From Thermodesulfomicrobium sp. WS (GTDB lineage: Bacteria > Desulfobacterota > Desulfovibrionia > Desulfovibrionales > Desulfomicrobiaceae), in NCBI RefSeq assembly GCF_027925145.1, contig NZ_AP027130.1, positions 310,001 through 374,000 on the forward strand: DNA of 64,000 bases, in the 5' to 3' direction. Each line of letters begins with the position of its first letter. Within the stretch, counting starts at the first letter, position 1. The notes beneath the pieces are model-generated. The model was not told the origin of the DNA. It saw only the letters and a list, made by a program, of their open reading frames with translations, and did no database searches. This document shows, piece after piece, positions 1-64,000 of the stretch. A program made the position numbers and the translations under genes.

Positions 1-205
1 AGATGGGCTTCACCTGGGCAGGATCCAGGCCCGGCGGCAGTTCATCCTTGATGATGACGATCTGGCCAAAGCCGATGCCTTCCTCGGTCTTCACCAAGAC
101 CCAGTCGTGCACCGCCAGCACAAAAGGGGCGGAGGAAAAATAATAGATCATGCCCCCACGCTTGAAGGCCACACCCAAGTACCGTCCCATGGTCTCTTCC
201 GTCAT
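1..205 (-). CDS. ricT: RicT/PSP1-domain protein (partial, C-terminus outside the window)
   Basis: Only the first ~68 codons lie in the window; the gene runs off the left edge. The N-terminus reads MTEETMGRYLGVAFKRGG followed by IYYFSS, VHDWVLVKTEEGIGFGQIV and a DELPPGL stretch. This matches the opening of PSP1/RicT (YaaT) proteins, which have a GVxFKxGGxxYYF start and then a statement-like VxTExGxxxGxV strand. In Bacillus the family forms an Fe-S containing complex affecting RNase Y and competence; its role in deltaproteobacteria is not well defined. The ATG at 203-205 overlaps the stop of nfnB (TGA 202-204) in an ATGA arrangement, so it is the last visible gene of the recA-alaS-nfnAB unit. 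A second in-frame ATG lies five codons downstream. Confidence 0.75.
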   Translation of the reverse strand, partial: MTEETMGRYLGVAFKRGGMIYYFSSAPFVLAVHDWVLVKTEEGIGFGQIVIIKDELPPGLDPAQVKPI

Positions 206-1614
206 ACGAGCCCCAAACGCCGCGCGATTTCCTGCGCCGCCCGCCGCCCTGCGCCCATGGCCAAGACCACGGTGGCCGCACCGGTAACGATATCGCCGCC
301 GGCAAAGACCATGGGGATGGAGGTCTCCCCGGTTTCGGGATCGGTCACGATGTATCCCCAACGGTTCCGCGCCAGTTCTGGCGTGGCGCGCAGCAGCACC
401 GGATTGGGCCCGGTGCCGATGCCAATGATGCACAGGTCCGTGGGGAGGACTTCCGTGGTCCCGGTGGGGATGGGACGACGGCGCCCCGAGTCGTCCGGCT
501 CACCCAAAACCATGTGCTCCACCCGCAGACCCGCAAGCCAGCCCTTGCCGTCGCCCTCGAAGGCTACCGGGGCCACGAGCTCGCGCACCCGCACCCCTTC
601 TTCCACGGCATGTTCGAGCTCTTCCTGGCGGCAGGGCATCTCGGCCTGGGTACGGCGATAGACGATGGTGACCTCCAAGGCGCCCAGACGCAGGGCAGTG
701 CGGGCCGCGTCCATGGCCACGTTGCCGCCGCCGATGACCGTCACCCGCCGCCCCTGGGGCAAAGGGGTATCGGCCCGGGGAAATTCGTAGGCGCGCATGA
801 GATTGACCCGGGTCAGGTACTCGTTGGCGCTGTACACCCCAAGCAGGCTCTCCCCCGGGATTCCGGGAAATTGCGGCAGTCCCGCGCCGGTACCCACAAA
901 AACCGCTTGGTAGCCCCTCTCCAAGAGGGCGCGCAAACCGATGGTCTGGCCCACCACCCAATTGGTGCGGAACTCCACACCCAGACGGCGCAAATGTTCC
1001 ACCTCCGTGGCCACGATACGCTTGGGCAGCCGAAACTCCGGGATCCCGTACACCAAGACCCCGCCGATCTCATGCAGTCCCTCGAACACCGTCACCTGCG
1101 CCCCCAGGGCGGCGAGCAGCCCAGCCGCCGTGAGACTGCTGGGCCCGGAGCCCACACACGCCACCCGGACATCCCTTTGGGGCATGCGGCAATGGCTCGC
1201 CGCGGCGATGGCCGAGGCGCAGGCATCCGAGGTATAGTAGGCGTCGGCCACAAAGCGCTCCAGCCGGCCAATGGCGATGGGCTCGCCCGTGGGGGCGAGT
1301 TTGCACGCCCGCTCGCATTGCTTCTCCTGCGGGCATACCCGGCCGCACACCGCAGGCAGGCTGTTGGTGTGCCGGATGACCGCAAAAGCGCCTTCCACGT
1401 CCCCTTGGGCAAGGTGGGCGATAAAGCCCTTGCAATCCACCTCCACCGGGCACCCCGACTGGCAGGTGGGCTTTGTGCACTGCAAACAGCGACTGGCCTC
1501 GGCCATGGCCTGTTCGCGGGTGTAGCCCAAGGCCACCTCGTGGAAATTGCCCCGCCGCACCAAAGGGTCCTGCATGGGCATGGGGACGCGCGGACGGATC
1601 TTCCCTCTAGCCAT
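202..1614 (-). CDS. nfnB: NfnB / SudA-type NADPH oxidoreductase subunit (GltD-like flavoprotein)
   Basis: The 470-residue product has the GltD-like architecture of the large subunit of NADH-dependent ferredoxin:NADP+ oxidoreductase (Nfn), also called sulfide dehydrogenase alpha. The N-terminal Fe-S region shows CLQCTKPTCQSGCP (about residue 43) and CGRVCPQEKQCERAC (about 90) for two [4Fe-4S] clusters. An FAD Rossmann motif follows (VGSGPSSLTAAG, about 155) and then a second nucleotide fold (VIGGGNVAMDAARTA, about 293). It pairs with NfnA immediately upstream, overlapping it by 8 bp. Nfn interconverts reduced ferredoxin, NADH and NADPH by flavin-based bifurcation in the cytoplasm. The fused-order NfnA then NfnB arrangement argues against glutamate synthase beta, which would sit next to gltB. 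Confidence 0.9.
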   Translation of the reverse strand: MARGKIRPRVPMPMQDPLVRRGNFHEVALGYTREQAMAEASRCLQCTKPTCQSGCPVEVDCKGFIAHLAQGDVEGAFAVIRHTNSLPAVCGRVCPQEKQCERACKLAPTGEPIAIGRLERFVADAYYTSDACASAIAAASHCRMPQRDVRVACVGSGPSSLTAAGLLAALGAQVTVFEGLHEIGGVLVYGIPEFRLPKRIVATEVEHLRRLGVEFRTNWVVGQTIGLRALLERGYQAVFVGTGAGLPQFPGIPGESLLGVYSANEYLTRVNLMRAYEFPRADTPLPQGRRVTVIGGGNVAMDAARTALRLGALEVTIVYRRTQAEMPCRQEELEHAVEEGVRVRELVAPVAFEGDGKGWLAGLRVEHMVLGEPDDSGRRRPIPTGTTEVLPTDLCIIGIGTGPNPVLLRATPELARNRWGYIVTDPETGETSIPMVFAGGDIVTGAATVVLAMGAGRRAAQEIARRLGLV

Positions 1615-2436
1615 GACAAACCCCCAAGCATCCGTAGCTTTGACGCTCCTGGGGAACGAAGGCCGTCAGCCGGGCCGCCAACTCGTCGAAGTCCACGGCA
1701 TGCCCATCGAACTCCGGCCCATCCACGCAGGCAAAGCGGATCTCGCCGCCCACCCGCACCCGGCAGGCCCCGCACATGCCCATGCCATCCACCATGATGG
1801 AATTGAGGCTGACCACGGTCTTGATGCCCAAGGGCCGGGTGAGTTCGGCCACGGCGCGCATCATGGGCACCGGGCCCACCGCCACCACCTCGGCCACATC
1901 GGGATGAATCGCGAGATGCCGCCGCAAGGCATCGGTCACCAGCCCCCGCACCCCGCGGGAGCCGTCGTTGGTGGCCACCAGCACCTCGTGGCAGAAGCGG
2001 CCGAGTTCTTCCTCGAAGAGGAGGAGATCCGCCGAGCGCGCGCCGATGACCGCCGTGACCTGGTTGCCCACCTGGGCGTGCCCCTTGGCGATGTGATGCA
2101 TGGCGGCGATGCCGGTTCCCCCGCCCACACACACCACCTTGCCCACGCGCACCAGATGCGTGGCCTGCCCCAGCGGGCCGCACACGTCGAGGATTTCCTC
2201 GCCTTCCGAGAGCTGCGCCAACCGGGCGGTGGTGGTGCCCACCACCAAGAACACGATGGTGATGGTGCCTGCCGCTGCGTCCGCATCGGCAATGGTGAGC
2301 GGGATGCGCTCGCCCATGGGGTGCACGCGCAGGATGACGAAGTGTCCCGGCCGCGCGGCAGCGGCAATGGCTGGGGCATGGAGCACCATCTCCACCGTCT
2401 GCCCAGGGATGATGTCGCGACGATGTACAATGCGCG

Positions 2437-2440
<4 letters not shown>
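1607..2440 (-). CDS. nfnA: NfnA / SudB-type FAD/NAD-binding Fe-S subunit
   Basis: This 277-residue protein belongs to the ferredoxin-NADP reductase-like family (dihydroorotate dehydrogenase electron-transfer subunit type). An FAD-binding barrel ends near [10 protein letters not shown]. The NAD motifs CGPLG and [11 protein letters not shown] (about residue 105) follow. A C-terminal cysteine cluster, GMCGACRV with a later C in the [11 protein letters not shown] segment, would ligate a [2Fe-2S] cluster. It forms the small subunit of NfnAB. Its ATG overlaps the alaS stop by 4 bp and its end overlaps nfnB by 8 bp, so translation of the pair is probably coupled. In sulfate reducers NfnAB supplies NADPH or balances ferredoxin and NADH. 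Confidence 0.9.
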
Positions 2441-5073
<2,633 letters not shown>

Positions 5074-5076
5074 AGC

Positions 5077-6144
5077 TTATTCCCTCGACGATTCTTCCTC
5101 TTCCGCCTGAAGCTCGCCCGTTTCTGGCAGCGGCAAGCCCAAACGCGAAAGCAGGGCATGATGGATTTGGGTGCGCAAGGCCTCATTTTCCGCAAGCAGG
5201 GCGCGGGCATTCTCCTTGCCCTGCCCCAGACGCTCGGAGCCAAAGGCGTACCAAGCGCCGCTCTTGTCGATGATGCCGTGCTCCACTCCCAGGTCAATGA
5301 GCTCGCCCTCATGCGAGACGCCGGTGCCATAGAGGATATCGAATTCCGCCTCCCGGAAAGGTGGGGCCACTTTGTTCTTGGCCACCTTCACCCGCACCCG
5401 GTTGCCGTAGGATTCTTCCTTGTCCTTGAGGGTCTGGATGCGGCGCACATCCAGCCGCACCGAGGCGTAGAACTTGAGGGCGTTGCCGCCGGTGGTGGTC
5501 TCGGGGCTGCCATAGCCGGTGACGCCGATCTTCATGCGGAGTTGGTTGATGAAGATGAGCGCGGTACGCGACTTGTGGATGGTGCCCGTGAGCTTGCGCA
5601 TGGCATGCGACATGAGCCGGGCCTGGCCGCCCACCTGGGACTCGCCCATGGTGCCTTCGAGCTCGGCCTGGGGGATGAGCGCCGCCACCGAGTCCACCAC
5701 CACTACGTCCACGGCGCCGGAGCGCACCAGCATATCCGCAATCTCCAGGGCCTGCTCGCCGTAGTCGGGCTGAGAAATGAGCAGATCGTCGGTGCGCACC
5801 CCCAGGCGGCGGGCATAGTTGACGTCCAGGGCGTGCTCGGCGTCGATGAAGGCGGCAATTCCTCCCTGACGCTGGGCCTGGGCGATGACGTGCAGGGCCA
5901 AGGTGGTCTTGCCCGAGGACTCGGGGCCGTAGATCTCCGTCACCCGGCCTTTGGGGATGCCACCCACCCCCAAGGCCAAATCCAAGGCAATGGAACCCGT
6001 AGGAATAACCGCGATGGGTTGGTGACTCTCTTCCGACAGGCGCATGACCGAGCCTTGGCCATAGCGCCGTTCAATGGTGGCCAGCGCCGTGGCCAACGCT
6101 TCGCGCCGGGCGTCTTCCGCAGACAGCTTGGGGGGTCGGGCCAT
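5077..6144 (-). CDS. recA: RecA recombinase
   Basis: RecA is the strand-exchange ATPase and SOS co-protease. The Walker A motif GPESSGKTT lies at about residues 73-81. The core also shows [16 protein letters not shown] and the L2-loop region [11 protein letters not shown] with [15 protein letters not shown] chose the ATG at 6144 (MARPPKLS) because GGAGGA lies 5 nt upstream. The frame is open further upstream, but that stretch looks non-coding. The product is 355 residues, normal for the family, with an acidic C-terminal tail ([12 protein letters not shown]). It is the promoter-proximal gene of recA-alaS-nfnAB-ricT. The AT-rich 177-bp divergent gap up to 6321 must hold its promoter; I could not identify a convincing LexA box there. 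Confidence 0.97.
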
Positions 6145-6321
6145 GGTTTCCTCCGCAACAATTCGATACGTCACAAGAAAAGGGCTTGATAGCCCAAGGC
6201 CCTGCAAAGGGCAAATGCGGCAATTTACGTCAATTATCTAAAATTACTTGGCTTTCAAGCTGATTCCAAAAGTCTGATTTTCGCCTTGCCAAAATCCACA
6301 ACCTATGCCTAGCCGCGCCCC

Positions 6322-7371
6322 ATGCCGACCTATCATGCCCTTTCGCTCTTTTCCGGCGGGCTGGACAGCATCCTTGCCACCCGCATGGTGATGGCCCAAG
6401 GCCTTTCGGTCTTGGGGCTCCATTTCGTGTCTCCGTTTTTTGGCAAACCCCAGGCTGTTGCCGCCTGGGAGCGCGACTACGGCGTCACCCTCGAGGTGAT
6501 CGACATCGGGCAGGCGTTCGTGGACATGCTCGCCGCCAGGCCCGCCCACGGTCTGGGCAAGACCCTCAACCCCTGTGTGGACTGCAAGATCCTCATGCTC
6601 CGCCAGGCCCGCGCGCTGCTCTCCCACTTCGGGGCGCAGTTTCTCGTCTCCGGCGAGGTGCTCGGCCAGCGCCCCATGTCCCAACGGGAAGACACCTTGA
6701 ACGCCATCCGCAACGATGCCGGCGTGCGCGACCTCTTGCTGCGGCCATTGTGCGCCAAGCTGCTGCCGCCCACGCCCATGGAGGAGTCCGGCATGGTGGA
6801 CCGTGAACGCCTGGGCGCTATCCACGGCCGCGGCCGCAAGGCCCAACTGGAGCTGGCCCGGGCCATGGGGATCTCCCGCATCCCGGCCCAAGGGGGCGGA
6901 TGCCGACTCACGGAAAAGGAATCGGCCCGGCGCTACTGGCCGCTTCTGCAATTTGCCGCACTGCGGGCCGAGGATTTTCACCTCGCCAATGTGGGACGGC
7001 AGCTCTGGCATGGCCGCCACTGGCTGGTGCTTTCCCGCAGCGAGCGCGACGGCCAGGTGCTCTGCTCGCTGCGCCGCCCTGGAGACCTGGTTTTTCAGCT
7101 GGAACAATTCCCCGGACCCACGGGCATCGCCCGGCCGCTTCCCGGGGCCGTGTGGGACGTCGCCACCGTGCGGCAGGCCGCGGCGACGTTGGCCCACTTC
7201 GCCCCCAAGGCCCGGGCCGCTGGCGGGGCGATCCGGGTGCGCGTGGAGAACGACCATAGCCAACACACCGTGGAGGTGCTTCCGGCCTGCTTCTTCGAGA
7301 AGCCCCCTGCCTGGGAAGACATCCGGGAAGCAAAGGCGCAATGGATGGAAGATTCCTCGCCAGCGCGCTGA
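6322..7371 (+). CDS. PP-loop ATPase, probable tRNA-thiolation type (MnmA/ThiI-like)
   Basis: The protein has 349 residues. It begins MPTYHALSLFSGGLDS, with a PP-loop (SGGLDS, residues 11-16) characteristic of ATP-pyrophosphatases that adenylate tRNA bases. A conserved NPCVDCKI segment (about residue 90) provides a CxxC-type cysteine pair as in MnmA-like enzymes. The C-terminal third is not an MnmA barrel; it resembles the extra domain of deltaproteobacterial proteins annotated as tRNA thiouridylase-like. The likely role is tRNA sulfur modification, but substrate and position are unknown. It is divergent from recA, and TatD/TcdA (another tRNA enzyme) follow on the same strand. Confidence 0.7.
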   Translation: MPTYHALSLFSGGLDSILATRMVMAQGLSVLGLHFVSPFFGKPQAVAAWERDYGVTLEVIDIGQAFVDMLAARPAHGLGKTLNPCVDCKILMLRQARALLSHFGAQFLVSGEVLGQRPMSQREDTLNAIRNDAGVRDLLLRPLCAKLLPPTPMEESGMVDRERLGAIHGRGRKAQLELARAMGISRIPAQGGGCRLTEKESARRYWPLLQFAALRAEDFHLANVGRQLWHGRHWLVLSRSERDGQVLCSLRRPGDLVFQLEQFPGPTGIARPLPGAVWDVATVRQAAATLAHFAPKARAAGGAIRVRVENDHSQHTVEVLPACFFEKPPAWEDIREAKAQWMEDSSPAR

Positions 7372-7404
7372 CCTCACGAGAGGCTCGGCGCGCTGCTCGC
7401 TTGC

Positions 7405-7551
7405 TTAGGGTTTCCGCTGCGATTTCTTGGGCGGCTGCCACCGGCAGCTGGACGAAGCCGGGCCTCAGCCCATACCGATCTTGGGCAGGACGAAGCGGGC
7501 AATGAGCACCCAAACCACCACCAGCAGTACTCCGGTAACGAGTTCTCCCAT
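7405..7551 (-). CDS. Candidate small membrane selenoprotein (UGA at codon 29 read as Sec)
   Basis: An ATG at 7551-7549 is preceded by AAGGAG at a 6-nt spacing. It opens a short frame MGELVTGVLLVVVWVLIARF then VLPKIGMG, a single membrane segment, ending at an in-frame TGA (7467-7465). Translation past the TGA gives U-GPASSSCRWQPPKKSQRKP and a TAA at 7407-7405, for 48 residues in all. The result is a TM helix, a LPKIGMG-U turn, a cysteine seven residues later and a basic Pro/Lys/Arg tail. A perfect hairpin with a GGU loop lies 22 nt after the UGA, as a bacterial SECIS should. If the TGA is a real stop, the product is a 28-residue membrane peptide; the strong ribosome site supports translation either way. 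The gene is antisense to the gap between the PP-loop gene and tatD. Confidence 0.55.
7434..7448 (-). promoter_or_regulatory. SECIS-like hairpin downstream of the in-frame UGA
   Basis: On the minus strand the sequence GCTGCC-GGT-GGCAGC forms a perfect 6-bp stem with a GGU apical loop. The loop begins 22 nt after the UGA at 7467-7465; in E. coli fdhF the equivalent GGUC loop begins 18 nt after UGA. Bacterial SECIS elements need a short stem with a G/U-containing apical loop inside the coding region at about this distance, and this one fits. A stem this short can arise by chance in GC-rich DNA. Confidence 0.5.
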
Positions 7552-8389
7552 GACAGACTCCTTGGTTTCTTCTTCCCATGAGGACGAATGGGCCCTGCGT
7601 CAAGGAGCTCCGTACCTGATAGACGCCCATTGCCATCTTCAGGACGGCCATCTGCGCGCCGATATCGCTGGAGTCATTGCCCGTGCCCGCGCCGCAGGGG
7701 TGCACTGCCTGGTGTGCAATAGCGACCACCAAGGCGATTGGGACCTCATCCTCCGCCTGGCGGAAACATACCCCGAGGTCATCCCGAGTCTGGGCGTGCA
7801 CCCCTGGTTCGTGGCCCAGTGTGGTCGAAGGTGGCTTTGGCGCCTGGAGGCCTTGGTGGCCGCCTATCCGGTGGCCATCGGTGAGATTGGGCTCGATCGC
7901 CAGGTGGAGGAGCGCAACGACGGCCTCCAGGAGGAGGTGTTTCTCGCGCAAATGGAGCTCGCCGCCCGCTACGACCGGCCGGTGTCCATCCATTGCCGCA
8001 AGGCCTTCGGCCGCTTGGTGGAGCTCACGTCTGGGCTCTCCCAGCGGCCGCGGCGCATGATGCTCCACGCCTACTGCGGCTCCCACGAAATGGTGCCGGT
8101 GTTCGAAAAGCTTGGATTCTACCTCTCGGTGGCCGGGTCCGTCACCTGGCCGAAGAACCGCAAAACCCGCACCGCGGCACAGCGCATCTCCGCCGAGCGC
8201 CTCCTGGTGGAGACCGACAGCCCGGCCATCGCCCCGGCAGGAGTGCCCTACGAGCGCAACGAACCCGCCTATCTGCCGATGATCGTCCAGGAACTGGCCC
8301 GGCTCCGCGGGGAGGATCCTGTGGATCTGGCCCGGACCACCACGGCCACGGCCCTGGATTTCTTCAACCTCATAAGGCCCGCAGCATGA
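7550..8389 (+). CDS. TatD-family metal-dependent deoxyribonuclease/hydrolase
   Basis: This is a TatD-type TIM-barrel hydrolase. The metal ligands DAHCH open the barrel, followed by GVHPW, AIGEIGLDR, the PVSIHCRKAF histidine, the MLHAYCGS histidine and VETDSPAIAP aspartate motifs. TatD enzymes act as 3'-5' exonucleases on DNA or RNA; substrates of individual members vary. The start is uncertain: the frame is open from 7427, and the ATG at 7550 lacks a good ribosome site and shares its CATG with the oppositely oriented small gene. A non-ATG start between 7562 and 7618 is possible, since homology begins only at YLIDAHCH. It overlaps tcdA by 4 bp (ATGA). Confidence 0.9.
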   Translation: MTDSLVSSSHEDEWALRQGAPYLIDAHCHLQDGHLRADIAGVIARARAAGVHCLVCNSDHQGDWDLILRLAETYPEVIPSLGVHPWFVAQCGRRWLWRLEALVAAYPVAIGEIGLDRQVEERNDGLQEEVFLAQMELAARYDRPVSIHCRKAFGRLVELTSGLSQRPRRMMLHAYCGSHEMVPVFEKLGFYLSVAGSVTWPKNRKTRTAAQRISAERLLVETDSPAIAPAGVPYERNEPAYLPMIVQELARLRGEDPVDLARTTTATALDFFNLIRPAA

Positions 8390-9150
8390 ATCCCGCGTCG
8401 CTTGCACCTTTTGCCCGCACCCTGCAGCTCATCGGCCCCAGCGCCATGGAGCGCCTGAGCCGCGCCCGCGTGGCGGTGGTGGGTCTTGGGGCAGTGGGGT
8501 CCTACGCCACCGAGGCCCTGGCCCGCACCGGCATCGGCGAGCTCCATCTCTTCGACCACGACGTGGTGGGAGAGAGCAACCGCAACCGCCAGCTCTTCGC
8601 CCTCTCCTCTACCCTCGGCCAGCCCAAGGCGGAGGTGGCCCGGCAGCGCGTGCTCGACATCAACCCCCATTGCCGGGTCGTGGCGCGCCAGGAGTTCGTC
8701 GCCCCCCAGGAGGTGGCCAGCCTGCTCGATCCCACCTGGGACGCTCTGGTGGACGCCATCGACGGAGTCAACGCCAAGGTGCACCTCATCGCCGCTGCGG
8801 TGCGCGCCGGCATCCCGGTGGTCTCCAGTATGGGGGCCGCGGCCAAGCTGGATCCCTCCCAAATCACCACCGCGGACCTCGCCCGCACCCGGGTGTGCCC
8901 CTTGGCCCAGGTGCTGCGCAAACGCCTGCGCCGCTTAGGGATTACCAGCGGCGTGCGCTGCGTCTTTTCCCTGGAGCCGCCCCAAAACACCAACCCCCCG
9001 CTTTTGGGCGAGACCCCTGAACAGGGGGTCTGCGGCCGGCCCCGGGAACCGCTTGGCTCCATCTCCTACCTCACGGGGATGTTCGGGCTCATGGCCGCGG
9101 CCGAGGTGATCCGCATCCTCGTGCCGGAGATCTTTCCCGTCCGAAAATGA
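8386..9150 (+). CDS. tcdA: TcdA-like tRNA threonylcarbamoyladenosine dehydratase
   Basis: The 254-residue product belongs to the ThiF/MoeB/E1-like ATPase family. It shows the nucleotide motif VVGLGAVGSYATEALARTGIG (about residue 30), DHDVVGESNRNRQ, VDAIDGVNAKVHLI and GAAAKLDPSQ, all typical of TcdA (CsdL/YgdL). TcdA cyclises t6A37 in tRNA to ct6A using ATP. The ATG overlaps the tatD stop (ATGA), so the two are co-translated. Adjacency to a PP-loop gene suggests a small tRNA-modification neighbourhood. The gene ends 20 bp before a convergent hairpin. Confidence 0.9.
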   Translation: MNPASLAPFARTLQLIGPSAMERLSRARVAVVGLGAVGSYATEALARTGIGELHLFDHDVVGESNRNRQLFALSSTLGQPKAEVARQRVLDINPHCRVVARQEFVAPQEVASLLDPTWDALVDAIDGVNAKVHLIAAAVRAGIPVVSSMGAAAKLDPSQITTADLARTRVCPLAQVLRKRLRRLGITSGVRCVFSLEPPQNTNPPLLGETPEQGVCGRPREPLGSISYLTGMFGLMAAAEVIRILVPEIFPVRK

Positions 9151-9169
9151 GGATCACCCCCCAGAGAAG

Positions 9170-9198
9170 ACAACGCGCGACACCCGGCCGCGCGTTGT
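9170..9198. terminator. Inverted repeat between convergent genes (terminator-like)
   Basis: ACAACGCGCG (9170-9179) and CGCGCGTTGT (9189-9198) form a perfect 10-bp stem with a 9-nt loop, between the ends of tcdA (+) and the nitroreductase (-). There is no strong U-run on either strand, so it may be a weak bidirectional terminator or an mRNA 3'-end stabiliser. Confidence 0.55.
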
Positions 9199-9223
9199 GC
9201 GCAAAACCCCTCGCGCCCAGGCG

Positions 9224-9835
9224 CTACTTTGCCGCATCCTGCGACCACGCCCCTTGGAACCAGAGCTCCGCCAACGGCTTGCGTCCTGAAGGCACTTCCC
9301 AGTCCACGTACGGCTTGGGCAGTTTTTCCCTGACGTCCAGCACGCCGATGGCAAAGCCGGCCACGACCTCGAAACGCTCGCGGTCGATACCCAGGGTGGC
9401 ATAGATCTCGTCCTTTTTGATGCCCGCCATGCCGTGGGTGTAGAGCCCCAGGCGCCGCGCCTGCAGCGTCAGGGACATCCAGGCCGAGCCGCAATCGAAC
9501 ACCGCCCAGTCATTGGGTTTGTCGTTGTGGGTGAAATGGCGCTTGGCCACGATGAAGCCAAGGACTGCGGCGTTCTTGGCCCATTTCTGGTTGGCCTCCA
9601 CCAACAGGCCAAGGAAGGTGTCGAAGGTCTCCGGAGTGGAGGTCACAAAGCGCCACGGCTGCTCGTTGTAGGCCGAGGGCGCAAAGCGGGCGGCGTCGAA
9701 GATGCGGGTCAGATCCTCCTCGGCAATGGTGGTCTTCACGAACGACCGCGGCGACCAGCGGCCAGGAAACATGGGATCCACCCCAGGAAAGGGGTCACGC
9801 TTGCTGAAGTCCGGCGTATACGCAGAAGGGTACAT
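9224..9835 (-). CDS. Nitroreductase-family FMN oxidoreductase
   Basis: The 203-residue protein has the nitroreductase N-terminus RWSPRSFVKTTI followed by the conserved AARFAPSAYNEQPWRFV motif that contacts FMN. DCGSAWMSLTLQARRLGLYTHGMAGI (split here: DCGSAWMSLTL, then RRLGLYTHGMAGI) and a GFAIGV strand follow. Such enzymes are cytosolic, usually dimeric, and reduce quinones, nitro-compounds or flavins with NAD(P)H. I chose the ATG at 9835 because GGAG lies 8 nt upstream and the family N-terminus follows directly. The frame is open further upstream, but that region is compositionally intergenic. It is monocistronic as far as seen. Confidence 0.88.
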   Translation of the reverse strand: MYPSAYTPDFSKRDPFPGVDPMFPGRWSPRSFVKTTIAEEDLTRIFDAARFAPSAYNEQPWRFVTSTPETFDTFLGLLVEANQKWAKNAAVLGFIVAKRHFTHNDKPNDWAVFDCGSAWMSLTLQARRLGLYTHGMAGIKKDEIYATLGIDRERFEVVAGFAIGVLDVREKLPKPYVDWEVPSGRKPLAELWFQGAWSQDAAK

Positions 9836-9904
9836 CGGTTGACTCCGTGCGGTTTGAGGTTGTTCGATGTTCCCCCACCGTAGCCGCACGCGCGTTTTTG
9901 TCAA

Positions 9905-9975
9905 CGAGCTGCGCGGGAAAAACCAGCTCGCGGCCTTGGGTAGCGACGACACCGTAAGACAGCGCAGCGCTGTCT
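9905..9975. promoter_or_regulatory. Two inverted repeats in the nitroreductase / M16 protease divergent region
   Basis: In the 206-bp divergent gap, CGAGCTG (9905-9911) pairs with CAGCTCG (9924-9930) across an A-rich loop. AGACAGCG-CAG-CGCTGTCT (9957-9975) is a perfect 8-bp inverted repeat with a 3-nt centre. The second has the size of a repressor operator and lies about 65 bp before the M16 protease start. No regulator can be named, and no clear -35/-10 pair stands out. Confidence 0.3.
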
Positions 9976-10041
9976 CGACCTTGACGGGCTGCGCGTGGAC
10001 ACTATGCACGTTCTCATCCCACCCCAATCAAGGAGCACTCC

Positions 10042-12858
10042 ATGGACTTGCGCCGTGTCTTTTCTTTGGTGCTGATGCTGCTCTTGTGGGCAGCCACAGC
10101 CCAGGCCGTGATCACCGCGCCGGACGATCCCCGTCTTTTTCGCGCCATCACCCTGCCGCAGGGGACCCAGGTCCTTGTGGTGCACGACCCCAGCGCCACC
10201 AAGGCCGCAGCCGCCGTGGCCCTGCCGGTGGGAAGCCTCCACGACCCCGCCTCCCAGCAAGGACTGGCGCATTTCCTGGAACACATGCTCTTTCTGGGCT
10301 CCCGCCATTTTCCCGAGCCCGGCGCCTTTCAGGCCTTTGTGGAGGCGAACGGCGGCCAGACCAACGCCATGACCGCCTACGGCTCCACGGTGTACGTGTT
10401 CGAGGCCGCCCCCGAGGCCCTGGCCGAAGGGCTTGCCCGTCTGGCGGACACCTTGGCCTACCCGCTGCTGGACCCCGCATATGTGGACAAAGAGCGCCAC
10501 GCAGTGCACGCGGAGATGGAATCCAAAAAGTTCGACGACGGCCGGCGGCTCGTGATGCTCACCTTCTCCACCCTCAACCCCGAGCACCCGGCCACACAGT
10601 TTACCGGCGGCAACCTGGAGACCCTGGCGGACAAACCCGGCTCTCGCCTCCACGACGCCCTGACCCATTTTCACGCCACCTGGTATTCGGCGCCGCTTGT
10701 GCGCGTCGTCCTCACCGGTCCCCAGTCTCTGGACCAGCTCGAGGCCATTGCCCGCCAGACCCTGGAAAAACTCCCAATGCGCGCCCAAACCCCGCCGGTC
10801 ATCACCACCCCGGCGGTCACCCCTCAGGAGACCGGCGTGTGGGTGCACATACGGCCCGTGCGGCCCATGCAGCTTCTGCGCCTGGACTTCGTGCTCCCGA
10901 AAAACCTGGATGACCGCCGCACCAAACCCCTGGAGCTGGTGGCCGGGGTCATCGGCGCCGAGACCCCGGGGAGCCTGGTGGAAGAACTGCGCCGCCAGGG
11001 CCTGGCCTTGTCCCTCTCTGCCGGGGTGGATACCGAAAGCCTGGGAAACGCCGCCATCCTGTCGGTCACCATCCAGCTCACCGACCAAGGGGCGCGCCTG
11101 CGCCAAGCCGTGGCCGCGCGCTGCTTCCACTTCTTCCAGCGCCTGGCCCGCGCCCCCCAAAGCCAATGGGAGGAGTACTTCGCCCAGCAGCGCCAGCTGG
11201 CTGCGCTCCATTTCCGCTACGACCCACCGGGCCGGGGCTTTGACCTGGCGGCGGACCTGGCAGGCCGCATGCTGCAGTACCCCGTAGAGGACGTACTTTT
11301 CGGCCCCTACCGCATGGACGCCCTGGATTGGGACCGGGTGCAGGCCATCGTGCACGCCCTGACGCCAGAGCACGCCCGCGTCTTCTCCGTAGACCCCACC
11401 GCAGCCACGGACCGCGCGGCCTATTTCTACGGCACCCCCTACGCGGTGCAGCCCATCGCCGCCGATATCCTTGCGGCAGCACCGGACAGCGGAACCCTTC
11501 CCCAGCCGAACCCCTTCGTGCCCACGGATCTTGCGCTGCGCCCACACGCTCCCCAAACCCATCCGGAACTGGTCTACGCCGCCCGGGGCATCCGCGCCTG
11601 GTGGACGCCCTCCCGCTTCATCCAACAGCCCAAGGTGGCCATGGTGCTGCGCGCCACCGCACTGCACCGAGACGCAAACGCGCGCGACGCCGCCCTGGCG
11701 GCCTTGTGGGCGGAGGCCTGGCGGCAGGAGCAGGCGGGCCTGCGCTTCATGGCCCAGGAAGCCGGGCTCGACCTCCAGGTGGACGCCGACGCCGAAGACC
11801 TCACCGTCCGGGTGGAAGGCTTCCAGCATCATGCCCCAACGCTCCTCACCACGGCCCTCGGTTTTCTCAAAACGCCGGTGTCCGCCACGCGTTTTGCCCA
11901 AGCCAGGGCCGAACGGGTCCGGAGCCTGCGCGGCGAAAAGAGCCGTGGGGTCTTTGGTCAGGCCATGGAACAAGTGTATGCCACCCTGCGTGCCCAAGCC
12001 TTTTCCCACGAGGCCGTGCTCGAAGCGACGCAAAAGCTCACGCCTGCGGACCTGGAGGCATGGCGTACCCGCATGCTCGCCCAGGCCGCCTTCCAGCTGC
12101 TCGTCGTGGGGAACCTCTCCCGCACCGAGGCCCAAGCTGTGGCCGACAGCGTCGCCCATGTGGTGGGCTTCCGGGACGCGACCCCCACGCCCCTGACGCG
12201 CGTCCTTCCCCAAAGGGAGACGGCGCTGGCGATCCAGCGCTTCGTCCCCCTGGAAGACAGTGCGGCGGTTCTCGCCTTTTTTGCCCCGGAGACTTCGGCG
12301 GCGATGCGCGCGCGCAGCATGGTGGCCGCGGAGCTCGTCTCCGCCCGCTTCTACCATGAGCTGCGCACCGAAGAGCAGCTCGGCTACATCGTAACCGCCT
12401 TTCCCGTGCAGACGGGGTATGCCGCAGGCATCGGCTTTGGGGTGCAAAGCCCGGTAGCTGGAGCGCGGCAACTTGCCCAACGCATCCAAGCCTTTGCGCA
12501 GACGCTGCCTTTTTCCGAGGTGGCCGGGGCCTTTGCCACGGTGCGCCAAGGGCTTGTCGCCTCCCTCAGCGCCCCGCCGCAAACCTTGGGCGAGGAACTG
12601 GGGTGGTTGCTGCGGGATCTCCTTTTGGGAAACGCCGCCTGGAACGGCAAGGAGCAGCTGCGCGCCGCGCTGCTTTTCCTCACGGAAGAGAACCTGCTGG
12701 AGTTTTGGGAGACTGCGGTCCGCCGCGGCACGGGAATGCGACTTATCGTGGAGATGAGCGGGACGAGGCACCCGGATGCACCGAATCCCACGGCGCTGCC
12801 GGACGCCAGCGCCGCTGCCGGGCGCCTTCCCACCATGCGCATCAGTCCGCTGTGGTGA
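10042..12858 (+). CDS. Secreted M16-family metalloprotease (pitrilysin/insulinase type)
   Basis: The 938-residue protein starts with a signal peptide (MDLRRVFSLVLMLLLWAATA, cleavage likely after AQA at about 22), so it acts in the periplasm or outside. The inverted zinc motif HFLEH is at residues 77-81 (HxxEH). The downstream glutamate lies in the ERHAVHAEMESKKFDDGRR region, as in protease III. Length matches pitrilysin-type M16A enzymes of about 930-960 residues with active N-terminal and inactive C-terminal halves. They degrade small peptides and misfolded fragments. AAGGAGC lies 8 nt before the ATG. It is convergent with the RlmI-like gene, 17 bp away. Confidence 0.92.
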   Translation: MDLRRVFSLVLMLLLWAATAQAVITAPDDPRLFRAITLPQGTQVLVVHDPSATKAAAAVALPVGSLHDPASQQGLAHFLEHMLFLGSRHFPEPGAFQAFVEANGGQTNAMTAYGSTVYVFEAAPEALAEGLARLADTLAYPLLDPAYVDKERHAVHAEMESKKFDDGRRLVMLTFSTLNPEHPATQFTGGNLETLADKPGSRLHDALTHFHATWYSAPLVRVVLTGPQSLDQLEAIARQTLEKLPMRAQTPPVITTPAVTPQETGVWVHIRPVRPMQLLRLDFVLPKNLDDRRTKPLELVAGVIGAETPGSLVEELRRQGLALSLSAGVDTESLGNAAILSVTIQLTDQGARLRQAVAARCFHFFQRLARAPQSQWEEYFAQQRQLAALHFRYDPPGRGFDLAADLAGRMLQYPVEDVLFGPYRMDALDWDRVQAIVHALTPEHARVFSVDPTAATDRAAYFYGTPYAVQPIAADILAAAPDSGTLPQPNPFVPTDLALRPHAPQTHPELVYAARGIRAWWTPSRFIQQPKVAMVLRATALHRDANARDAALAALWAEAWRQEQAGLRFMAQEAGLDLQVDADAEDLTVRVEGFQHHAPTLLTTALGFLKTPVSATRFAQARAERVRSLRGEKSRGVFGQAMEQVYATLRAQAFSHEAVLEATQKLTPADLEAWRTRMLAQAAFQLLVVGNLSRTEAQAVADSVAHVVGFRDATPTPLTRVLPQRETALAIQRFVPLEDSAAVLAFFAPETSAAMRARSMVAAELVSARFYHELRTEEQLGYIVTAFPVQTGYAAGIGFGVQSPVAGARQLAQRIQAFAQTLPFSEVAGAFATVRQGLVASLSAPPQTLGEELGWLLRDLLLGNAAWNGKEQLRAALLFLTEENLLEFWETAVRRGTGMRLIVEMSGTRHPDAPNPTALPDASAAAGRLPTMRISPLW

Positions 12859-12875
12859 CGGCCTGTGCCGTGGCG

Positions 12876-14051
12876 CTACACCATGAGATGGAGTCCCTTG
12901 AGATAGGCGGCCTCGGGAAAGCTCGTCAGGACCGGATGGTCCGCGGCCTGGGTGAGGCGGGCGAGGATGCGCCCCTCCACCCCGGCGTCCAGGGCGGCGT
13001 CGGCCACCACTTTCTGGAACAGGCTTTCTTCCAAGAGCCCTGAGCAGGAAAAGGTGAAGAGCTGGCCCCCTGGCGCAAGCAGGCGCAGGGCCCAATAGTT
13101 GATGTCCTTATAGCCGCGGCAGCCCCGGGGGATAGCGGCCTTGGCCTCGATGAACTTGGGCGGGTCGAGGACGATGAGGTCATAGCGCGCGCCGGCCTGG
13201 GCCTGGGCGCGCAGGAAGGCGAACACATCGGCTTCTACGTGCTCCACCTTGGCCCCCCAGCCATGGGCCTCGGCATGGCGCTTGGCGAGGGCCAAGGCCG
13301 GTGCGGACACGTCCACCTGGGTCACGTGCGCGGCCCCGCCCGCCAGGGCCGCCAAGCCAAAGCCGCCGGTATAGCAGAAGCAATTGAGCACCCGCGCACC
13401 GAAAGCAGCACGGCGCACGGCCTGGCGGTTGTCCCGCTGGTCGAGGTACATGCCGGTCTTATGGCCGTGGAGTACGTCCACTTCCATGCGGATGCCGTGC
13501 TCCTCGAAAAAGACTCGCTCGGGAAGACTTCCGCGCACCACCTGGACCCGCGGGCCAAGGCCCTCTTTTCCCCGCACCGAAACGTCCGAGCGCTCCACCA
13601 GGACGCAGCCAGGAAACACCGTCTCCAAAGCGGCCACCACGGCCTCGCGCCACGCCTCCATGCCCGCGGTCACCATCTGGAAGACCACCACCGCGCCGTA
13701 GACGTCCACCACAAGCCCAGGCAAGCCGTCGGACTCGGCGAACACCATGCGCCAGCCCGTGGACGCGGTGAAGTCCGGCAAGCGGCGCCGCCGGGCCACC
13801 GCGGCGTGCAGGCGGCGCAGGAAAAAGGCGGCGTCCACCGGCTCGTCCGGGTCGAAGGTCCATACCCGGGCACGGATCTGCGAGGCAGGGCTCATGCCTG
13901 CCCGGGCAAGCCACGTCCCTTGCGCGTCACAGACGTCCACCACCGCACCGGGAGAAAACGTCGGGGATTGGCGGGCGATGGCGCCGGCAAAAATCCAGGG
14001 ATGGCGGCGACGCAGGGACTTTTCCCGACCTGGGGCGAGGATGAGGGGCAT
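12876..14051 (-). CDS. RlmI-like class I rRNA cytosine-C5 methyltransferase
   Basis: The protein has 391 residues. An N-terminal PUA-like domain (about 1-75, starting MPLILAPGREKSLRRRHPWI) is followed by an EEHP-type beta-hairpin region. A Rossmann SAM-methyltransferase carries VLNCFCYTGGFGLAAL (motif I), LDPPKF (motif IV, about 275) and FTFSCSGLL with the family cysteine. This is the RlmI/RlmK-N architecture that methylates C1962 of 23S rRNA in E. coli. The ATG at 14051 has AAGGAG 6 nt upstream. It is the last gene of a three-gene minus-strand group (RluA-like, GT39, RlmI-like). Confidence 0.9.
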   Translation of the reverse strand: MPLILAPGREKSLRRRHPWIFAGAIARQSPTFSPGAVVDVCDAQGTWLARAGMSPASQIRARVWTFDPDEPVDAAFFLRRLHAAVARRRRLPDFTASTGWRMVFAESDGLPGLVVDVYGAVVVFQMVTAGMEAWREAVVAALETVFPGCVLVERSDVSVRGKEGLGPRVQVVRGSLPERVFFEEHGIRMEVDVLHGHKTGMYLDQRDNRQAVRRAAFGARVLNCFCYTGGFGLAALAGGAAHVTQVDVSAPALALAKRHAEAHGWGAKVEHVEADVFAFLRAQAQAGARYDLIVLDPPKFIEAKAAIPRGCRGYKDINYWALRLLAPGGQLFTFSCSGLLEESLFQKVVADAALDAGVEGRILARLTQAADHPVLTSFPEAAYLKGLHLMV

Positions 14052-14067
14052 GGCGAACTCCTTCGGG

Positions 14068-15549
14068 TCAAAAAGTCGTGGACTGGGTCTTGGGCCAGGT
14101 CCCGCGAAATCCCTGGCACACAAACACGGTGAAGGTTTGGCCCTGCACCCAGAGGCGCCGGGTGGTGAGCACCTGGGGCGGGCCCACGGTGGCAAAAAGG
14201 GCCTGGACTTCGGGCGGGGCCGCTGTCTCCACCCCGCGCATGACAAACACCGCGTGGCGGAACTCTGGTCCCGGTCCAGGCCACAGGTCGTACTGATTGC
14301 GCTTGCGGCCGGTATCGATGCAGTAGGCGCGCTTTTGCCCCGGGGTATAGAAAGAGAGCTCCGCCGTGACGCCGTATTCCTCGGCAAAGGCAAAGGCCGG
14401 CCCATCGAGGGTCTCCATGATGCGCCCCACTTCCTCACCCAGATCCCGCCAGCCGATGACGCGGGCCAAAAGCGGCCCCGGCACGGGGAGTACGGCCTGC
14501 AGATACACGACCGCGGCCACCATCACGCCAAAAGCGGCGACCCGCCGCGCCGCGTGCCAAGACTTCTGGGCAAAGCGACGGAAGCTATCCGCCACCAGCA
14601 TCAGCCCACCCACATACGCGCTCACCGCCCAGTTGGCCTCGATCTTGGTATGAAAACTCCACAGGAAGAAGAAACCGAAGACCGGCCAGAAAAACGCCCG
14701 GCCCAAAAGGGCGATCTGTGGATCAAGATCCGCCGTGCGGCGCAGACCACGCACCAGAAAATACGCCCACCACGGGGTGAGCAAGGCCACTTGGCTTGCC
14801 AGAAACTCCGGCGGAGAGCTCAACCGCAGCCATCGGGAGGCCTTGGTCCCCATGACCGCGCCCCGGTAGAGCACGTGTTTGATGCCCACCCAATCATGCA
14901 AAGCATTCCACAGGAGCACCGGGAAAAGACCGGCCACGGCGCCCAGCGCCAGGGCCAGCATCAGCCGCGGCCAAAGTCCGGCGGCAAGTCCAAAGCGCCG
15001 CCCCCAAAGCCCTGCAGCCAGCAGGGCCATGGGGACGAAGGCGAGCATGGTGTATTTGGCAAGCACCCCCAAAGCCAAGACCATGGCCAGAAGCATGGTC
15101 CCCCGGCCAGTCTGAAGAAAGCGGTGCAGCAGGACCACAGCCGCGCTGAAGCACACCAACAGCAGGTTGTCGGTGGTCATGAGCACCGCGCCTGCACTCA
15201 AGAACACGGTCGTGTTGAGGATGAGAAGCACCCACGGGGCCATCTCGGGCCCGCGCCACACCCGAACCACCCACCACCACCACATGCCCTGCACCAGCAC
15301 CGAGCCGACCACCGCACCCATACGCACTCCAAAGACTGTCGGACCGAATATCGTTGTCCACAGGGCATTCCACCAGGCAATGAGCGGCGGCTTGGAGTAA
15401 TACGAAAGCTGGAGCGTTCGGCTCCAATCCCAATACTGGGCCTCGTCCGGGGCAAGGTCGATGGTGGGAGAGAGGATGAAGGCCAGGCGGACCAGGGTGA
15501 ACCCTGCAAGGATCATCCAGGAAAGCCGGTGAGAATGCGCTCGGTCCAT
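14068..15549 (-). CDS. GT39/ArnT-like polytopic glycosyltransferase
   Basis: This 493-residue membrane protein has about ten hydrophobic segments. The N-terminal signature is DLAPDEAQYWDWSRTLQLSYYSKPPLIAWW; the periplasmic-loop acidic pair (DE) and the YxKPP motif are diagnostic of the dolichyl-phosphate-mannose/ArnT superfamily (GT39/PMT_2). These enzymes transfer sugars from polyprenyl-phosphate donors to lipid A, lipids or proteins at the outer face of the inner membrane. A soluble C-terminal domain of about 150 residues follows. The start could be 15549, or the downstream ATG at 15516, which forms an ATGA overlap with the preceding RluA-like gene; neither has a strong ribosome site. Confidence 0.82.
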   Translation of the reverse strand: MDRAHSHRLSWMILAGFTLVRLAFILSPTIDLAPDEAQYWDWSRTLQLSYYSKPPLIAWWNALWTTIFGPTVFGVRMGAVVGSVLVQGMWWWWVVRVWRGPEMAPWVLLILNTTVFLSAGAVLMTTDNLLLVCFSAAVVLLHRFLQTGRGTMLLAMVLALGVLAKYTMLAFVPMALLAAGLWGRRFGLAAGLWPRLMLALALGAVAGLFPVLLWNALHDWVGIKHVLYRGAVMGTKASRWLRLSSPPEFLASQVALLTPWWAYFLVRGLRRTADLDPQIALLGRAFFWPVFGFFFLWSFHTKIEANWAVSAYVGGLMLVADSFRRFAQKSWHAARRVAAFGVMVAAVVYLQAVLPVPGPLLARVIGWRDLGEEVGRIMETLDGPAFAFAEEYGVTAELSFYTPGQKRAYCIDTGRKRNQYDLWPGPGPEFRHAVFVMRGVETAAPPEVQALFATVGPPQVLTTRRLWVQGQTFTVFVCQGFRGTWPKTQSTTF

Positions 15550-16481
15550 GCGTCAACCATGCGGAGGTGTTCCGAAGTCAAGGTAAAGGGAAGAGGCCAG
15601 GCCGGCAGCACACGCCATTGCCATGGGGCAGCGTGGAGCAGCGTGGCGTGGAGCAGGAGCCGCGGCCCGGGGTGGCCGTATTTGCCATCCCCCACGATGG
15701 GATGGCCCACATGGGCCAGGTGGGCGCGGATCTGGTGGGTGCGGCCGGTGCCGAGGAGCACGCCCAAGAGACTCTGCTCCCGGCGGACCACCAAGGGGAC
15801 CACCTGGGTGCTGGCGGATTTTCCCGCGCCCACCTGGACCTTTTGCCGGCCCGGCGCCCCTTTCTTGGCCAGGGCCATGGTCAAGAGCGTCTCCCCCAGC
15901 CGCCACGCTCCCTCCACCCAACAGAGGTATCCTTTGCGCACCGAAGGCCACGCAGCGTGAAGACGGCGCAAGGTGGGGTGGTTGCGGGCGCACAGCACCA
16001 GCCCCGAAGTGTCGCGATCCAAGCGGTGCACCGGGATGGGGGCAAATTCCGGAAAACGGGCGGCCAACCGCACGCTCAGGGCGTCCTGCCAACCGCTTCC
16101 TGGATGCACGGGAAGGCCCGAGGGCTTATCCACCACCACCACATCCGTATCCACATACACCACGTGGAGCTCAGGGGACGAGGAGGGACACGCCGCCGGC
16201 CTTTCCTCTAGATGGCGCAAAGGCGGGATGCGCACCACCTGCCCTGCCGCCACGCGGCAAAAAGGCGTCACGCGCCGACCATCCACCCGGATCTGACCGG
16301 TGCGCACCAGGCGCAGCAGCAGGCTTTGGGGCAGCGGGCCAAGGGCGGCGCGCAGGAAAGAAAAGAGCTTGCGGCCGTCGTGCTGCGGCGCCACTTCCAG
16401 GTGGCGCACGCCCTGATGATGCTCTGGTTCCTGCTTTGACACGGGGTGTCCATGAAGACTAGAGCCCGGCGTGTCAAACAT
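15513..16481 (-). CDS. RluA-family pseudouridine synthase
   Basis: The protein combines an S4-like RNA-binding N-terminus (GRKLFSFLRAALG, then LVRTGQIRVDGRR) with a RluA catalytic domain: VDKPSGLPVHPG, then HRLDRDTSGLVLCARN, which contains the catalytic Asp in HRLDxxTSG. A GRTHQIRAHLAHVGHPIVGD motif follows (split as GRTHQIRAHL, GHPIVGD). It isomerises uridine in 23S rRNA (RluC/D-like) or tRNA; the site cannot be told from sequence. The start is uncertain: ATG 16481 shares a CATG with the opposite gene's ATG at 16480, and GTG codons at 16442 or 16409 are alternatives. Confidence 0.88.
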   Translation of the reverse strand: MFDTPGSSLHGHPVSKQEPEHHQGVRHLEVAPQHDGRKLFSFLRAALGPLPQSLLLRLVRTGQIRVDGRRVTPFCRVAAGQVVRIPPLRHLEERPAACPSSSPELHVVYVDTDVVVVDKPSGLPVHPGSGWQDALSVRLAARFPEFAPIPVHRLDRDTSGLVLCARNHPTLRRLHAAWPSVRKGYLCWVEGAWRLGETLLTMALAKKGAPGRQKVQVGAGKSASTQVVPLVVRREQSLLGVLLGTGRTHQIRAHLAHVGHPIVGDGKYGHPGPRLLLHATLLHAAPWQWRVLPAWPLPFTLTSEHLRMVDAWTERILTGFPG

Positions 16482-17688
16482 GAAACCCACACGCACCTTT
16501 CGCATCACCGGCCAGGAGCACGAAGTCCCCGGCATCGAGACCCTGCTTCGGACCGAAGGCTTTGATTTCGAGCCCGCTCTGCTGCATCCCAGAGTCCGCG
16601 TCCTGCAAGAGGAGCCCTTTGCCTTGGGCCGCAGCCTGGCCGCACGCTTGGGCCTCATCTACATCCAGGACATCTCGTCCATGGTGCCGCCCCTGGTGCT
16701 CGCCCCCCACCCCGGGGACGTCGTGCTGGATCTGTGCGCAAGTCCGGGCAGCAAGACCGGTATGCTCGCCGAGGCCGTAGGCTTGAGGGGCATGGTGATG
16801 GCCAATGAGCCAAGCCCCCGCCGCCTTGCGACCCTGCGGGCCAATATGCGCCAGATCGGGGCCGTGGAGGTGGTGACCACCTCCTTTGCCCGCTTTCCCA
16901 AACTTCCCTCAACGCTTGGCTTTCCCCGCATCCTGGTGGACGCGCCCTGCAGCGGCTGGGGCACTGCCCACAAGCACCCGGAAGTGCTGCGCCTGTGGCG
17001 GGAGGAGAAAACCCAGACCCTGGAGTCCCTGCAGCGCGCCCTCCTTGCCCGGGCCGCGGAAATCCTCGCCCCGGGCGGACTCCTCGTCTACTCCACCTGC
17101 ACCACCAATACCCGGGAAAACGAAGCCCAGATCTCCTGGGCCGAAGACGCCCTGGGCCTGAGGCCGCAAACCCCGCCCACGCTCCAAGGCATTGCCCTGG
17201 AGCCCACCCAGCCGGGATGCCTGCGGGTGGTGGATCGCCGCGGCCAAGGCTTCTTCGTGGCCATGCTGCGCAAAGATGGCCCGCCCCCCCCGGCCTGGAC
17301 CATTCCCGAGGAAGGTGGCCGTCCGGTACACGCTGCTTTTCCCGATGCTGCGGCGTGCTGGGACGCCTTTACCTTGGTGCCTCGGCACAAGGTCTGGGAT
17401 CTCACCCCCAAGCTCGCCCTGCTCCTGCCTGCGGACATTGCGTGGCGAGGTTTGGAAATAGGACGCCACGGAAAAAATATCGCATGGAATTTGGGCTGCC
17501 GTCGGCTGGAAAACCTGGTGCACGCGCCTGTCTGGGAAGTGGACGACGCACGGATGCTCTCGCGACTGCTCGCCGGAGAAAGCTTTCACCACGCCGGCAG
17601 CGATGGCCGGGTCAAGGTATTCTTCCAGCAGGTATTTGTCGGATGGGCGACGCGGCGCGCCGGCCGCCTCATGTGGACCAATCGCTAA
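16480..17688 (+). CDS. RsmF/RsmB-family RNA cytosine-C5 methyltransferase
   Basis: This is a NOL1/NOP2/Sun-family enzyme of about 402 residues. Motifs are DLCASPGSKTGMLAEAVG (SAM site), VDAPCSGWGT (Pro-Cys, release cysteine) and VYSTCTTNTRENE (Thr-Cys, nucleophile). A C-terminal PUA-like domain after about residue 270 resembles RsmF/YebU, which makes m5C in 16S rRNA. Start options are GTG 16471 or ATG 16480; neither has a clear Shine-Dalgarno. It is divergent from the RluA-like gene with overlapping start codons and lies 11 bp upstream of the aldolase-like gene, so the two may be co-transcribed. Confidence 0.87.
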   Translation: MKPTRTFRITGQEHEVPGIETLLRTEGFDFEPALLHPRVRVLQEEPFALGRSLAARLGLIYIQDISSMVPPLVLAPHPGDVVLDLCASPGSKTGMLAEAVGLRGMVMANEPSPRRLATLRANMRQIGAVEVVTTSFARFPKLPSTLGFPRILVDAPCSGWGTAHKHPEVLRLWREEKTQTLESLQRALLARAAEILAPGGLLVYSTCTTNTRENEAQISWAEDALGLRPQTPPTLQGIALEPTQPGCLRVVDRRGQGFFVAMLRKDGPPPPAWTIPEEGGRPVHAAFPDAAACWDAFTLVPRHKVWDLTPKLALLLPADIAWRGLEIGRHGKNIAWNLGCRRLENLVHAPVWEVDDARMLSRLLAGESFHHAGSDGRVKVFFQQVFVGWATRRAGRLMWTNR

Positions 17689-17699
17689 GGAGGGGGACT

Positions 17700-18461
17700 G
17701 TGATCGGTGTCTTTCGCAAGACCGGACGTCTGTTTCATCCGAGCTCCAAGCGCACGGTCATCGTGCCGTTGGATCACGGCATGTCCGAAGGCATGCTCCC
17801 GGGGCTCGACGATGTGGGCAGCCTGGTGGAAACTCTGGCGCAAGTACCGGTGCAAGGCATCATCCTTCACAAAGGCATGGCCATAACCCACCTGGCGTCC
17901 ATCGATCTTTCCCAAAACCTGATCATCCACCTCTCCGCCGGCACCCGCCACGGGATCCCCCCGTATGCACGCACCATCGTCGGCTCCGTGGCCGAGGCCT
18001 TGCGCCTGGGAGCGGACATGGTTTCCGTCCAGGTGCACATCGGCAACGACATGGAAGAGCGTATGCTCGCCGACCTCGGTGCCGTCATCGACGAGGCCCA
18101 TGGCCTGGGAGTGCCGGTTTTGGCCATGATCTACGCCCGGGGCGGACAGATCGTCAACGAAACCGACCCCAGCCTGGTGGCGCATTGCATCCGCCTTGGG
18201 GCGGAAATGGGGGCCGATGTCATCAAGGTGGCCTACAGCGGCCCTAATCAAAACTTTCGCCGCGCCGTGGCCGCCTGCCCGGCGCCGGTAGTCATCAGCG
18301 GCGGCCCCAAAAACAGCGACGCCCGCGGTTTTCTGCGTACCCTGGAAGAAGCCCTGGATACCGGTATCGCCGGTGTGTGCGTGGGAAGAAACGTCTTCCA
18401 AAGCGAGGACCCCTTCAAGATGCTCCACGAGATCTGCCGCCTCGTGCACCACGGGGAATGA
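17700..18461 (+). CDS. 2-amino-3,7-dideoxy-D-threo-hept-6-ulosonate synthase / archaeal-type class I aldolase
   Basis: The 253-residue DhnA-type TIM barrel starts from GTG 17700, 7 nt after AGGAGGGG. Conserved segments are VIVPLDHGMSEG, LHKGM, IIHLSAGTRHG, VSVQVHIGND, LAMIYARGG, GADVIKVAYSG (Schiff-base lysine) and VVISGGPKN, then GVCVGRNVFQ. The pattern matches methanogen and Desulfovibrio ADTH synthase (AroA'), which starts an alternative dehydroquinate/aromatic-amino-acid route. The same fold also serves as fructose-bisphosphate aldolase. No partner AroB' (dehydroquinate synthase II) gene is in the window, so the ADTH assignment rests on sequence similarity only. Confidence 0.75.
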   Translation: MIGVFRKTGRLFHPSSKRTVIVPLDHGMSEGMLPGLDDVGSLVETLAQVPVQGIILHKGMAITHLASIDLSQNLIIHLSAGTRHGIPPYARTIVGSVAEALRLGADMVSVQVHIGNDMEERMLADLGAVIDEAHGLGVPVLAMIYARGGQIVNETDPSLVAHCIRLGAEMGADVIKVAYSGPNQNFRRAVAACPAPVVISGGPKNSDARGFLRTLEEALDTGIAGVCVGRNVFQSEDPFKMLHEICRLVHHGE

Positions 18462-18479
18462 TACGGCGCGCCATGCGGT

Positions 18480-19930
18480 TTATGCGGATATCCCTTTGCG
18501 CGCCTTCCTTTTGGCATGCAAAATGGGCTCCGTATAGCCGTTGGGCTGGGACCTTCCCTCGAAAATCAAGTCTCTTGCCGCCTGAAAGGCAATACTGGCG
18601 GCAAAGTCCGGGCCCATGGGCCGGTAATTGGGATCATCCTGATTTTGACGGTCCACCACCGCGGCCATGCGCTCCAAGGTGGCCAGCACCTGCTCTGGGG
18701 TGCATAGACCATGGTGGAGCCAATTGGCCACATACTGGCTGGAGATGCGCAGCGTCGCCCGGTCTTCCATGAGGCCAGTGTCCGTGATGTCCGGCACCTT
18801 GGAGCAGCCGATCCCCTGATCGATCCAGCGCACCACGTAGCCGAGGATGCCTTGGCAATTGTTGTCCAGCTCGCGCTGGATCTCCTCGGGGGTGAGCGCA
18901 CGGTCCAAAAGGGGCAGGGTCAACAGGTCGTCCAAACTGGCCCTGGTCGTACCGGCAAGCGCGGCCTGGCGGGCAAAGACGTCCACCTCGTGGTAGTGCA
19001 TGGCATGCAGGGTGGCGGCGGTGGGGGAAGGCACCCAGGCGCAATTGGCCCCTGCCCAAGGATGGGACTTTTTGCTCTCCACCATCTGGCGCATCCGATC
19101 CGGCATGGCCCACATGCCCTTGCCAATCTGCGCCTTGCCGGAAAAGCCACAGGCAAGACCGATGTCCACATTCCAGTCTTCGTAGGCCAGCATCCAGCGT
19201 TGGCGCTTCATGGCCGCCTTGGGCACCATGGGACCGGCCTCCATGCTGGTGTGGATCTCATCGCCCGTGCGGTCCAAAAATCCGGTATTGATGAAGATGA
19301 TGCGGTCCTTGGCAGCGCGGATGCACTCCTTGAGATTGACGGAAGTGCGCCGCTCTTCGTCCATGACGCCGATCTTCATGGTCCGGGGCGCAAGCCCCAA
19401 AGCGTCTTCCACCTTCGCAAACAGTTCGCAGGCAAAGGCCACTTCTTCGGGACCGTGCATCTTGGGCTTGACCACGTAGACGCTCCCTGTGCGGCTGTTC
19501 CGAAACCGGCCGAGGCCTTTTTGATCGTGGATGGCGATCAGCCCCGTGACCATGGCATCGAGGATCCCTTCAAAGACCTCTTCTCCGTCCATAAGCACGG
19601 CGTCCGTGGTCATAAGATGTCCCACATTGCGCACCAAGAGCAGGCTGCGGCCCGGCAAGGTCACGGGGAATCCGTCCACCGCCGTATACGTACGGTCAGG
19701 ATTCGGCCGGCGCACCATGGTCTTTGCGCCTTTGACAAAAACGGCTTCCAAATCGCCGCGCACCAAGCCCAGCCAATGGCTGTAGGCCAGGGCCTTGTCT
19801 TCGCCGTCCACTGCGGCGATGGAGTCTTCAAAGTCCACGATGGTGGTGACCGCGACCTCGAGCACCACGTCCTTCACGCCTGCAGGATGCGCCGATGGGG
19901 TGCGAACGGTCGATATGCAGCTGGAAAGGA
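18480..19930 (-). pseudogene. glcB: Malate synthase G remnant, 5'-truncated and frameshifted
   Basis: About 470 codons match the C-terminal two thirds of malate synthase [23 protein letters not shown], then [36 protein letters not shown] (split) and [13 protein letters not shown] at the end. Just upstream, homology continues in another frame ([12 protein letters not shown]), so a frameshift lies near 19886-19891. Beyond about 19926 the homology stops where the ribosome site of divergent yjbQ begins. Roughly the first 245-250 residues of a normal ~720-residue enzyme are absent, including the N-terminal clasp and first barrel strand. Catalytic residues in the retained part look preserved, suggesting recent decay. 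Glyoxylate-dependent malate synthesis from this locus is unlikely. Confidence 0.8.
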
Positions 19931-19937
19931 GGCAATG

Positions 19938-20354
19938 ATGCGCAGCTACCGCAAAGAACTCTGGTTTCATGTGCCCACGCGCCGGGCGTTCATCAACATC
20001 ACGCAGGAGGTGGAGGTCTGTCTGCGGGAAAGCGGTATTCGGGAAGGCCTCGCGTTGGTGAACGCCATGCACATCACGGCATCGGTCTTCATCAACGATG
20101 ATGAAGCTGGGCTCCACCACGATTACGAAGCGTGGCTGGAGCGGCTCGCCCCCCATGAACCAGTGCACCAATACCGGCACAACGTGGGGGAAGACAATGC
20201 CGACGCCCACATGAAGCGCCAGATCATGGGGCGCGAGGTCGTGGTGGCGGTCACGGAAGGTCGGCTGGATTTGGGACCGTGGGAACAGATCTTTTACGGG
20301 GAATTCGACGGCCGCAGAAAAAAGCGTGTGCTGGTCAAAATCATCGGCGAGTGA
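19938..20354 (+). CDS. YjbQ / UPF0047 family protein
   Basis: The 138-residue protein starts [22 protein letters not shown]. It has the family hallmarks [32 protein letters not shown] (histidine-rich middle) and [21 protein letters not shown]0047 proteins are small trimers with a conserved metal-binding site. E. coli YjbQ has been reported to have low thiamine phosphate synthase activity, but the physiological role is unknown. Two consecutive ATGs exist (19935, 19938); the second is 5 nt from AGGAGG and is preferred. Its ribosome site marks the exact point where the malate synthase homology on the other strand ends. Confidence 0.88.
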
Positions 20355-20358
20355 AGCG

Positions 20359-21021
20359 CTACGAGACTTCCATCCCATGCCGCCACGCCCACAGCGGTGT
20401 GGTGGCGGGTGTGGGCGAAAAATCGTGCAGGATGCCGCAGCACGGCCCGATGCCCGGCGGTACCAGCAGGGGCTTTGCGCCCCAAGGAAGCCTCAGAGAA
20501 GGGATGACCGAGGCCGAACGCAGGTGTCCTGCTGGATGGGCCAAGCGGAGGAGCCGGCGCAGCACCCACCAGGGTCCCGCCTGGGGTAAGGAAGGGGCAA
20601 AGGGCCTCGCGAGGGCCAGAGTATCCCCAAAGACCAGCATTACCCCGCTATGGGCCACGCGAACGGCCTCGGTGATGACGGCCTGACGATTTTTCGGGGT
20701 CATGGCAAAGAGCACGAGGGCGTAGTCCACGGCGTCTTCCTCCCAGGGGAGATGGTCTGGCTGCGCCAGATGGATATCCGCCGTCGTTCCCAGGGATTGC
20801 CGCGCTTCGGCCACAATTCTCGCACTGGGCGCCGCCAAGACAACATCAAAACCGCACGACCACAAAAAACGGCAATAGATCCCGGGGTCAGCGCCGATCA
20901 CCAGAAGACGCCGCCCCCGGCGTGGCCAGGAGGCCATCAAGGTCTCCATCAGCTGCTCAATAGCCCACGAAGTCGTCATGCCAGCCAAAGACGCGGGCCC
21001 GGTGATCCCTGCATCGCTCAA
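20359..21021 (-). CDS. Class I SAM-dependent methyltransferase, substrate unknown
   Basis: The 220-residue protein has a Methyltransf_11-like core: [20 protein letters not shown] (motif I variant with G-x-D-x-G), then a [19 protein letters not shown] strand (motif III/IV, split as DHLPWEEDA and YALVLFAM) and [26 protein letters not shown]. The DHLPW/DALV pattern is typical of enzymes such as UbiE/BioC-type small-molecule methyltransferases. It overlaps ilvD by 4 bp (21018-21021), so it is co-translated as the last gene of the nrdJ-ftsE-ftsX-ilvD group. I see nothing that fixes the substrate. Confidence 0.75.
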
Positions 21022-22679
21022 TCGAACACTGCCCCTTGGGCCGCGGACGCCGCCAGCCGCGCATAGCGGCGCAGCACCGGCGAAGTAATTTCCTTTTGCA
21101 CCGGTTTCCAGGCGGCTTTGCGCCGGGCAAGTTCCGCTTCGTCCACCATCAGGTCCAAACGCCGGTTGGGAATATCGATGCCAATGGTATCGCCGTCCTG
21201 CACCAGGGCGATGGGCCCTGCCTCCGCTGCCTCCGGGCTCACATGGCCGATGGCCGCCCCGCGGGTGCCGCCGCTAAAACGGCCGTCGGTAATGAGGGCC
21301 ACGCTCTCGCCAAGGCCCATACCCGAGATGGCCGAAGTGGGGGTGAGCATCTCCCGCATGCCTGGGCCGCCTTTGGGGCCTTCGTAGCGGATGACCACCA
21401 CGTCCCCCGGCTGGATGGCGCCGCCCAAAATCGCCGTCACTGCGGCTTCCTCACCGTCGAACACCCGGGCGCGGGCCTCTCGCTGGAGCATCTCGGCAGC
21501 CACGGCCGATTGCTTTACCACAGCCCCATCCGGGGCAAGGCTTCCGCGCAAAATGGCGATACCGCCCTCAGGCGAATACGGATCCGCAGCCGGCCGGATG
21601 ACATCGGTACGCAGCACCCGGACACCAGCGAGATTTTCTCCCAGGGTCTTTCCCGTGACCGTGGGCACGGAAAGATCGAGGATACCGAGGCCGGCAAGTT
21701 CGCTCATGACCGCAGGGATGCCTCCTGCTTCGTGCAGATCTTCGATGTGCTGGGATCCTGCAGGAGAAAGGCGGCACAAGTTGGGGGTGACACGGCTGAT
21801 GGCATCGAAGAAATCGAGGTCGAGGCGCAGTCCTGCCTCCCGGAACACTGCAGGCAAGTGGAGCACGGTATTGGTGGAACACCCCAAGGCCATGTCCACA
21901 GTGACCGCGTTTTTGAGGCTCTTTTCCGTGATGATGTCCCGTGGCCGCACCTCTTGGCGCACCAGATCCATCACCCGTATACCCGCCTCTTTGGCCAGGC
22001 GCAGCCGGGCGCTGGTGGCAGCCGGGATGGTCCCGTTGCCCGGCAAGGCGACCCCCAAGGCCTCGCACAAGCAGTTCATGGAATTGGCCGTAAACATGCC
22101 GGCGCACGAACCACAGCCCGGGCAGGCGCATTGGGCGAGCTCTTCCAGTTCGGCCTCGGTCATGGCACCGGAGCGCACCTTGCCCACGCCTTCGAACACC
22201 GTGATGAGATCCACCGCAGCGCCGCCATGGCGTCCGGCATACATGGGACCACCGCTGACCATGATGCTTGGGATATTGAGGCGGGCCATGGCCATGAGCA
22301 TGCCGGGAACGACTTTGTCGCAATTGGGGATGAACACCAACCCGTCAAACGGGAGCGCCACGGCACAGATTTCAATGCTATCGGCAATGAGTTCCCGGCT
22401 GGGCAAGCTCATGCGCATGCCGGCGTGGTTCATGGCAAGCCCATCGCAGACACCGATGACCGGAAATTCCATGGGAACTCCACCCGCCATACGTACCCCG
22501 TCTTTGACTGCCTGCGCGATGGTATGAAGATGCATATGCCCGGGAACAATCTCATTGGCGGAATTGACGACACCAATGAGCGGCCGCCCCATTTCTTCTT
22601 GGGTGAGTCCAAGAGCATACAGAAGAGATCGATGTGGCGCTTTTTCGAGTCCAGAAGTCATCACCGAGCTGCGACGCAT
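21018..22679 (-). CDS. ilvD: Dihydroxy-acid dehydratase
   Basis: IlvD/Edd family, 553 residues from ATG 22679 ([10 protein letters not shown]). Fe-S and metal motifs are [33 protein letters not shown] (split by family as [10 protein letters not shown]) and [12 protein letters not shown]. The C-terminal [14 protein letters not shown] motif is typical. The enzyme dehydrates 2,3-dihydroxy-isovalerate and -methylvalerate in branched-chain amino acid and pantothenate synthesis. A TTG in frame at 22691 is a less likely start. It lies 15 bp after ftsX and overlaps the methyltransferase. Confidence 0.96.
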
Positions 22680-22694
22680 AACCAACCCCAATTT

Positions 22695-23552
22695 TTAAAA
22701 TTGACGAAAAGATAAACACGAACCGAGCATAGAAAAAAGCGTTACTGTTCCAATACACATGAAAATATACGATTGTGGAAGAAAAGAAAACGCAAAAAGC
22801 GTTCCTTGAAGCATATTTTGAAGATAGTTATGGATACCATAAAGCATAGCAAGAGCCAAAAGACTCGCCAAAATCCCTTGGGTGGCTGCACTCACCACGA
22901 GGGGAACACGCATGAAAAAAGGGCTTGCGCCGATGAGACTCAAAATCTCCAGTTCTTCTCGTTTCGCTGCAATGGTGACCCGTACCGCAACGCCGCTCGC
23001 AAGGGCAATCAACGTCAAAAGCACTGCGGCAACAGGAATGAAGAGACGTTTGCTCCAGGCAAACCACGATGCTGCGCCGTCCACCCGCAGGGGATCATAA
23101 TGGACCTGTTCGACACCAGGAAGCGCAAGCAAACGATCATGCATGGCATGCATCCATGCCCTCGGGTCCACTTCCGGTATGCGGGCATAGACCAACGCGG
23201 TATAGGGGAGAGTTGTCTCCAGAGAAAGATTCTCTTCAATGGAAAATCGATCTTTGAGCTTGTTCAGCGCGTCCAGTGGTGTGAACGTCTCCAAGGAAAT
23301 GACGCCGGGCATCTCGCCAATGGCACTCCAATGCTGAAAAACGGCCTCTTTGGGTGCATCGGGTTTCCAGTAGATTTGAAAAACAACTTCACCTTGAGAT
23401 GCTTTAATATTTCTGTCGAGATTATAAATAACAAAAAGAAAGGCACTTCCCAAAAAAATAACCACCGTCAGCGAAAGCACGGTTGTCGCCAAGGAAAGCG
23501 GAGTCCGAAAAAGATCACGCACTCCTTGGGAAATGAGACGAAAAGGCATCAT
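22695..23552 (-). CDS. ftsX: FtsX-like cell-division permease
   Basis: The 285-residue protein has one N-terminal TM helix (LATTVLSLTVVIFLGSAFLF), an extracytoplasmic domain of about 130 residues, and three C-terminal TM helices. The KREELEILSLIGASPFFMRVPL segment is the FtsX coupling-helix region. With FtsE it forms a non-transporting ABC complex that activates septal peptidoglycan amidases. The ATG overlaps the ftsE stop (ATGA). Codons in parts of this gene (for example 22690-22900 and 23380-23470) are clearly more AT-rich than in neighbouring ilvD, which is partly explained by membrane-residue codons. Confidence 0.9.
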   Translation of the reverse strand: MMPFRLISQGVRDLFRTPLSLATTVLSLTVVIFLGSAFLFVIYNLDRNIKASQGEVVFQIYWKPDAPKEAVFQHWSAIGEMPGVISLETFTPLDALNKLKDRFSIEENLSLETTLPYTALVYARIPEVDPRAWMHAMHDRLLALPGVEQVHYDPLRVDGAASWFAWSKRLFIPVAAVLLTLIALASGVAVRVTIAAKREELEILSLIGASPFFMRVPLVVSAATQGILASLLALAMLYGIHNYLQNMLQGTLFAFSFLPQSYIFMCIGTVTLFSMLGSCLSFRQF

Positions 23553-24199
23553 ACGATTCGGCCCTCCTGAATATTCAGGACGCGCGCTTCCGGGACACGT
23601 GCAACCATTTCCGGATTATGGGTTGCCAGAAGTACTGTTGTTCCAAATCGATTGAATTGCCGAAAGACATCCATCATGCGCAAAGCAAGGGTACGATCGA
23701 GATTCCCCGTGGGTTCATCGGCCAGAAGCACTTTCGGTTTGACCACAATGGCGCGCGCCACGGCAACCCGTTGCTGCTCACCGCCGGAAAGCTCTTCGCA
23801 GTGCACATGGATTTTCTCTTCCAGATGCAGGCTTCGTAATACCACCGCCACCCGCTTCTGGATGATATCTTGTGCAGTCCCCCGAACAAACAAAGGCAGT
23901 GCAACATTATCAAAGACCGTACGATGAGGGAGTATTTTGAAATCTTGGAAGACGACGCTGACCATGCGGCGCAAAAGGTGTCGGTTCCATGAGGATATTT
24001 TGCGGAGTTCCAATCCTGCCACCGAGGCCCTTCCCCGAGTCAGCGGCAGGGCACCATGAAGGATGCGCAGCAGCGTCGTTTTTCCAGATCCCGATGGCCC
24101 CATGAGAAACGCAAATTCCCCTTGTCCTAAGGTAAAGGAAACGTCTTGGAGCACCATATGGGCGCCAAAGGCAAAGGAGAGATGAGCAACATCGATCAT
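23549..24199 (-). CDS. ftsE: FtsE cell-division ATP-binding protein
   Basis: This ABC ATPase has 216 residues from ATG 24199 (MIDVAHLSFAFG). Walker A is GPSGSGKTTLLRILHG. The Q-loop region VFQDFKILPHRTVFDNV is the FtsE-specific version of this segment. The signature is ELSGGEQQRVAVARAI, Walker B is VLLADEPTGNLD, and the H-loop is LLATHNPEM. It partners FtsX. An upstream in-frame ATG at 24238 would overlap nrdJ by 23 bp; the homology starts at MIDV, so 24199 is preferred although its ribosome site is weak. Confidence 0.92.
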   Translation of the reverse strand: MIDVAHLSFAFGAHMVLQDVSFTLGQGEFAFLMGPSGSGKTTLLRILHGALPLTRGRASVAGLELRKISSWNRHLLRRMVSVVFQDFKILPHRTVFDNVALPLFVRGTAQDIIQKRVAVVLRSLHLEEKIHVHCEELSGGEQQRVAVARAIVVKPKVLLADEPTGNLDRTLALRMMDVFRQFNRFGTTVLLATHNPEMVARVPEARVLNIQEGRIV

Positions 24200-24215
24200 G
24201 GGAAGCCAACTGCAA

Positions 24216-26459
24216 TCATCCGCAGCGGGTAAATCCACATGCTGCGCACAAGAAGCAGCCCTCTTGGAATGTCAATTCTCGTCCACAATCCGGACAAATG
24301 GGTTTCACCAGCGTCGTCCTCGATTGCGGGATATTTTCCCCGCCCAGGTAGTGCTGGGCCAATACCCAGGCAACGGCATCGGGAATGGAGAGAAGCATGC
24401 CTTTTTTCTGGAATACCGGATGCTCGCCGCCGATGCCTTTGAGCTGCTTGACGATCTCGCGCACGTGGATGCCTGAACGCAGCGCCAAGGACACCAAGCG
24501 GCCGATGGCTTCCGCCTTGGCGGTGATGGAGCGGCCAGAACGGCCGATGGTGGCAAAGACTTCAAAGGGACGACCGTCGATCTCGTTGACGGTGAGATAG
24601 AGATCTCCCAAGCCAGTCTTTACCTTTTGGGTGAATCCATACACGATATCCGGCCGCTCCATGGGGGTGCACTCCCCCAGAGCTTTGGGCTTGTCTTCTT
24701 TGTTGGTAGGGCCGTCTCCAGTACAGAGCACTTGGCTTGCCTTGCAGCCGTCGCGGTACACGGTCACCCCTTTGCAACCTTCCTCGTAGGCCAACATATA
24801 GATGGTGCGGATGTCTTCTTCCGTGGCACTATTGGGGAGGTTGACCGTCTTGGAGACGGCATTGTCCGTATGGCGCTGGAAAGCGGCCTGCATCTTCAAA
24901 TGCCATACAGGCTCGATATCCATTGCCGTCACAAAGACCTGGCGCACCGATTCCGGGAGAAAGGAAAGTCCCTGGACCGAACCCGTGGCAAGCACATGCT
25001 CCACAACGGCCTGCTCATCGACTCCATCCACTTCCCGGAGGGCTTCAAGGAAATAGGGATTGATCTCGCGCAGTTTTTCCCCTTCCATGACTTGGCGCAC
25101 AAAAGCCAGGGCGAAGAGTGGCTCGATACCCGAAGAACATCCCGCTAAGATGGAGAGTGTGCCTGTGGGCGCAATGGTGGTCGTGGTGGCGTTACGGTAC
25201 GGGCCTTCCCCACGGGCGGCATAGACCGAAGTAGTGTAAGCAGGAAATGGCCCGCGCTCTTCGGCCAGCATTGCGGAAGCCGTTTTGCTCTCGCGCTGGA
25301 TGAACGCCATGACCTCTTCGGCAAGCTCCAGTGCTTGAGGAGAATCATAGGGAATGCGCAGTTGAAAGAGCATGTCCGCCCATCCCATGACTCCAAGACC
25401 GATCTTGCGGTTGCGCTCAACAGTTTCGGTAATGCGGGCAAGGGGATACTGCGACGCATCGATAACATTGTCGAGAAAGCGCACGGCAAGATGGATCGTC
25501 TCCCGGAGCTTTTGCCATTGAATCGGGGTGTCCTGTTCATGGTCCACGAATTGTGCAAGATTGATGGATCCAAGATTACACGCCTCGTACGGAAGGAGCG
25601 GCTGCTCGCCGCACGGATTGGTGCTTTCGATCTCCCCTTGGTCGGGGGTGGGGTTGTCTCGGTTGATGCGATCAATGAAGATGATGCCTGGATCTCCGCT
25701 CTCCCAGGCCTTGCGCACCAAGAGATCGAACACTTCCCGGGCCTTCAAGGTGCGGACGATATTGCCGGTGTGCGGGGCAATGAGAGGATATTCCTCGTCG
25801 CGCTCCACCGCCTGCATGAAGGCTTCGGTGAGGGCAACGGAAAGATTGAAATTGTTGAGTTCGCCGTCTTTTTCCTTGGCGCGGATGAAGTCCAGGATAT
25901 CCGGATGGTCCACCCGCAAAATCCCCATATTGGCCCCGCGCCGGGTGCCTCCCTGCTTCACCTGCTCGGTGGCGGTGTTGAAAATCTTGAGAAAGGAAAG
26001 CGGCCCCGAGGCAATGCCTCCGGTGGATCCCACCCGACTTTTGTGCGGCCGCAGCCGAGAAAAGGAAAATCCCGTACCACCGCCGGATTTGTGGATGAGG
26101 GCGGCGTGTTTCACGGCATCGAAGATTTCCTCCATGGAGTCGCCCACGGGGAGCACGAAGCAGGCGGCCAGCTGCCCCAGCTCGGTGCCGGCGTTCATCA
26201 GGGTCGGAGAATTGGGAAGAAATATCCGGTGCACCATCAGGTCGTAAAAGACCCGGGCCAGTTCGGGTGCTTTCCAGGGCGATTTCGGATAGCGGGTTTC
26301 CACGTGGGCAATGGACGAAGCCACGCGCCAGAAAAGTTCCTGCGGAGTTTCCGTGGGTTTTCCTTGAAGATCTTTGCGAAGGTAGCGCTTGGTGAGTACG
26401 AGCTCGGCGTTGGCGCAGAGGTGCACCGGCGGCAGATCCGAAGGCATGGGAATGGACAT
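24216..26459 (-). CDS. nrdJ: Adenosylcobalamin-dependent (class II) ribonucleoside-diphosphate reductase
   Basis: This is the class II enzyme, 747 residues. Visible motifs are FLPNSPTLMNAGT, AACFVLPVGDSM, the finger-loop region STNPCGEQPLLPYEACNLGS (Cys and Glu radical chemistry), ATTTTIAPTGTLSILAGCSSG and the C-terminal cysteine-rich CPDCGRELTFQEGCFLCAAC (zinc-ribbon/redox cysteines). It makes deoxynucleotides without oxygen using a cobalamin-derived thiyl radical. No nrdA/B or nrdD is in the window. A GAGGTGA ribosome site precedes the ATG. It heads a minus-strand group with ftsE and ftsX. No cobalamin riboswitch or NrdR box was recognised upstream. Confidence 0.95.
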   Translation of the reverse strand: MSIPMPSDLPPVHLCANAELVLTKRYLRKDLQGKPTETPQELFWRVASSIAHVETRYPKSPWKAPELARVFYDLMVHRIFLPNSPTLMNAGTELGQLAACFVLPVGDSMEEIFDAVKHAALIHKSGGGTGFSFSRLRPHKSRVGSTGGIASGPLSFLKIFNTATEQVKQGGTRRGANMGILRVDHPDILDFIRAKEKDGELNNFNLSVALTEAFMQAVERDEEYPLIAPHTGNIVRTLKAREVFDLLVRKAWESGDPGIIFIDRINRDNPTPDQGEIESTNPCGEQPLLPYEACNLGSINLAQFVDHEQDTPIQWQKLRETIHLAVRFLDNVIDASQYPLARITETVERNRKIGLGVMGWADMLFQLRIPYDSPQALELAEEVMAFIQRESKTASAMLAEERGPFPAYTTSVYAARGEGPYRNATTTTIAPTGTLSILAGCSSGIEPLFALAFVRQVMEGEKLREINPYFLEALREVDGVDEQAVVEHVLATGSVQGLSFLPESVRQVFVTAMDIEPVWHLKMQAAFQRHTDNAVSKTVNLPNSATEEDIRTIYMLAYEEGCKGVTVYRDGCKASQVLCTGDGPTNKEDKPKALGECTPMERPDIVYGFTQKVKTGLGDLYLTVNEIDGRPFEVFATIGRSGRSITAKAEAIGRLVSLALRSGIHVREIVKQLKGIGGEHPVFQKKGMLLSIPDAVAWVLAQHYLGGENIPQSRTTLVKPICPDCGRELTFQEGCFLCAACGFTRCG

Positions 26460-26888
26460 TTTGGATCACCTCAAAAGAAGGAAACGTGGAGACGAAGTGT
26501 CCCCCTGTGTAGCCTACCGCCGGGGGAACCGCAATGTGCTCTTCGTTAGGAGGATCTGGAAACAAGAACGCCAACTGTTTGGAAAAGAGAAAAGGTTGTG
26601 GAAAAAAGTAGGGGATGTTTCTCTGTTCTTTTTGATAATATTTATTTGAATTTATTTAATAAATTATGAGACGCTCACCAACATGCCAGCCAACACGAGA
26701 GACACCGCGGAAGATGAGAGGCTGTCCGGGAACCAGTGAAGCACAATTGCCACGCCTTTGTTCCACAGCTGTTCTTTGGGGAAGCGGTCTTGGTCCTCCT
26801 CAGACGGTATGGTCGAGGTGTTTCCAAGGATGACAGAGGGGCATGCCTTTGCTAGGCAGCGATCGCCATATGTATCAGGAGGCCTCAT
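26460..26888. other. 429-bp divergent intergenic region (nrdJ / MoaB-like)
   Basis: No convincing gene here. Minus-strand leader of nrdJ: TCCCCC (26500-26505) can pair with GGGGGA (26522-26527), a possible leader hairpin. 26560-26680 is strikingly AT-rich for this genome and contains a perfect 17-bp palindrome, AATTTATT-T-AATAAATT (26649-26665), probably promoter or operator DNA. From 26670 to 26870 the composition returns to average. A minus-strand frame ending near 26664 encodes a hydrophobic tail but lacks a plausible start. AGGAGG at 26877-26882 serves the next plus-strand gene. Confidence 0.5.
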
Positions 26889-27662
26889 ATGCATCTCGTT
26901 GCCAATCGTCTCTCGAGTACGAATTTTTGGGCCTGGGTGGCGGTACCGGGATCGGAAGCGCCCCTGCCCTGTCCGGTGCGTATCGAAGAAGCGCCGCGGC
27001 GTTTGCGCGTCGGCGATGTGTGTACCGTGCGCAACACCCAAGTGGTGGTCGACGCCGTGAGCATCTGTCCGGACACCCAAGGAATGCTCCACCAATTGGT
27101 GGCATGTCGGATCACCTCGGGAAGGCTTGCCCAGGGGGCTTCCACCGTGGAGCTGGCGCGGCCTGGTCTGGCAGTGGCTGTGGTCACCTTGAGCGATAAG
27201 GGGTCTCGTGGAGAACGGGAAGATACCAGCGGGCCTGCGGTCTTGGAGCTGCTTCAGGAGTCCCTTTCCGTGACCACCCATGCCATGGTGGTCATCCCTG
27301 ATGATGCCCCGACGCTCAAGCGCTATCTCATGGACCTCTGCTTGGTGCAGGGATACGATCTCGTCGTCACCAGCGGCGGCACTGGCGTGGCCCCGCGGGA
27401 CATCACCCCAGAGGTGACCCTGGCGGCTATCGAGCGACGTTTGCCCGGGCTCGAAACCGCCATGATGCTCACTGCCCTGCAAAAAACCCCCCATGCCGCC
27501 ATTTCCCGGGCAGTGGCAGGCACTTTGGGGGAAAGTATCGTCCTCAATCTCCCCGGAAGTCCCAAGGCTGTCCGAGAAAATTTGGCTGCAGTGCTTGCCG
27601 CTTTGCCCCACGCCATCGCCAAGCTCCAGGGAGATGACTCCGACTGTGGTTCCCACCATTGA
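26889..27662 (+). CDS. MogA/MoaB-family molybdenum cofactor protein with N-terminal extension
   Basis: The 257-residue protein is preceded by AGGAGG 6 nt before the ATG. Residues ~95-255 are a MogA/MoaB domain: VAVVTLSDKGSRGEREDTSG, then VVIPDDAPTLKRYL, the pterin/MPT-binding VVTSGGTGVAPRDITPE and LPGSPKAVRENL at the end. This domain adenylates molybdopterin. The first ~95 residues (VRIEEAPRRLRVGDVCTVRN and a beta-rich stretch) are not part of MoaB and resemble a reduced MOSC-like half; that is a guess. Molybdenum/tungsten enzymes such as formate dehydrogenases would be the clients. It overlaps the following kinase by 29 bp. Confidence 0.85.
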   Translation: MHLVANRLSSTNFWAWVAVPGSEAPLPCPVRIEEAPRRLRVGDVCTVRNTQVVVDAVSICPDTQGMLHQLVACRITSGRLAQGASTVELARPGLAVAVVTLSDKGSRGEREDTSGPAVLELLQESLSVTTHAMVVIPDDAPTLKRYLMDLCLVQGYDLVVTSGGTGVAPRDITPEVTLAAIERRLPGLETAMMLTALQKTPHAAISRAVAGTLGESIVLNLPGSPKAVRENLAAVLAALPHAIAKLQGDDSDCGSHH

Positions 27663-29256
27663 CGTGACCTTTGCCCTGCAGCTGCGCTCTTTTTTCCTCA
27701 AGTGTACTGCATCTCGCTTGGGGATTGTCACGGTCTGTCTTTTGACCGTGATTGCTGAGTGGCTCCATCTTTCAGTACGGGAGATGGTCTTTATTCCTCA
27801 GCGCCAGTTTTTATACGGAATATTTTTCTTTTTTGGATTTGGGACGAATATCGTCTATCTTTTGCTCCAACGCTGGTTTCTTCATGATCATTGGTTTTTT
27901 TCTTCTCAAATTATCATCGATATTGTACTCTCAATATTTTGGATATTTTTGACTGGAGTTACCTTTAGTCCATTTCTTTTTATTATTTTTATAATTGTTT
28001 TCTATTATGGAAAATTTCATGGAATAAAAACATCTATAAATATTTCTTTAATTTTTATATTATTGCTTTTTTCTCTTTCATGTTTTCAATTTTATTTTCC
28101 TCGTTATTGGGGAGAAGATCATATTCGAGGTTCATATATCGCATACAATTTTTGTATGCTTTGTGTTGGATTTTTGCTTGTCAACGGATTGGTCCGTATC
28201 CAAAAACACGGAGAACTGGAGATTTTACGCCGCCTTCATGATCGGGATATGGCCCTCAAAAAGGCGGAAGAGCTTCAACGCAAAGTGTTTCATGGGCTCG
28301 ACACGTCGTTGGTGCTTCTCGATCCCTATGGCCGCATCACTTCCCTCAATGCCGCGGCCATGGCGGAAGTGGATGCTCCTGGACCCGTGGAAGGGAAACC
28401 TTTTTGGGAGGTTTTTCCCGAATTTGCTCCATTTTGGCAGAATCGTCTTCGGCTTCCGGTGCGCAACACCGTGCACAGCCTGGAGCGGGGCAAGGTCTAT
28501 GGGTTTCGGCTCACCCCCCTTGGTGATGAGGGATGGATCCTGCTTTTCTCCGACATCACGGAAATCCAGCGTCTGGAGCGACAGGTGCAGGAAATGGAGC
28601 GCTTGGTGGCGGTGGCGGACTTGGCCGCCGGCCTTGCCCACGAGATGAAAAATCCCCTGGCCGGCATCAAGGCGAGTCTGCAACTGTTCATGGCTGGCGA
28701 TTTGGAAGAGGCCCATCGCCGTCGGCTGGCCCACGTGGTGGTGCGGGATGTGGATCGCCTGGATGCCTTGGTGCATGATTTTCTCGTCTTTGCCCGGCCT
28801 TCGGATCCCTATCTGGAGGAAATTGCACTCGTCCCGTTTTTGCAAGAAACGGCGGAAACCATACGTCTGCGCTATCCCCGGGTGGAAGTGATTCTGCACG
28901 TGACGGATGCCGTCTGGGTGTTTGACCGCACCCATTTGCACCACATCGTGAGCAATGTGCTCACCAACGCCTGTCAGGCTGTGGACAGCAAGCCCGATCC
29001 CCCCCGGCAGGTGGTGGTGGAAAACACCGAAGGGCCGGAAGTGCAATCCCTTTTGGTGCGTGACACTGGCCCGGGCATGACCGCGGACATGCTGCGCCGC
29101 TGCTTTGATCCCTTCGTGACCACCAAACCTCAGGGCACAGGGCTTGGGCTTGCCATTTCCCGGCGTCTGGCCGCACAAAACGGTGCCTTGCTCGAGGTGG
29201 CAGCCAATCCCGATGCAGGCGTGACCTTTACCCTGACCCGGCCGAGGACTTCGTGA
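27634..29256 (+). CDS. PilS-like membrane sensor histidine kinase
   Basis: The product has 540 residues: about six TM helices (roughly residues 25-195), a PAS domain (about 215-320, LVLLDPYGRITSLNAAAM), a HisKA with VADLAAGLAHEMKNPLAGI (phospho-His ~336) and an HATPase with NVLTNACQAV, DTGPGM, GTGLGLAI. The arrangement resembles PilS/NtrB-class kinases that partner NtrC-type regulators; no response regulator is adjacent, so it is an orphan here. The TM region (27790-28190) is extremely AT-rich compared with the kinase core. It overlaps the MoaB-like gene by 29 bp and the next gene by GTGA, so it sits inside one operon. ATG 27634 lacks a well-spaced ribosome site. Confidence 0.88.
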   Translation: MTPTVVPTIDVTFALQLRSFFLKCTASRLGIVTVCLLTVIAEWLHLSVREMVFIPQRQFLYGIFFFFGFGTNIVYLLLQRWFLHDHWFFSSQIIIDIVLSIFWIFLTGVTFSPFLFIIFIIVFYYGKFHGIKTSINISLIFILLLFSLSCFQFYFPRYWGEDHIRGSYIAYNFCMLCVGFLLVNGLVRIQKHGELEILRRLHDRDMALKKAEELQRKVFHGLDTSLVLLDPYGRITSLNAAAMAEVDAPGPVEGKPFWEVFPEFAPFWQNRLRLPVRNTVHSLERGKVYGFRLTPLGDEGWILLFSDITEIQRLERQVQEMERLVAVADLAAGLAHEMKNPLAGIKASLQLFMAGDLEEAHRRRLAHVVVRDVDRLDALVHDFLVFARPSDPYLEEIALVPFLQETAETIRLRYPRVEVILHVTDAVWVFDRTHLHHIVSNVLTNACQAVDSKPDPPRQVVVENTEGPEVQSLLVRDTGPGMTADMLRRCFDPFVTTKPQGTGLGLAISRRLAAQNGALLEVAANPDAGVTFTLTRPRTS

Positions 29257-32231
29257 ACGCCCATTATTATACAGATTTCCATATCCATTCCAGGTATTCT
29301 CGGGCAACGAGCAAAGAGTTGGATCTCGAGCTTTTGGCCGCATGGGCGGAAGTGAAAGGCATCGCCGTGGTGGCCACGGGAGATTGCCTGCATGGAGCAT
29401 GGCTTGAGGCCATCGAGGAAGTTTTGGTGCCTGAGGGAAGTGGGCTTTTGTCCCTGCGTCATCCGGAACGCGTGGCCAAGCGTCTTGCCTGGTATCCCAC
29501 GGCCGTGAACGGTTCCACCCGCTTTCTGCTGAGCACCGAGATCAGCTCCATTTACAAAAAAAACGGCCGCGTCCGCAAAATCCACAATCTGGTATACCTG
29601 CCGACACTGGAAGCGGCCAAGGCCTTGCGGGAGCGCCTGCGCAAAGTCGGCAACCTTGATGCCGACGGCCGCCCCATTCTGGGGCTCGACAGCCAAGACC
29701 TGCTCGCCATGGTGCTCGATGTCCATGCCGACGCCTTTCTGGTGCCTGCCCATGTGTGGACACCGTGGTTTTCCCTGTTTGGTTCCCAATCGGGATTCGA
29801 TCACATCGAAGAATGCTTTGGCCCTCTGGCGAGCGAGATCTTTGCCCTGGAAACAGGGCTTTCTTCAGACCCGGACATGAACTGGCTGGTGAGCAGTCTG
29901 GATCGCTTCCAGCTCATCTCCAATTCCGATGCCCATTCTGGGGAAAAACTGGGCCGTGAGGCCAATCGTTTTGCCGGGGCCATGGATTTCACCGCCCTGC
30001 GCGGGGCCCTTGCCGGTACCAGCAAGCGAGCGCAATTCTTAGGCACGGTGGAGTTTTTCCCGGAGGAGGGAAAATACCACCTCGATGGGCACCGTGCCTG
30101 CCAGGTGGTGCTTTCCCCCCGGCAGACCAAAGAACTCCAGGGAATATGTCCCCAGTGTGGAAAACCCCTGACCCTTGGGGTGCTGCACCGGGTCTTCCAA
30201 TTGGCCGACCGTAACGAGCCGCAACAGCCGGTCACCCATCCGGGATTTGTTTCCGCGATCCCACTGGCAGAGATCATCGCCGAAGTCTTGGGAGTCGGCG
30301 TGGCCTCCAAGCGCGTTCAGGAGATGTATGCCCGCGCGATTGCCACCTTGGGTCCGGAGCTCCCGCTGCTCTTGGAAGTGCCGGAAAGCGATCTGCGCCA
30401 ATTCCATCCGCTGCTCGGGGAAGCCATCTCCCGCATGCGTCAAGGAAAGGTGATCCGCACGCCAGGCTATGATGGGATGTATGGTCGCATCCATACCCTC
30501 ACCGCCGAAGACCGCGTGCGTTTTGGTCCTGTTGCCCACGACGTCTTGCGCCGCAGCCAGCGCCGTCGCGAAGAAGTGGGAAGGTCCTTGCAGGAGGCCG
30601 CGGCAACCCAATCCCCAGACCAAGCTTGGTCCCCCAATGCGGAACAACAAGCCGCCATTGCTGCTTCCGGGCCGGTGCTCGTGAGCGCCGGTCCAGGTAC
30701 CGGAAAGACCCATACCTTGGTGGCCCGGATCTTAACTTTGGCCAGGCAGGGGACACCGCTTTCGCACATCCTTGTGGTGACCTTTACGCGCAAGGCAGCT
30801 CAAGAGCTGCGGGAGCGCCTGCGCGCCCATCTGGGAAGCAGCGCCGATCTCGTGCAGGCCGACACCCTGCACGCCGCGGCTTGGGCTTCCTTGGGGGATG
30901 GGCGTTTTCTCCTTGCGGAAGACGAGGCCCAGGCGGTTTTCGCCGCCGCCCATCCAGAGCTTTCCGGCCGGGCGCTGCGTGATGCGTATGCCACCCTGCA
31001 GCGGGGCCGGGAAACCCTCTCCGCTTTGCCAGACCCTGCGTACACCGCCCGCAAAGAGCTTCTTGGGGTCTGGGACTATACGGACCTTTTGGAGCACTGG
31101 TTGGCATTGCTGCGCCAGGGACACCATCGGCGATTTGCTCACGTGCTCGTGGACGAGGCCCAGGACCTTTCACCGTTGCAATGGCGCATCGTCGGGCAGC
31201 TGGCGCGGGAAGATGGTTCTGGGGTGTTTCTCATTGGAGATGCCGATCAGTCCATCTACGGGTTTCGCGGATCAGCCCCCATGGAGGATGCCGCGCGCGC
31301 CCTCTGGCCGGGGTTGCAGGTGGTGCGCTTGACGCAGAACTACCGCAGCGCGCCGCAGATTCTCCGCGTGGCGGCCCCCTTTTCTTGTCATCCCATGCTT
31401 CAGCCCGTGTTCCACCACGTGGGAGAGGTGCGCCTGGGGAGCTTTGCCCACGCCGAGCAAGAAGCCCGCTGGATCGCCAGCACCATCGCCGCCATGGTGG
31501 GGCAGTCCGGCCATTGGCAGATGGACGGTAACGGTGCGGCAGAACCTTTGGCCTTGGAGGATGTGGCCATTTTGGTGCGGGCCCAGAGCCTGATGCCTCC
31601 CGTGGAAACCGCCTTGCGCGAGGCCGGGGTGCCGGTGTACCGGGCCGAAGGCGAGCCCATGTGGAATCATCCGGTGGTGCGTATGGTGCTCGATACGGCG
31701 CGCCAGGCCCTTGCCGGGGAGCTTGCGGTGGACGGCGGCATCCTTGCCGGTGGACCTTCGGCCATCGTGCACTGGCTGCACGCGCAGGGGAAGATGCCGC
31801 AAGTCTCCCAAAGTTCCCCTATGGAGGAGCTCCTTGGACGCTACCGCGAGGCAGGATCGTGGGAACGCCTCCTTTCCCAGCTCCAGCTGGATATGGCCAA
31901 TCATGCGGTCTTTCGCGCTGCCCAAAAGGTGGCGCTTCTGACCATTCATGGATCCAAGGGGCTGGAGTTCCATACGGTTTTTGTGCCGTGCCTCGAAGAC
32001 GGGCTGCTGCCGTGGGCGGAGAGCCCTGAGGATGAAGAAATGCGCATCTTCTACGTTGCCCTTACCCGAGCCAAGCGGCGTCTTGTGCTCACCTCTTCTC
32101 GGCAGCGCCGTCTGTGGGGAAAGGTGCAGACCATGGCGCCGTCGCGGTTTCTTTCCCAGATTCCCAACGATGTGGTGCGATTTGTGGATACACGCACCAA
32201 AGTCGTCTCCCGGCAATTGGTGTTTCCATGA
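29253..32231 (+). CDS. Endonuclease Q-UvrD helicase fusion
   Basis: One 992-residue protein from GTG 29253 (GTGA overlap with the kinase). Residues ~1-430 match endonuclease Q: a PHP-type metal site (DFHIHSRYS at 8-16, ATGD, PAHVWTPW, ISNSDAHSGEKLGREANRF split as SNSDAHS and LGREANRF), a zinc-binding CPQCGKPLTLGVLHR (about 299) and a C-terminal segment ending TPGYDGMYGRI. Residues ~450-992 are an SF1 UvrD helicase: Walker A SAGPGTGKTHTL (~477), LVDEAQDLSP (~633), NYRSAPQI, TIHGSKGLEFHTVF and YVALTRAKRRL (~935). EndoQ cleaves 5' to uracil, hypoxanthine and abasic sites. The fusion would couple the incision to strand unwinding (inference). Confidence 0.88.
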   Translation: MNAHYYTDFHIHSRYSRATSKELDLELLAAWAEVKGIAVVATGDCLHGAWLEAIEEVLVPEGSGLLSLRHPERVAKRLAWYPTAVNGSTRFLLSTEISSIYKKNGRVRKIHNLVYLPTLEAAKALRERLRKVGNLDADGRPILGLDSQDLLAMVLDVHADAFLVPAHVWTPWFSLFGSQSGFDHIEECFGPLASEIFALETGLSSDPDMNWLVSSLDRFQLISNSDAHSGEKLGREANRFAGAMDFTALRGALAGTSKRAQFLGTVEFFPEEGKYHLDGHRACQVVLSPRQTKELQGICPQCGKPLTLGVLHRVFQLADRNEPQQPVTHPGFVSAIPLAEIIAEVLGVGVASKRVQEMYARAIATLGPELPLLLEVPESDLRQFHPLLGEAISRMRQGKVIRTPGYDGMYGRIHTLTAEDRVRFGPVAHDVLRRSQRRREEVGRSLQEAAATQSPDQAWSPNAEQQAAIAASGPVLVSAGPGTGKTHTLVARILTLARQGTPLSHILVVTFTRKAAQELRERLRAHLGSSADLVQADTLHAAAWASLGDGRFLLAEDEAQAVFAAAHPELSGRALRDAYATLQRGRETLSALPDPAYTARKELLGVWDYTDLLEHWLALLRQGHHRRFAHVLVDEAQDLSPLQWRIVGQLAREDGSGVFLIGDADQSIYGFRGSAPMEDAARALWPGLQVVRLTQNYRSAPQILRVAAPFSCHPMLQPVFHHVGEVRLGSFAHAEQEARWIASTIAAMVGQSGHWQMDGNGAAEPLALEDVAILVRAQSLMPPVETALREAGVPVYRAEGEPMWNHPVVRMVLDTARQALAGELAVDGGILAGGPSAIVHWLHAQGKMPQVSQSSPMEELLGRYREAGSWERLLSQLQLDMANHAVFRAAQKVALLTIHGSKGLEFHTVFVPCLEDGLLPWAESPEDEEMRIFYVALTRAKRRLVLTSSRQRRLWGKVQTMAPSRFLSQIPNDVVRFVDTRTKVVSRQLVFP

Positions 32232-32959
32232 ACGTGTTTCGCCGTGCAGCCCCTTCGTGTGTGTATCCGCTTCCCGTTGGATCGGCGTGTGCGCGCCTGG
32301 CCGGCGTGGTGCCTGAAGTGGCGCTCATGTTTTTGGAGACCGAGGCGTGTCTCGCGTACGGCGAGGAGGACCTTCCCCCGGATCTTGCCACCCTTCCCCT
32401 GCGCTATCACGTGCACTTGCCGCTGGATGTGCCATGGGAGCGCGGTGTGGAGGCCGCGGGAGCGGCCATCGAGGCCTTGGTCCACAAGGCCGCCTTCGTC
32501 AGCCCGCACGCCTTGGTGCTGCATCCGCCATCGCCCGACCAGCTCGAAGGGCTTCTGGAGCGCTCTCCCAAGCTGGCGGCGTCCCTGGTCCTCGAAAACG
32601 TTCCTGGAGCCGACCTTGCGGCCGTGTGGCCGCTGATCGAGGCATATAACCTTGGGGTGTGTTTGGATGTGGGGCACCTCGTCACCTATGGCCAGCACCG
32701 TATCCTCGACCTGCCGGGTTTCTTTTCCCGCGTCCGTCTGCTGCACGTCTACGGCGGCGAACCTTCAGGGCGACACCTGCCCCTTGGGGCGTTTCCGGAC
32801 CCAGAACTCTTGCGGCAGATGCTCTGCGCCACCGCTGCCTGCGCGGCAGCCACACCGGTGTCGTTGGTGCTGGAAGTCTTTTCCTGGTCCCATTGGGAGG
32901 CGAGCATGACAACCCTTTCCCAATGGGCGCAGGCGTGGGGGCTTTCGTGGTCGAGCTGA
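32228..32959 (+). CDS. cbiR: CbiR-type cobamide-remodelling phosphodiesterase
   Basis: The 243-residue TIM barrel resembles the AP-endonuclease-2/xylose-isomerase-like fold. Likely metal ligands are in YHVHLPLDVPW, LVLHPPSP, LVLENVPGAD, CLDVGHLVTYG and LLHVYGGEPSGRH, the pattern of CbiR, which hydrolyses the nucleotide-loop phosphodiester of cobamides so that the lower ligand can be replaced. The next gene is a CobU-like kinase of the same salvage pathway, supporting the call. The ATG overlaps the preceding helicase stop (ATGA). The window's class II RNR is a plausible consumer of remodelled B12. I am fairly, not fully, sure of CbiR over another barrel family member. Confidence 0.8.
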   Translation: MNVFRRAAPSCVYPLPVGSACARLAGVVPEVALMFLETEACLAYGEEDLPPDLATLPLRYHVHLPLDVPWERGVEAAGAAIEALVHKAAFVSPHALVLHPPSPDQLEGLLERSPKLAASLVLENVPGADLAAVWPLIEAYNLGVCLDVGHLVTYGQHRILDLPGFFSRVRLLHVYGGEPSGRHLPLGAFPDPELLRQMLCATAACAAATPVSLVLEVFSWSHWEASMTTLSQWAQAWGLSWSS

Positions 32960-33441
32960 TTTTAGGCGGCGCTGCTTCGGGCAAATCCCGTTTTGCCGTG
33001 GAGCGGCTGCTTGCTCTTCCTCATCCGGTCTTGCTCGCCACGGGCAAGGCCCATGACCTTGGCTTTCGAGAGCAGATCGAGGCGCACCGCCGAGAGCGTC
33101 CGGGGCATTTGCCGGTGGTGGAGTGTGGCGTGCATCTGGCGACAGCGCTCAGGAGTCTGCAAGGGGCGTCCGTCTTGGTGGAGAGCCTCGATTTTTGGGC
33201 CTTTGCCGCCCTGGATGCCGGGGTGTGGTCTTCCGAGAGCGCGGCGTTGATCGAGACAGTGGAAAACTGGCGGCAGGGGCGGCTTCTTATGGTATCTCAG
33301 GAAATGGGGCTTTCTCCCCTGGTCATGGATGCTGGAGCCCGGACTTTGGCCCGTGCCCTGGGGGGGCTGCACCAGAAGCTTGCGGCCGTGTGCCAGCACG
33401 TCTATCTGGTGGTGGCTGGGTTCCCCCAAACCCTCAAGTGA
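32923..33441 (+). CDS. cobU: CobU-like adenosylcobinamide kinase/guanylyltransferase
   Basis: The ~172-residue protein has a P-loop LILGGAASGKSRFA near the N-terminus, EAHRRERPGHLPVVE (the CobU HRxxRPxxW-type histidine region) and VLVESLDFW (Walker-B-like). CobU phosphorylates adenosylcobinamide and attaches GMP for nucleotide-loop assembly. It directly follows and overlaps CbiR by 37 bp if ATG 32923 is used; a GTG at 32947 would shorten the N-terminus to the usual length for the family. The NTPase fold is certain; identification as CobU rests on the P-loop, HRRERP motif and CbiR neighbour. Confidence 0.82.
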   Translation: MGAGVGAFVVELILGGAASGKSRFAVERLLALPHPVLLATGKAHDLGFREQIEAHRRERPGHLPVVECGVHLATALRSLQGASVLVESLDFWAFAALDAGVWSSESAALIETVENWRQGRLLMVSQEMGLSPLVMDAGARTLARALGGLHQKLAAVCQHVYLVVAGFPQTLK

Positions 33442-33448
33442 GGCCGGT

Positions 33449-34453
33449 ATGGCATACTTTCGCAAGCTTGGGCCAAAGCTGGAGAAGCTTCTCGATCTCT
33501 TGGATAAAAATGAGCGGTGGCTCATTGTGATCGTTGCCGATCCGGACGCCATGGCCTCGGCCATGGCACTCAAACGCATCATGGCCGGCCGTGTGCGGGA
33601 GGTAGGCATTGCCCATGTGAACGAGATTTCCCGGCCGGACAATTTGGCCATGATGCGTCTTCTGCGCATCCCTACCAAGAAATACACCCCGCTGCTTCGC
33701 GCTCAGTACGACCGTTTCGCCTTGGTGGATTCCCAGCCGCACCACAATACCCAGCTCGCGGAGATCCCTTTTTCTTTGGTCATCGACCATCACCCCAAAG
33801 CAGCCGATGTGCCGGTGCAAGCGGATTTTGTGGAAATCGTTTCCGAATACGGCGCTAATTCCACGATCATGACCGAATATCTCTATAATCTCGATATCCG
33901 ACCGGGAAAGCTCTTAGCCACTGCTTTGCTCTACGGGATCAAGACCGATACACAAAGCTTTGAGCGCGATTTCCATGATATCGATATGCGGGCATTCCGG
34001 TATCTTGCGAAATTTTACCATCGTCCACTACTCCATAAAATTATCCGTTCGGAATTCAAATTGGAGTGGCTCACCTATTTTGCCCAAGCATTCCGTAAAA
34101 TACGTGTTTTTGGAAAAGCCATATTCATCTTCATGGGCAAAGTAGAATCCAGCGATATTTTGGTTATTCTCGCGGATTTTTTCCTTCGGGTCCATGGGGT
34201 TTCTGCAACTATTGTCAGCGGTATTTTTCAAGATCGATTGATTGTTGTCTTTCGTGGCGATGGATTGCGTCAGGATATGGGCAAATATGCCCAGCGCCTC
34301 TTTGGTGAATTTGGTTCTGCAGGCGGGCACCGCACCATGGCCCGGGCGGAGATCCCCTTGGCCAATGTCAGTGACCAGCATGTGAGCCAATTTGTATGGG
34401 ACCGCTTGCAGGCGTGTGCCTGGAAACGCAAAGAGGATGGTCCATGCCGGTAG
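33449..34453 (+). CDS. DHH-family phosphoesterase (NrnA-like)
   Basis: The 334-residue protein is preceded by GAGG 6 nt before the ATG. DHH motifs in order are VADPDAMASAMALKRI (metal Asp), ALVDSQP, VIDHHPKA (the DHH motif), and TALLYGIKTDTQSF. The C-terminal DHHA1-like segment has GSAGGHRTMARAEIP in place of the usual GGGGHxxAAG. NrnA-type members degrade nanoRNA/short oligonucleotides or dephosphorylate pAp and c-di-AMP/pApA products. It sits 7 bp after cobU and overlaps polA by 10 bp, suggesting a nucleic-acid housekeeping role. The stretch 33990-34250 is noticeably AT-richer than the surroundings. Confidence 0.85.
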   Translation: MAYFRKLGPKLEKLLDLLDKNERWLIVIVADPDAMASAMALKRIMAGRVREVGIAHVNEISRPDNLAMMRLLRIPTKKYTPLLRAQYDRFALVDSQPHHNTQLAEIPFSLVIDHHPKAADVPVQADFVEIVSEYGANSTIMTEYLYNLDIRPGKLLATALLYGIKTDTQSFERDFHDIDMRAFRYLAKFYHRPLLHKIIRSEFKLEWLTYFAQAFRKIRVFGKAIFIFMGKVESSDILVILADFFLRVHGVSATIVSGIFQDRLIVVFRGDGLRQDMGKYAQRLFGEFGSAGGHRTMARAEIPLANVSDQHVSQFVWDRLQACAWKRKEDGPCR

Positions 34454-36963
34454 CCGCCTCTTTGGGGTGGAGTACCCCGCCGCTCTTTTTGGTGGATGGC
34501 CACGCCTTCATCCATCGCGGCTTTCATGCCTATCCGGATTTTCGCGCCCCGGATGGCTTTCCCACCAGCGCCCTGTTTTTCGTCCTGCGCATCCTTTTGA
34601 AGATCCTGCGCGAAGAGGCCCCCACCCATCTCGCCTTTGTCATGGAAGGCCGCGGCCCCACCTTTCGGCATGCGCGCTTTGCGGACTACAAGGCCGGCAG
34701 ACCCTCCATGGCCGAAGATTTGGCCCTGCAGATCCCTGCCATTCGCGAGGCGGTGGCGCACCTAGGCATCCCGGTGCTCTCCCAAGATGGCTGCGAGGCC
34801 GATGACGTGCTTGCCAGTTTGGCGGCGCGGTTTGCCGCCCACGGGGTGGTCTTGGTGGGTGCGGATAAGGATTTGTGCCAGTGTCTTGGGCCATCGGTGG
34901 TGCTGTGGGACCCTGCGGGTCGGGGCGAACGGATCCTGCAGGCCGCGGACGTGCAGACCACCTATGGCGTTACGGCGGCGCAGTGGCCGGATTTTCAGGC
35001 GCTCACCGGCGATAGTGTGGACAACATCCCCGGGGTGCCCCGGGTGGGGCCCAAGACCGCGGCCCGCTGGCTGCGCCAGTTTCCGGATCTGGAGTCCTTG
35101 TGCGCCAACCTCCACCAACTGCCGCCCAAGGAGCAGCAATTGCTCGTACCCCATGTGGAGGACGTGTTCGTCTATCGGGAGCTCACCACCCTGCGCACGG
35201 ACTGTGTCCCGGAGATCACCTGGGAAGATTTGGCGCGACGGCCCATGGACCCGAAGGCGGTGGCCGCCTTGGTGCAGCGCTTTGGCTTTCGCTCCCTGGA
35301 AGCCGAACTGGAGGAATTTGTGGATAGCTCCTCTGCGCCGCGGCAGCGCCCTGCACCGATGGCAGGGCGACTGGCTTCGTGGGAGGATCTGCCGGACCTT
35401 TCCGGTCAGGCGGTTGCCTTTTGGATTGAAGACGACGTGACGGAGCTTGCCGCAGGAGAGCACTTGTGGCGTGTACCTGGTCCGCCGCCGCGAGGCGCCT
35501 TGGAGCGGGTCATGGGCACCGTGGTTTCCTCCAAGGAGCTGCGCCGGGCAGGATGGGAGATGGATGCGTGGGCCGCGGTATGGGACGTGGAACTCATGGC
35601 CTATCTCCTCGATCCCGAAGCCCGGGACTATTCCTGGCCGCGCTTGGCAGGGCAATTTTTGGGGGACACTGCTGCTGCCGGCGCCCGCGCCGTGGCCCAG
35701 GCCGGGGAAGTGCTGCGTGAGCGCCTTGCGGCTGCGGGGCTCGTGGATCTGTACTTGCGGTTGGAGCTGCCGCTGGTGCGGGTGCTCGTGGCCATGGAGG
35801 CGCGCGGCATTGCCTTGGACGGGGCGCGGTGTGCGAGGTTGCTGGAGCAGGTAGAGGCCCGCTTGGAGGATTTGACCCAGCGCATCTATGCTGCTTCTGG
35901 AACGCAGTTCAACATCCGATCCAACCAACAGCTCGCTTATGTGCTCTACGACCAATTGGGGCTGCCTGCGCCGCGCAAGACCGCAGGCGGGGCGCGCTCC
36001 ACGGCGGTGGAGGCCCTGGAGGCGATCCGCCATGCCCACCCTGTGGTGGAGATGGTCTTGGAGTTTCGCATGCTCGAGAAGCTGCGCTCCACCTATCTCG
36101 TGCCGCTTCCGGCCGCTGCCGACGCCACAGGCCGCATCCACACCACCTTCAACCACCTGGCCACGGCCACCGGTCGCCTTTCCAGCAGCGACCCCAACCT
36201 CCAGAACATCCCCATCCGTGGGCCGCTGGGCGCCCCGGTGCGGGCCTGCTTCGTGGCCCCGCCGGGGAAGGCGCTCATCGCTGCGGACTATTCGCAAATC
36301 GAATTGCGCGTGCTCGCCCACTTGAGCGCGGACCCTGCGCTTACCGCGGCCTTTGCAAAGGGAGAAGACATCCATACGCGTACCGCCAGCCTGCTTTTCG
36401 ATCTTTCGCCAGAGGAAGTCGGCAAAGAAGAACGGCGCCGCGCCAAGACCATCAATTTTGGGTTGCTCTACGGCATGGGTCCGGCCAAACTGGCCCGCGA
36501 GCTCGGGATTTCCCAGAAGGAAGCCAAGGCCTTTATCGCGCGCTACTTCGAAAAATTGGGTGGAGTGCGGGAGTTTTATTCGATGGTGGAAGAGTCCGCC
36601 CGGCGCCAGGGGTATGTGCTCACCTTGGCGGGACGGCGTCGGCTGCTTCCAGGTATGACCTCGGCAAATCCCGCGGTCCTTCAGGCCGCCCGGCGTATGG
36701 CCATCAACACCGTGGTGCAGGGATCGGCGGCGGACATCATCAAAATGGCCATGCTCCAGGTGGAGGAGGATGCCACGGTGCGCCAGCTGGGGGGCGCGCT
36801 GCTTTTGCAGGTGCACGATGAACTCGTCCTGGAGGCCCCTACGGCTACGGCCCAGGCGGTGGGCGAGCGGGTGGCGGCCATCATGACTTCCGTGGTCTCC
36901 TTGCAGGTCCCCCTGGTGGTGGATTTCGGCATTGGTCCGGACTGGGCCGCTGCCCATGGATAG
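34444..36963 (+). CDS. polA: DNA polymerase I with degenerate proofreading domain
   Basis: The 839-residue Pol I starts at ATG 34444, overlapping the DHH gene. The 5' nuclease domain (1-~285) shows FLVDGHAFIHRGFHAY, GCEADDVLASLA, VGADKDLCQC and ALTGDSVDNIPGVPRVGPKT. The middle 3'-5' exonuclease region is short and has lost recognisable metal ligands: the usual FDTET is FWIED and the last Asp is not apparent. The polymerase domain has motif A DYSQIELRVLAHLS (~615), motif B RRRAKTINFGLLYGMG and motif C LQVHDELVLEAP (~790). It fills gaps in repair and replaces RNA primers. It would lack proofreading, as in Bacillus- or Taq-type Pol I. Confidence 0.95.
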   Translation: MPVAASLGWSTPPLFLVDGHAFIHRGFHAYPDFRAPDGFPTSALFFVLRILLKILREEAPTHLAFVMEGRGPTFRHARFADYKAGRPSMAEDLALQIPAIREAVAHLGIPVLSQDGCEADDVLASLAARFAAHGVVLVGADKDLCQCLGPSVVLWDPAGRGERILQAADVQTTYGVTAAQWPDFQALTGDSVDNIPGVPRVGPKTAARWLRQFPDLESLCANLHQLPPKEQQLLVPHVEDVFVYRELTTLRTDCVPEITWEDLARRPMDPKAVAALVQRFGFRSLEAELEEFVDSSSAPRQRPAPMAGRLASWEDLPDLSGQAVAFWIEDDVTELAAGEHLWRVPGPPPRGALERVMGTVVSSKELRRAGWEMDAWAAVWDVELMAYLLDPEARDYSWPRLAGQFLGDTAAAGARAVAQAGEVLRERLAAAGLVDLYLRLELPLVRVLVAMEARGIALDGARCARLLEQVEARLEDLTQRIYAASGTQFNIRSNQQLAYVLYDQLGLPAPRKTAGGARSTAVEALEAIRHAHPVVEMVLEFRMLEKLRSTYLVPLPAAADATGRIHTTFNHLATATGRLSSSDPNLQNIPIRGPLGAPVRACFVAPPGKALIAADYSQIELRVLAHLSADPALTAAFAKGEDIHTRTASLLFDLSPEEVGKEERRRAKTINFGLLYGMGPAKLARELGISQKEAKAFIARYFEKLGGVREFYSMVEESARRQGYVLTLAGRRRLLPGMTSANPAVLQAARRMAINTVVQGSAADIIKMAMLQVEEDATVRQLGGALLLQVHDELVLEAPTATAQAVGERVAAIMTSVVSLQVPLVVDFGIGPDWAAAHG

Positions 36964-37003
36964 GATTTGTGCAGATTCGATAAACCCAAGGATTGCGACA
37001 CCA

Positions 37004-38173
37004 ATGGAACATAAATTGCGACTCCTGACCCCAGGCCCCACTCCGCTGCCCGAAGCCGTGCGTTTGGCTTTGGCCCAGGATATGATCCATCATCGCAAGG
37101 CCGCTTTCGTGGAGCTCATGCACGAGCTCCAACCGCGCCTCATGCGGCTCTTTGGCACGGCCCAGCCGGTGTTGCCCCTTTCGTGCTCCGGCACCGGGGC
37201 GATGGTGGCGGCGGCCGCAAGCCTCTTTGCCCCGGGGGAAAAGGTCGTGGTGGTGGAAGGCGGAAAATTCGGCGAGCGCTGGCGGGAGATCGCCGAGAGC
37301 TTGGGGCTTGTGGTGACGGTGCTTGCCGTGCCCTGGGGCACGGCTGTGGACCCGCAGGAGCTGCGTGCGCTCCTGGATGCGGACCCGAGCATTGCGGGGG
37401 TGCTGGTGCAGGTCTCCGAGACGTCCACCGGAGTGCTCCATCCCGTGCGCGAACTTGCCGCCATCACCCGGCAGCGTCCGGTGCTCTTGGTGGCGGACGG
37501 CATCTCTGCGGTCGGGGTTTCTCCGTGTCCCATGGACGCCTGGGGGATCGACGCCCTGCTCACCGGATCGCAAAAAGGCCTCATGCTGCCGCCGGGTCTG
37601 GCCTTGGTGGCCCTTTCCGAGCGCGCCTGGGCCAAGGCGGAGTCCTTGGGGCCGCGGCATTTCTATTTCAACCTGCTTGCCGAACGTGCCAAGTCCCGGC
37701 AGGGCCAGACCCTCTTTACCTCGCCGGTGAATCTCTTGCGGGGCCTGGCCGTCAGCCTTGCACTCTTTGAAGAAGCGGGCATGGAGCAGGTCTTTCGCAA
37801 GCAATGGGCGCTGACCTGCATGGCGCGGCAGGGGGCGCTGAGCCTGGGTCTGGAACCCTTGGCCAAGACGCATTTCACTTGGGGGCTCACCGCCGTGCGC
37901 CTGCCTGCTGGGGTGGACGGGGGCCGGGTGCTGAAGTCCGCGGCCAAGCGGGGCGTGGTCATGGCTGGCGGGCAAGGCCCGCTCAAAGGGAGGATTGTGC
38001 GCCTTGGCCATATGGGGCATGTGGATTTCGGCGATCTTCTGGCCGGGCTTTACGCCTTGCGTCAGGGCCTCATGGAGGCCGGTGGCTTCAGCGCAGCCCG
38101 ATCGTACTTGGAGGATGCCATAGCGGCGTACGAAGCCGCCCTGCAGGCAGGACTGCCCGAGGAGGCGCTATGA
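37004..38173 (+). CDS. Class V aminotransferase (alanine-glyoxylate / serine-pyruvate type)
   Basis: This 389-residue PLP enzyme has fold type I. The N-terminal signature is LLTPGPTPLPEAV, then CSGTGAMVAAAASLF, ADGISAVGVSPCPMDAWG and the PLP lysine in LTGSQKGLMLPPGLA. This is the family of AGT/SPT (PucG-like) transaminases using serine or alanine as donor and glyoxylate, pyruvate or hydroxypyruvate as acceptor; in anaerobes it often supports serine/glycine metabolism. The ATG at 37004 is 40 bp after polA and 11 nt from AAGGA. It overlaps the next small gene (ATGA). The donor/acceptor pair cannot be fixed from sequence. Confidence 0.88.
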   Translation: MEHKLRLLTPGPTPLPEAVRLALAQDMIHHRKAAFVELMHELQPRLMRLFGTAQPVLPLSCSGTGAMVAAAASLFAPGEKVVVVEGGKFGERWREIAESLGLVVTVLAVPWGTAVDPQELRALLDADPSIAGVLVQVSETSTGVLHPVRELAAITRQRPVLLVADGISAVGVSPCPMDAWGIDALLTGSQKGLMLPPGLALVALSERAWAKAESLGPRHFYFNLLAERAKSRQGQTLFTSPVNLLRGLAVSLALFEEAGMEQVFRKQWALTCMARQGALSLGLEPLAKTHFTWGLTAVRLPAGVDGGRVLKSAAKRGVVMAGGQGPLKGRIVRLGHMGHVDFGDLLAGLYALRQGLMEAGGFSAARSYLEDAIAAYEAALQAGLPEEAL

Positions 38174-38454
38174 GCACCCAAGAAGACCTTTCGTGCGTGT
38201 GCAAGGAACTTCCGCAAGTGGATTTTTCCACCTTTGTGCTCTCCATGGCCTCGACGGCCCTGGTGCACCTTGGCGAAGTCCCGGAACCGGAAAGCGGTGC
38301 GATCCGTACCGATTTGATCGCCGCCAAACAGACCATCGATATTCTGTGTATGCTGCAATGCAAAACCAAAGGGAATTTGACGGATTCGGAAAATCGGCTG
38401 CTCATGGATCTGCTCTATGAGCTGCGGCTCAAGTATGTGCAGCGGGCAGGATAG
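38170..38454 (+). CDS. DUF1844 family small protein
   Basis: The 94-residue protein contains LPQVDFSTFVLSMASTALVHLGEVP, then DLIAAKQTIDILCMLQCKTKGNL (split) and ENRLLMDLLYELRLKYVQ. This is the complete DUF1844 pattern: an FSTF...LA..A...LG helix pair, the AKQ.ID.L motif and a C-terminal helix. Function is unknown; the family is widespread in deltaproteobacteria and acidobacteria as a soluble helical protein. It is translationally coupled to the aminotransferase upstream and lies 9 bp before argC. Confidence 0.88.
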   Translation: MSTQEDLSCVCKELPQVDFSTFVLSMASTALVHLGEVPEPESGAIRTDLIAAKQTIDILCMLQCKTKGNLTDSENRLLMDLLYELRLKYVQRAG

Positions 38455-38463
38455 GAGGGAGGC

Positions 38464-39516
38464 ATGGAACGCAAACGCGTAGGTTTGGTGGGAGTGACCG
38501 GATATACGGGCATGGAGTTGTGCCGCTTGGTACTCCATCACCCAGGCATGGAGCTCGTGGCCGCCACCTCTCGGGCTGAGGCAGGCAAGCGCTTGGGAGA
38601 CCTCTATCCCTATCTGTATGGCACCACCATGGCCGAGGTCCCGGTGCAGTCTCCGGATTACGCCGCCTTGGCCGCGGCCTGCGACGTGGTCTTTTTGGCG
38701 GTTCCCCATGGCACGGCCATGCATGCGGCCAGGGAGCTCGTGGCCGCGGGCTGCCGGGTGGTGGACCTCAGTGCGGATTTCCGGCTGCGGGATGTGGATA
38801 CCTACCGTTCGTGGTACGCCACCGAGCATGCCTGTCCGGAACTGGTGCCCGAAGCCGTATACGGCCTGCCCGAGCTCTACGGCCAGGCCGTGGCCAGGGC
38901 GCGCCTGGTGGCCAATCCGGGCTGCTACCCCACGGCGAGCATCCTCGCCTTGTATCCGGCCGTGGCGGCGGGGCTGGTGGAACCGGAGGACTTGATCATC
39001 GACGCCAAATCCGGGGCCTCGGGCGCGGGCCGCAAGGCCAACGTGGCCACCCTCTTTTGTGAGGTGCACGACAGTTTCCGGGCGTACAACCTCGGCCGCC
39101 ATCGCCATACCCCGGAAATCGAGCAGGAGCTTTCCCGTGCCGCGGGCAAGGGCATCACCGTCTCGTTCAACCCCCATTTGGTGCCCATGGACCGGGGGAT
39201 CCTCGCCACCTGCTATGGTCGGCTGCGGCCCCATGTGGATGAGGCCCGCGTGCGGGAGGTGTACGCTGCCTTTGCCTCCGGCAAGCCCTGGGTGCGGTTT
39301 TTGCCGCCAGGGGTGTTGCCGGAGACCCGCTGGGTGCGGGGCACCAACTTTTGCGATATCGCTGTGGTGGTGGACGAGCGCACCCGGCGGCTCATCGTGG
39401 TGTCGTGTATCGACAACTTGTGCCGAGGGGCCTCTGGCCAGGCCTTGGTCAATGCCAATGTGATGCTTGGCTTTCCCGAGGACGCGGGCCTGTCCCGAGC
39501 GCCGCTGGTGCCGTAG
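38464..39516 (+). CDS. argC: N-acetyl-gamma-glutamyl-phosphate reductase
   Basis: The 350-residue enzyme is preceded by AGGAGG near the ATG. An NADP-binding GVTGYTGMELCRLVLHHP (N-terminal Rossmann) is followed by VVFLAVPHGTAM, DLSADFRL, the catalytic cysteine in NPGCYPTAS, SGASGAGRKA and HRHTPEIEQE. It is step three of arginine biosynthesis, reducing N-acetylglutamyl phosphate to the semialdehyde. Length is as usual for type 1 ArgC. It follows DUF1844 on the same strand; no other arg genes are in the window. Confidence 0.96.
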   Translation: MERKRVGLVGVTGYTGMELCRLVLHHPGMELVAATSRAEAGKRLGDLYPYLYGTTMAEVPVQSPDYAALAAACDVVFLAVPHGTAMHAARELVAAGCRVVDLSADFRLRDVDTYRSWYATEHACPELVPEAVYGLPELYGQAVARARLVANPGCYPTASILALYPAVAAGLVEPEDLIIDAKSGASGAGRKANVATLFCEVHDSFRAYNLGRHRHTPEIEQELSRAAGKGITVSFNPHLVPMDRGILATCYGRLRPHVDEARVREVYAAFASGKPWVRFLPPGVLPETRWVRGTNFCDIAVVVDERTRRLIVVSCIDNLCRGASGQALVNANVMLGFPEDAGLSRAPLVP

Positions 39517-39562
39517 GCGCTGTGGACTTCCGCACCCAGGAGGATTTCCGCGGAGAAGTATC

Positions 39563-40798
39563 ATGAGTGAATCGTACTACGAAACCATCGTGGTGGCCCG
39601 GCAGCCCATATTTACTGCGGATCAGAGGGTCTGGGGATACGAGCTCCTTTTTCGCAGCAAAACCGATTTGAGCCAGGCGGTGATCACGGATGCGGATCAG
39701 GCCACGCTTCAAGTGATTGCCGATGGGTTTGCCGTGGCCACGGAAAACGTCCCTGCAGAGGCCCGGGTGTTGATCAATTTTCCCCGCAATTTGCTTGTGG
39801 GGGACGCGCCCTACGTGCTGCCGGCGAACCGGGCCATCGTGGAGATCCTGGAGACCGTGACCCCGGAGCCGGAGATCTTGGCCGCCTGTGGCCGCCTCAA
39901 GGAAGCGGGCTATACCTTGGCCCTGGACGACTTCATCGGGCACAGCGGCTTTGAGCCGCTGTGCGCCTTGGCGGATATCGTCAAGGTGGATATCCTGATG
40001 CAGACGCCGGAGAGCGTCACGGCCATCGTCAAAGGTCTGCGCCGCTATAACATCACCCTGCTGGCGGAAAAGGTCGAGACCCGGGAGATGTTCGAGGTGT
40101 GTAAGCGCCTGGGGTTCGTCTATTTTCAGGGGTATTTTTTCCGTAAGCCGGAGATCGTCGAAGGCCGCAAACTCACCGCCAGTCAAGCAAGCCGCATCCG
40201 CCTGCTGCATGAGCTCTCCCACGGGGCGGACCTGGAGCAGCTGGTGCGGATCTTGGAAGCGGACGTCTCGCTTTCGTACCGCTTGCTGCGCTACATCAAT
40301 TCCGTGCGTTTCGCCTTGGTGAAAAAGGTGGAATCCATCCAGCGGGCCGCCTCCATGCTCGGGCGCAAGAACCTCCAGCAATGGCTGCAGGTGACCCTGC
40401 TGGCCGACATGAATGCCGCCCCCAGGGCCCAGGAATTGGTCCGCCTCTCCGTGATCCGCGCGCGCTTCTTCCAGATTTTGGCGGAAGCCGGTAAAGCCCC
40501 TTTGAGCCCCGATGCCATGTTCTTGTTGGGTTTCTTCTCCTTGCTCGATGGCATCTTGGATCAGCCCATGGAGGCGGTGCTTGCGGAGCTGCCCCTTGAC
40601 CCTGCGGTGCAGGCCATCTTGGTGGATCCCGCAAACCCGCACGCCCCGTGGCTTCTCCTGGCGCAGGAACTGGATCGCTGTCACTGGCCGGGAGTGCGCG
40701 TTCAGGCCGAGGCCTTGGGGTTGCCGCTTGCCCAGGTGGGCGCCGCCTATCATGAGGCCATGGCCTGGACCGATGCCATGTTGGGGGCCGGGGAGTGA
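39563..40798 (+). CDS. EAL-HDOD signalling protein (YuxH/CdgJ type, degenerate EAL)
   Basis: The 411-residue two-domain protein has an EAL-like domain (about 1-205) that begins VVARQPIFTADQRVWGYELLFRS. The signature EAL is replaced by ELLFR, and the usual metal/catalytic residues are only partly present (LALDDF, VDILM). An HDOD domain (about 210-400: LLHELSHGADLEQLVRILEADVSLSYRLLRYIN, split) follows. This architecture usually does not hydrolyse c-di-GMP but acts as a scaffold or regulator of motility and pili. A prepilin peptidase gene follows directly (TGATG junction). GGAGAAG precedes the ATG. Confidence 0.88.
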   Translation: MSESYYETIVVARQPIFTADQRVWGYELLFRSKTDLSQAVITDADQATLQVIADGFAVATENVPAEARVLINFPRNLLVGDAPYVLPANRAIVEILETVTPEPEILAACGRLKEAGYTLALDDFIGHSGFEPLCALADIVKVDILMQTPESVTAIVKGLRRYNITLLAEKVETREMFEVCKRLGFVYFQGYFFRKPEIVEGRKLTASQASRIRLLHELSHGADLEQLVRILEADVSLSYRLLRYINSVRFALVKKVESIQRAASMLGRKNLQQWLQVTLLADMNAAPRAQELVRLSVIRARFFQILAEAGKAPLSPDAMFLLGFFSLLDGILDQPMEAVLAELPLDPAVQAILVDPANPHAPWLLLAQELDRCHWPGVRVQAEALGLPLAQVGAAYHEAMAWTDAMLGAGE

Positions 40799-41562
40799 TG
40801 GAAGCGGCCTTCCCTTGGGTTGCTTTGATTTTCGGGCTGTGTCTGGGGAGCTTTTACACGGTGTGCGTGCATCGGTATCTTTCCGGCGGCTCCCTGTTGT
40901 GGCCAGGATCCCATTGTCCGGCCTGTGGCCACCGCTTGCGGCCCTGGGAGAATATTCCGCTCTTCTCGTTTCTGATCCAACGCGGCCGCTGCCGCGCCTG
41001 CGCTGCCCCGATCCCCTGGCGCTATCCCATCCTCGAGGCCCTCTCCGGGGCCGCGGCCATGATCTTGGCCTTGCGTTTTGGCCTGAGTCCGGCGTTTTTC
41101 GTGTACCTTGTGGCCACGGGTATCTTTCTCGTGGCCGGGGCCATCGATTGGGAGACCTATCTCCTGCCGGATGTCTTTACCTATCCTTTGGCGGCATTGG
41201 GCCTCATCCATCCCTTGTGGGTACCGGTGTCCTGGATGGACACCCTGCTCGGGGCGGTTTTGGGAGCAGGGCTGTTGTGGGCGGTACGGGAAGGATATGC
41301 CCGCCTGCGCCATGTGGAGGGCCTGGGCCTGGGGGACGTCAAGCTCATGATCGGCTTGGGGGCCTTGACCGGGGCGACCCAACTCCCCCTGACCATACTC
41401 TGCGCCTCACTTTTGGCACTGGCGACCTTTGCCCTGTGCATTGCCCGTACTCCTCGCTCTCAGGGGCTTGCCACCGCCATTCCTTTTGGACCGTTCCTGT
41501 GCGCCGGCGCCTGGCTGGTGCTGGTGGCGGGAGAATGGGTCTCCTCTTGGGGTCTTGGTTAG
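40798..41562 (+). CDS. pilD: Prepilin peptidase/methyltransferase (PilD)
   Basis: The 254-residue polytopic membrane protein has an N-terminal cytosolic zinc-binding loop with SHCPACGHRLRPWENIP and CRACAAPI (CxxC...CxxC), followed by the two catalytic aspartate motifs GAIDWETYLLPD and GLGLGDVKLM of aspartic prepilin peptidases. It cleaves and N-methylates type IV pilins and type II secretion pseudopilins at the inner membrane. It is joined to the EAL-HDOD gene by a one-base stop/start overlap (TGATG). No pilin genes are in the window. Confidence 0.93.
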   Translation: MEAAFPWVALIFGLCLGSFYTVCVHRYLSGGSLLWPGSHCPACGHRLRPWENIPLFSFLIQRGRCRACAAPIPWRYPILEALSGAAAMILALRFGLSPAFFVYLVATGIFLVAGAIDWETYLLPDVFTYPLAALGLIHPLWVPVSWMDTLLGAVLGAGLLWAVREGYARLRHVEGLGLGDVKLMIGLGALTGATQLPLTILCASLLALATFALCIARTPRSQGLATAIPFGPFLCAGAWLVLVAGEWVSSWGLG

Positions 41563-41627
41563 ATAACCAAGACGGATTTTCCGCTAACCTTCCTTGACGA
41601 AAGATTATTCCTTGGCTAGCGGCCTTT

Positions 41628-41654
41628 GCCACCAAAAAATCCGTCCTTGGTGGC
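41628..41654. terminator. Stem-loop after pilD (possible terminator/attenuator)
   Basis: GCCACCAA (41628-41635) and TTGGTGGC (41647-41654) form a perfect 8-bp stem around an 11-nt loop. It lies 65 bp after pilD and 93 bp before echA. There is no U-run behind it, so it is a weak terminator at best, or a leader structure for the ech transcript. Confidence 0.4.
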
Positions 41655-41685
41655 GGATGACCTCCCGTGGCCCCGGCATGGAGGG

Positions 41686-41703
41686 AACCGGGTTGTTCCG
41701 GTT
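41686..41703. promoter_or_regulatory. Inverted repeat upstream of echA (possible operator)
   Basis: AACCGG-GTTGTT-CCGGTT (41686-41703) is a perfect 6-6-6 inverted repeat 44 bp upstream of the echA start. A TTGACC hexamer overlaps its right edge (41702-41707), but no good -10 follows. The position suits a repressor or activator site controlling the hydrogenase operon; the regulator is unknown. Confidence 0.4.
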
Positions 41704-41746
41704 GACCATAGATGTGGCTGTTGGACGTTTTTTTCAAGGAGGTTGT

Positions 41747-43672
41747 ATGGTTTCTCAGATGATGTGGGTCAGCATCGTGCTGCCGTTTCTCGCGGCATTA
41801 GGATGTCTGATCGACAGTAAGCCCCTACGTTCCATACTGGTCATTGGCACTGGTGTGGCCGTATCCCTGGCATCACTGCTATTGGTGCAAGGACAGGCAT
41901 TTTCCCTGACTCCGGAAACACTTTTCGGTATTCCGGTGGATGGACTCATTGCGTTTCTCGATTTTGCCTTGCTCTTCGTGATCCTTGGAATCAGCTACCA
42001 GCTCAAGAACAAACTCATTGCAACGCTTACTGTATTGCAGATTGTTCCCCTGGCGTTTCTTGAGCTCTTCTTGCATGGTGGTGAGGCGGCAGGTCCAAGC
42101 CTCTACGGCGATCAGCTTTCCATGATCATGTGTCTCGTCATCTCCATCATCGGATCGCTCATTTGTATTTATGGGCTTTCCTACATGGATGAGCACGAGC
42201 ACCATTTGCATCTGGAAAAATCCCGCCAGGGGCGGTTTTTCTTTTTCATGGTGCTCTTTTTGGGGGCCATGAATGGGCTCGTGTTCGCCAACAACCTGTT
42301 GTGGCTCTATTTCTTCTGGGAAGTGACCACCTTGTGCTCCTTCATGCTCATCAAGCATGACGGCACGGAAGTGGCCGTGACCAACGCTACCCGCGCCCTG
42401 TGGATGAACATGCTTGGCGGCGTGGCCTTCGTACTGGCCTTGGTGGTGCTGCGCGCCAAAGGCATGCCCTTGTATCTGCAGGAACTCATCGCCACCCCGG
42501 GCGTGGCGGCCGTGGCCCTGCTCCCCATTGGGCTCATGTGCTTTGCGGGCTTTACCAAGTCTGCGCAGGTCCCCTTCCAAAGCTGGCTGTGCGGCGCCAT
42601 GGTGGCCCCCACTCCGGTCTCGGCCTTGCTCCATTCGAGCACTATGGTGAAGGCAGGGGTGTACCTGGTCATCCGTCTGGCCCCGGCCTTTGCCGGCACG
42701 GTATTCAGCCACTATGTGGCCCTCTTTGGGGCCTTCACCTTCCTGACCACGGCCTTGCTCGCCATCTCCCAGAGCAATGGGAAAAAGATCCTGGCCTACT
42801 CCACCATCAGCAACCTCGGCATGATCATCGCCTGTGCCGGCATCAACACCCCGGCGGCCATGGCGGCAGCCATTTTGCTCATCGTCTTTCACGCCATCTC
42901 CAAGGGTCTGATGTTCTTGTGCGTGGGCACCATCGAGCAAAAGATCGGCAGCCGCGACATCGAAGACATGCGCGGACTCATCCGCATCATGCCCAAGACC
43001 GCGATGATCGTGGTGGTGGGTATCGTGACCATGTTCCTGCCGCCCTTCGGCGCCCTGCTTTCCAAGTGGATGGCGGTGGAGGCCTCGGCGCAGCTGCCGT
43101 TGGTGGTGCTCATGCTCGCCATTGGCTCGGCCTTCACCATGGTCTTCTGGGGCCGCTGGCTGGGGCTCATCATGACTTCGGTCATGGGTGAAGGACAGGC
43201 GGCGGAAGAGCAGTCCCCGCTGGTGCGGATGCCGCTGCTCATCCTGGCTTCGGCTGCCGTGGTGGTGAGCTTTGTGGCCCCGGGCCTGTACTCTTCCATG
43301 GTACTGCCGGTTTTGGAGCGTTTCTACTCGACGGATCTGTACATTGCCGCACAGGGCGTCTTCATCAACAACATCGGCATGTTTGCCGTGTTCCCCATCT
43401 TTTTGGTCATGGTCTTGGGCGTCGTCTGGGCGGCTCGTGCCTCGTCCAAAAAACGGGTGAGCCAGCGCTCCTATAGCGTTCCGTACGTTGCTGGTTTGCA
43501 AGATCCGACTGATCCGCGTCGCATCGGATTCAAAGGTCCGCTGGGGCAGTGGTCGGATTTCACCACATCCAACTACTATATGGATCAATGGATTGGTGAG
43601 GGGCGCATTACTGGATGGATCAACCTGGTCTCTACGGGGATCCTCATCATCTTGCTGACGGGGGTACTCTAA
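41747..43672 (+). CDS. echA: Ech hydrogenase subunit EchA (NuoL-like antiporter subunit)
   Basis: The 641-residue polytopic protein has ~15 TM helices and the proton-conducting membrane transporter family core (YFFWEVTTLCSFMLIKHDG; LCGAMVAPTPVSALLHSSTMVKAG (split); ISQSNGKKILAYSTISNLG). It is the ion-pumping subunit of energy-converting hydrogenase, homologous to NuoL and antiporter MrpA. Ech couples ferredoxin oxidation with H2 formation (or the reverse) to ion translocation. AAGGAGG sits 5 nt before the ATG. It is the first gene of echABCDEF, with 1-bp spacing to echB. Confidence 0.95.
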   Translation: MVSQMMWVSIVLPFLAALGCLIDSKPLRSILVIGTGVAVSLASLLLVQGQAFSLTPETLFGIPVDGLIAFLDFALLFVILGISYQLKNKLIATLTVLQIVPLAFLELFLHGGEAAGPSLYGDQLSMIMCLVISIIGSLICIYGLSYMDEHEHHLHLEKSRQGRFFFFMVLFLGAMNGLVFANNLLWLYFFWEVTTLCSFMLIKHDGTEVAVTNATRALWMNMLGGVAFVLALVVLRAKGMPLYLQELIATPGVAAVALLPIGLMCFAGFTKSAQVPFQSWLCGAMVAPTPVSALLHSSTMVKAGVYLVIRLAPAFAGTVFSHYVALFGAFTFLTTALLAISQSNGKKILAYSTISNLGMIIACAGINTPAAMAAAILLIVFHAISKGLMFLCVGTIEQKIGSRDIEDMRGLIRIMPKTAMIVVVGIVTMFLPPFGALLSKWMAVEASAQLPLVVLMLAIGSAFTMVFWGRWLGLIMTSVMGEGQAAEEQSPLVRMPLLILASAAVVVSFVAPGLYSSMVLPVLERFYSTDLYIAAQGVFINNIGMFAVFPIFLVMVLGVVWAARASSKKRVSQRSYSVPYVAGLQDPTDPRRIGFKGPLGQWSDFTTSNYYMDQWIGEGRITGWINLVSTGILIILLTGVL

Positions 43673-43673
43673 G

Positions 43674-44534
43674 ATGGAAGCGAAAACCATCATTTTCGTG
43701 ATTGTTGCTTTGATCCTTGCCCCCATCGTGGGCGGTTTGCTGGCAGGGCTCGATCGTCGGCTCACGGCCTGGTGCCAGGGGCGTTTTGGCCCGCCCATCT
43801 TGCAGCCTTTCTACGATGTCTTCAAATTGCTGGGCAAAGACCGCCAGGCGGTGAATACGTGGCAGATCTTCTGCGCCCACATCTACCTCATCGCCTCCAT
43901 GCTCTCCTTGGCCCTGTTCGTCATCCAGGGCGACCTGCTCATGATCTTCTTTGTCATGACCATCGGTGCGGTGTTCATGGTGGTGGGCGCACTGTCCACG
44001 CCGTCGCCGTATTCTCAGATCGGGGCGCAGCGTGAGCTCATCCAGATGCTCACCTACGAGCCGCTCTTGGTCATCGTGTTCGTGGGCATCTACTTCGTGA
44101 CCGGGAGCTTTAAGATCAGCGACATCCTGGCTTATGAGCGGCCCATCTTCCTCATGCTGCCGTTGCTCTATTTGGTGCTCACCTTCGCCTTGACCATCAA
44201 GCTGCGCAAATCGCCTTTTGATATCTCCGCCTGCCACCATGGGCATCAGGAGATCGTTCGCGGTGTGCTTACCGAGTATTCGGGACCGTACCTGGCCATT
44301 TTGGAAATCGCCCATTGGTATGACATCATCCTCATTTTGGCCATCTGCAGCCTCTTTTGGAGCACCAGTGCCATTGGAATGATCATGCTCCTGGGGATTA
44401 CGTACCTGGCGGAGATCGCCATCGACAATATCACCCCGCGCATGACGTGGAAATGGATGCTCACCTACGTGTGGGCCGTGGGGATTACGTTGTCTCTCTT
44501 CAACATGGCGCTCCTTTACGCCAAGAGCTTCTAG
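43674..44534 (+). CDS. echB: Ech hydrogenase subunit EchB (NuoH-like)
   Basis: The 286-residue membrane protein has about eight TM helices. It shows the NuoH/HyfC family features GPPILQPFYDVFKLLGKD near the N-terminus, SPYSQIGAQRELIQMLTYEP, and KSPFDISACHHGHQEIVRG with the conserved acidic residue (E near ..GVLTEYSG). It anchors the hydrogenase peripheral arm to the membrane arm, as NuoH does in complex I. It directly follows echA and is followed by echC after 15 bp. Confidence 0.95.
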   Translation: MEAKTIIFVIVALILAPIVGGLLAGLDRRLTAWCQGRFGPPILQPFYDVFKLLGKDRQAVNTWQIFCAHIYLIASMLSLALFVIQGDLLMIFFVMTIGAVFMVVGALSTPSPYSQIGAQRELIQMLTYEPLLVIVFVGIYFVTGSFKISDILAYERPIFLMLPLLYLVLTFALTIKLRKSPFDISACHHGHQEIVRGVLTEYSGPYLAILEIAHWYDIILILAICSLFWSTSAIGMIMLLGITYLAEIAIDNITPRMTWKWMLTYVWAVGITLSLFNMALLYAKSF

Positions 44535-44549
44535 GAACAGGAGACTGGT

Positions 44550-45074
44550 ATGGGATTCTTCAAAAATTTGGTAGAAACCTCGCGCGTCAAGTCTCCGTGG
44601 ATCGTGCATTTCGATTGCGGAAGCTGCAACGGTTGCGACATTGAAATTCTGGCGTGTCTGACTCCCCTCTATGATGTGGAGCGCTTTGGCATCCTCAACA
44701 TTGGAAACCCCAAGCATGCGGACATCCTTGTGGTGTCAGGAACGGTCAATCATCGCAATGCCAAGGCCCTGCGCAATGTCTACGATCAGATGCCTGAGCC
44801 CCGGGTTGTGATCGCCATCGGCGCTTGCGGCACTTCCGGCGGTATTTTCCGCGAGGCCTACAATGTGGTTGGCGGCGTGGACAAGGTCATCCCGGTGGAC
44901 GTGTACGTGCCGGGCTGTCCGGCCAAGCCGGAAGCCATCATCGATGGCGTGGTCCTGGCCCTGGGGAAGCTCAAAGAGCGCCGCAGCACCAAGGATACCG
45001 ACGCCTTGGCCGAGGAGCTGCACAAGGCTCGGGAATTCTATGCAAACCGTGAAGACCGTCAGGTGGTGGAGTAA
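44550..45074 (+). CDS. echC: Ech hydrogenase small subunit EchC (NuoB-like, proximal [4Fe-4S])
   Basis: The 174-residue protein has the proximal-cluster ligands CGSCNGCD near residue 26, then IGACGTSGG and VPGCPAKPEAI. It is homologous to NuoB/hydrogenase small subunits and would carry the cluster next to the [NiFe] site of EchE. A GGAG ribosome site precedes the ATG. The order EchC, EchD, EchE and EchF is that of Methanosarcina and Desulfovibrio Ech. Confidence 0.96.
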   Translation: MGFFKNLVETSRVKSPWIVHFDCGSCNGCDIEILACLTPLYDVERFGILNIGNPKHADILVVSGTVNHRNAKALRNVYDQMPEPRVVIAIGACGTSGGIFREAYNVVGGVDKVIPVDVYVPGCPAKPEAIIDGVVLALGKLKERRSTKDTDALAEELHKAREFYANREDRQVVE

Positions 45075-45077
45075 GCC

Positions 45078-45458
45078 ATGGCCTTGGAAACCAAGAATAT
45101 CGCGAAAAACCAGCTTCTTGCTGAAGTGAAATCCCTCAAGGCGCAAGGGTACCGTTTCGTCACCATGAGTTGCGTGGATTTGGGAGACGGCTTCGATCTC
45201 CTGTATCATTTCGACCGCGATCTGCAGATGACGCATCTGCGCATCACGGTGCTCAAAGGCGATACGGTGCCGAGCATTTCGGGAATTTATTTTGCGGCCC
45301 TATGCATTGAAAACGAAACCAAGGACCATTTTGGGATCTCCTTCGATGGTCTGGTGCTGGATTTTGGCGGTCATTTCTATCTGGAAGAGGAAGTCAAGCG
45401 CTATCCCTTCTGCAAGGTGTCCGTACAGGAATCCCAAGCTCCCAAGGAGGGCAACTGA
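45078..45458 (+). CDS. echD: Ech hydrogenase subunit EchD (NuoC-like)
   Basis: The 126-residue soluble subunit belongs to the 30-kDa/NuoC family in short form. The conserved patch DLGDGFDLLYHFDRDLQMTHLRITV (split: DLGDGFDLLYHF, DLQMTHLRITV) and the C-terminal hydrophobic strands are visible. It is a small structural subunit that lies with EchE in the peripheral arm. Its stop overlaps the echE start (TGATG). It lacks the longer C-terminus of Nuo complex NuoC, as expected for Ech. Confidence 0.9.
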   Translation: MALETKNIAKNQLLAEVKSLKAQGYRFVTMSCVDLGDGFDLLYHFDRDLQMTHLRITVLKGDTVPSISGIYFAALCIENETKDHFGISFDGLVLDFGGHFYLEEEVKRYPFCKVSVQESQAPKEGN

Positions 45459-46534
45459 TGTCCACCATCATTCCTTTTGGACCGCAGCATCCGGTTCTGC
45501 CGGAACCGCTCCATCTCAAGATTACCCTGAAGGACGAGATCGTCACCGAGGCCATCCCCATGCTCGGCTACGTGCATCGGGGGCTGGAGACCTTGGTGTC
45601 TTTGAAAGACATGGACCAGATGGTGCAGGTGGTGGAGCGGGTATGCGGCATCTGCAGCTGCATCCATGCCCACACCTACTGCATGTGCGTGGAGGGCCTT
45701 TTGGGCATCGAGGTGCCCCAGCGCGCTGAATTCCTGCGCATCATCTGGTCGGAACTGCACCGCATGCATTCGCACCTCTTGTGGCTGGGCCTTTTGGCGG
45801 ACGCCTTTGGCATGGAGAGCCTGTTCATGCATTGCTGGCGCATCCGCGAACGGGTCATGGACGTCATGGAGGCCACGGCGGGCAACCGCGTCATCATCTC
45901 GGTCAATAAGGTGGGTGGCGTGCGCCGCGACCTGTCGGCGGACCAGATCCGCTGGATCCGTCAGGTCATCGACGAGCTGGAAGCCGAGCTCGACAAGATC
46001 AAACCCGTGCTCACCAACGACTACACGGTGAAGAAACGCACCGTGGGCGTGGGCGTGCTCACCAAGGAGCAGGCTTACGAACTGGGTGCCGTGGGCCCCA
46101 CGCTGCGCGGCTCGGGCGTTGCCCAGGACGTGCGCATGACCGGTTACGGGGCCTACAAGTACGTGGACTTCGAGCCGGTGGTGGAGACGGACGGCGACTC
46201 GTGGGCCCGTACGATGGTGCGCTTCCGGGAGCTCTACCAGGCCATCGACATCGTGCGCCAGCTCATCAACAAACTCCCGGACGGCGAGATCAGTGTGAAG
46301 GTCAAGGCCGCCAAGCCGGAAGGCGAGATCGTCTGCCGCTCGGAGCAGCCCCGCGGTGAGCTCATGTACTACGTCAAGGGAAATGGCTCCAAGTTCTTGG
46401 AGCGGGTGCGCATCCGCACCCCCACATTTGCCAATGTGCCGCCCCTTCTGGCCATGCTCCCGGGCATCGAGATGGCCGACGTGCCGGTGGTGGCTTTGTC
46501 TATCGACCCGTGCATCAGCTGCACGGAGCGCTAA
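45458..46534 (+). CDS. echE: Ech hydrogenase large catalytic subunit EchE ([NiFe])
   Basis: The 358-residue NuoD-like hydrogenase large subunit carries the [NiFe] ligands: RVCGICSCIHAH (N-terminal CxxC) and DPCISCTER at the C-terminus (DPCxxC). It belongs to group 4 (membrane-bound energy-converting) hydrogenases. All four nickel ligands are ordinary cysteines, so there is no selenocysteine form. The short tail after CTER suggests little C-terminal processing, as in Ech. Catalysis interconverts H+ and H2 with ferredoxin electrons arriving via EchF and EchC. Confidence 0.96.
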   Translation: MSTIIPFGPQHPVLPEPLHLKITLKDEIVTEAIPMLGYVHRGLETLVSLKDMDQMVQVVERVCGICSCIHAHTYCMCVEGLLGIEVPQRAEFLRIIWSELHRMHSHLLWLGLLADAFGMESLFMHCWRIRERVMDVMEATAGNRVIISVNKVGGVRRDLSADQIRWIRQVIDELEAELDKIKPVLTNDYTVKKRTVGVGVLTKEQAYELGAVGPTLRGSGVAQDVRMTGYGAYKYVDFEPVVETDGDSWARTMVRFRELYQAIDIVRQLINKLPDGEISVKVKAAKPEGEIVCRSEQPRGELMYYVKGNGSKFLERVRIRTPTFANVPPLLAMLPGIEMADVPVVALSIDPCISCTER

Positions 46535-46545
46535 AGGAGGATACC

Positions 46546-46914
46546 ATGTTCGACATGACACGAACCATCATTGAGAACTTTTTCTCCAAGGCGCATACAC
46601 GGCTCTATCCCTTCCAGACCCGTGAGCCGTTTCCCAATGTGCGGGGAAATCTCTTCAACAATATCGAAGAGTGCATCCTCTGCGGCATGTGCCAGAAGAA
46701 ATGTCCTTCCCAGTGCATCACAGTAGATAAAGACGCCAAAACCTGGCAGGTAGATCCATATGCCTGTGTGTACTGTGGGATTTGCGTGGAGAACTGTCCG
46801 GTCAATTGCCTCTATATGGAAAGCCCGTACCGTAAGCCTACAGCAGAGAAGGTCATGAACCGGATGGTGCAGGTGAAAGGTCCGGAGAAGAAAAAGAAGA
46901 CAGCAGAAAAATAA
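46546..46914 (+). CDS. echF: Ech hydrogenase subunit EchF (2x[4Fe-4S] ferredoxin-like)
   Basis: The 122-residue subunit starts at ATG 46546 with AAAGGAGG 5 nt upstream. Two cluster motifs are ECILCGMCQKKCPSQC and ACVYCGICVENCPVNC, each CxxCxxCxxxC(P). It is homologous to NuoI/HycF and carries electrons from ferredoxin to EchC. The C-terminus is a lysine-rich tail (PEKKKKTAEK). It is the last gene of echABCDEF and is followed by a strong terminator hairpin. Confidence 0.95.
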   Translation: MFDMTRTIIENFFSKAHTRLYPFQTREPFPNVRGNLFNNIEECILCGMCQKKCPSQCITVDKDAKTWQVDPYACVYCGICVENCPVNCLYMESPYRKPTAEKVMNRMVQVKGPEKKKKTAEK

Positions 46915-46938
46915 TGCCATCCCGGATGGATGTTTGTG

Positions 46939-46962
46939 TTGGGGCCGCGCTTGCGGCCCCAA
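46939..46962. terminator. Rho-independent terminator after echF
   Basis: TTGGGGCCGC (46939-46948) and GCGGCCCCAA (46953-46962) form a perfect 10-bp GC-rich stem with a GCTT tetraloop. TGCTTTTGGTTT follows as an imperfect U-rich tail. It ends the ech operon, 24 bp after the echF stop. Confidence 0.85.
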
Positions 46963-47070
46963 TGCTTTTGGTTTGGAAGATCCCGCGAAGAAGTTCTTGC
47001 CGTCCGGACTGCGCTTCGCCTACATACGTGGGGCACGTTTCCATGTATTTTCTATTGTTGAGGAGGTGTT

Positions 47071-47658
47071 ATGGCTGCCAAGAAGGTTTTGATGCTCGTG
47101 GGTGATTTCGTGGAAGATTACGAGGTCATGGTTCCGTTTCAGATGCTGCTCATGGTGGGGCACGAGGTCCACGCCGTCTGTCCTGGGAAAAAGGCGGGCG
47201 AGCAGGTGCGCACGGCGGTGCACGACTTCGAGGGGGATCAGACCTACACGGAAAAGCCTGGACACAACTTTACGCTCACCGCGACGTTCGACGAAGTGCG
47301 CCCGGAAGACTATGACGGCTTGGTGATCCCTGGCGGTCGGGCCCCGGAGTACATCCGCCTCAATCCGCGGGTTTTGGAGATCGTGCGTCACTTTGCTGCT
47401 GCCAAGAAACCGGTGGCCTCCATTTGCCACGGCCAGCAGGTGCTCGTGGCTGCGGGTGTGGTGCAGGGCTGCCAGTGCACGGCCTACCCCGCGGTCCGTC
47501 CGGACCTGGAGGCTGCAGGCGCCACGTGGGCGGAGGTCAACGCAACCTTCACCAATGCGGTGGTGGATGGTTGGCTGGTGACGGCTCCCGCGTGGCCGGC
47601 CCATCCGCAATGGATGCGGGCCTTTGTGGAACTTTTGGGGACCCGAATCGAGGCGTAG
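47071..47658 (+). CDS. DJ-1/PfpI family protein
   Basis: The 195-residue protein is preceded by AGGAGG before the ATG. A class I glutamine amidotransferase-like fold: [22 protein letters not shown] with the conserved acidic residue, [13 protein letters not shown], and the nucleophile elbow [14 protein letters not shown] with the reactive cysteine. Family members are stress proteins, deglycase/glyoxalase-like enzymes or proteases; activity cannot be assigned from sequence. It is separate from the ech operon (terminator between) and ends at another strong terminator. Confidence 0.9.
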
Positions 47659-47668
47659 GGATTAAACC

Positions 47669-47691
47669 GGGGGGCGGCTGCCCCCCTTTTT
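47669..47691. terminator. Rho-independent terminator between DJ-1 gene and ACS-like gene
   Basis: GGGGGGC (47669-47675), loop GGCT, GCCCCCC (47680-47686), then TTTTTA. A classic strong intrinsic terminator for the plus-strand DJ-1 gene; the last T residues overlap the stop codon of the convergent ACS-like gene. Confidence 0.93.
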
Positions 47692-49549
47692 ATTCGTTTT
47701 CTTGGGCCTTGAGAGCGGCGCGGTCGGGAGCACCGTTGTCGGTGCGCGGGATGGCCTCCACGAAGACCACCGAGCGCAGTACCGCCACGGGCCCGATTTC
47801 TTTGCGTACATGCTGGCGGAGCAGGCGGATGATCTCGCCGGGATCCTCCAGGGCGGCAAATTCCGGGGTGAGGACCACGAACGCCTTGGCCACCTCGCCT
47901 TTGATGCGGTCCGGCACGCCGATGACCGCAGCCGCGGCCACCGCCTTGTGGGTTGTAAGCGCGAGCTCGATCTCGGCGCAGCTTAAGCGGTGGCCGGCGA
48001 TATTGAGCACCGCATCCGCCCGTCCGTGGATGTGGATGAGGCCGTCTTCGTCGCGCACCGCCAGATCGCCGGTATCAAATTGTCCATGCTGCCAGGCGGA
48101 CGGGGCTTCGCCGGCTTCGTGGACGCACTCCAGGGGCATGGACGGCCAGGGACGGGTAATGACAAGGCGGCCCACGACGCCGCTGGGCACGCTCGCCCCT
48201 TGGGCATCGACGATGTCTGCGCTGATGCCGGGAAGGGGGCGATGCACGGAGCCGGGCTTGAGGACCGACACCGGGAAGGGGGAGATCATGCAGCAGCCGG
48301 TCTCGGTCTGCCACCAGGTGTCCAGCAGTGGGCAGCGGGAGTGGCCGACATTTTTGTAGAGCCACAGCCATGCCTCCACCCCGAGGGCTTCGCCGGCAGA
48401 GGCCAGCAGCCGCAGGGTGGAGAGGTCGTGCATGGCCGGGTACTGGTCGCCGTAGCGCATGAGCATGCGGATGATGGTGGGCGCGGTGTAGAGGATGGTG
48501 ACCCCGTAACGGTCCACGATGTCCCACATGCGGTCTGCCTGGGGATAGAGGGGGTGCCCCTCGTACATGACCGTGGTGGTGCCGGCGAGCATGGGACCGT
48601 AGAGCACGTAGCTGTGTCCGGTGATCCAGGCCATGTCGCTGGTGCACCAAAAGATGTCCGTGGGCTTGATGTCGAAGAGCCACAAGAGTGTGCGCGCCAG
48701 GGCCACCATGTAGCCTGCATGTCCATGGACCACGGCCTTGCGTCGGCCACTATCTTCCGAGGTGGAGAGGATGAAGAGCGGATCGTCATGCTGCATGACT
48801 TCGGTGGCGGCTTCCCAGCGCTCCCGGCGCACCACGGCGTCGTAGTCCAGGTCGCGGGACTCGCTCATGGGGGTGTCCAAACCCGCCCGGCGCACCACGA
48901 TGACCCCTTCCACGAAATCGCATCCGGTTTCCAAGGCTTCGTCCACCATGCCTTTGAGGGGAACGAGGCGGCCGCCCCGATAGAAGCCGTCGGCGGTGAT
49001 GACGATGCGCGGCCGCAGTTCCTGGATACGGCTGCGCAGGGCCTTGGCGGAAAACCCCGGAAATACGGCGCAGTGCACCGCGCCGATCTTGGCCGTGGCG
49101 AGCATGGCAAAGGCGGTTTGGGGAAGCAGCGGCAGGAAGAGGAGTACGCGGTCGCCCTTGCGCAGCCCCAGGGAGCGCAGGGCATTGGCCAGTTTGTTCA
49201 CCTCGCGGTACACCTCGTAGTAGGTGTATTTGCGGGTGTCTCCGGCTTCGCCTTCCCAAATGAGGGCGAGCTTGTTCTTCGTCCCGGTGGCGATGTGCCG
49301 GTCCAGGCAGTTGTGGACGATATTGGTCTGCGCCCCCACAAACCAGCGGGGAGAGGGCGCAGTCATATCGAGGACCGTGTCCCACTTGCGGAACCATTCC
49401 AGTTCCTGGGCCGCTTCTTCCCAGTACGCCAATGGGTCTTGGGCAGCGGCGGCGTGGGCTCGGGAGAGTTGGTGAGGGTTGACATTGGCCTCGATGACGA
49501 GCTGCGGGAGAGGCCGAAAGACCCGTTCAGCGTGGGAGGGGACGATCAT
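47690..49549 (-). CDS. Acetyl-CoA synthetase-like ANL protein with degenerate P-loop and A10 motifs
   Basis: The 619-residue ACS-family protein starts at ATG 49549 (AGGAG 6 nt upstream). Several ACS motifs are intact: WFVGAQTNIVHNCLDRH, AVFPGFSAKALRSRI, TSDMAWITGHSYVLYGPM (split), WWQTETGC and GRADAVLNIAGHRLSCAEIE. The P-loop that should read TSGSTGxPKG is instead TSEDSGRRKA (about residue 262). The C-terminal catalytic-lysine motif that should read KTRSGK is RTDNGAPDR, with no lysine at that position. No frameshift or stop disrupts the gene. It may be a non-acetate ligase, a regulatory protein or an early pseudoenzyme; activity as canonical acetyl-CoA synthetase is doubtful. Confidence 0.8.
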   Translation of the reverse strand: MIVPSHAERVFRPLPQLVIEANVNPHQLSRAHAAAAQDPLAYWEEAAQELEWFRKWDTVLDMTAPSPRWFVGAQTNIVHNCLDRHIATGTKNKLALIWEGEAGDTRKYTYYEVYREVNKLANALRSLGLRKGDRVLLFLPLLPQTAFAMLATAKIGAVHCAVFPGFSAKALRSRIQELRPRIVITADGFYRGGRLVPLKGMVDEALETGCDFVEGVIVVRRAGLDTPMSESRDLDYDAVVRRERWEAATEVMQHDDPLFILSTSEDSGRRKAVVHGHAGYMVALARTLLWLFDIKPTDIFWCTSDMAWITGHSYVLYGPMLAGTTTVMYEGHPLYPQADRMWDIVDRYGVTILYTAPTIIRMLMRYGDQYPAMHDLSTLRLLASAGEALGVEAWLWLYKNVGHSRCPLLDTWWQTETGCCMISPFPVSVLKPGSVHRPLPGISADIVDAQGASVPSGVVGRLVITRPWPSMPLECVHEAGEAPSAWQHGQFDTGDLAVRDEDGLIHIHGRADAVLNIAGHRLSCAEIELALTTHKAVAAAAVIGVPDRIKGEVAKAFVVLTPEFAALEDPGEIIRLLRQHVRKEIGPVAVLRSVVFVEAIPRTDNGAPDRAALKAQENE

Positions 49550-49578
49550 AGGGGGCTCCTGCCATTGGCCATGATTGG

Positions 49579-50433
49579 CTAAAATTGAAGAATCTTTTTG
49601 AGCTCGCCCACCCGGCGGCGGCTTACGGGAAGTTCGATGCGCTTGCGGCCTGCGGTGCGCAGGAGGAAATTGCCGCCAGGCATGGAGGCGATCTCGGTCA
49701 CCATGTCGAGATTGACGAGGTATTTGCGGTGCACCCGGCAAAAGCCGTGGGGACCCAGGCGCGCTTCGAGATTTTTGAGGCGGTAGGAGGTGAGGTAGCG
49801 CTCGGTGGCCGTGTGCACGAAACTATAATCTTCCGACGCCTCTACATAGACGATCTGCGTATAGGGGATGAGGATGTGGCGGCCGTCTTGGTTCACGGGT
49901 AATTTTTCGATCTCCGGAGGCCGGACTTGGGCCGGGTCCCAGGCCTGGCGCAGGGCATTGACCAAAAGGTCTTCTTCCTCTTCGGCGAGGGCGATTTGCA
50001 CGGTCTCTTCGCTGGTGGCCCGCGCTGGCCGGCCTGGCGGCATGGCCGGGGCCACGGTGGGGGGGATGGGGGCCAGGGCGCGCAGCCGCTCTATGGTGCG
50101 GGCAAAGCGCGTGGCGGTCAGCGGCCGCAAAAGATAGTCCACGGCACCGAGCTCAAAGGCCTCGAAGGCATGTTCTTCGCTTTCCGCGAGAAAGACCACC
50201 GCAGGAGGCCGGCCGCTCAAATGCCGCGCCAGGTCCATGCCGCTTACTCCATGGGGGAGTTCCATGCCCAAAAAGAGGACGTCATAGGGCACGTACGCGA
50301 GCAGTCCCATGGCCTCGAAGGAGGTCACCGCCTCGCCCAGGACGAGAACTTCCTTCACCGGATCAAGGAGTTCCCGGAGGTGGCCGCGCAATTGGGCATC
50401 GGAATGGACGATGAGGGCTTTGAGGTGGCTCAT
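49579..50433 (-). CDS. LytTR-family regulator with pseudo-receiver domain
   Basis: The 284-residue protein has an N-terminal CheY-like domain (about 1-118), a linker rich in Pro/Ala and Glu ([15 protein letters not shown]), and a C-terminal LytTR DNA-binding domain (about 180-284: [47 protein letters not shown]) that contacts DNA by a beta fold. The phosphoacceptor is missing: the DVLFLDxxMP motif reads [10 protein letters not shown] with Gly at residue 56, and the conserved lysine is Arg (LLRPL). It probably signals without phosphorylation or through dimer changes. The start ATG 50433 has only a weak ribosome site. It is adjacent to the ACS-like gene on the same strand. Confidence 0.85.
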
Positions 50434-50573
50434 GGCGTCAGGGTATTGGGAACAGTGGACACCCTTTGCTACCCGCAATGGCCGGAGTCTTCAAGGGGGC
50501 AGTGCATGGACAACCAGACAGGGATGCTTTAGAAACGCCTTTCACGTTTTCCGGGGAGGACCGAAGCCCGCTC

Positions 50574-52379
50574 ATGGCACGTCAAGAAAACATCCGCAAC
50601 TTCAGTATCATCGCGCATATCGACCACGGCAAGTCCACGCTGGCGGACCGCATCTTGGAGCTCACCCGCCTCATCGACGAGCGCCAGAAAAAGGACCAAT
50701 ACCTGGACCGCATGGAACTGGAGCAGGAGCGCGGCATCACCATCAAGGCCCAGACCGTGCGCATCCCCTACACCGCCCGGGATGGCCGCTCCTACACCTT
50801 GAACCTCATCGACACCCCGGGCCATGTGGACTTCTCCTACGAAGTCTCCCGGAGCCTGGCGGCCTGCGATGGGGCGCTCTTGGTGGTGGACGCCTCCCAA
50901 GGGGTGGAGGCCCAGACCTTGGCCAACGTGTACCTGGCCTTGGACCATGACCTCGAGGTCATTCCCGTGCTCAACAAGATCGATCTGCCCAGCGCCGAGC
51001 CCGACCGGGTGGCGGCGGAGATCGAAGAGGTCATCGGCCTGGACTGCACGGACATCCTCAAGGTTTCCGCCAAGACCGGCGAGGGGGTGGACGCCCTCTT
51101 GGAGCGGATCATCGCCCAGGTGCCGCCGCCCAGCGGGGACACGGAGGCCCCCTTGCGGGCGCTCATCTTCGATTCGTGGTACGACTCCTACCAGGGCGTG
51201 GTGGTGCTCTTTCGTGTGCTCGACGGTCGCATCTCCCTGGGGCAGCGTATCCGCATGTGGTCCACGGGCAAGGAGTTCGAGGTCACCAAGCTGGGCGTGT
51301 TCTCGCCCGAGGCCGTGGACATCGCCTCCTTGGCCGCCGGCGAGGTGGGCTTCTTGTGCGCCTCCATCAAGGCCTTGCGGGACGCGCCGGTGGGGGACAC
51401 CATCATCGATCCGGCCCGGCCCGCGGAAAAGCCCTTTCCCGGCTTCAAGGCGGTCAAACCCATGGTCTTCTGCGGTCTGTATCCGGTGGAGCCGGCGGAG
51501 TACGACACCTTGAAGTCCGCCCTGGAGAAGCTCCAGCTCAACGACGCGGCCTTGACCTTCGAGCCCGAGACCTCGCAGGCCCTGGGCTTTGGCTTCCGCT
51601 GCGGGTTTTTGGGGCTGCTCCACATGGACGTGATCCAGGAGCGTCTGGAGCGGGAATTCCAGGCCAAGCTCATCGCCACCGCCCCGTCGGTGATCTACCG
51701 GGTAACCCGCACGGACGGTACGGTGCTCGACATCGACAATCCGAGCAAACTTCCCCCGCAGGAGAAGATCGCCGCCATTGCCGAGCCGTATGTACGCATG
51801 GAGATCCATGTGCCGGGGGAGTTCGTGGGCAATGTCATGGGCCTGTGCGAGGAAAAGCGCGGTATCCAGAAGGACATGCGCTATCTGACCTCCACCCGCG
51901 TGGTGCTCACCTATGAGATCCCTTTTGCGGAAATCGTCTATGACTTCTTCGACCGCCTCAAGTCCGTGACCCGGGGCTTTGCCTCCTTGGACTACGAGTT
52001 CTTGGACTTCCGGCCTTCGGACCTGGTGAAGCTCGACATCCTCATCAATGGCGAGCCGGTGGACGCCATGTCCGTCATCGTGCACCGGCAGGCCGCGCCC
52101 TACCGGGGCCGGGCCCTCGCCCTCAAGCTCAAGCGGGTCATCCACCGGCAGCTCTTCGAGATCGTCATCCAGGCGGCCATCGGCGCCAAGATCATCGCCC
52201 GCGAGCGGGTGGCGCCCTTGCGCAAGGACGTCACGGCCAAATGCTATGGCGGTGACATCACCCGCAAGCGCAAGCTCCTGGAAAAGCAAAAAGAAGGCAA
52301 AAAACGTATGAAACGCATGGGCAGCGTGGAAATCCCCCAGGAGGCCTTTTTGGCCGCCCTGCAACCCGGGGACGAGTAG
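50574..52379 (+). CDS. lepA: Elongation factor 4 (LepA)
   Basis: The 601-residue translational GTPase has G-domain motifs [45 protein letters not shown] and SAKTG, followed by EF-G-like domains and the LepA-specific C-terminal domain ([21 protein letters not shown], split; [13 protein letters not shown]). It back-translocates or remodels stalled ribosomes. Length matches E. coli LepA (599). I chose ATG 50574 ([19 protein letters not shown]) by homology; the frame is open upstream to 50466. lepB follows 41 bp downstream, the typical lepA-lepB pair. Confidence 0.97.
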
Positions 52380-52420
52380 GCTGCCACTCTCTGTATCTCC
52401 TCATCAATTCGGGATGTATC

Positions 52421-53023
52421 ATGAACCCTCGTTGGCAAACATTGCTCAAAGAATATGTGGAGGCATTGCTCATTGCACTCCTCCTCGCCTTCGTGATCCG
52501 CTCGTTCGTCGTGCAGGCATTCAAGATCCCTTCGGGATCCATGCTCCAGACCCTGCAGATCGGCGATCATCTCCTGGTCAATAAATTCCTCTATGGCATC
52601 AAAGTCCCATTTACCCACGCCTTCATCACCCAATTCGACGGCCCCAAACACGGGGACATCATCGTCTTCGAATTCCCGGAAGATCCTTCCAAGGATTTCA
52701 TCAAACGGGTGATCGGTGTTCCTGGAGATGTTATCGAGGTGCGGGACAAACAGGTGTACCGCAACGGCGAGCTGCTTCACGAGCCCTACGTGCAGCACAC
52801 CGACCCCCGGACCAATGTGCCCAAGCGCGACAATTTCGGCCCCGTGACCGTGCCCCAAGGCAAGTACTTCGTCATGGGGGACAACCGCGACGAATCCTAC
52901 GATTCGCGGTTTTGGGGGTTTGTGGACCGCGCCGCCATCGAGGGCAAGGCCTGGATCCTCTATTGGTCCTGGGAGGGATTGACCTCCATCCGCTGGGAGC
53001 GCATCGGCCGTTTGGTGGAGTGA
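52421..53023 (+). CDS. lepB: Signal peptidase I
   Basis: The 200-residue protein has one N-terminal membrane helix (EALLIALLLAFVIRSFVVQAF) and the catalytic serine box FKIPSGSMLQTLQIGDHLLV, the lysine box DFIKRVIGVPGDVIEV and the YFVMGDNRDESYDSRFWG (split) C-terminal box of S26A peptidases. It releases secreted proteins by cutting signal peptides at the periplasmic side. It is in an operon with lepA upstream and comM 4 bp downstream. Confidence 0.96.
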   Translation: MNPRWQTLLKEYVEALLIALLLAFVIRSFVVQAFKIPSGSMLQTLQIGDHLLVNKFLYGIKVPFTHAFITQFDGPKHGDIIVFEFPEDPSKDFIKRVIGVPGDVIEVRDKQVYRNGELLHEPYVQHTDPRTNVPKRDNFGPVTVPQGKYFVMGDNRDESYDSRFWGFVDRAAIEGKAWILYWSWEGLTSIRWERIGRLVE

Positions 53024-53027
53024 GCGT

Positions 53028-54554
53028 GTGATCGCCCAGGTGACCACGGCAGCGCTGGTGGGTATCGAGGCCCATACGGTGCGGGTGGAGGTGGATTTTT
53101 CCCGTTCCGGGATGCCCTCCTTCACCTTGGTGGGCCTGGCCGAAGGCGCGGTGCGCGAGGCCAAGGAACGGGTGTTCGCCGCGTTGCGCAACTCCGGGTT
53201 CCGTCTGCCGCCGGCGCGCATCACCGTGAACATGGCCCCGGCCGCCCTGCGCAAGGACGGTTCCGCCTACGATCTCCCCTTGGCCCTGGCGCTGGTGGCT
53301 GGGGCGGAAATGCTGCCGCACGAGTCCCTCTCGGGGGTGTGGTGCGCCGGAGAGCTCTCCCTGGACGGGACCCTCAAGCCGGTCCCCGGGATTTTACCCC
53401 TCGCCCTGCGCGCGCGCCGGGAAGGGGCCCGGGCCTTGGTGGTGCCGCAGGAGAGCGCCGCCGAGGCCGCGGTGGCGCAGGAGATCCCGGTCTTTGGCTG
53501 TGGCTCTCTGGCCGAGGTGGTGGGGCTCCTCACCGGGGAGCGCACCCAGGCGCCGCAAGCTGCGGACCTCGCCTCGTTGTGGGAGACCAGCCGGTCGTTT
53601 CCCGTGGACTTTGCCGAGGTCAAAGGCCAAGACCACGCCAAGCGGGCGGTGGTGGTGGCCTGCGCGGGCAATCACAATCTCCTCTTTCTCGGGCCGCCGG
53701 GCAGCGGCAAGACCATGCTCGCCCAGCGCATCCCATCGGTGCTGCCGCCGCTCACCTTTGACGAGGCCCTGGAGGTGACGGCCGTCTACTCCGTGGCTGG
53801 CCGGTTGGAGCCGGGGCAGGCCCTGGTGGTGCATCGGCCCTTCCGCGCCCCGCACCACACCGTGTCCGACGCCGGGCTCATCGGCGGCGGCCAGATCCCC
53901 CGGCCGGGGGAGGTCTCCTTGGCGCATCGGGGCGTACTCTTTTTGGATGAGCTGCCGGAATTCAAGAAGCACGTCCTGGAGGTGCTGCGCCAGCCCCTGG
54001 AGGACGGCCGGGTGACCATCTCCCGGGCCGCCGTGTCCGTGGAGTTTCCTGCGGACGTCATGCTCGTGGCGGCCATGAATCCGTGTCCGTGCGGCTACTT
54101 GGGGGACCCGCGCCATGCCTGCACGTGCACGCCGCTGCAGGTGCAGCGCTACCGCAGCCGTCTCTCGGGGCCGCTTCTCGATCGCATCGACCTGCATGTG
54201 GAGGTGCCGGCGGTGCCGTACGGCGATTTGGCAGGCCAAGGCCAGGGGCTGGATTCGGCCGCCATGCGTGCCCAGATCGCCGCGGCCCGGGCCATCCAGG
54301 CCGAGCGCTACGCAGGCCTTGCCCTGCACTCCAATGCCGATCTCTCGGGCCAGTGGCTCGAGCGCTTCTGCGCCCTGGGCGCGGCCGAACACCGTTTCCT
54401 GGAGGCGGCGGTGGCGCGCCTTGGGCTCTCCGCCCGGGCCTACACCCGGGTGCTGCGCATCGCCCGCACCATCGCCGATCTTGCCGGCGCCGAGCGCGTC
54501 GCCGTGCCGCACCTGGCCGAGGCCATCAATCTGCGCACCCTGGACCGCGGATAG
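53028..54554 (+). CDS. comM: ComM / YifB-family Mg-chelatase-like AAA ATPase
   Basis: The 508-residue protein starts from GTG 53028. An N-terminal Lon-like/ChlI-type domain (VGIEAHTVRVEVDFSRSGMPSFTLVGL) precedes an AAA core with GPPGSGKTMLAQRIPSVLPPL (Walker A), LFLDELPEF (Walker B) and the YifB motif AAMNPCPCGYLGDPRHAC. ComM is a branch-migration helicase that extends heteroduplex DNA during recombination and natural transformation. It is downstream of lepB with 4-bp spacing and convergent to ald across a large inverted repeat. Confidence 0.93.
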   Translation: MIAQVTTAALVGIEAHTVRVEVDFSRSGMPSFTLVGLAEGAVREAKERVFAALRNSGFRLPPARITVNMAPAALRKDGSAYDLPLALALVAGAEMLPHESLSGVWCAGELSLDGTLKPVPGILPLALRARREGARALVVPQESAAEAAVAQEIPVFGCGSLAEVVGLLTGERTQAPQAADLASLWETSRSFPVDFAEVKGQDHAKRAVVVACAGNHNLLFLGPPGSGKTMLAQRIPSVLPPLTFDEALEVTAVYSVAGRLEPGQALVVHRPFRAPHHTVSDAGLIGGGQIPRPGEVSLAHRGVLFLDELPEFKKHVLEVLRQPLEDGRVTISRAAVSVEFPADVMLVAAMNPCPCGYLGDPRHACTCTPLQVQRYRSRLSGPLLDRIDLHVEVPAVPYGDLAGQGQGLDSAAMRAQIAAARAIQAERYAGLALHSNADLSGQWLERFCALGAAEHRFLEAAVARLGLSARAYTRVLRIARTIADLAGAERVAVPHLAEAINLRTLDRG

Positions 54555-54569
54555 TAGCTCCGTTTGCGT

Positions 54570-54601
54570 GCCGGGATTGTTTCACATGAAACAATCCCGG
54601 C
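54570..54601. repeat. 32-bp inverted repeat containing a parS-like core
   Basis: GCCGGGATTGTTTCA and TGAAACAATCCCGGC form 15-bp perfect arms around a CA dinucleotide. The central 16-mer at 54578-54593, TGTTTCACATGAAACA, differs by one base (A for G) from the ParB/Spo0J parS consensus TGTTTCACGTGAAACA. It lies between the convergent comM and ald genes, so termination hairpin function is also possible, but no U-run follows on either side. Confidence 0.65.
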
Positions 54602-54622
54602 GGCCGAAGCCGCCGGGGAGGT

Positions 54623-55738
54623 TTAGGCGAGGACCTCGTCCATGGGGGTCAGGGGCAGGCCGAAGGCCTCCGCCACTCCAGGATGGGTGATGCGGCCGGC
54701 CACCATGTTGAGGCCTGCGGCCAGTCCAGGGTCCTCCTGGCAGGCCCGCTTCCAGCCCTTGCCGGCGATGGCCAATACATACGGCAGGGTGGCGTTGGTG
54801 AGCGCCATGGTGGAGGTGATGGGCACGGCCCCGGGCATGTTGGCCACGCAGTAGTGGATGATGCCGTCCACCTCGAAGATGGGGTCCGCGTGGGTGGTGG
54901 GGCGCGAGGTCTCGAAGCAGCCGCCCTGGTCGATGGCCACGTCCACGAGCACGCATCCGGGCTTGAGGTCGCGCAGCATCTCCCGGGTGATGAGCTTGGG
55001 CGCCTTGGCCCCAGCCACGAGCACGGCGCCGATGATGGCGTCGGCCTCGCGGGAGAGTTCGCGGATGGTCGCGGGCGAGCTCATGAGGGGTGTGACGTTT
55101 TTCGGCATGATTTCGGAAAGATAGCGCAGCCGCTCCAGGTTGGTGTCCAGGATGAGCACCCGCGCGCCCAGGCCTGCGGCCATCATGGCGGCGTTGGTGC
55201 CCACGATGCCGCCGCCGATGATGAGCACCGTGGCCGGGGCCACGCCGGTCACTCCGCCAAGGAGGATGCCCCGGCCGCCATGGGTGCGCTCGTTGTATTT
55301 GGCCGCCTCCTGCACCGCCATGCGGCCGGCCACTTCGCTCATGGGGGTGAGCAGCGGCAGCCCGCCGTCCTTGCCGCGCACGGTCTCGTACGCCAGGGCC
55401 ACGCAACCGCTTGTGCGGATGGCTGCAGTCAGGCCGGCGTCGGCGGCGAAGTGGAAGTAGGTGAAGACCGTGTGGTGGGGCTGGATGAGGTCGTATTCCG
55501 ATGGCTGCGGCTCCTTGACGTGGAGGATGAGCTCGGCCTCGGCGAACACGTCTTGGGGCCGAGGCAGGATGCGGGCGCCTGCGGCCGTGTAGGCCGCGTC
55601 GTCAAAGCCGCTGCCCACGCCTGCGTTTGCTTCCACCACCACCGTATGCCCCCGGGCTACGGCCATCTCCACTCCCGCAGGGGTCATACTGACGCGGTTT
55701 TCATGCACCTTGATCTCTTTGAGCACGCCAATGATCAT
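54623..55738 (-). CDS. ald: Alanine dehydrogenase
   Basis: The 371-residue enzyme starts at ATG 55738, 6 nt after AGGAGA. Family segments are IGVLKEIKVHENRVSMTPAG (N-terminus), HTVFTYFHFAADAGL, the NAD-binding IIGGGIVGTNAAMMAAGLGARV, and DVAIDQGGCFETSRPTTH (split: DVAIDQGG, TSRPTTH), then VANMPGAVPITSTMALTNA (split). It catalyses NAD-dependent interconversion of alanine and pyruvate plus ammonia and is a cytosolic hexamer. It stands alone: divergent from the DUF486 gene and convergent with comM. Confidence 0.96.
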   Translation of the reverse strand: MIIGVLKEIKVHENRVSMTPAGVEMAVARGHTVVVEANAGVGSGFDDAAYTAAGARILPRPQDVFAEAELILHVKEPQPSEYDLIQPHHTVFTYFHFAADAGLTAAIRTSGCVALAYETVRGKDGGLPLLTPMSEVAGRMAVQEAAKYNERTHGGRGILLGGVTGVAPATVLIIGGGIVGTNAAMMAAGLGARVLILDTNLERLRYLSEIMPKNVTPLMSSPATIRELSREADAIIGAVLVAGAKAPKLITREMLRDLKPGCVLVDVAIDQGGCFETSRPTTHADPIFEVDGIIHYCVANMPGAVPITSTMALTNATLPYVLAIAGKGWKRACQEDPGLAAGLNMVAGRITHPGVAEAFGLPLTPMDEVLA

Positions 55739-55902
55739 GGAGATTCTCCTTGGTTGGGATATGGGCGAAACCTCGGTGCCGCAAAAAGGCTTCGGGTTCA
55801 AGCGGAAGGTGTGGGCCGCGCTCTTACCCCTTGCCTTTTACCGCGTCATGTCTAAAGCGCCCTTCTGACGCCCAGAGTGGGCAGCGCCAAGGAGGAAGGA
55901 CG

Positions 55903-56259
55903 ATGCGCCCGTATCTCATGACCGTTGGTCTTTTGTGTTTGAGCAATATATTCATGACCTTTGCCTGGTATGGCCATCTGCGCAACCTTTCCGGAACGCC
56001 CTGGGTCATCGCCGCGTTGGTGAGCTGGGGGATCGCCCTCTTGGAGTATCTGCTCCAGGTGCCGGCCAACCGCATCGGCCACGAGGTCATGAACGTGGGG
56101 CAGCTCAAGATCCTGCAGGAATGCATTGCCCTGTCGGTCTTCATCCCCTTCTCCATTGTGTACCTCAAGGAGAAGCCGAGCATGGACTATGTGTGGGCAG
56201 GGCTGTGCATCCTTGGGGCCGCCTTTTTCGTCTTCCGCAAAAAGATGTTTGGAGCCTGA
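55903..56259 (+). CDS. DUF486 family small membrane protein
   Basis: The 118-residue protein has four TM helices (MTVGLLCLSNIFMTFAWYG, WVIAALVSWGIALLEYLLQ, LQECIALSVFIPFSIVYL, MDYVWAGLCILGAAFFVF), with the DUF486 pattern FAWYGHLR and QVPANRIGHE. The family is related to small EamA/DMT-type transporters; function is unknown. AAGGAGGAAGG precedes the ATG. The stop overlaps the next gene's start by one base, so it is co-translated with the VKOR-thioredoxin gene. Confidence 0.85.
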   Translation: MRPYLMTVGLLCLSNIFMTFAWYGHLRNLSGTPWVIAALVSWGIALLEYLLQVPANRIGHEVMNVGQLKILQECIALSVFIPFSIVYLKEKPSMDYVWAGLCILGAAFFVFRKKMFGA

Positions 56260-57257
56260 TGATGGCGCTGTGGAGCCGGTTTCGGCTGCCGCCGTTGGCG
56301 CAGCTTGCGCTTTTGGGGGTGACCTTTGCCGCAGCGGCGTTTTTGTCCTTGGAAGTGTGGATGCAGGCCGTGCGCCATACTTCGCTATGCACCACCACCG
56401 GCTGCGCCGTGGTGGGCGAGTACATCCGCTTTGGCGAAGGCAACCTGCTCAAGCTCGGTGCGGCCTTTTTTTGGCTCTTGTGGCTGGTGGCCTTTTTCGC
56501 CGGCCGCTACCCCAAGGCCTGGATCTGGGGCGGCTTTGGGCTGCTCGTGGCCGGGGCACTGGCCTTTGACGGCACGCTTCTGGGCTTCCAATTCGTGGCC
56601 TTGCGGGAGTTTTGCCTCATCTGCGCCATCACCGGCGGCCTGCTCGGGCTCACCGTCGCGGCCACGGCGTGGGTGCGGCGCAGCATCGGGGTGCTGGTCT
56701 TGGGGCTTGCGGCATGGAGTGGCGGCTTTGCAGGCAGCGCGGTGCTCGATTTTCAGGTGCAGCCCCCGGTCTTGCAGGACACGGTGTTCGTCTCCTGGGG
56801 AGACACCCAAAACGCCACGGCCCGGCGGCACGTGCTCTTCTTCAGTTTCCACTGCGGCCATTGTTCCAAGGTGCTCGCCAACCTGGCCATCAACCTCGAA
56901 CACCTCACCGATGCCTGGTACTTGGCCGCCCTGGATGGCCGGGAAGAGGATTTCTTCCGCATGGTGGCGGTGCAAAAGGCCTTGGCCGAGAAGCAGGAAA
57001 ACCCCTTTGTGGCGGTGCTGCGCGAGGAAAGCGTCGAGCACCCAGCGCCCGTGGCGGTGCCGGAAGCTTTGCGCCAGACGGTGCGCAACGCCCGCTCCTA
57101 CTTCAAGACCAAGGGCTTTGACGGCGTGCCGGTCTTGGTGGTGTGGGAAGGCCCGGGTCGGGAGCTCATCCTGCGTGGCGAGACCGCCATTTTCCGCTAT
57201 CTGCGCGACCAGGGCTGGCTCGAGCGCACGCTCATGGTGAACCTGCCGCCGCAGTAA
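56259..57257 (+). CDS. VKOR-thioredoxin fusion (disulfide-forming membrane protein)
   Basis: The 332-residue protein has an N-terminal VKOR domain with about five TM helices. It carries the loop cysteine pair CTTTGC (44 and 49) and the quinone-side CxxC in EFCLICAITG (119, 122). A C-terminal thioredoxin-like domain (about 175-332) has HCGHC at 199-202 as its redox centre. VKOR homologues oxidise a DsbA-like thioredoxin partner and pass electrons to quinone, so this is a self-contained disulfide-bond forming system of the envelope, in place of DsbA/DsbB. Two successive ATGs exist (56259, 56262). Confidence 0.88.
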   Translation: MMALWSRFRLPPLAQLALLGVTFAAAAFLSLEVWMQAVRHTSLCTTTGCAVVGEYIRFGEGNLLKLGAAFFWLLWLVAFFAGRYPKAWIWGGFGLLVAGALAFDGTLLGFQFVALREFCLICAITGGLLGLTVAATAWVRRSIGVLVLGLAAWSGGFAGSAVLDFQVQPPVLQDTVFVSWGDTQNATARRHVLFFSFHCGHCSKVLANLAINLEHLTDAWYLAALDGREEDFFRMVAVQKALAEKQENPFVAVLREESVEHPAPVAVPEALRQTVRNARSYFKTKGFDGVPVLVVWEGPGRELILRGETAIFRYLRDQGWLERTLMVNLPPQ

Positions 57258-57308
57258 TCTTGGGAGATACCGGCCCAGGGCATGGCGCGAAGCGGTCGGG
57301 AATGTCTT

Positions 57309-57665
57309 TCAGGCTGTTTCGTCAGTCTTGGGAAGCAGGGCGCCGAGGGTGTGTCGGAGTGCTTCTCCCAGGCGGGCGGCCTCTTCTGGCTGCGTGGCCG
57401 CCAGGGCCTCCATGTGGGCCGCCTGGTCGGCCAGGGCTTCCAGCCCCATGTTGGCGAGGGCGCCCTTGAGGAAGTGGCCTGTCTTGGCCAAGGCAGGGGC
57501 CTTTTTCGTGTCCAGGGCGTGGGAGAGATTCTCCACCCCCTGCCGCAATGTCGCTTCGGCCACGGTCAGGAGGTGGTCCGCACTGGCAGGACTTGCCTGA
57601 AAGGCGGCCATGAGGTGCCGGCGCACGTGCGCCCGCCATGCTTCGTAGGTTTGGGGGCTGTTCAT
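57309..57665 (-). CDS. Hpt-domain phosphotransfer protein
   Basis: The 118-residue all-helical protein contains LAKTGHFLKGALANMGLEALA, which matches the Hpt motif HxLKGxxxxxG with a phosphorylatable His in GHFLKG. Hpt modules shuttle phosphate between hybrid-kinase receivers and response regulators. The ATG overlaps the stop of the HDOD gene (ATGA), so the two are co-translated. A hybrid histidine kinase lies about 4 kb away on the same strand (61776-64000), a plausible but unproven partner. Confidence 0.8.
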   Translation of the reverse strand: MNSPQTYEAWRAHVRRHLMAAFQASPASADHLLTVAEATLRQGVENLSHALDTKKAPALAKTGHFLKGALANMGLEALADQAAHMEALAATQPEEAARLGEALRHTLGALLPKTDETA

Positions 57666-58834
57666 GTGAGGGCCGCAAGGAAGGCGTCCGTGCTGCTGCG
57701 GGCGGCATTGGCGGCTTCCATCAGGGTTTCGGGGCTGAGGTGGGCGAGCTCCAGGGCCTGGGTGTGGGTTCGGGGCGGTACCGGGTCGCCGTTGGCGCCC
57801 AGGGCCGCAGCGTGGGCCAGACAGTCGGCCAGGTGGAGCACCGCCGCCAGAAAGCCCTGGGGCGCGTGGTGCCCGGCCACGGCCTGGACGATGGGCTCGG
57901 GCAGGCCCCAGGCCGCCAGGATGTGGCCACCCAGGACGCCGTGCTCGTGGCCGAAAAAGGCGGCTTCCACATCCCGCACGGTTTGGCCGTGGGAGCGGCA
58001 CCACTCGAGGCAAACCTTGGCCCGCTCTGGAAAGGCGCTCAGGCACAAAAGCCGTCCCATGTCATGGAGCAGTCCTGCAGCAAAGGCGATTTCCGCCGCT
58101 TGGGCCTGGGCGTGGTGGGCCAGATGCCGGGCCGCGGCGGCCACGGCGATGCTGTGGGCGAAAAAGGAGCGCATGTCCACCATGGAGCGGGACACGACAC
58201 CGAAGTGCTCGATGAGCAGGATGCCGCTGGCCAAGAGCGCGAGCTCGCGCGGTCCCACCAGGATCACGGCGCGGTCGATGCGGTCCACGCGGCGCGGCAT
58301 GCCGAAGGCCGGGGCGTTGACCAGCTTGAGCAGCCGACCGGCGAGGCTCGGGCTCTGGCCAACAATGCGGGCGATGGTTGCGGGATCGATGGGATCGGTG
58401 CCGAGAGCGGCCAGGAGCTGTTGGGCGATGACGGGGAGTTCCGGTGGTTCGAAGCTCGCAAGGTCCAGCGCCGGCGGCAGGCTGGGGGGCGCGAGGGTGG
58501 CGGCCCGGGGCGTGGCCGGTGCGAGGGGCGGCTGCCCCCGGAGGATGCGCTCGGCCTCGGCCTGGGTGCGCAGCTGCAGGAGCGCTTGCCCCAGGGGGGA
58601 GCAGACGTCGTGGCCGCTGTAGGCGCGAAGCGCCAGGGGGATGGCCTTGGCGCGGGTGGCCTCGTCCAGGGTGAGGCGGATGAAGATGCCGGGCAAAAAG
58701 CGCAGTTCCTCGATGTCCGCTGCGCAGAGCGCCTCCCCGGCGGCAATGGTGCGGCCCGTGGGCGTGTACACGGTTTGTGCGCAGATGGCGCCGGGTTCCA
58801 GATGCGTACTTGGGCAAAAACGGATGATTTCCAT
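57662..58834 (-). CDS. HDOD-domain protein
   Basis: The 390-residue protein starts from ATG 58834 (MEIIRFCPSTHL). The first ~110 residues are an unassigned domain. Residues ~125-350 are HDOD: LPVIAQQLLAALGTDPIDPATIARIVGQSPSLAGRLLKLVNAP (split) and FAAGLLHDMGRLL, in which the HD pair remains (LHDMG) although HDOD members lack phosphohydrolase function. HDOD proteins act as output or scaffold modules in c-di-GMP and chemotaxis-like signalling. It is operonic with the Hpt gene, suggesting a phosphorelay-linked role. Confidence 0.82.
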   Translation of the reverse strand: MEIIRFCPSTHLEPGAICAQTVYTPTGRTIAAGEALCAADIEELRFLPGIFIRLTLDEATRAKAIPLALRAYSGHDVCSPLGQALLQLRTQAEAERILRGQPPLAPATPRAATLAPPSLPPALDLASFEPPELPVIAQQLLAALGTDPIDPATIARIVGQSPSLAGRLLKLVNAPAFGMPRRVDRIDRAVILVGPRELALLASGILLIEHFGVVSRSMVDMRSFFAHSIAVAAAARHLAHHAQAQAAEIAFAAGLLHDMGRLLCLSAFPERAKVCLEWCRSHGQTVRDVEAAFFGHEHGVLGGHILAAWGLPEPIVQAVAGHHAPQGFLAAVLHLADCLAHAAALGANGDPVPPRTHTQALELAHLSPETLMEAANAARSSTDAFLAALT

Positions 58835-58869
58835 AATTCTCACGTGCGCGAAGGTGGACGCGTGCTAGC

Positions 58870-61119
58870 CTACAGTGCCACCAAGCGCAAGCGCAGGGCG
58901 TTGCCCACCACCAGAAGCGAGCTCATGGCCATGGCCGCGCCGGCGAACATGGGGCTGATACTCCAGCCGAGCCACGGCTCGAGCGCGCCGGCGGCCAAGG
59001 GGATGCCGAGGGTATTGAAGGCAAAGGCCCAAAAGAGGTTTTGCCGCACATGGCGCATGGTGGCCCGCGCCAGGGCCACGGCGTCCACCAGGGCCGAGAG
59101 CTCGCCGCGCAACAGCACCACGTCGCCGGCCTGCACCGCGATGTCCTGACCCGAGCCCATGGCGATGCCCACCCAGGCCGCGGCCAGGGCGGGCGCGTCG
59201 TTGATGCCGTCGCCCACCATGGCCGGCCGCCGGCCTTGGGCCACGAGCTCGCCCACCCAGGCGGCCTTGCCGTCGGGCAGGACCCCGGCCTGCACGGAGG
59301 CGATGTCCAGTTGTCCGGCCACGGCCTGGGCCACGCGCGGGCTGTCGCCCGAGAGCAGGTGCAGGGTGAGCCCCAGTGCGCGCAGGGCGCTGGTCACGGT
59401 GAGGGCCTCGGGCCGCAGGGAATCCCCCACCGCCACCAGCCCGACGAAGCTCCCTTCCACGGCCACGGCCACCACCGAGGATCCGGCGTCTTCCCATTGC
59501 GCTGCTTCCGCCTGGGCCTCGGCAGGCACGACGACGTCCTGCTGGGCAAGAAAGCGCAGCGAGCCCACGAGCACGGTTTTGCCGCCCACACGCCCTTGAG
59601 CGCCACGGCCGGGATGGGCCTGAAAATCTTCCGCAGGCACGGCATCGGGCTTGGCGGCGGCAATGGCGCGGGCAATGGGGTGCTCGCTGGCGGCCTCCAC
59701 GGCGGCGGCCAGGGCAAGCACCTCTGGGCCGTCCAGATGGGCCAGGGGCAGCACGTGGGTGACGTGCATCCGGCCCTGCGTCAGCGTGCCGGTCTTGTCG
59801 AAGACCACGTCCGTGGCCTGGGCCAGGCGTTCCAGGGCGGCGCCGCTCTTGAAGAGGATCCCCAGCCGTGCCCCCCGGCCGGAGCCCACGAGAATGGCCG
59901 TGGGCGTGGCCAGCCCCATGGCGCAGGGGCAGGCGATGACGAGCACGCTTACCGCATGGCGCAGGGCGATGGTGAGCGGGGCATGGGCGGCAAGCCAGGC
60001 AAGCAAGGTCCCGGCGGCGATGGCGAGCACCACGGGCACGAACACCAGGCTGATGCGGTCCGCCAGGGCGGCGATGGGCGCCTTGGCGTTTTGGGCCTGG
60101 GCCACCAGGGCCGCCACGCGGGCGAGCAGGGTTTCGCGGCCCACGTGCACCGCCTCCACCACCAGGCCGCCATCGAGGTTGATGGCCCCGGTAAAGACCG
60201 GGTCTCCGGGGGCGCGGCGCACAGGGCGGGCTTCGCCGGTGAGCATGCTCTCGTCCACGTGGCCTTCGCCGGCCACCACCGTGCCGTCCACAGGGATGCG
60301 CTCTCCGGGCCGCACCCGCACCCGCATGCCGGCAAGGACCAGCCGCACCGGCACGCGGCGCTCTGCCGCGTCCTCCACCAGGGTGGCCTCTTCCGGGGCC
60401 AGACGCAGAAGGCCGCGCACCGCCTCGGCCGCCTGGCGCATGGCCCGGGTCTCCAGGGCCTTTCCCAGGGCGATCATGGCGAGCACCGTGCCGGCGGATT
60501 CAAAATACAGGTCATGGGCGGAAAACGTCGGCGAGAACACCGCGCTCATGGTGCCCAGGGAATGGAGAAGCGCCGCGCCGGTACCCAGGGCCACCAGGGT
60601 GTCCATGGTGGGGGCACGGCGCAGCAGGGCCTGGATGCCGTCACGGTAGAAGTCCCGGCACACCCAGGCCGTGGCCAGGGCGAGGGCGAGCTGCAGCAGG
60701 GCCAGCGGCCGGGCGTGAGTGTGCGGATCCAGGGCCGCGGGAAGCGGCAGCCCCAGCATGGGGCCCATGGCAATGAGGAGCAGCGGGCCGGCGAACACCC
60801 AGGCCCACAGGGCCCGGCGCGTAAGGGCTGCCGCCCGGGCGGCCTCGCGTTCGTCCTGCCGCCGCAGTTCCTCGTCGGGATCGGCCTCTTCGATGACCTG
60901 GGCGGTGAAGCCCGCCTCTTCGATGACCTTTTGGATGACGTGTATTTCCAGCTGGTTGGGGTCGAAGGTGAAGGCCCCTTCGTTTGCGGTGAGGGATACG
61001 GTGGCGGCGTGCACCCCAGGCAGGCGCGAGGTGACGCGCTCGATGCGCGCGGCGCAGGCCGCGCAGTGCATGCCGCCAATGGCCAGGCGCAGGGTGGACG
61101 GTGCAGGACGTTCGGACAT
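58870..61119 (-). CDS. copA: Heavy-metal P1B-type ATPase (CopA-like, copper exporter)
   Basis: The ~749-residue P-type ATPase has an N-terminal HMA domain with the metal site GMHCAAC (about 15-21). Eight TM helices include the ion-path VIACPCAMGLATPTA (CPC). Phosphorylation loop: DKTGTLTQGRMHVTH; HP motif SEHPIARAI; hinge region MVGDGINDAPALAAA; the C-terminal tail contains NALRLRLV. The CPC plus GMxCxxC set indicates Cu(I) export. ATG 61125 is 6 nt upstream in frame; 61119 has the better GGAG spacing. It is divergent from flavoredoxin with an ~90-bp shared gap. Confidence 0.93.
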   Translation of the reverse strand: MSERPAPSTLRLAIGGMHCAACAARIERVTSRLPGVHAATVSLTANEGAFTFDPNQLEIHVIQKVIEEAGFTAQVIEEADPDEELRRQDEREAARAAALTRRALWAWVFAGPLLLIAMGPMLGLPLPAALDPHTHARPLALLQLALALATAWVCRDFYRDGIQALLRRAPTMDTLVALGTGAALLHSLGTMSAVFSPTFSAHDLYFESAGTVLAMIALGKALETRAMRQAAEAVRGLLRLAPEEATLVEDAAERRVPVRLVLAGMRVRVRPGERIPVDGTVVAGEGHVDESMLTGEARPVRRAPGDPVFTGAINLDGGLVVEAVHVGRETLLARVAALVAQAQNAKAPIAALADRISLVFVPVVLAIAAGTLLAWLAAHAPLTIALRHAVSVLVIACPCAMGLATPTAILVGSGRGARLGILFKSGAALERLAQATDVVFDKTGTLTQGRMHVTHVLPLAHLDGPEVLALAAAVEAASEHPIARAIAAAKPDAVPAEDFQAHPGRGAQGRVGGKTVLVGSLRFLAQQDVVVPAEAQAEAAQWEDAGSSVVAVAVEGSFVGLVAVGDSLRPEALTVTSALRALGLTLHLLSGDSPRVAQAVAGQLDIASVQAGVLPDGKAAWVGELVAQGRRPAMVGDGINDAPALAAAWVGIAMGSGQDIAVQAGDVVLLRGELSALVDAVALARATMRHVRQNLFWAFAFNTLGIPLAAGALEPWLGWSISPMFAGAAMAMSSLLVVGNALRLRLVAL

Positions 61120-61210
61120 CGGCATGTTCTCCGCAGGGCTTGCGGGCCCTCAAGGCTTTCCGGTATGGCTTCAAGGTCCTATGAACCATCATCACGCAAG
61201 GAGGCAAGCC

Positions 61211-61810
61211 ATGGCCTTGGAACCCATCGGGGCGGTCAACGCCCTGTATCCATCGCTGACCGTCATCGTGGGCGCCCGGGTGCGGGGCAGGGTCAATTGG
61301 ATGACCGTGGCCCACGTGGGCATCATGAACCATGCCATGGGCGGGGTGCCGCAGTATTTGGGCATTTCGGCCCATCCGTCCCACTACACCAACATCGGCA
61401 TCCGCGAGCACGGGGAGTTCAGCATCAACATCCCTTCCCAGGAGATGCTCGAAGCCACCGATTACGTGGGTATTGTGAGCGGCAAGACGACGGACAAAAG
61501 TACCGTCTTTCCCATCCTGGAGGGCGAGCTCGTCAATGCCCCCATGATCGCCACCTGCCCCGTGGCCATGCAGTGCCGGGTGGCGCAGAAGGTGGTGGTG
61601 GGCGAGCATGAGCTCTTCATCGGCGAATTGGTGGCCACCTACGCCCAGCCCGAGGTCTTGCACCAGGGCAAGATCGACCTCATGCGCGTCAACCCCATCC
61701 TCTTCGATTTTCGGCAAATGGCCTACCACGCCCTGGGCGAGCGCACCGGGCGCCCCTGGAACGCCGGCAAGGCCCTCAAGAAGCGCGTGGATGCGACGCC
61801 GTCTGCATGA
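61211..61810 (+). CDS. Flavin-reductase-like protein (flavoredoxin family)
   Basis: The 199-residue FMN-binding protein is preceded by AAGGAGG before the ATG. The split-barrel flavin reductase segments are NALYPSLTVIVGARVRGRVNWMTVAHVG (split: LYPSLTVIVGARV, NWMTVAHVG), YLGISAHPSHYTNIGIREHGEFSINIP (split: HPSHYTNIGIREHGEFSIN) and GKTTDKSTVFP. It resembles flavoredoxin of Desulfovibrio gigas, an electron carrier in the thiosulfate/sulfite and H2 metabolism of sulfate reducers. It is divergent from copA and its end overlaps the convergent hybrid kinase by 35 bp. Confidence 0.85.
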   Translation: MALEPIGAVNALYPSLTVIVGARVRGRVNWMTVAHVGIMNHAMGGVPQYLGISAHPSHYTNIGIREHGEFSINIPSQEMLEATDYVGIVSGKTTDKSTVFPILEGELVNAPMIATCPVAMQCRVAQKVVVGEHELFIGELVATYAQPEVLHQGKIDLMRVNPILFDFRQMAYHALGERTGRPWNAGKALKKRVDATPSA

Positions 61811-64000
61811 GGGTGGCGGCCAGGGCCGTGGCGTCCACGGGCTTGACGAGGTAGGCGTCGAATCCGGCTTCGGCGCAGGCCGGCCCGTCACTGTCGCTGG
61901 CGGTGAGGGCCACCACGGCCATGGTGGTGTGGGCGGCCCCGGCGTGGCCCTGGCGGATGCGGCGCACGAGGGTAAAGCCGTCCATGTCCGGCATCTGCAG
62001 GTCCACCACCGCGGCGTCGAAGGGCTCCTGGGCCGCCGTCAAGACGGCCAGGGCCGCCGTACCGCCGTCCGCTGCCGTGGCGGTGTCCCCGCCCTTGGCG
62101 ATCAAGTTCACGGTGACGGTGCGGCTCACCACGTCGTCGTCCACCACCAGGACGCGCAAGGGGCGCAGGCGCTTGGGCGATGAAGACGCCGTGCGCGCCA
62201 AGGGCAGGCGGACCCAGAAGGACGCCCCCTGGCCTTCTTCGCTCTCCACCCCAATGGTGCCGCCCATGGCCTGGGTGAGCTCCTTGCACAGACAAAGCCC
62301 AAGGCCCACGCCCTGGCTGCTGCTCTCCGGGTGTGCCTGGCCGAAGCGCTCGAAGATCCGCTGCTGGTCCTTGGGGGCAATGCCCGGCCCGGTATCGGTG
62401 ACGCGAAGCTCCACCGTCACCTGGGTCTCGCTCTCCTCGAGGATGCCAAGCTCGATGCGGATCTGCCCGCCCGCGGGGGTGAATTTGACGGCATTGCTCA
62501 CCAGGTTGGTGAGGATTTGGCGGATGCGCCTCGGGTCGGCCTGGAGCGTGGGGACAGGCGGCGCCAGGGCCGTGAGTTCCAGGCCTTTGGCCTGGGCAAG
62601 GGGCAGCAGGCTGGTCGCAGTCTCGCGCACGAGGGCCGCAAGGTCCGTGGGCCGGGGCTGCAGGTGGATGCCTCCGTGCTCCAGGGCCTCCAGGCTCAAG
62701 GTGTCTTCCAAGAGGTCGAGCATGGCCTGGCCGCTTGCCGCAAGGCTCTGCACCAGGGCCGCCGCTTCCGGGGAGAGGTCGGTGCCCATGAGCATCCGGG
62801 CGGCATTGACGGCGCTGGCGGCCGGGGCACGCAGATCGTGGCTGAGCATGGCCAGGATGCGTTCTTTCCCCTTGCGTGCGGCCTCGGCCTCGCTCGCCAG
62901 GGTGGCGATGCGCTCCACGGCCTCCTCCAGGCGGCTGTTGGCCTGGCGCAGGCGGGTGTTGGCCTCTTCCAGCTCGGTGACGTCGGTCATGGCGCCCACC
63001 ATGGCGGTGGGGGTGCCGGCGGCGTCGGTGATGACTTTCTTGTGAAAGAGGATGCGCCGGGGGCTGCCATCGGCCCGGACGAGGGTTGTGGTGTACACCT
63101 GGGTGCCCTTGGTCGCCCAGAGCCCCTGGTCTTTGTTCTGGAAGAAGTGCGCCTCGCTCTCGGCAAAGGCTTCGGCCAGGGTCTTGCCTACGAAACGGCT
63201 GCGCTCGCCGCCGAAAAAGGCGCAAAAAGCGGGGTTGACCTCCTGGTAGCGGCCATCGGTGCCTTTGATGAAGACCGGCAGCGGCAGGGCCTCCAAAAGG
63301 GTGGAGAGCAGTTGGGTCTGCTCGCGCAGGGCCGCTTCCGCCTGCACCCAGGCCGTGGTGTCGAGAAAGACCGTGGCAAAGGAGTCCTTTTGGGGCAGGG
63401 GGAAGGCGTTGACGAGAAAGTGCCGCTGCATGGGCGCAAAATAGATGTTCATGCTGACCGGGGCCTGGTTTTTCACCACCTGGGCATAGGTGGCGAGAAA
63501 GGGCGGCGAGTCCACGCCCAGGGCCGTCTCCACGGTCTTGCCACGGATGGACTGCGGGTCGATGCCCGTTTGCAGAGCAAAGGCCGGGTTGGCGTCCAGA
63601 TAGCGGTAGGTGACTGGGGTGCCGTGGCGATCGCGGACCAGCTCGTGGAACGCGATGCCGGTGATGGCGTTGGTATAGAGGGCGCGAAACTGCTCCAGGG
63701 AGCGCTGCAGCTGCACGGTGCGCTTGCCCACCAGGCGTTCGAGCAGTTCCCGCTTCTGGCGCGCGACCATGGTCATGCGCACCGCCAGGGCGGTGAGGAC
63801 GACTCCAAAGACCACGGTGGCGAGGGCGCCGTACATGGGGTGCAGGGCGACAAAAGCCGCCGTGGGGGTCGCCTGGGCCGCAAGCACCAGACCGCCGATG
63901 CAGATGGGCAGGATTGTGGTGTCCCCGTGGGGGGCAGGGATGTCCTTTGGGGGAATAGGGCCGAGATGTACTGCAATCGCGGGGTTGGAGGTGGCCGCCA
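61776..64000 (-). CDS. Hybrid sensor histidine kinase (partial, N-terminus outside the window)
   Basis: The reading frame stays open to the right window edge, with 37 more codons upstream of the GTG at 63887 including ILPICIGGL, so the N-terminal sensor is cut off. Visible: a TM segment (GALATVVFGVVLTALAV), two PAS domains (about 60-170 and 180-305 counted from 63887), HisKA with AMLSHDLRAPAASAVNAARML (phospho-His), HATPase (TNLVSNAVKF, DTGPGIAP, GVGLGLCLCKEL) and a C-terminal receiver with VLVVDDDVVS and VVDLQMPDMDG. It autophosphorylates and phosphorylates its own receiver; a separate Hpt protein is encoded 4 kb away. Input signal unknown. Confidence 0.92.
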   Translation of the reverse strand, partial: AATSNPAIAVHLGPIPPKDIPAPHGDTTILPICIGGLVLAAQATPTAAFVALHPMYGALATVVFGVVLTALAVRMTMVARQKRELLERLVGKRTVQLQRSLEQFRALYTNAITGIAFHELVRDRHGTPVTYRYLDANPAFALQTGIDPQSIRGKTVETALGVDSPPFLATYAQVVKNQAPVSMNIYFAPMQRHFLVNAFPLPQKDSFATVFLDTTAWVQAEAALREQTQLLSTLLEALPLPVFIKGTDGRYQEVNPAFCAFFGGERSRFVGKTLAEAFAESEAHFFQNKDQGLWATKGTQVYTTTLVRADGSPRRILFHKKVITDAAGTPTAMVGAMTDVTELEEANTRLRQANSRLEEAVERIATLASEAEAARKGKERILAMLSHDLRAPAASAVNAARMLMGTDLSPEAAALVQSLAASGQAMLDLLEDTLSLEALEHGGIHLQPRPTDLAALVRETATSLLPLAQAKGLELTALAPPVPTLQADPRRIRQILTNLVSNAVKFTPAGGQIRIELGILEESETQVTVELRVTDTGPGIAPKDQQRIFERFGQAHPESSSQGVGLGLCLCKELTQAMGGTIGVESEEGQGASFWVRLPLARTASSSPKRLRPLRVLVVDDDVVSRTVTVNLIAKGGDTATAADGGTAALAVLTAAQEPFDAAVVDLQMPDMDGFTLVRRIRQGHAGAAHTTMAVVALTASDSDGPACAEAGFDAYLVKPVDATALAATLMQTASHPRAS

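Follow-up and report, generated by a model that had tools for sequence, protein, structure and literature searches.

The window, i.e. the whole stretch of 64,000 nucleotides from Thermodesulfomicrobium sp. WS that was analyzed here, contains a single frame of 992 residues at positions 29253-32231 (plus strand), and its open reading frame translation includes all motifs quoted in the preliminary description. At its 5' end, the gene overlaps with the stop of the histidine kinase gene that precedes it (GTGA, 29253-29256), and its stop overlaps the ATG start of a downstream gene for CbiR (ATGA, 32228-32231). Because of these overlaps with both neighbours, the gene lies in a tight cluster. The features of the region are listed below.

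26889..27662, plus strand: gene of the conserved cluster with a MoCF_biosynth domain (domain call; gene order)
27493..29256, plus strand: sensor histidine kinase, immediately upstream of the fusion, start codon uncertain (gene order)
29253..32231, plus strand: EndoQ-UvrD fusion protein, 992 aa, GTG start (overlaps both neighbours; purifying selection)
29253..30527, plus strand: EndoQ half, residues 1-425, with PHP nuclease, zinc-binding and C-terminal helical domains (sequence match; Z 46.9 to 5zb8_B)
29274..29291, plus strand: PHP motif DFHIHS (D8, H10, H12), equal to Pfu D6, H8, H10
29928..29936, plus strand: PHP motif SDAH, core D226-H228, equal to Pfu D193, H195 (invariant in 93 of 93 fusions)
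30090..30158, plus strand: zinc-binding site H280, C283, C299, C302 (HxxC...CxxC), aligned to Pfu C249, C252, C268, C271
30528..30623, plus strand: flexible linker, residues 426-457 (pLDDT <50; variable length; without purifying selection)
30624..32198, plus strand: SF1A helicase of the UvrD family (residues 458-982), in which 1B and 2B are shortened (Pfam, sequence and fold matches)
30684..30716, plus strand: Walker A SAGPGTGKTHT (478-488); G482, G484, K485 and T486 invariant
31152..31166, plus strand: Walker B DEAQD (634-638); D634, E635, Q637 and D638 invariant
32040..32084, plus strand: helicase motif VI MRIFYVALTRAKRRL (930-944) (motif alignment)
32199..32228, plus strand: disordered C-terminal tail; its end SRQLVFP is a degenerate form of the clamp-type motif QLxLF seen in other members of the family (the strict pattern does not occur in this copy)
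32228..32959, plus strand: CbiR, a cobamide-remodelling phosphodiesterase, not a nuclease despite a weak AP_endonuc_2 match
32659..33441, plus strand: CobU, start codon uncertain (gene order)
33329..34453, plus strand: DHH phosphoesterase, weakly NrnA-like, found between CobU and polA across Desulfovibrionales
34396..36963, plus strand: DNA polymerase I (polA) with 5'-nuclease domain (gene order)

Architecture of the fusion protein

The first description of the gene, with EndoQ joined to a helicase of the UvrD type, is fully borne out by the sequence matches and folds of both halves. The protein consists of a complete EndoQ half (residues 1-425), a linker and a complete UvrD-family (SF1A) helicase half (residues 458-982). 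Residues 8-414 align to PfuEndoQ (5zb8) with E=1.4e-55 over almost its full length, residues 462-988 align to PcrA, UvrD1, UvrD and Rep, and the Pfam search returned UvrD-helicase (1.5e-42) and UvrD_C (1.5e-30). Among the NCBIfam models, TIGR00375, a hypothetical equivalog model with a cut-off of 326.6 bits, matches at 173.8 bits, i.e. below this cut-off, which is reached by no genome in the phylum-wide sample of 198 genomes. The UvrD/PcrA/Rep models match the fusion at 182-193 bits and their equivalog cut-offs (911-1144) are likewise not reached. The comparison with a relative that is 77% identical over the EndoQ half (L031) revealed pN/pS values of 0.16/0.75 for the EndoQ half and 0.27/0.69 for the helicase half, that is purifying selection in both, and of 0.65/0.69 for the linker, which evolves without purifying selection. 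An artefactual reading frame or a chimeric assembly is ruled out by the occurrence of the same single frame in dozens of independent genomes from many genera.

The AlphaFold2 model, built on an alignment of 58 sequences, has a mean pLDDT of 86.7 and a pTM of 0.77; besides the linker (426-457), only the ten C-terminal residues and a short loop at 752-762 have values under 50. The modelled EndoQ half superimposes on 385 residues of PfuEndoQ (5zb8_B) at 2.1 A with Z 46.9, the modelled helicase half matches Rep, UvrD and PcrA with Z values of about 38-40, and the folds of both halves were also matched by Foldseek. Across the family, the region between residues 425 and 465 is 34 to 171 residues long, and because of this wide range the linker looks like a tether; an interface of the EndoQ half with the helicase half is not claimed.

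For the EndoQ half, 93 fused and 27 standalone bacterial copies were aligned by residue with PfuEndoQ as reference, in which the metal ligands and essential residues have been named (PMC4357722, PMC8307549). The Pfu residues D6, H8, H10, E76, H84, H139, E167, D193 and H195 correspond to D8, H10, H12, E96, H111, H167, E200, D226 and H228 here, so a loss of the PHP ligands is not seen. All active-site positions of the Pfu enzyme, including D42, are identical in the fusion and nearly invariant in the 93 fusions and 27 standalone copies. Moreover, H139, G169 and S171 of PfuEndoQ, reported to keep normal bases out of the lesion pocket (PMC8307549), correspond to H167, G202 and S204, which are invariant in the 93 fusions. 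Homology to generic PHP or PolX domains is ruled out, because the match extends over all EndoQ domains and the lesion pocket. In the zinc-finger-like site noticed in the preliminary description, all four ligand positions are present, and the first pair reads HxxC and not CxxC; His replaces Cys as first ligand here and in nearly all bacterial copies. The four aligned Cys residues of the Pfu enzyme (C249, C252, C268, C271) are putative zinc ligands.

The fusion shares the three-domain fold, the metal ligands and the lesion-gating residues with the characterised EndoQs (PfuEndoQ PF1551, TkoEndoQ, Bacillus pumilus EndoQ, MacEndoQ), and a clamp-type C-terminal motif is found in most of its bacterial relatives. 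It differs from them by HxxC for CxxC, the missed TIGR00375 cut-off, an identity of 35% between its EndoQ half and PfuEndoQ, and the addition of a full helicase, whereas the characterised EndoQs are all standalone proteins. Judged by its sequence, the EndoQ half is a divergent member of the EndoQ family and not an equivalog of the TIGR00375 model. Given the score far under the cut-off and the identity of 35%, its specificity may have drifted.

In the helicase half, the SF1A motifs I, Ia, Ib, II, III, IV, V and VI are all present and their key residues are invariant in 58 aligned fusions. It resembles UvrD, PcrA and Rep in the complete set of SF1 motifs, the 1A/2A core and the fold (Z 38-40), but differs from them by short 1B and 2B domains, the lack of GIG, scores far under the equivalog cut-offs and the covalent connection to a nuclease. 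The spacing between motifs Ib and II amounts to 96 residues compared to 137 in the UvrD-like protein of the same genome (L111), and the spacing between motifs IV and V, corresponding to the 2B region, to 203 aa compared to 251. The GIG motif of the 2B domain was found neither in this copy nor in most fusion members, while a full-length 2B is retained in some relatives (Geobacteraceae, some Desulfobacterales), several of them with GIG. The shortened 2B suggests a specialisation of the helicase within the fusion. It has been reported that deletion of 2B activates the helicase monomer and that MutL, PriC and RepD activate the monomers of UvrD, Rep and PcrA (PMC13238157). This makes the reduction of the autoinhibitory 2B, in a helicase that is joined to a nuclease, suggestive.

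A clamp-type motif, Q[LMI]x[LMIF][FLI] within the last 12 residues and typically QLSLF, occurs in 49 of the 63 complete fusions; as background, this pattern appears in 0.4% of shuffled sequences and, among 783 other ORFs, once. Its position is after the helicase in fusions and after the EndoQ domain in standalone copies, many of which (among the 20 bacterial ones examined, L137-L156) show a QxxLF-type ending directly behind this domain. Archaeal EndoQ was found to bind PCNA via a C-terminal PIP box by Shiraishi et al. 2016, who also pointed out clamp motifs in bacterial homologs and left a helicase unmentioned (PMC4858679). As the SRQLVFP tail is degenerate, clamp binding is not claimed for the present copy. 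In another genome (L046:7270-8589), a standalone EndoQ is followed by a gene of 440 aa with DQLELF near the C-terminus, which possibly encodes another clamp-binding repair protein.

Distribution, history and genomic surroundings

The preliminary description had placed EndoQ in archaea and a few bacteria. This is contradicted by its presence in 136 of the 198 genomes of the phylum-wide sample and by the occurrence of the fusion in at least 14 named phylum-level bacterial groups, with many of the fusions coming from metagenome bins; isolates with the fusion belong to Geobacter, Phytoactinopolyspora, Prauserella, Amycolatopsis, Actinoallomurus and Polyangium. According to a count of the listed frames, about 58 of the EndoQ frames in the phylum sample are fusion-length and about 77 short, with frame length serving as proxy for fusion and the helicase confirmed by BLAST for the fetched loci. 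Among closer relatives, an EndoQ match was obtained in 59 of 61 genomes (48 of 49 good genomes, 18 of 18 genera), nearly always in fusion-length frames, and nearly every Desulfovibrionales genome examined carries the fusion.

In a quick tree with many open forks, standalone copies are basal, fusions are nested among standalone ones, and several later losses or splits appear. The pairwise distances of the EndoQ and helicase halves correlate with r 0.93. In the split cases L065, L076 and L094, the EndoQ and helicase genes stay adjacent. One ancient fusion with secondary losses is the simplest reading because of the nesting in the tree, this correlation and the naturally split copies, whose two genes are neighbours. 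A single in-frame TAA lies between the two halves in a genome of the same family (L136:4928-4930, minus strand); a split gene, a nonsense mutation and an assembly error cannot be told apart in this case.

The order MoCF gene, histidine kinase, fusion, CbiR, CobU, DHH phosphoesterase and polA is kept in many Desulfovibrionales, and the DHH and polA genes sometimes adjoin the fusion directly (L127). The weak AP_endonuc_2 match of the downstream gene might point to Endonuclease IV, which is ruled out by its identification as CbiR. The linkage to polA is limited to Desulfovibrionales, and unrelated cobamide genes share it in part. Outside this order, neither linkage to polA nor a recurring repair family was found among 81 neighbouring genes in other lineages, and an operon conserved across phyla is rejected on the basis of this tally. 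In Geobacter argillaceus, a UDG-superfamily gene lies directly upstream of the EndoQ-helicase gene (L045:5170-5988), and the same position is taken by a MutT-like NUDIX gene in another Geobacteraceae genome (L049:5564-6001).

Neither a UDG-superfamily protein nor EndoV was detected in the complete, single-contig genome from which the window is taken. Besides Nth-like and MutY-like proteins, this genome encodes one more HhH-GPD protein. The sister genus g4 (e.g. L162, L164, L165) has a protein of about 249 aa that resembles the UDG superfamily but is divergent, with a weak PF03167 match and the motifs AEALGYQG and HPANGG; it was not found in the window genome. The ExoIII of the window genome (G000:C1:1124648-1125370, L157) has its closest solved relative in 3fzi from the Methanothermobacter Mth212 group, which we take to be Mth212, the archaeal DNA uridine endonuclease, and keeps K125, N153, S171 and R209, four residues published as needed for uracil recognition. 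From its sequence, this enzyme could represent a second, possible route of uracil incision in a bacterium without UDG. The assumption that EndoQ-UvrD is the only uracil-incising enzyme of this genome is thereby weakened; it need not be the sole one. UDG is present in 184 of the 198 genomes of the phylum sample, and 10 of the 14 genomes without it are Desulfovibrionales with the fusion. The absence of UDG and the presence of EndoQ coincide only in this one order and thus count as a single phylogenetic event without statistical weight. A general substitution of UDG by EndoQ is rejected, because most EndoQ-bearing genomes of the phylum also retain UDG. A literature search on the absence of UDG in Desulfovibrio returned nothing relevant.

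Proposed excision from the EndoQ nick

Incision plus unwinding, as already put forward in the preliminary description, is the best reading of the fusion; that both take place in one step may be supposed. It appears probable that the protein is a self-contained damage-excision enzyme, in which EndoQ nicks at the lesion and the tethered helicase unwinds the damaged strand from this nick. The EndoQ nick is known to lie on the 5' side of the lesion and to have 3'-OH and 5'-P ends (PMC4357722), and published models let a helicase, displacement of the strand or EndoV act next; where a helicase is invoked, it is worded as "removal by helicase activity" or as helicase plus FEN1 and left unnamed (PMC4357722, PMC8438529). 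What is observed here is the domain anatomy, the conservation of the family with its catalytic residues intact, the reduction of 2B, the frequency of the C-terminal motif and the gene order; we infer for the present protein which lesions it recognises, that its helicase is active, on which strand and in which direction this loads and that both halves are coupled, and for its relatives that they bind the clamp. The EndoQ half would find uracil, hypoxanthine, xanthine or AP sites, flip the lesion out and cut the phosphodiester 5' of it, which gives a 3'-OH on one side and, on the other, a 5'-phosphate end that carries the lesion. The UvrD-family half tethered to it, as a 3'-to-5' motor, would then load on the undamaged strand at the nick and peel the damaged strand downstream as a 5' flap. 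The 5' nuclease of Pol I, encoded by polA in the shared cluster, could cut this flap, Pol I could refill from the 3'-OH, and ligase would seal the strand. The tether and the reduced 2B might allow the helicase to act as a monomer, independent of the external activators on which UvrD, PcrA and Rep rely, and in most relatives the C-terminal clamp-type motif may bring the fusion to the sliding clamp. Arguments for this reading are the conserved active site and lesion pocket, the fold matches, the short 2B, the joint history of the halves, the clamp-type motif of the relatives, polA and DHH in the cluster, the absence of UDG and EndoV, and the UDG and MutT-like neighbours in Geobacteraceae. Points against it are the low TIGR00375 score and the 35% identity to PfuEndoQ, the restriction of the polA linkage to one order, the retention of UDG in most EndoQ-bearing genomes of the phylum, the Mth212-like ExoIII and the degenerate clamp motif of this copy.

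Similar arrangements are known from RepD-PcrA and MutL-UvrD, where a monomer of a UvrD-family helicase is activated by a partner that processes DNA. In the one case it is RepD that introduces the nick, and in the other UvrD starts from a nick left by MutH. These partners are separate proteins, whereas the fusion would combine nickase and helicase in one chain, and its nick would be placed at a damaged base. A more far-reaching version, which we put forward tentatively and with some doubt, is a widespread bacterial, glycosylase-free excision pathway in one chain, in which the clamp-tethered nickase loads its own, by the reduction of 2B constitutively active helicase and by which UDG and EndoV might have become dispensable in Desulfovibrionales.

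The opposite order of action, in which the helicase first opens the DNA at a fork, an R-loop or a transcription bubble and EndoQ then cuts the ssDNA at uracil or hypoxanthine as a clamp-recruited lesion scanner, seems unlikely. It would be in line with the efficient cleavage of U and Hx in ssDNA by PfuEndoQ (PMC11354406) and with the clamp-type C-terminus of most relatives, and the long variable linker fits either order. However, a template strand cut at an open fork is a broken strand, cleavage of AP sites is poor in ssDNA (PMC6202378), and replication-fork genes were not found among the neighbours. Still less probable is that the halves act independently and were joined only for co-expression and co-localisation, e.g. 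at the clamp. The disordered linker of very variable length would permit this, and the repeated loss or splitting of the fusion indicates that the covalent link is not essential; on the other hand, the split genes found stay adjacent, the halves diverge together (r 0.93), and the reduction of 2B suggests that the helicase became specialised within the fusion.

Gabija GajAB and AddAB/RecBCD/AdnAB also join a UvrD-like motor with a nuclease, but there the nucleases are of the TOPRIM or RecB type and serve double-strand-break processing or defence, and a lesion-specific PHP nuclease is not theirs. A Gabija-type nuclease-helicase or another defence system against phage or foreign DNA that carries deaminated or modified bases is the least likely of these alternatives and was rejected, even though the best PADLOC matches are GajB helicases and an antiviral role has been proposed for Bacillus EndoQ (PMC8307549), because the PADLOC matches are confined to the helicase half, no GajA TOPRIM/ATPase partner was found nearby (the neighbours are a histidine kinase and CbiR), the gene is nearly universal and conserved in position in Desulfovibrionales, unlike patchy defence genes, and the phage and plasmid records searched contain no EndoQ relative and no fusion, respectively.

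In the open-access literature searched, the EndoQ-helicase fusion is not described, but it may be depicted in passing in Figure 9A of the 2015 paper, which shows the domain structures of bacterial EndoQ. This literature covers standalone EndoQ only, places it in "a few bacteria" and yielded no biochemical data on fused members, in agreement with the initial remark that no characterised example is known. The view of EndoQ as an archaeal enzyme shared by a few bacteria is corrected here. What follows the EndoQ nick is an open question in EndoQ biology, to which the conserved fusion suggests an answer, and the step after the nick becomes testable with one purified protein. Finally, the fusion represents a natural nickase-tethered SF1 helicase in which the autoinhibitory domain is reduced.
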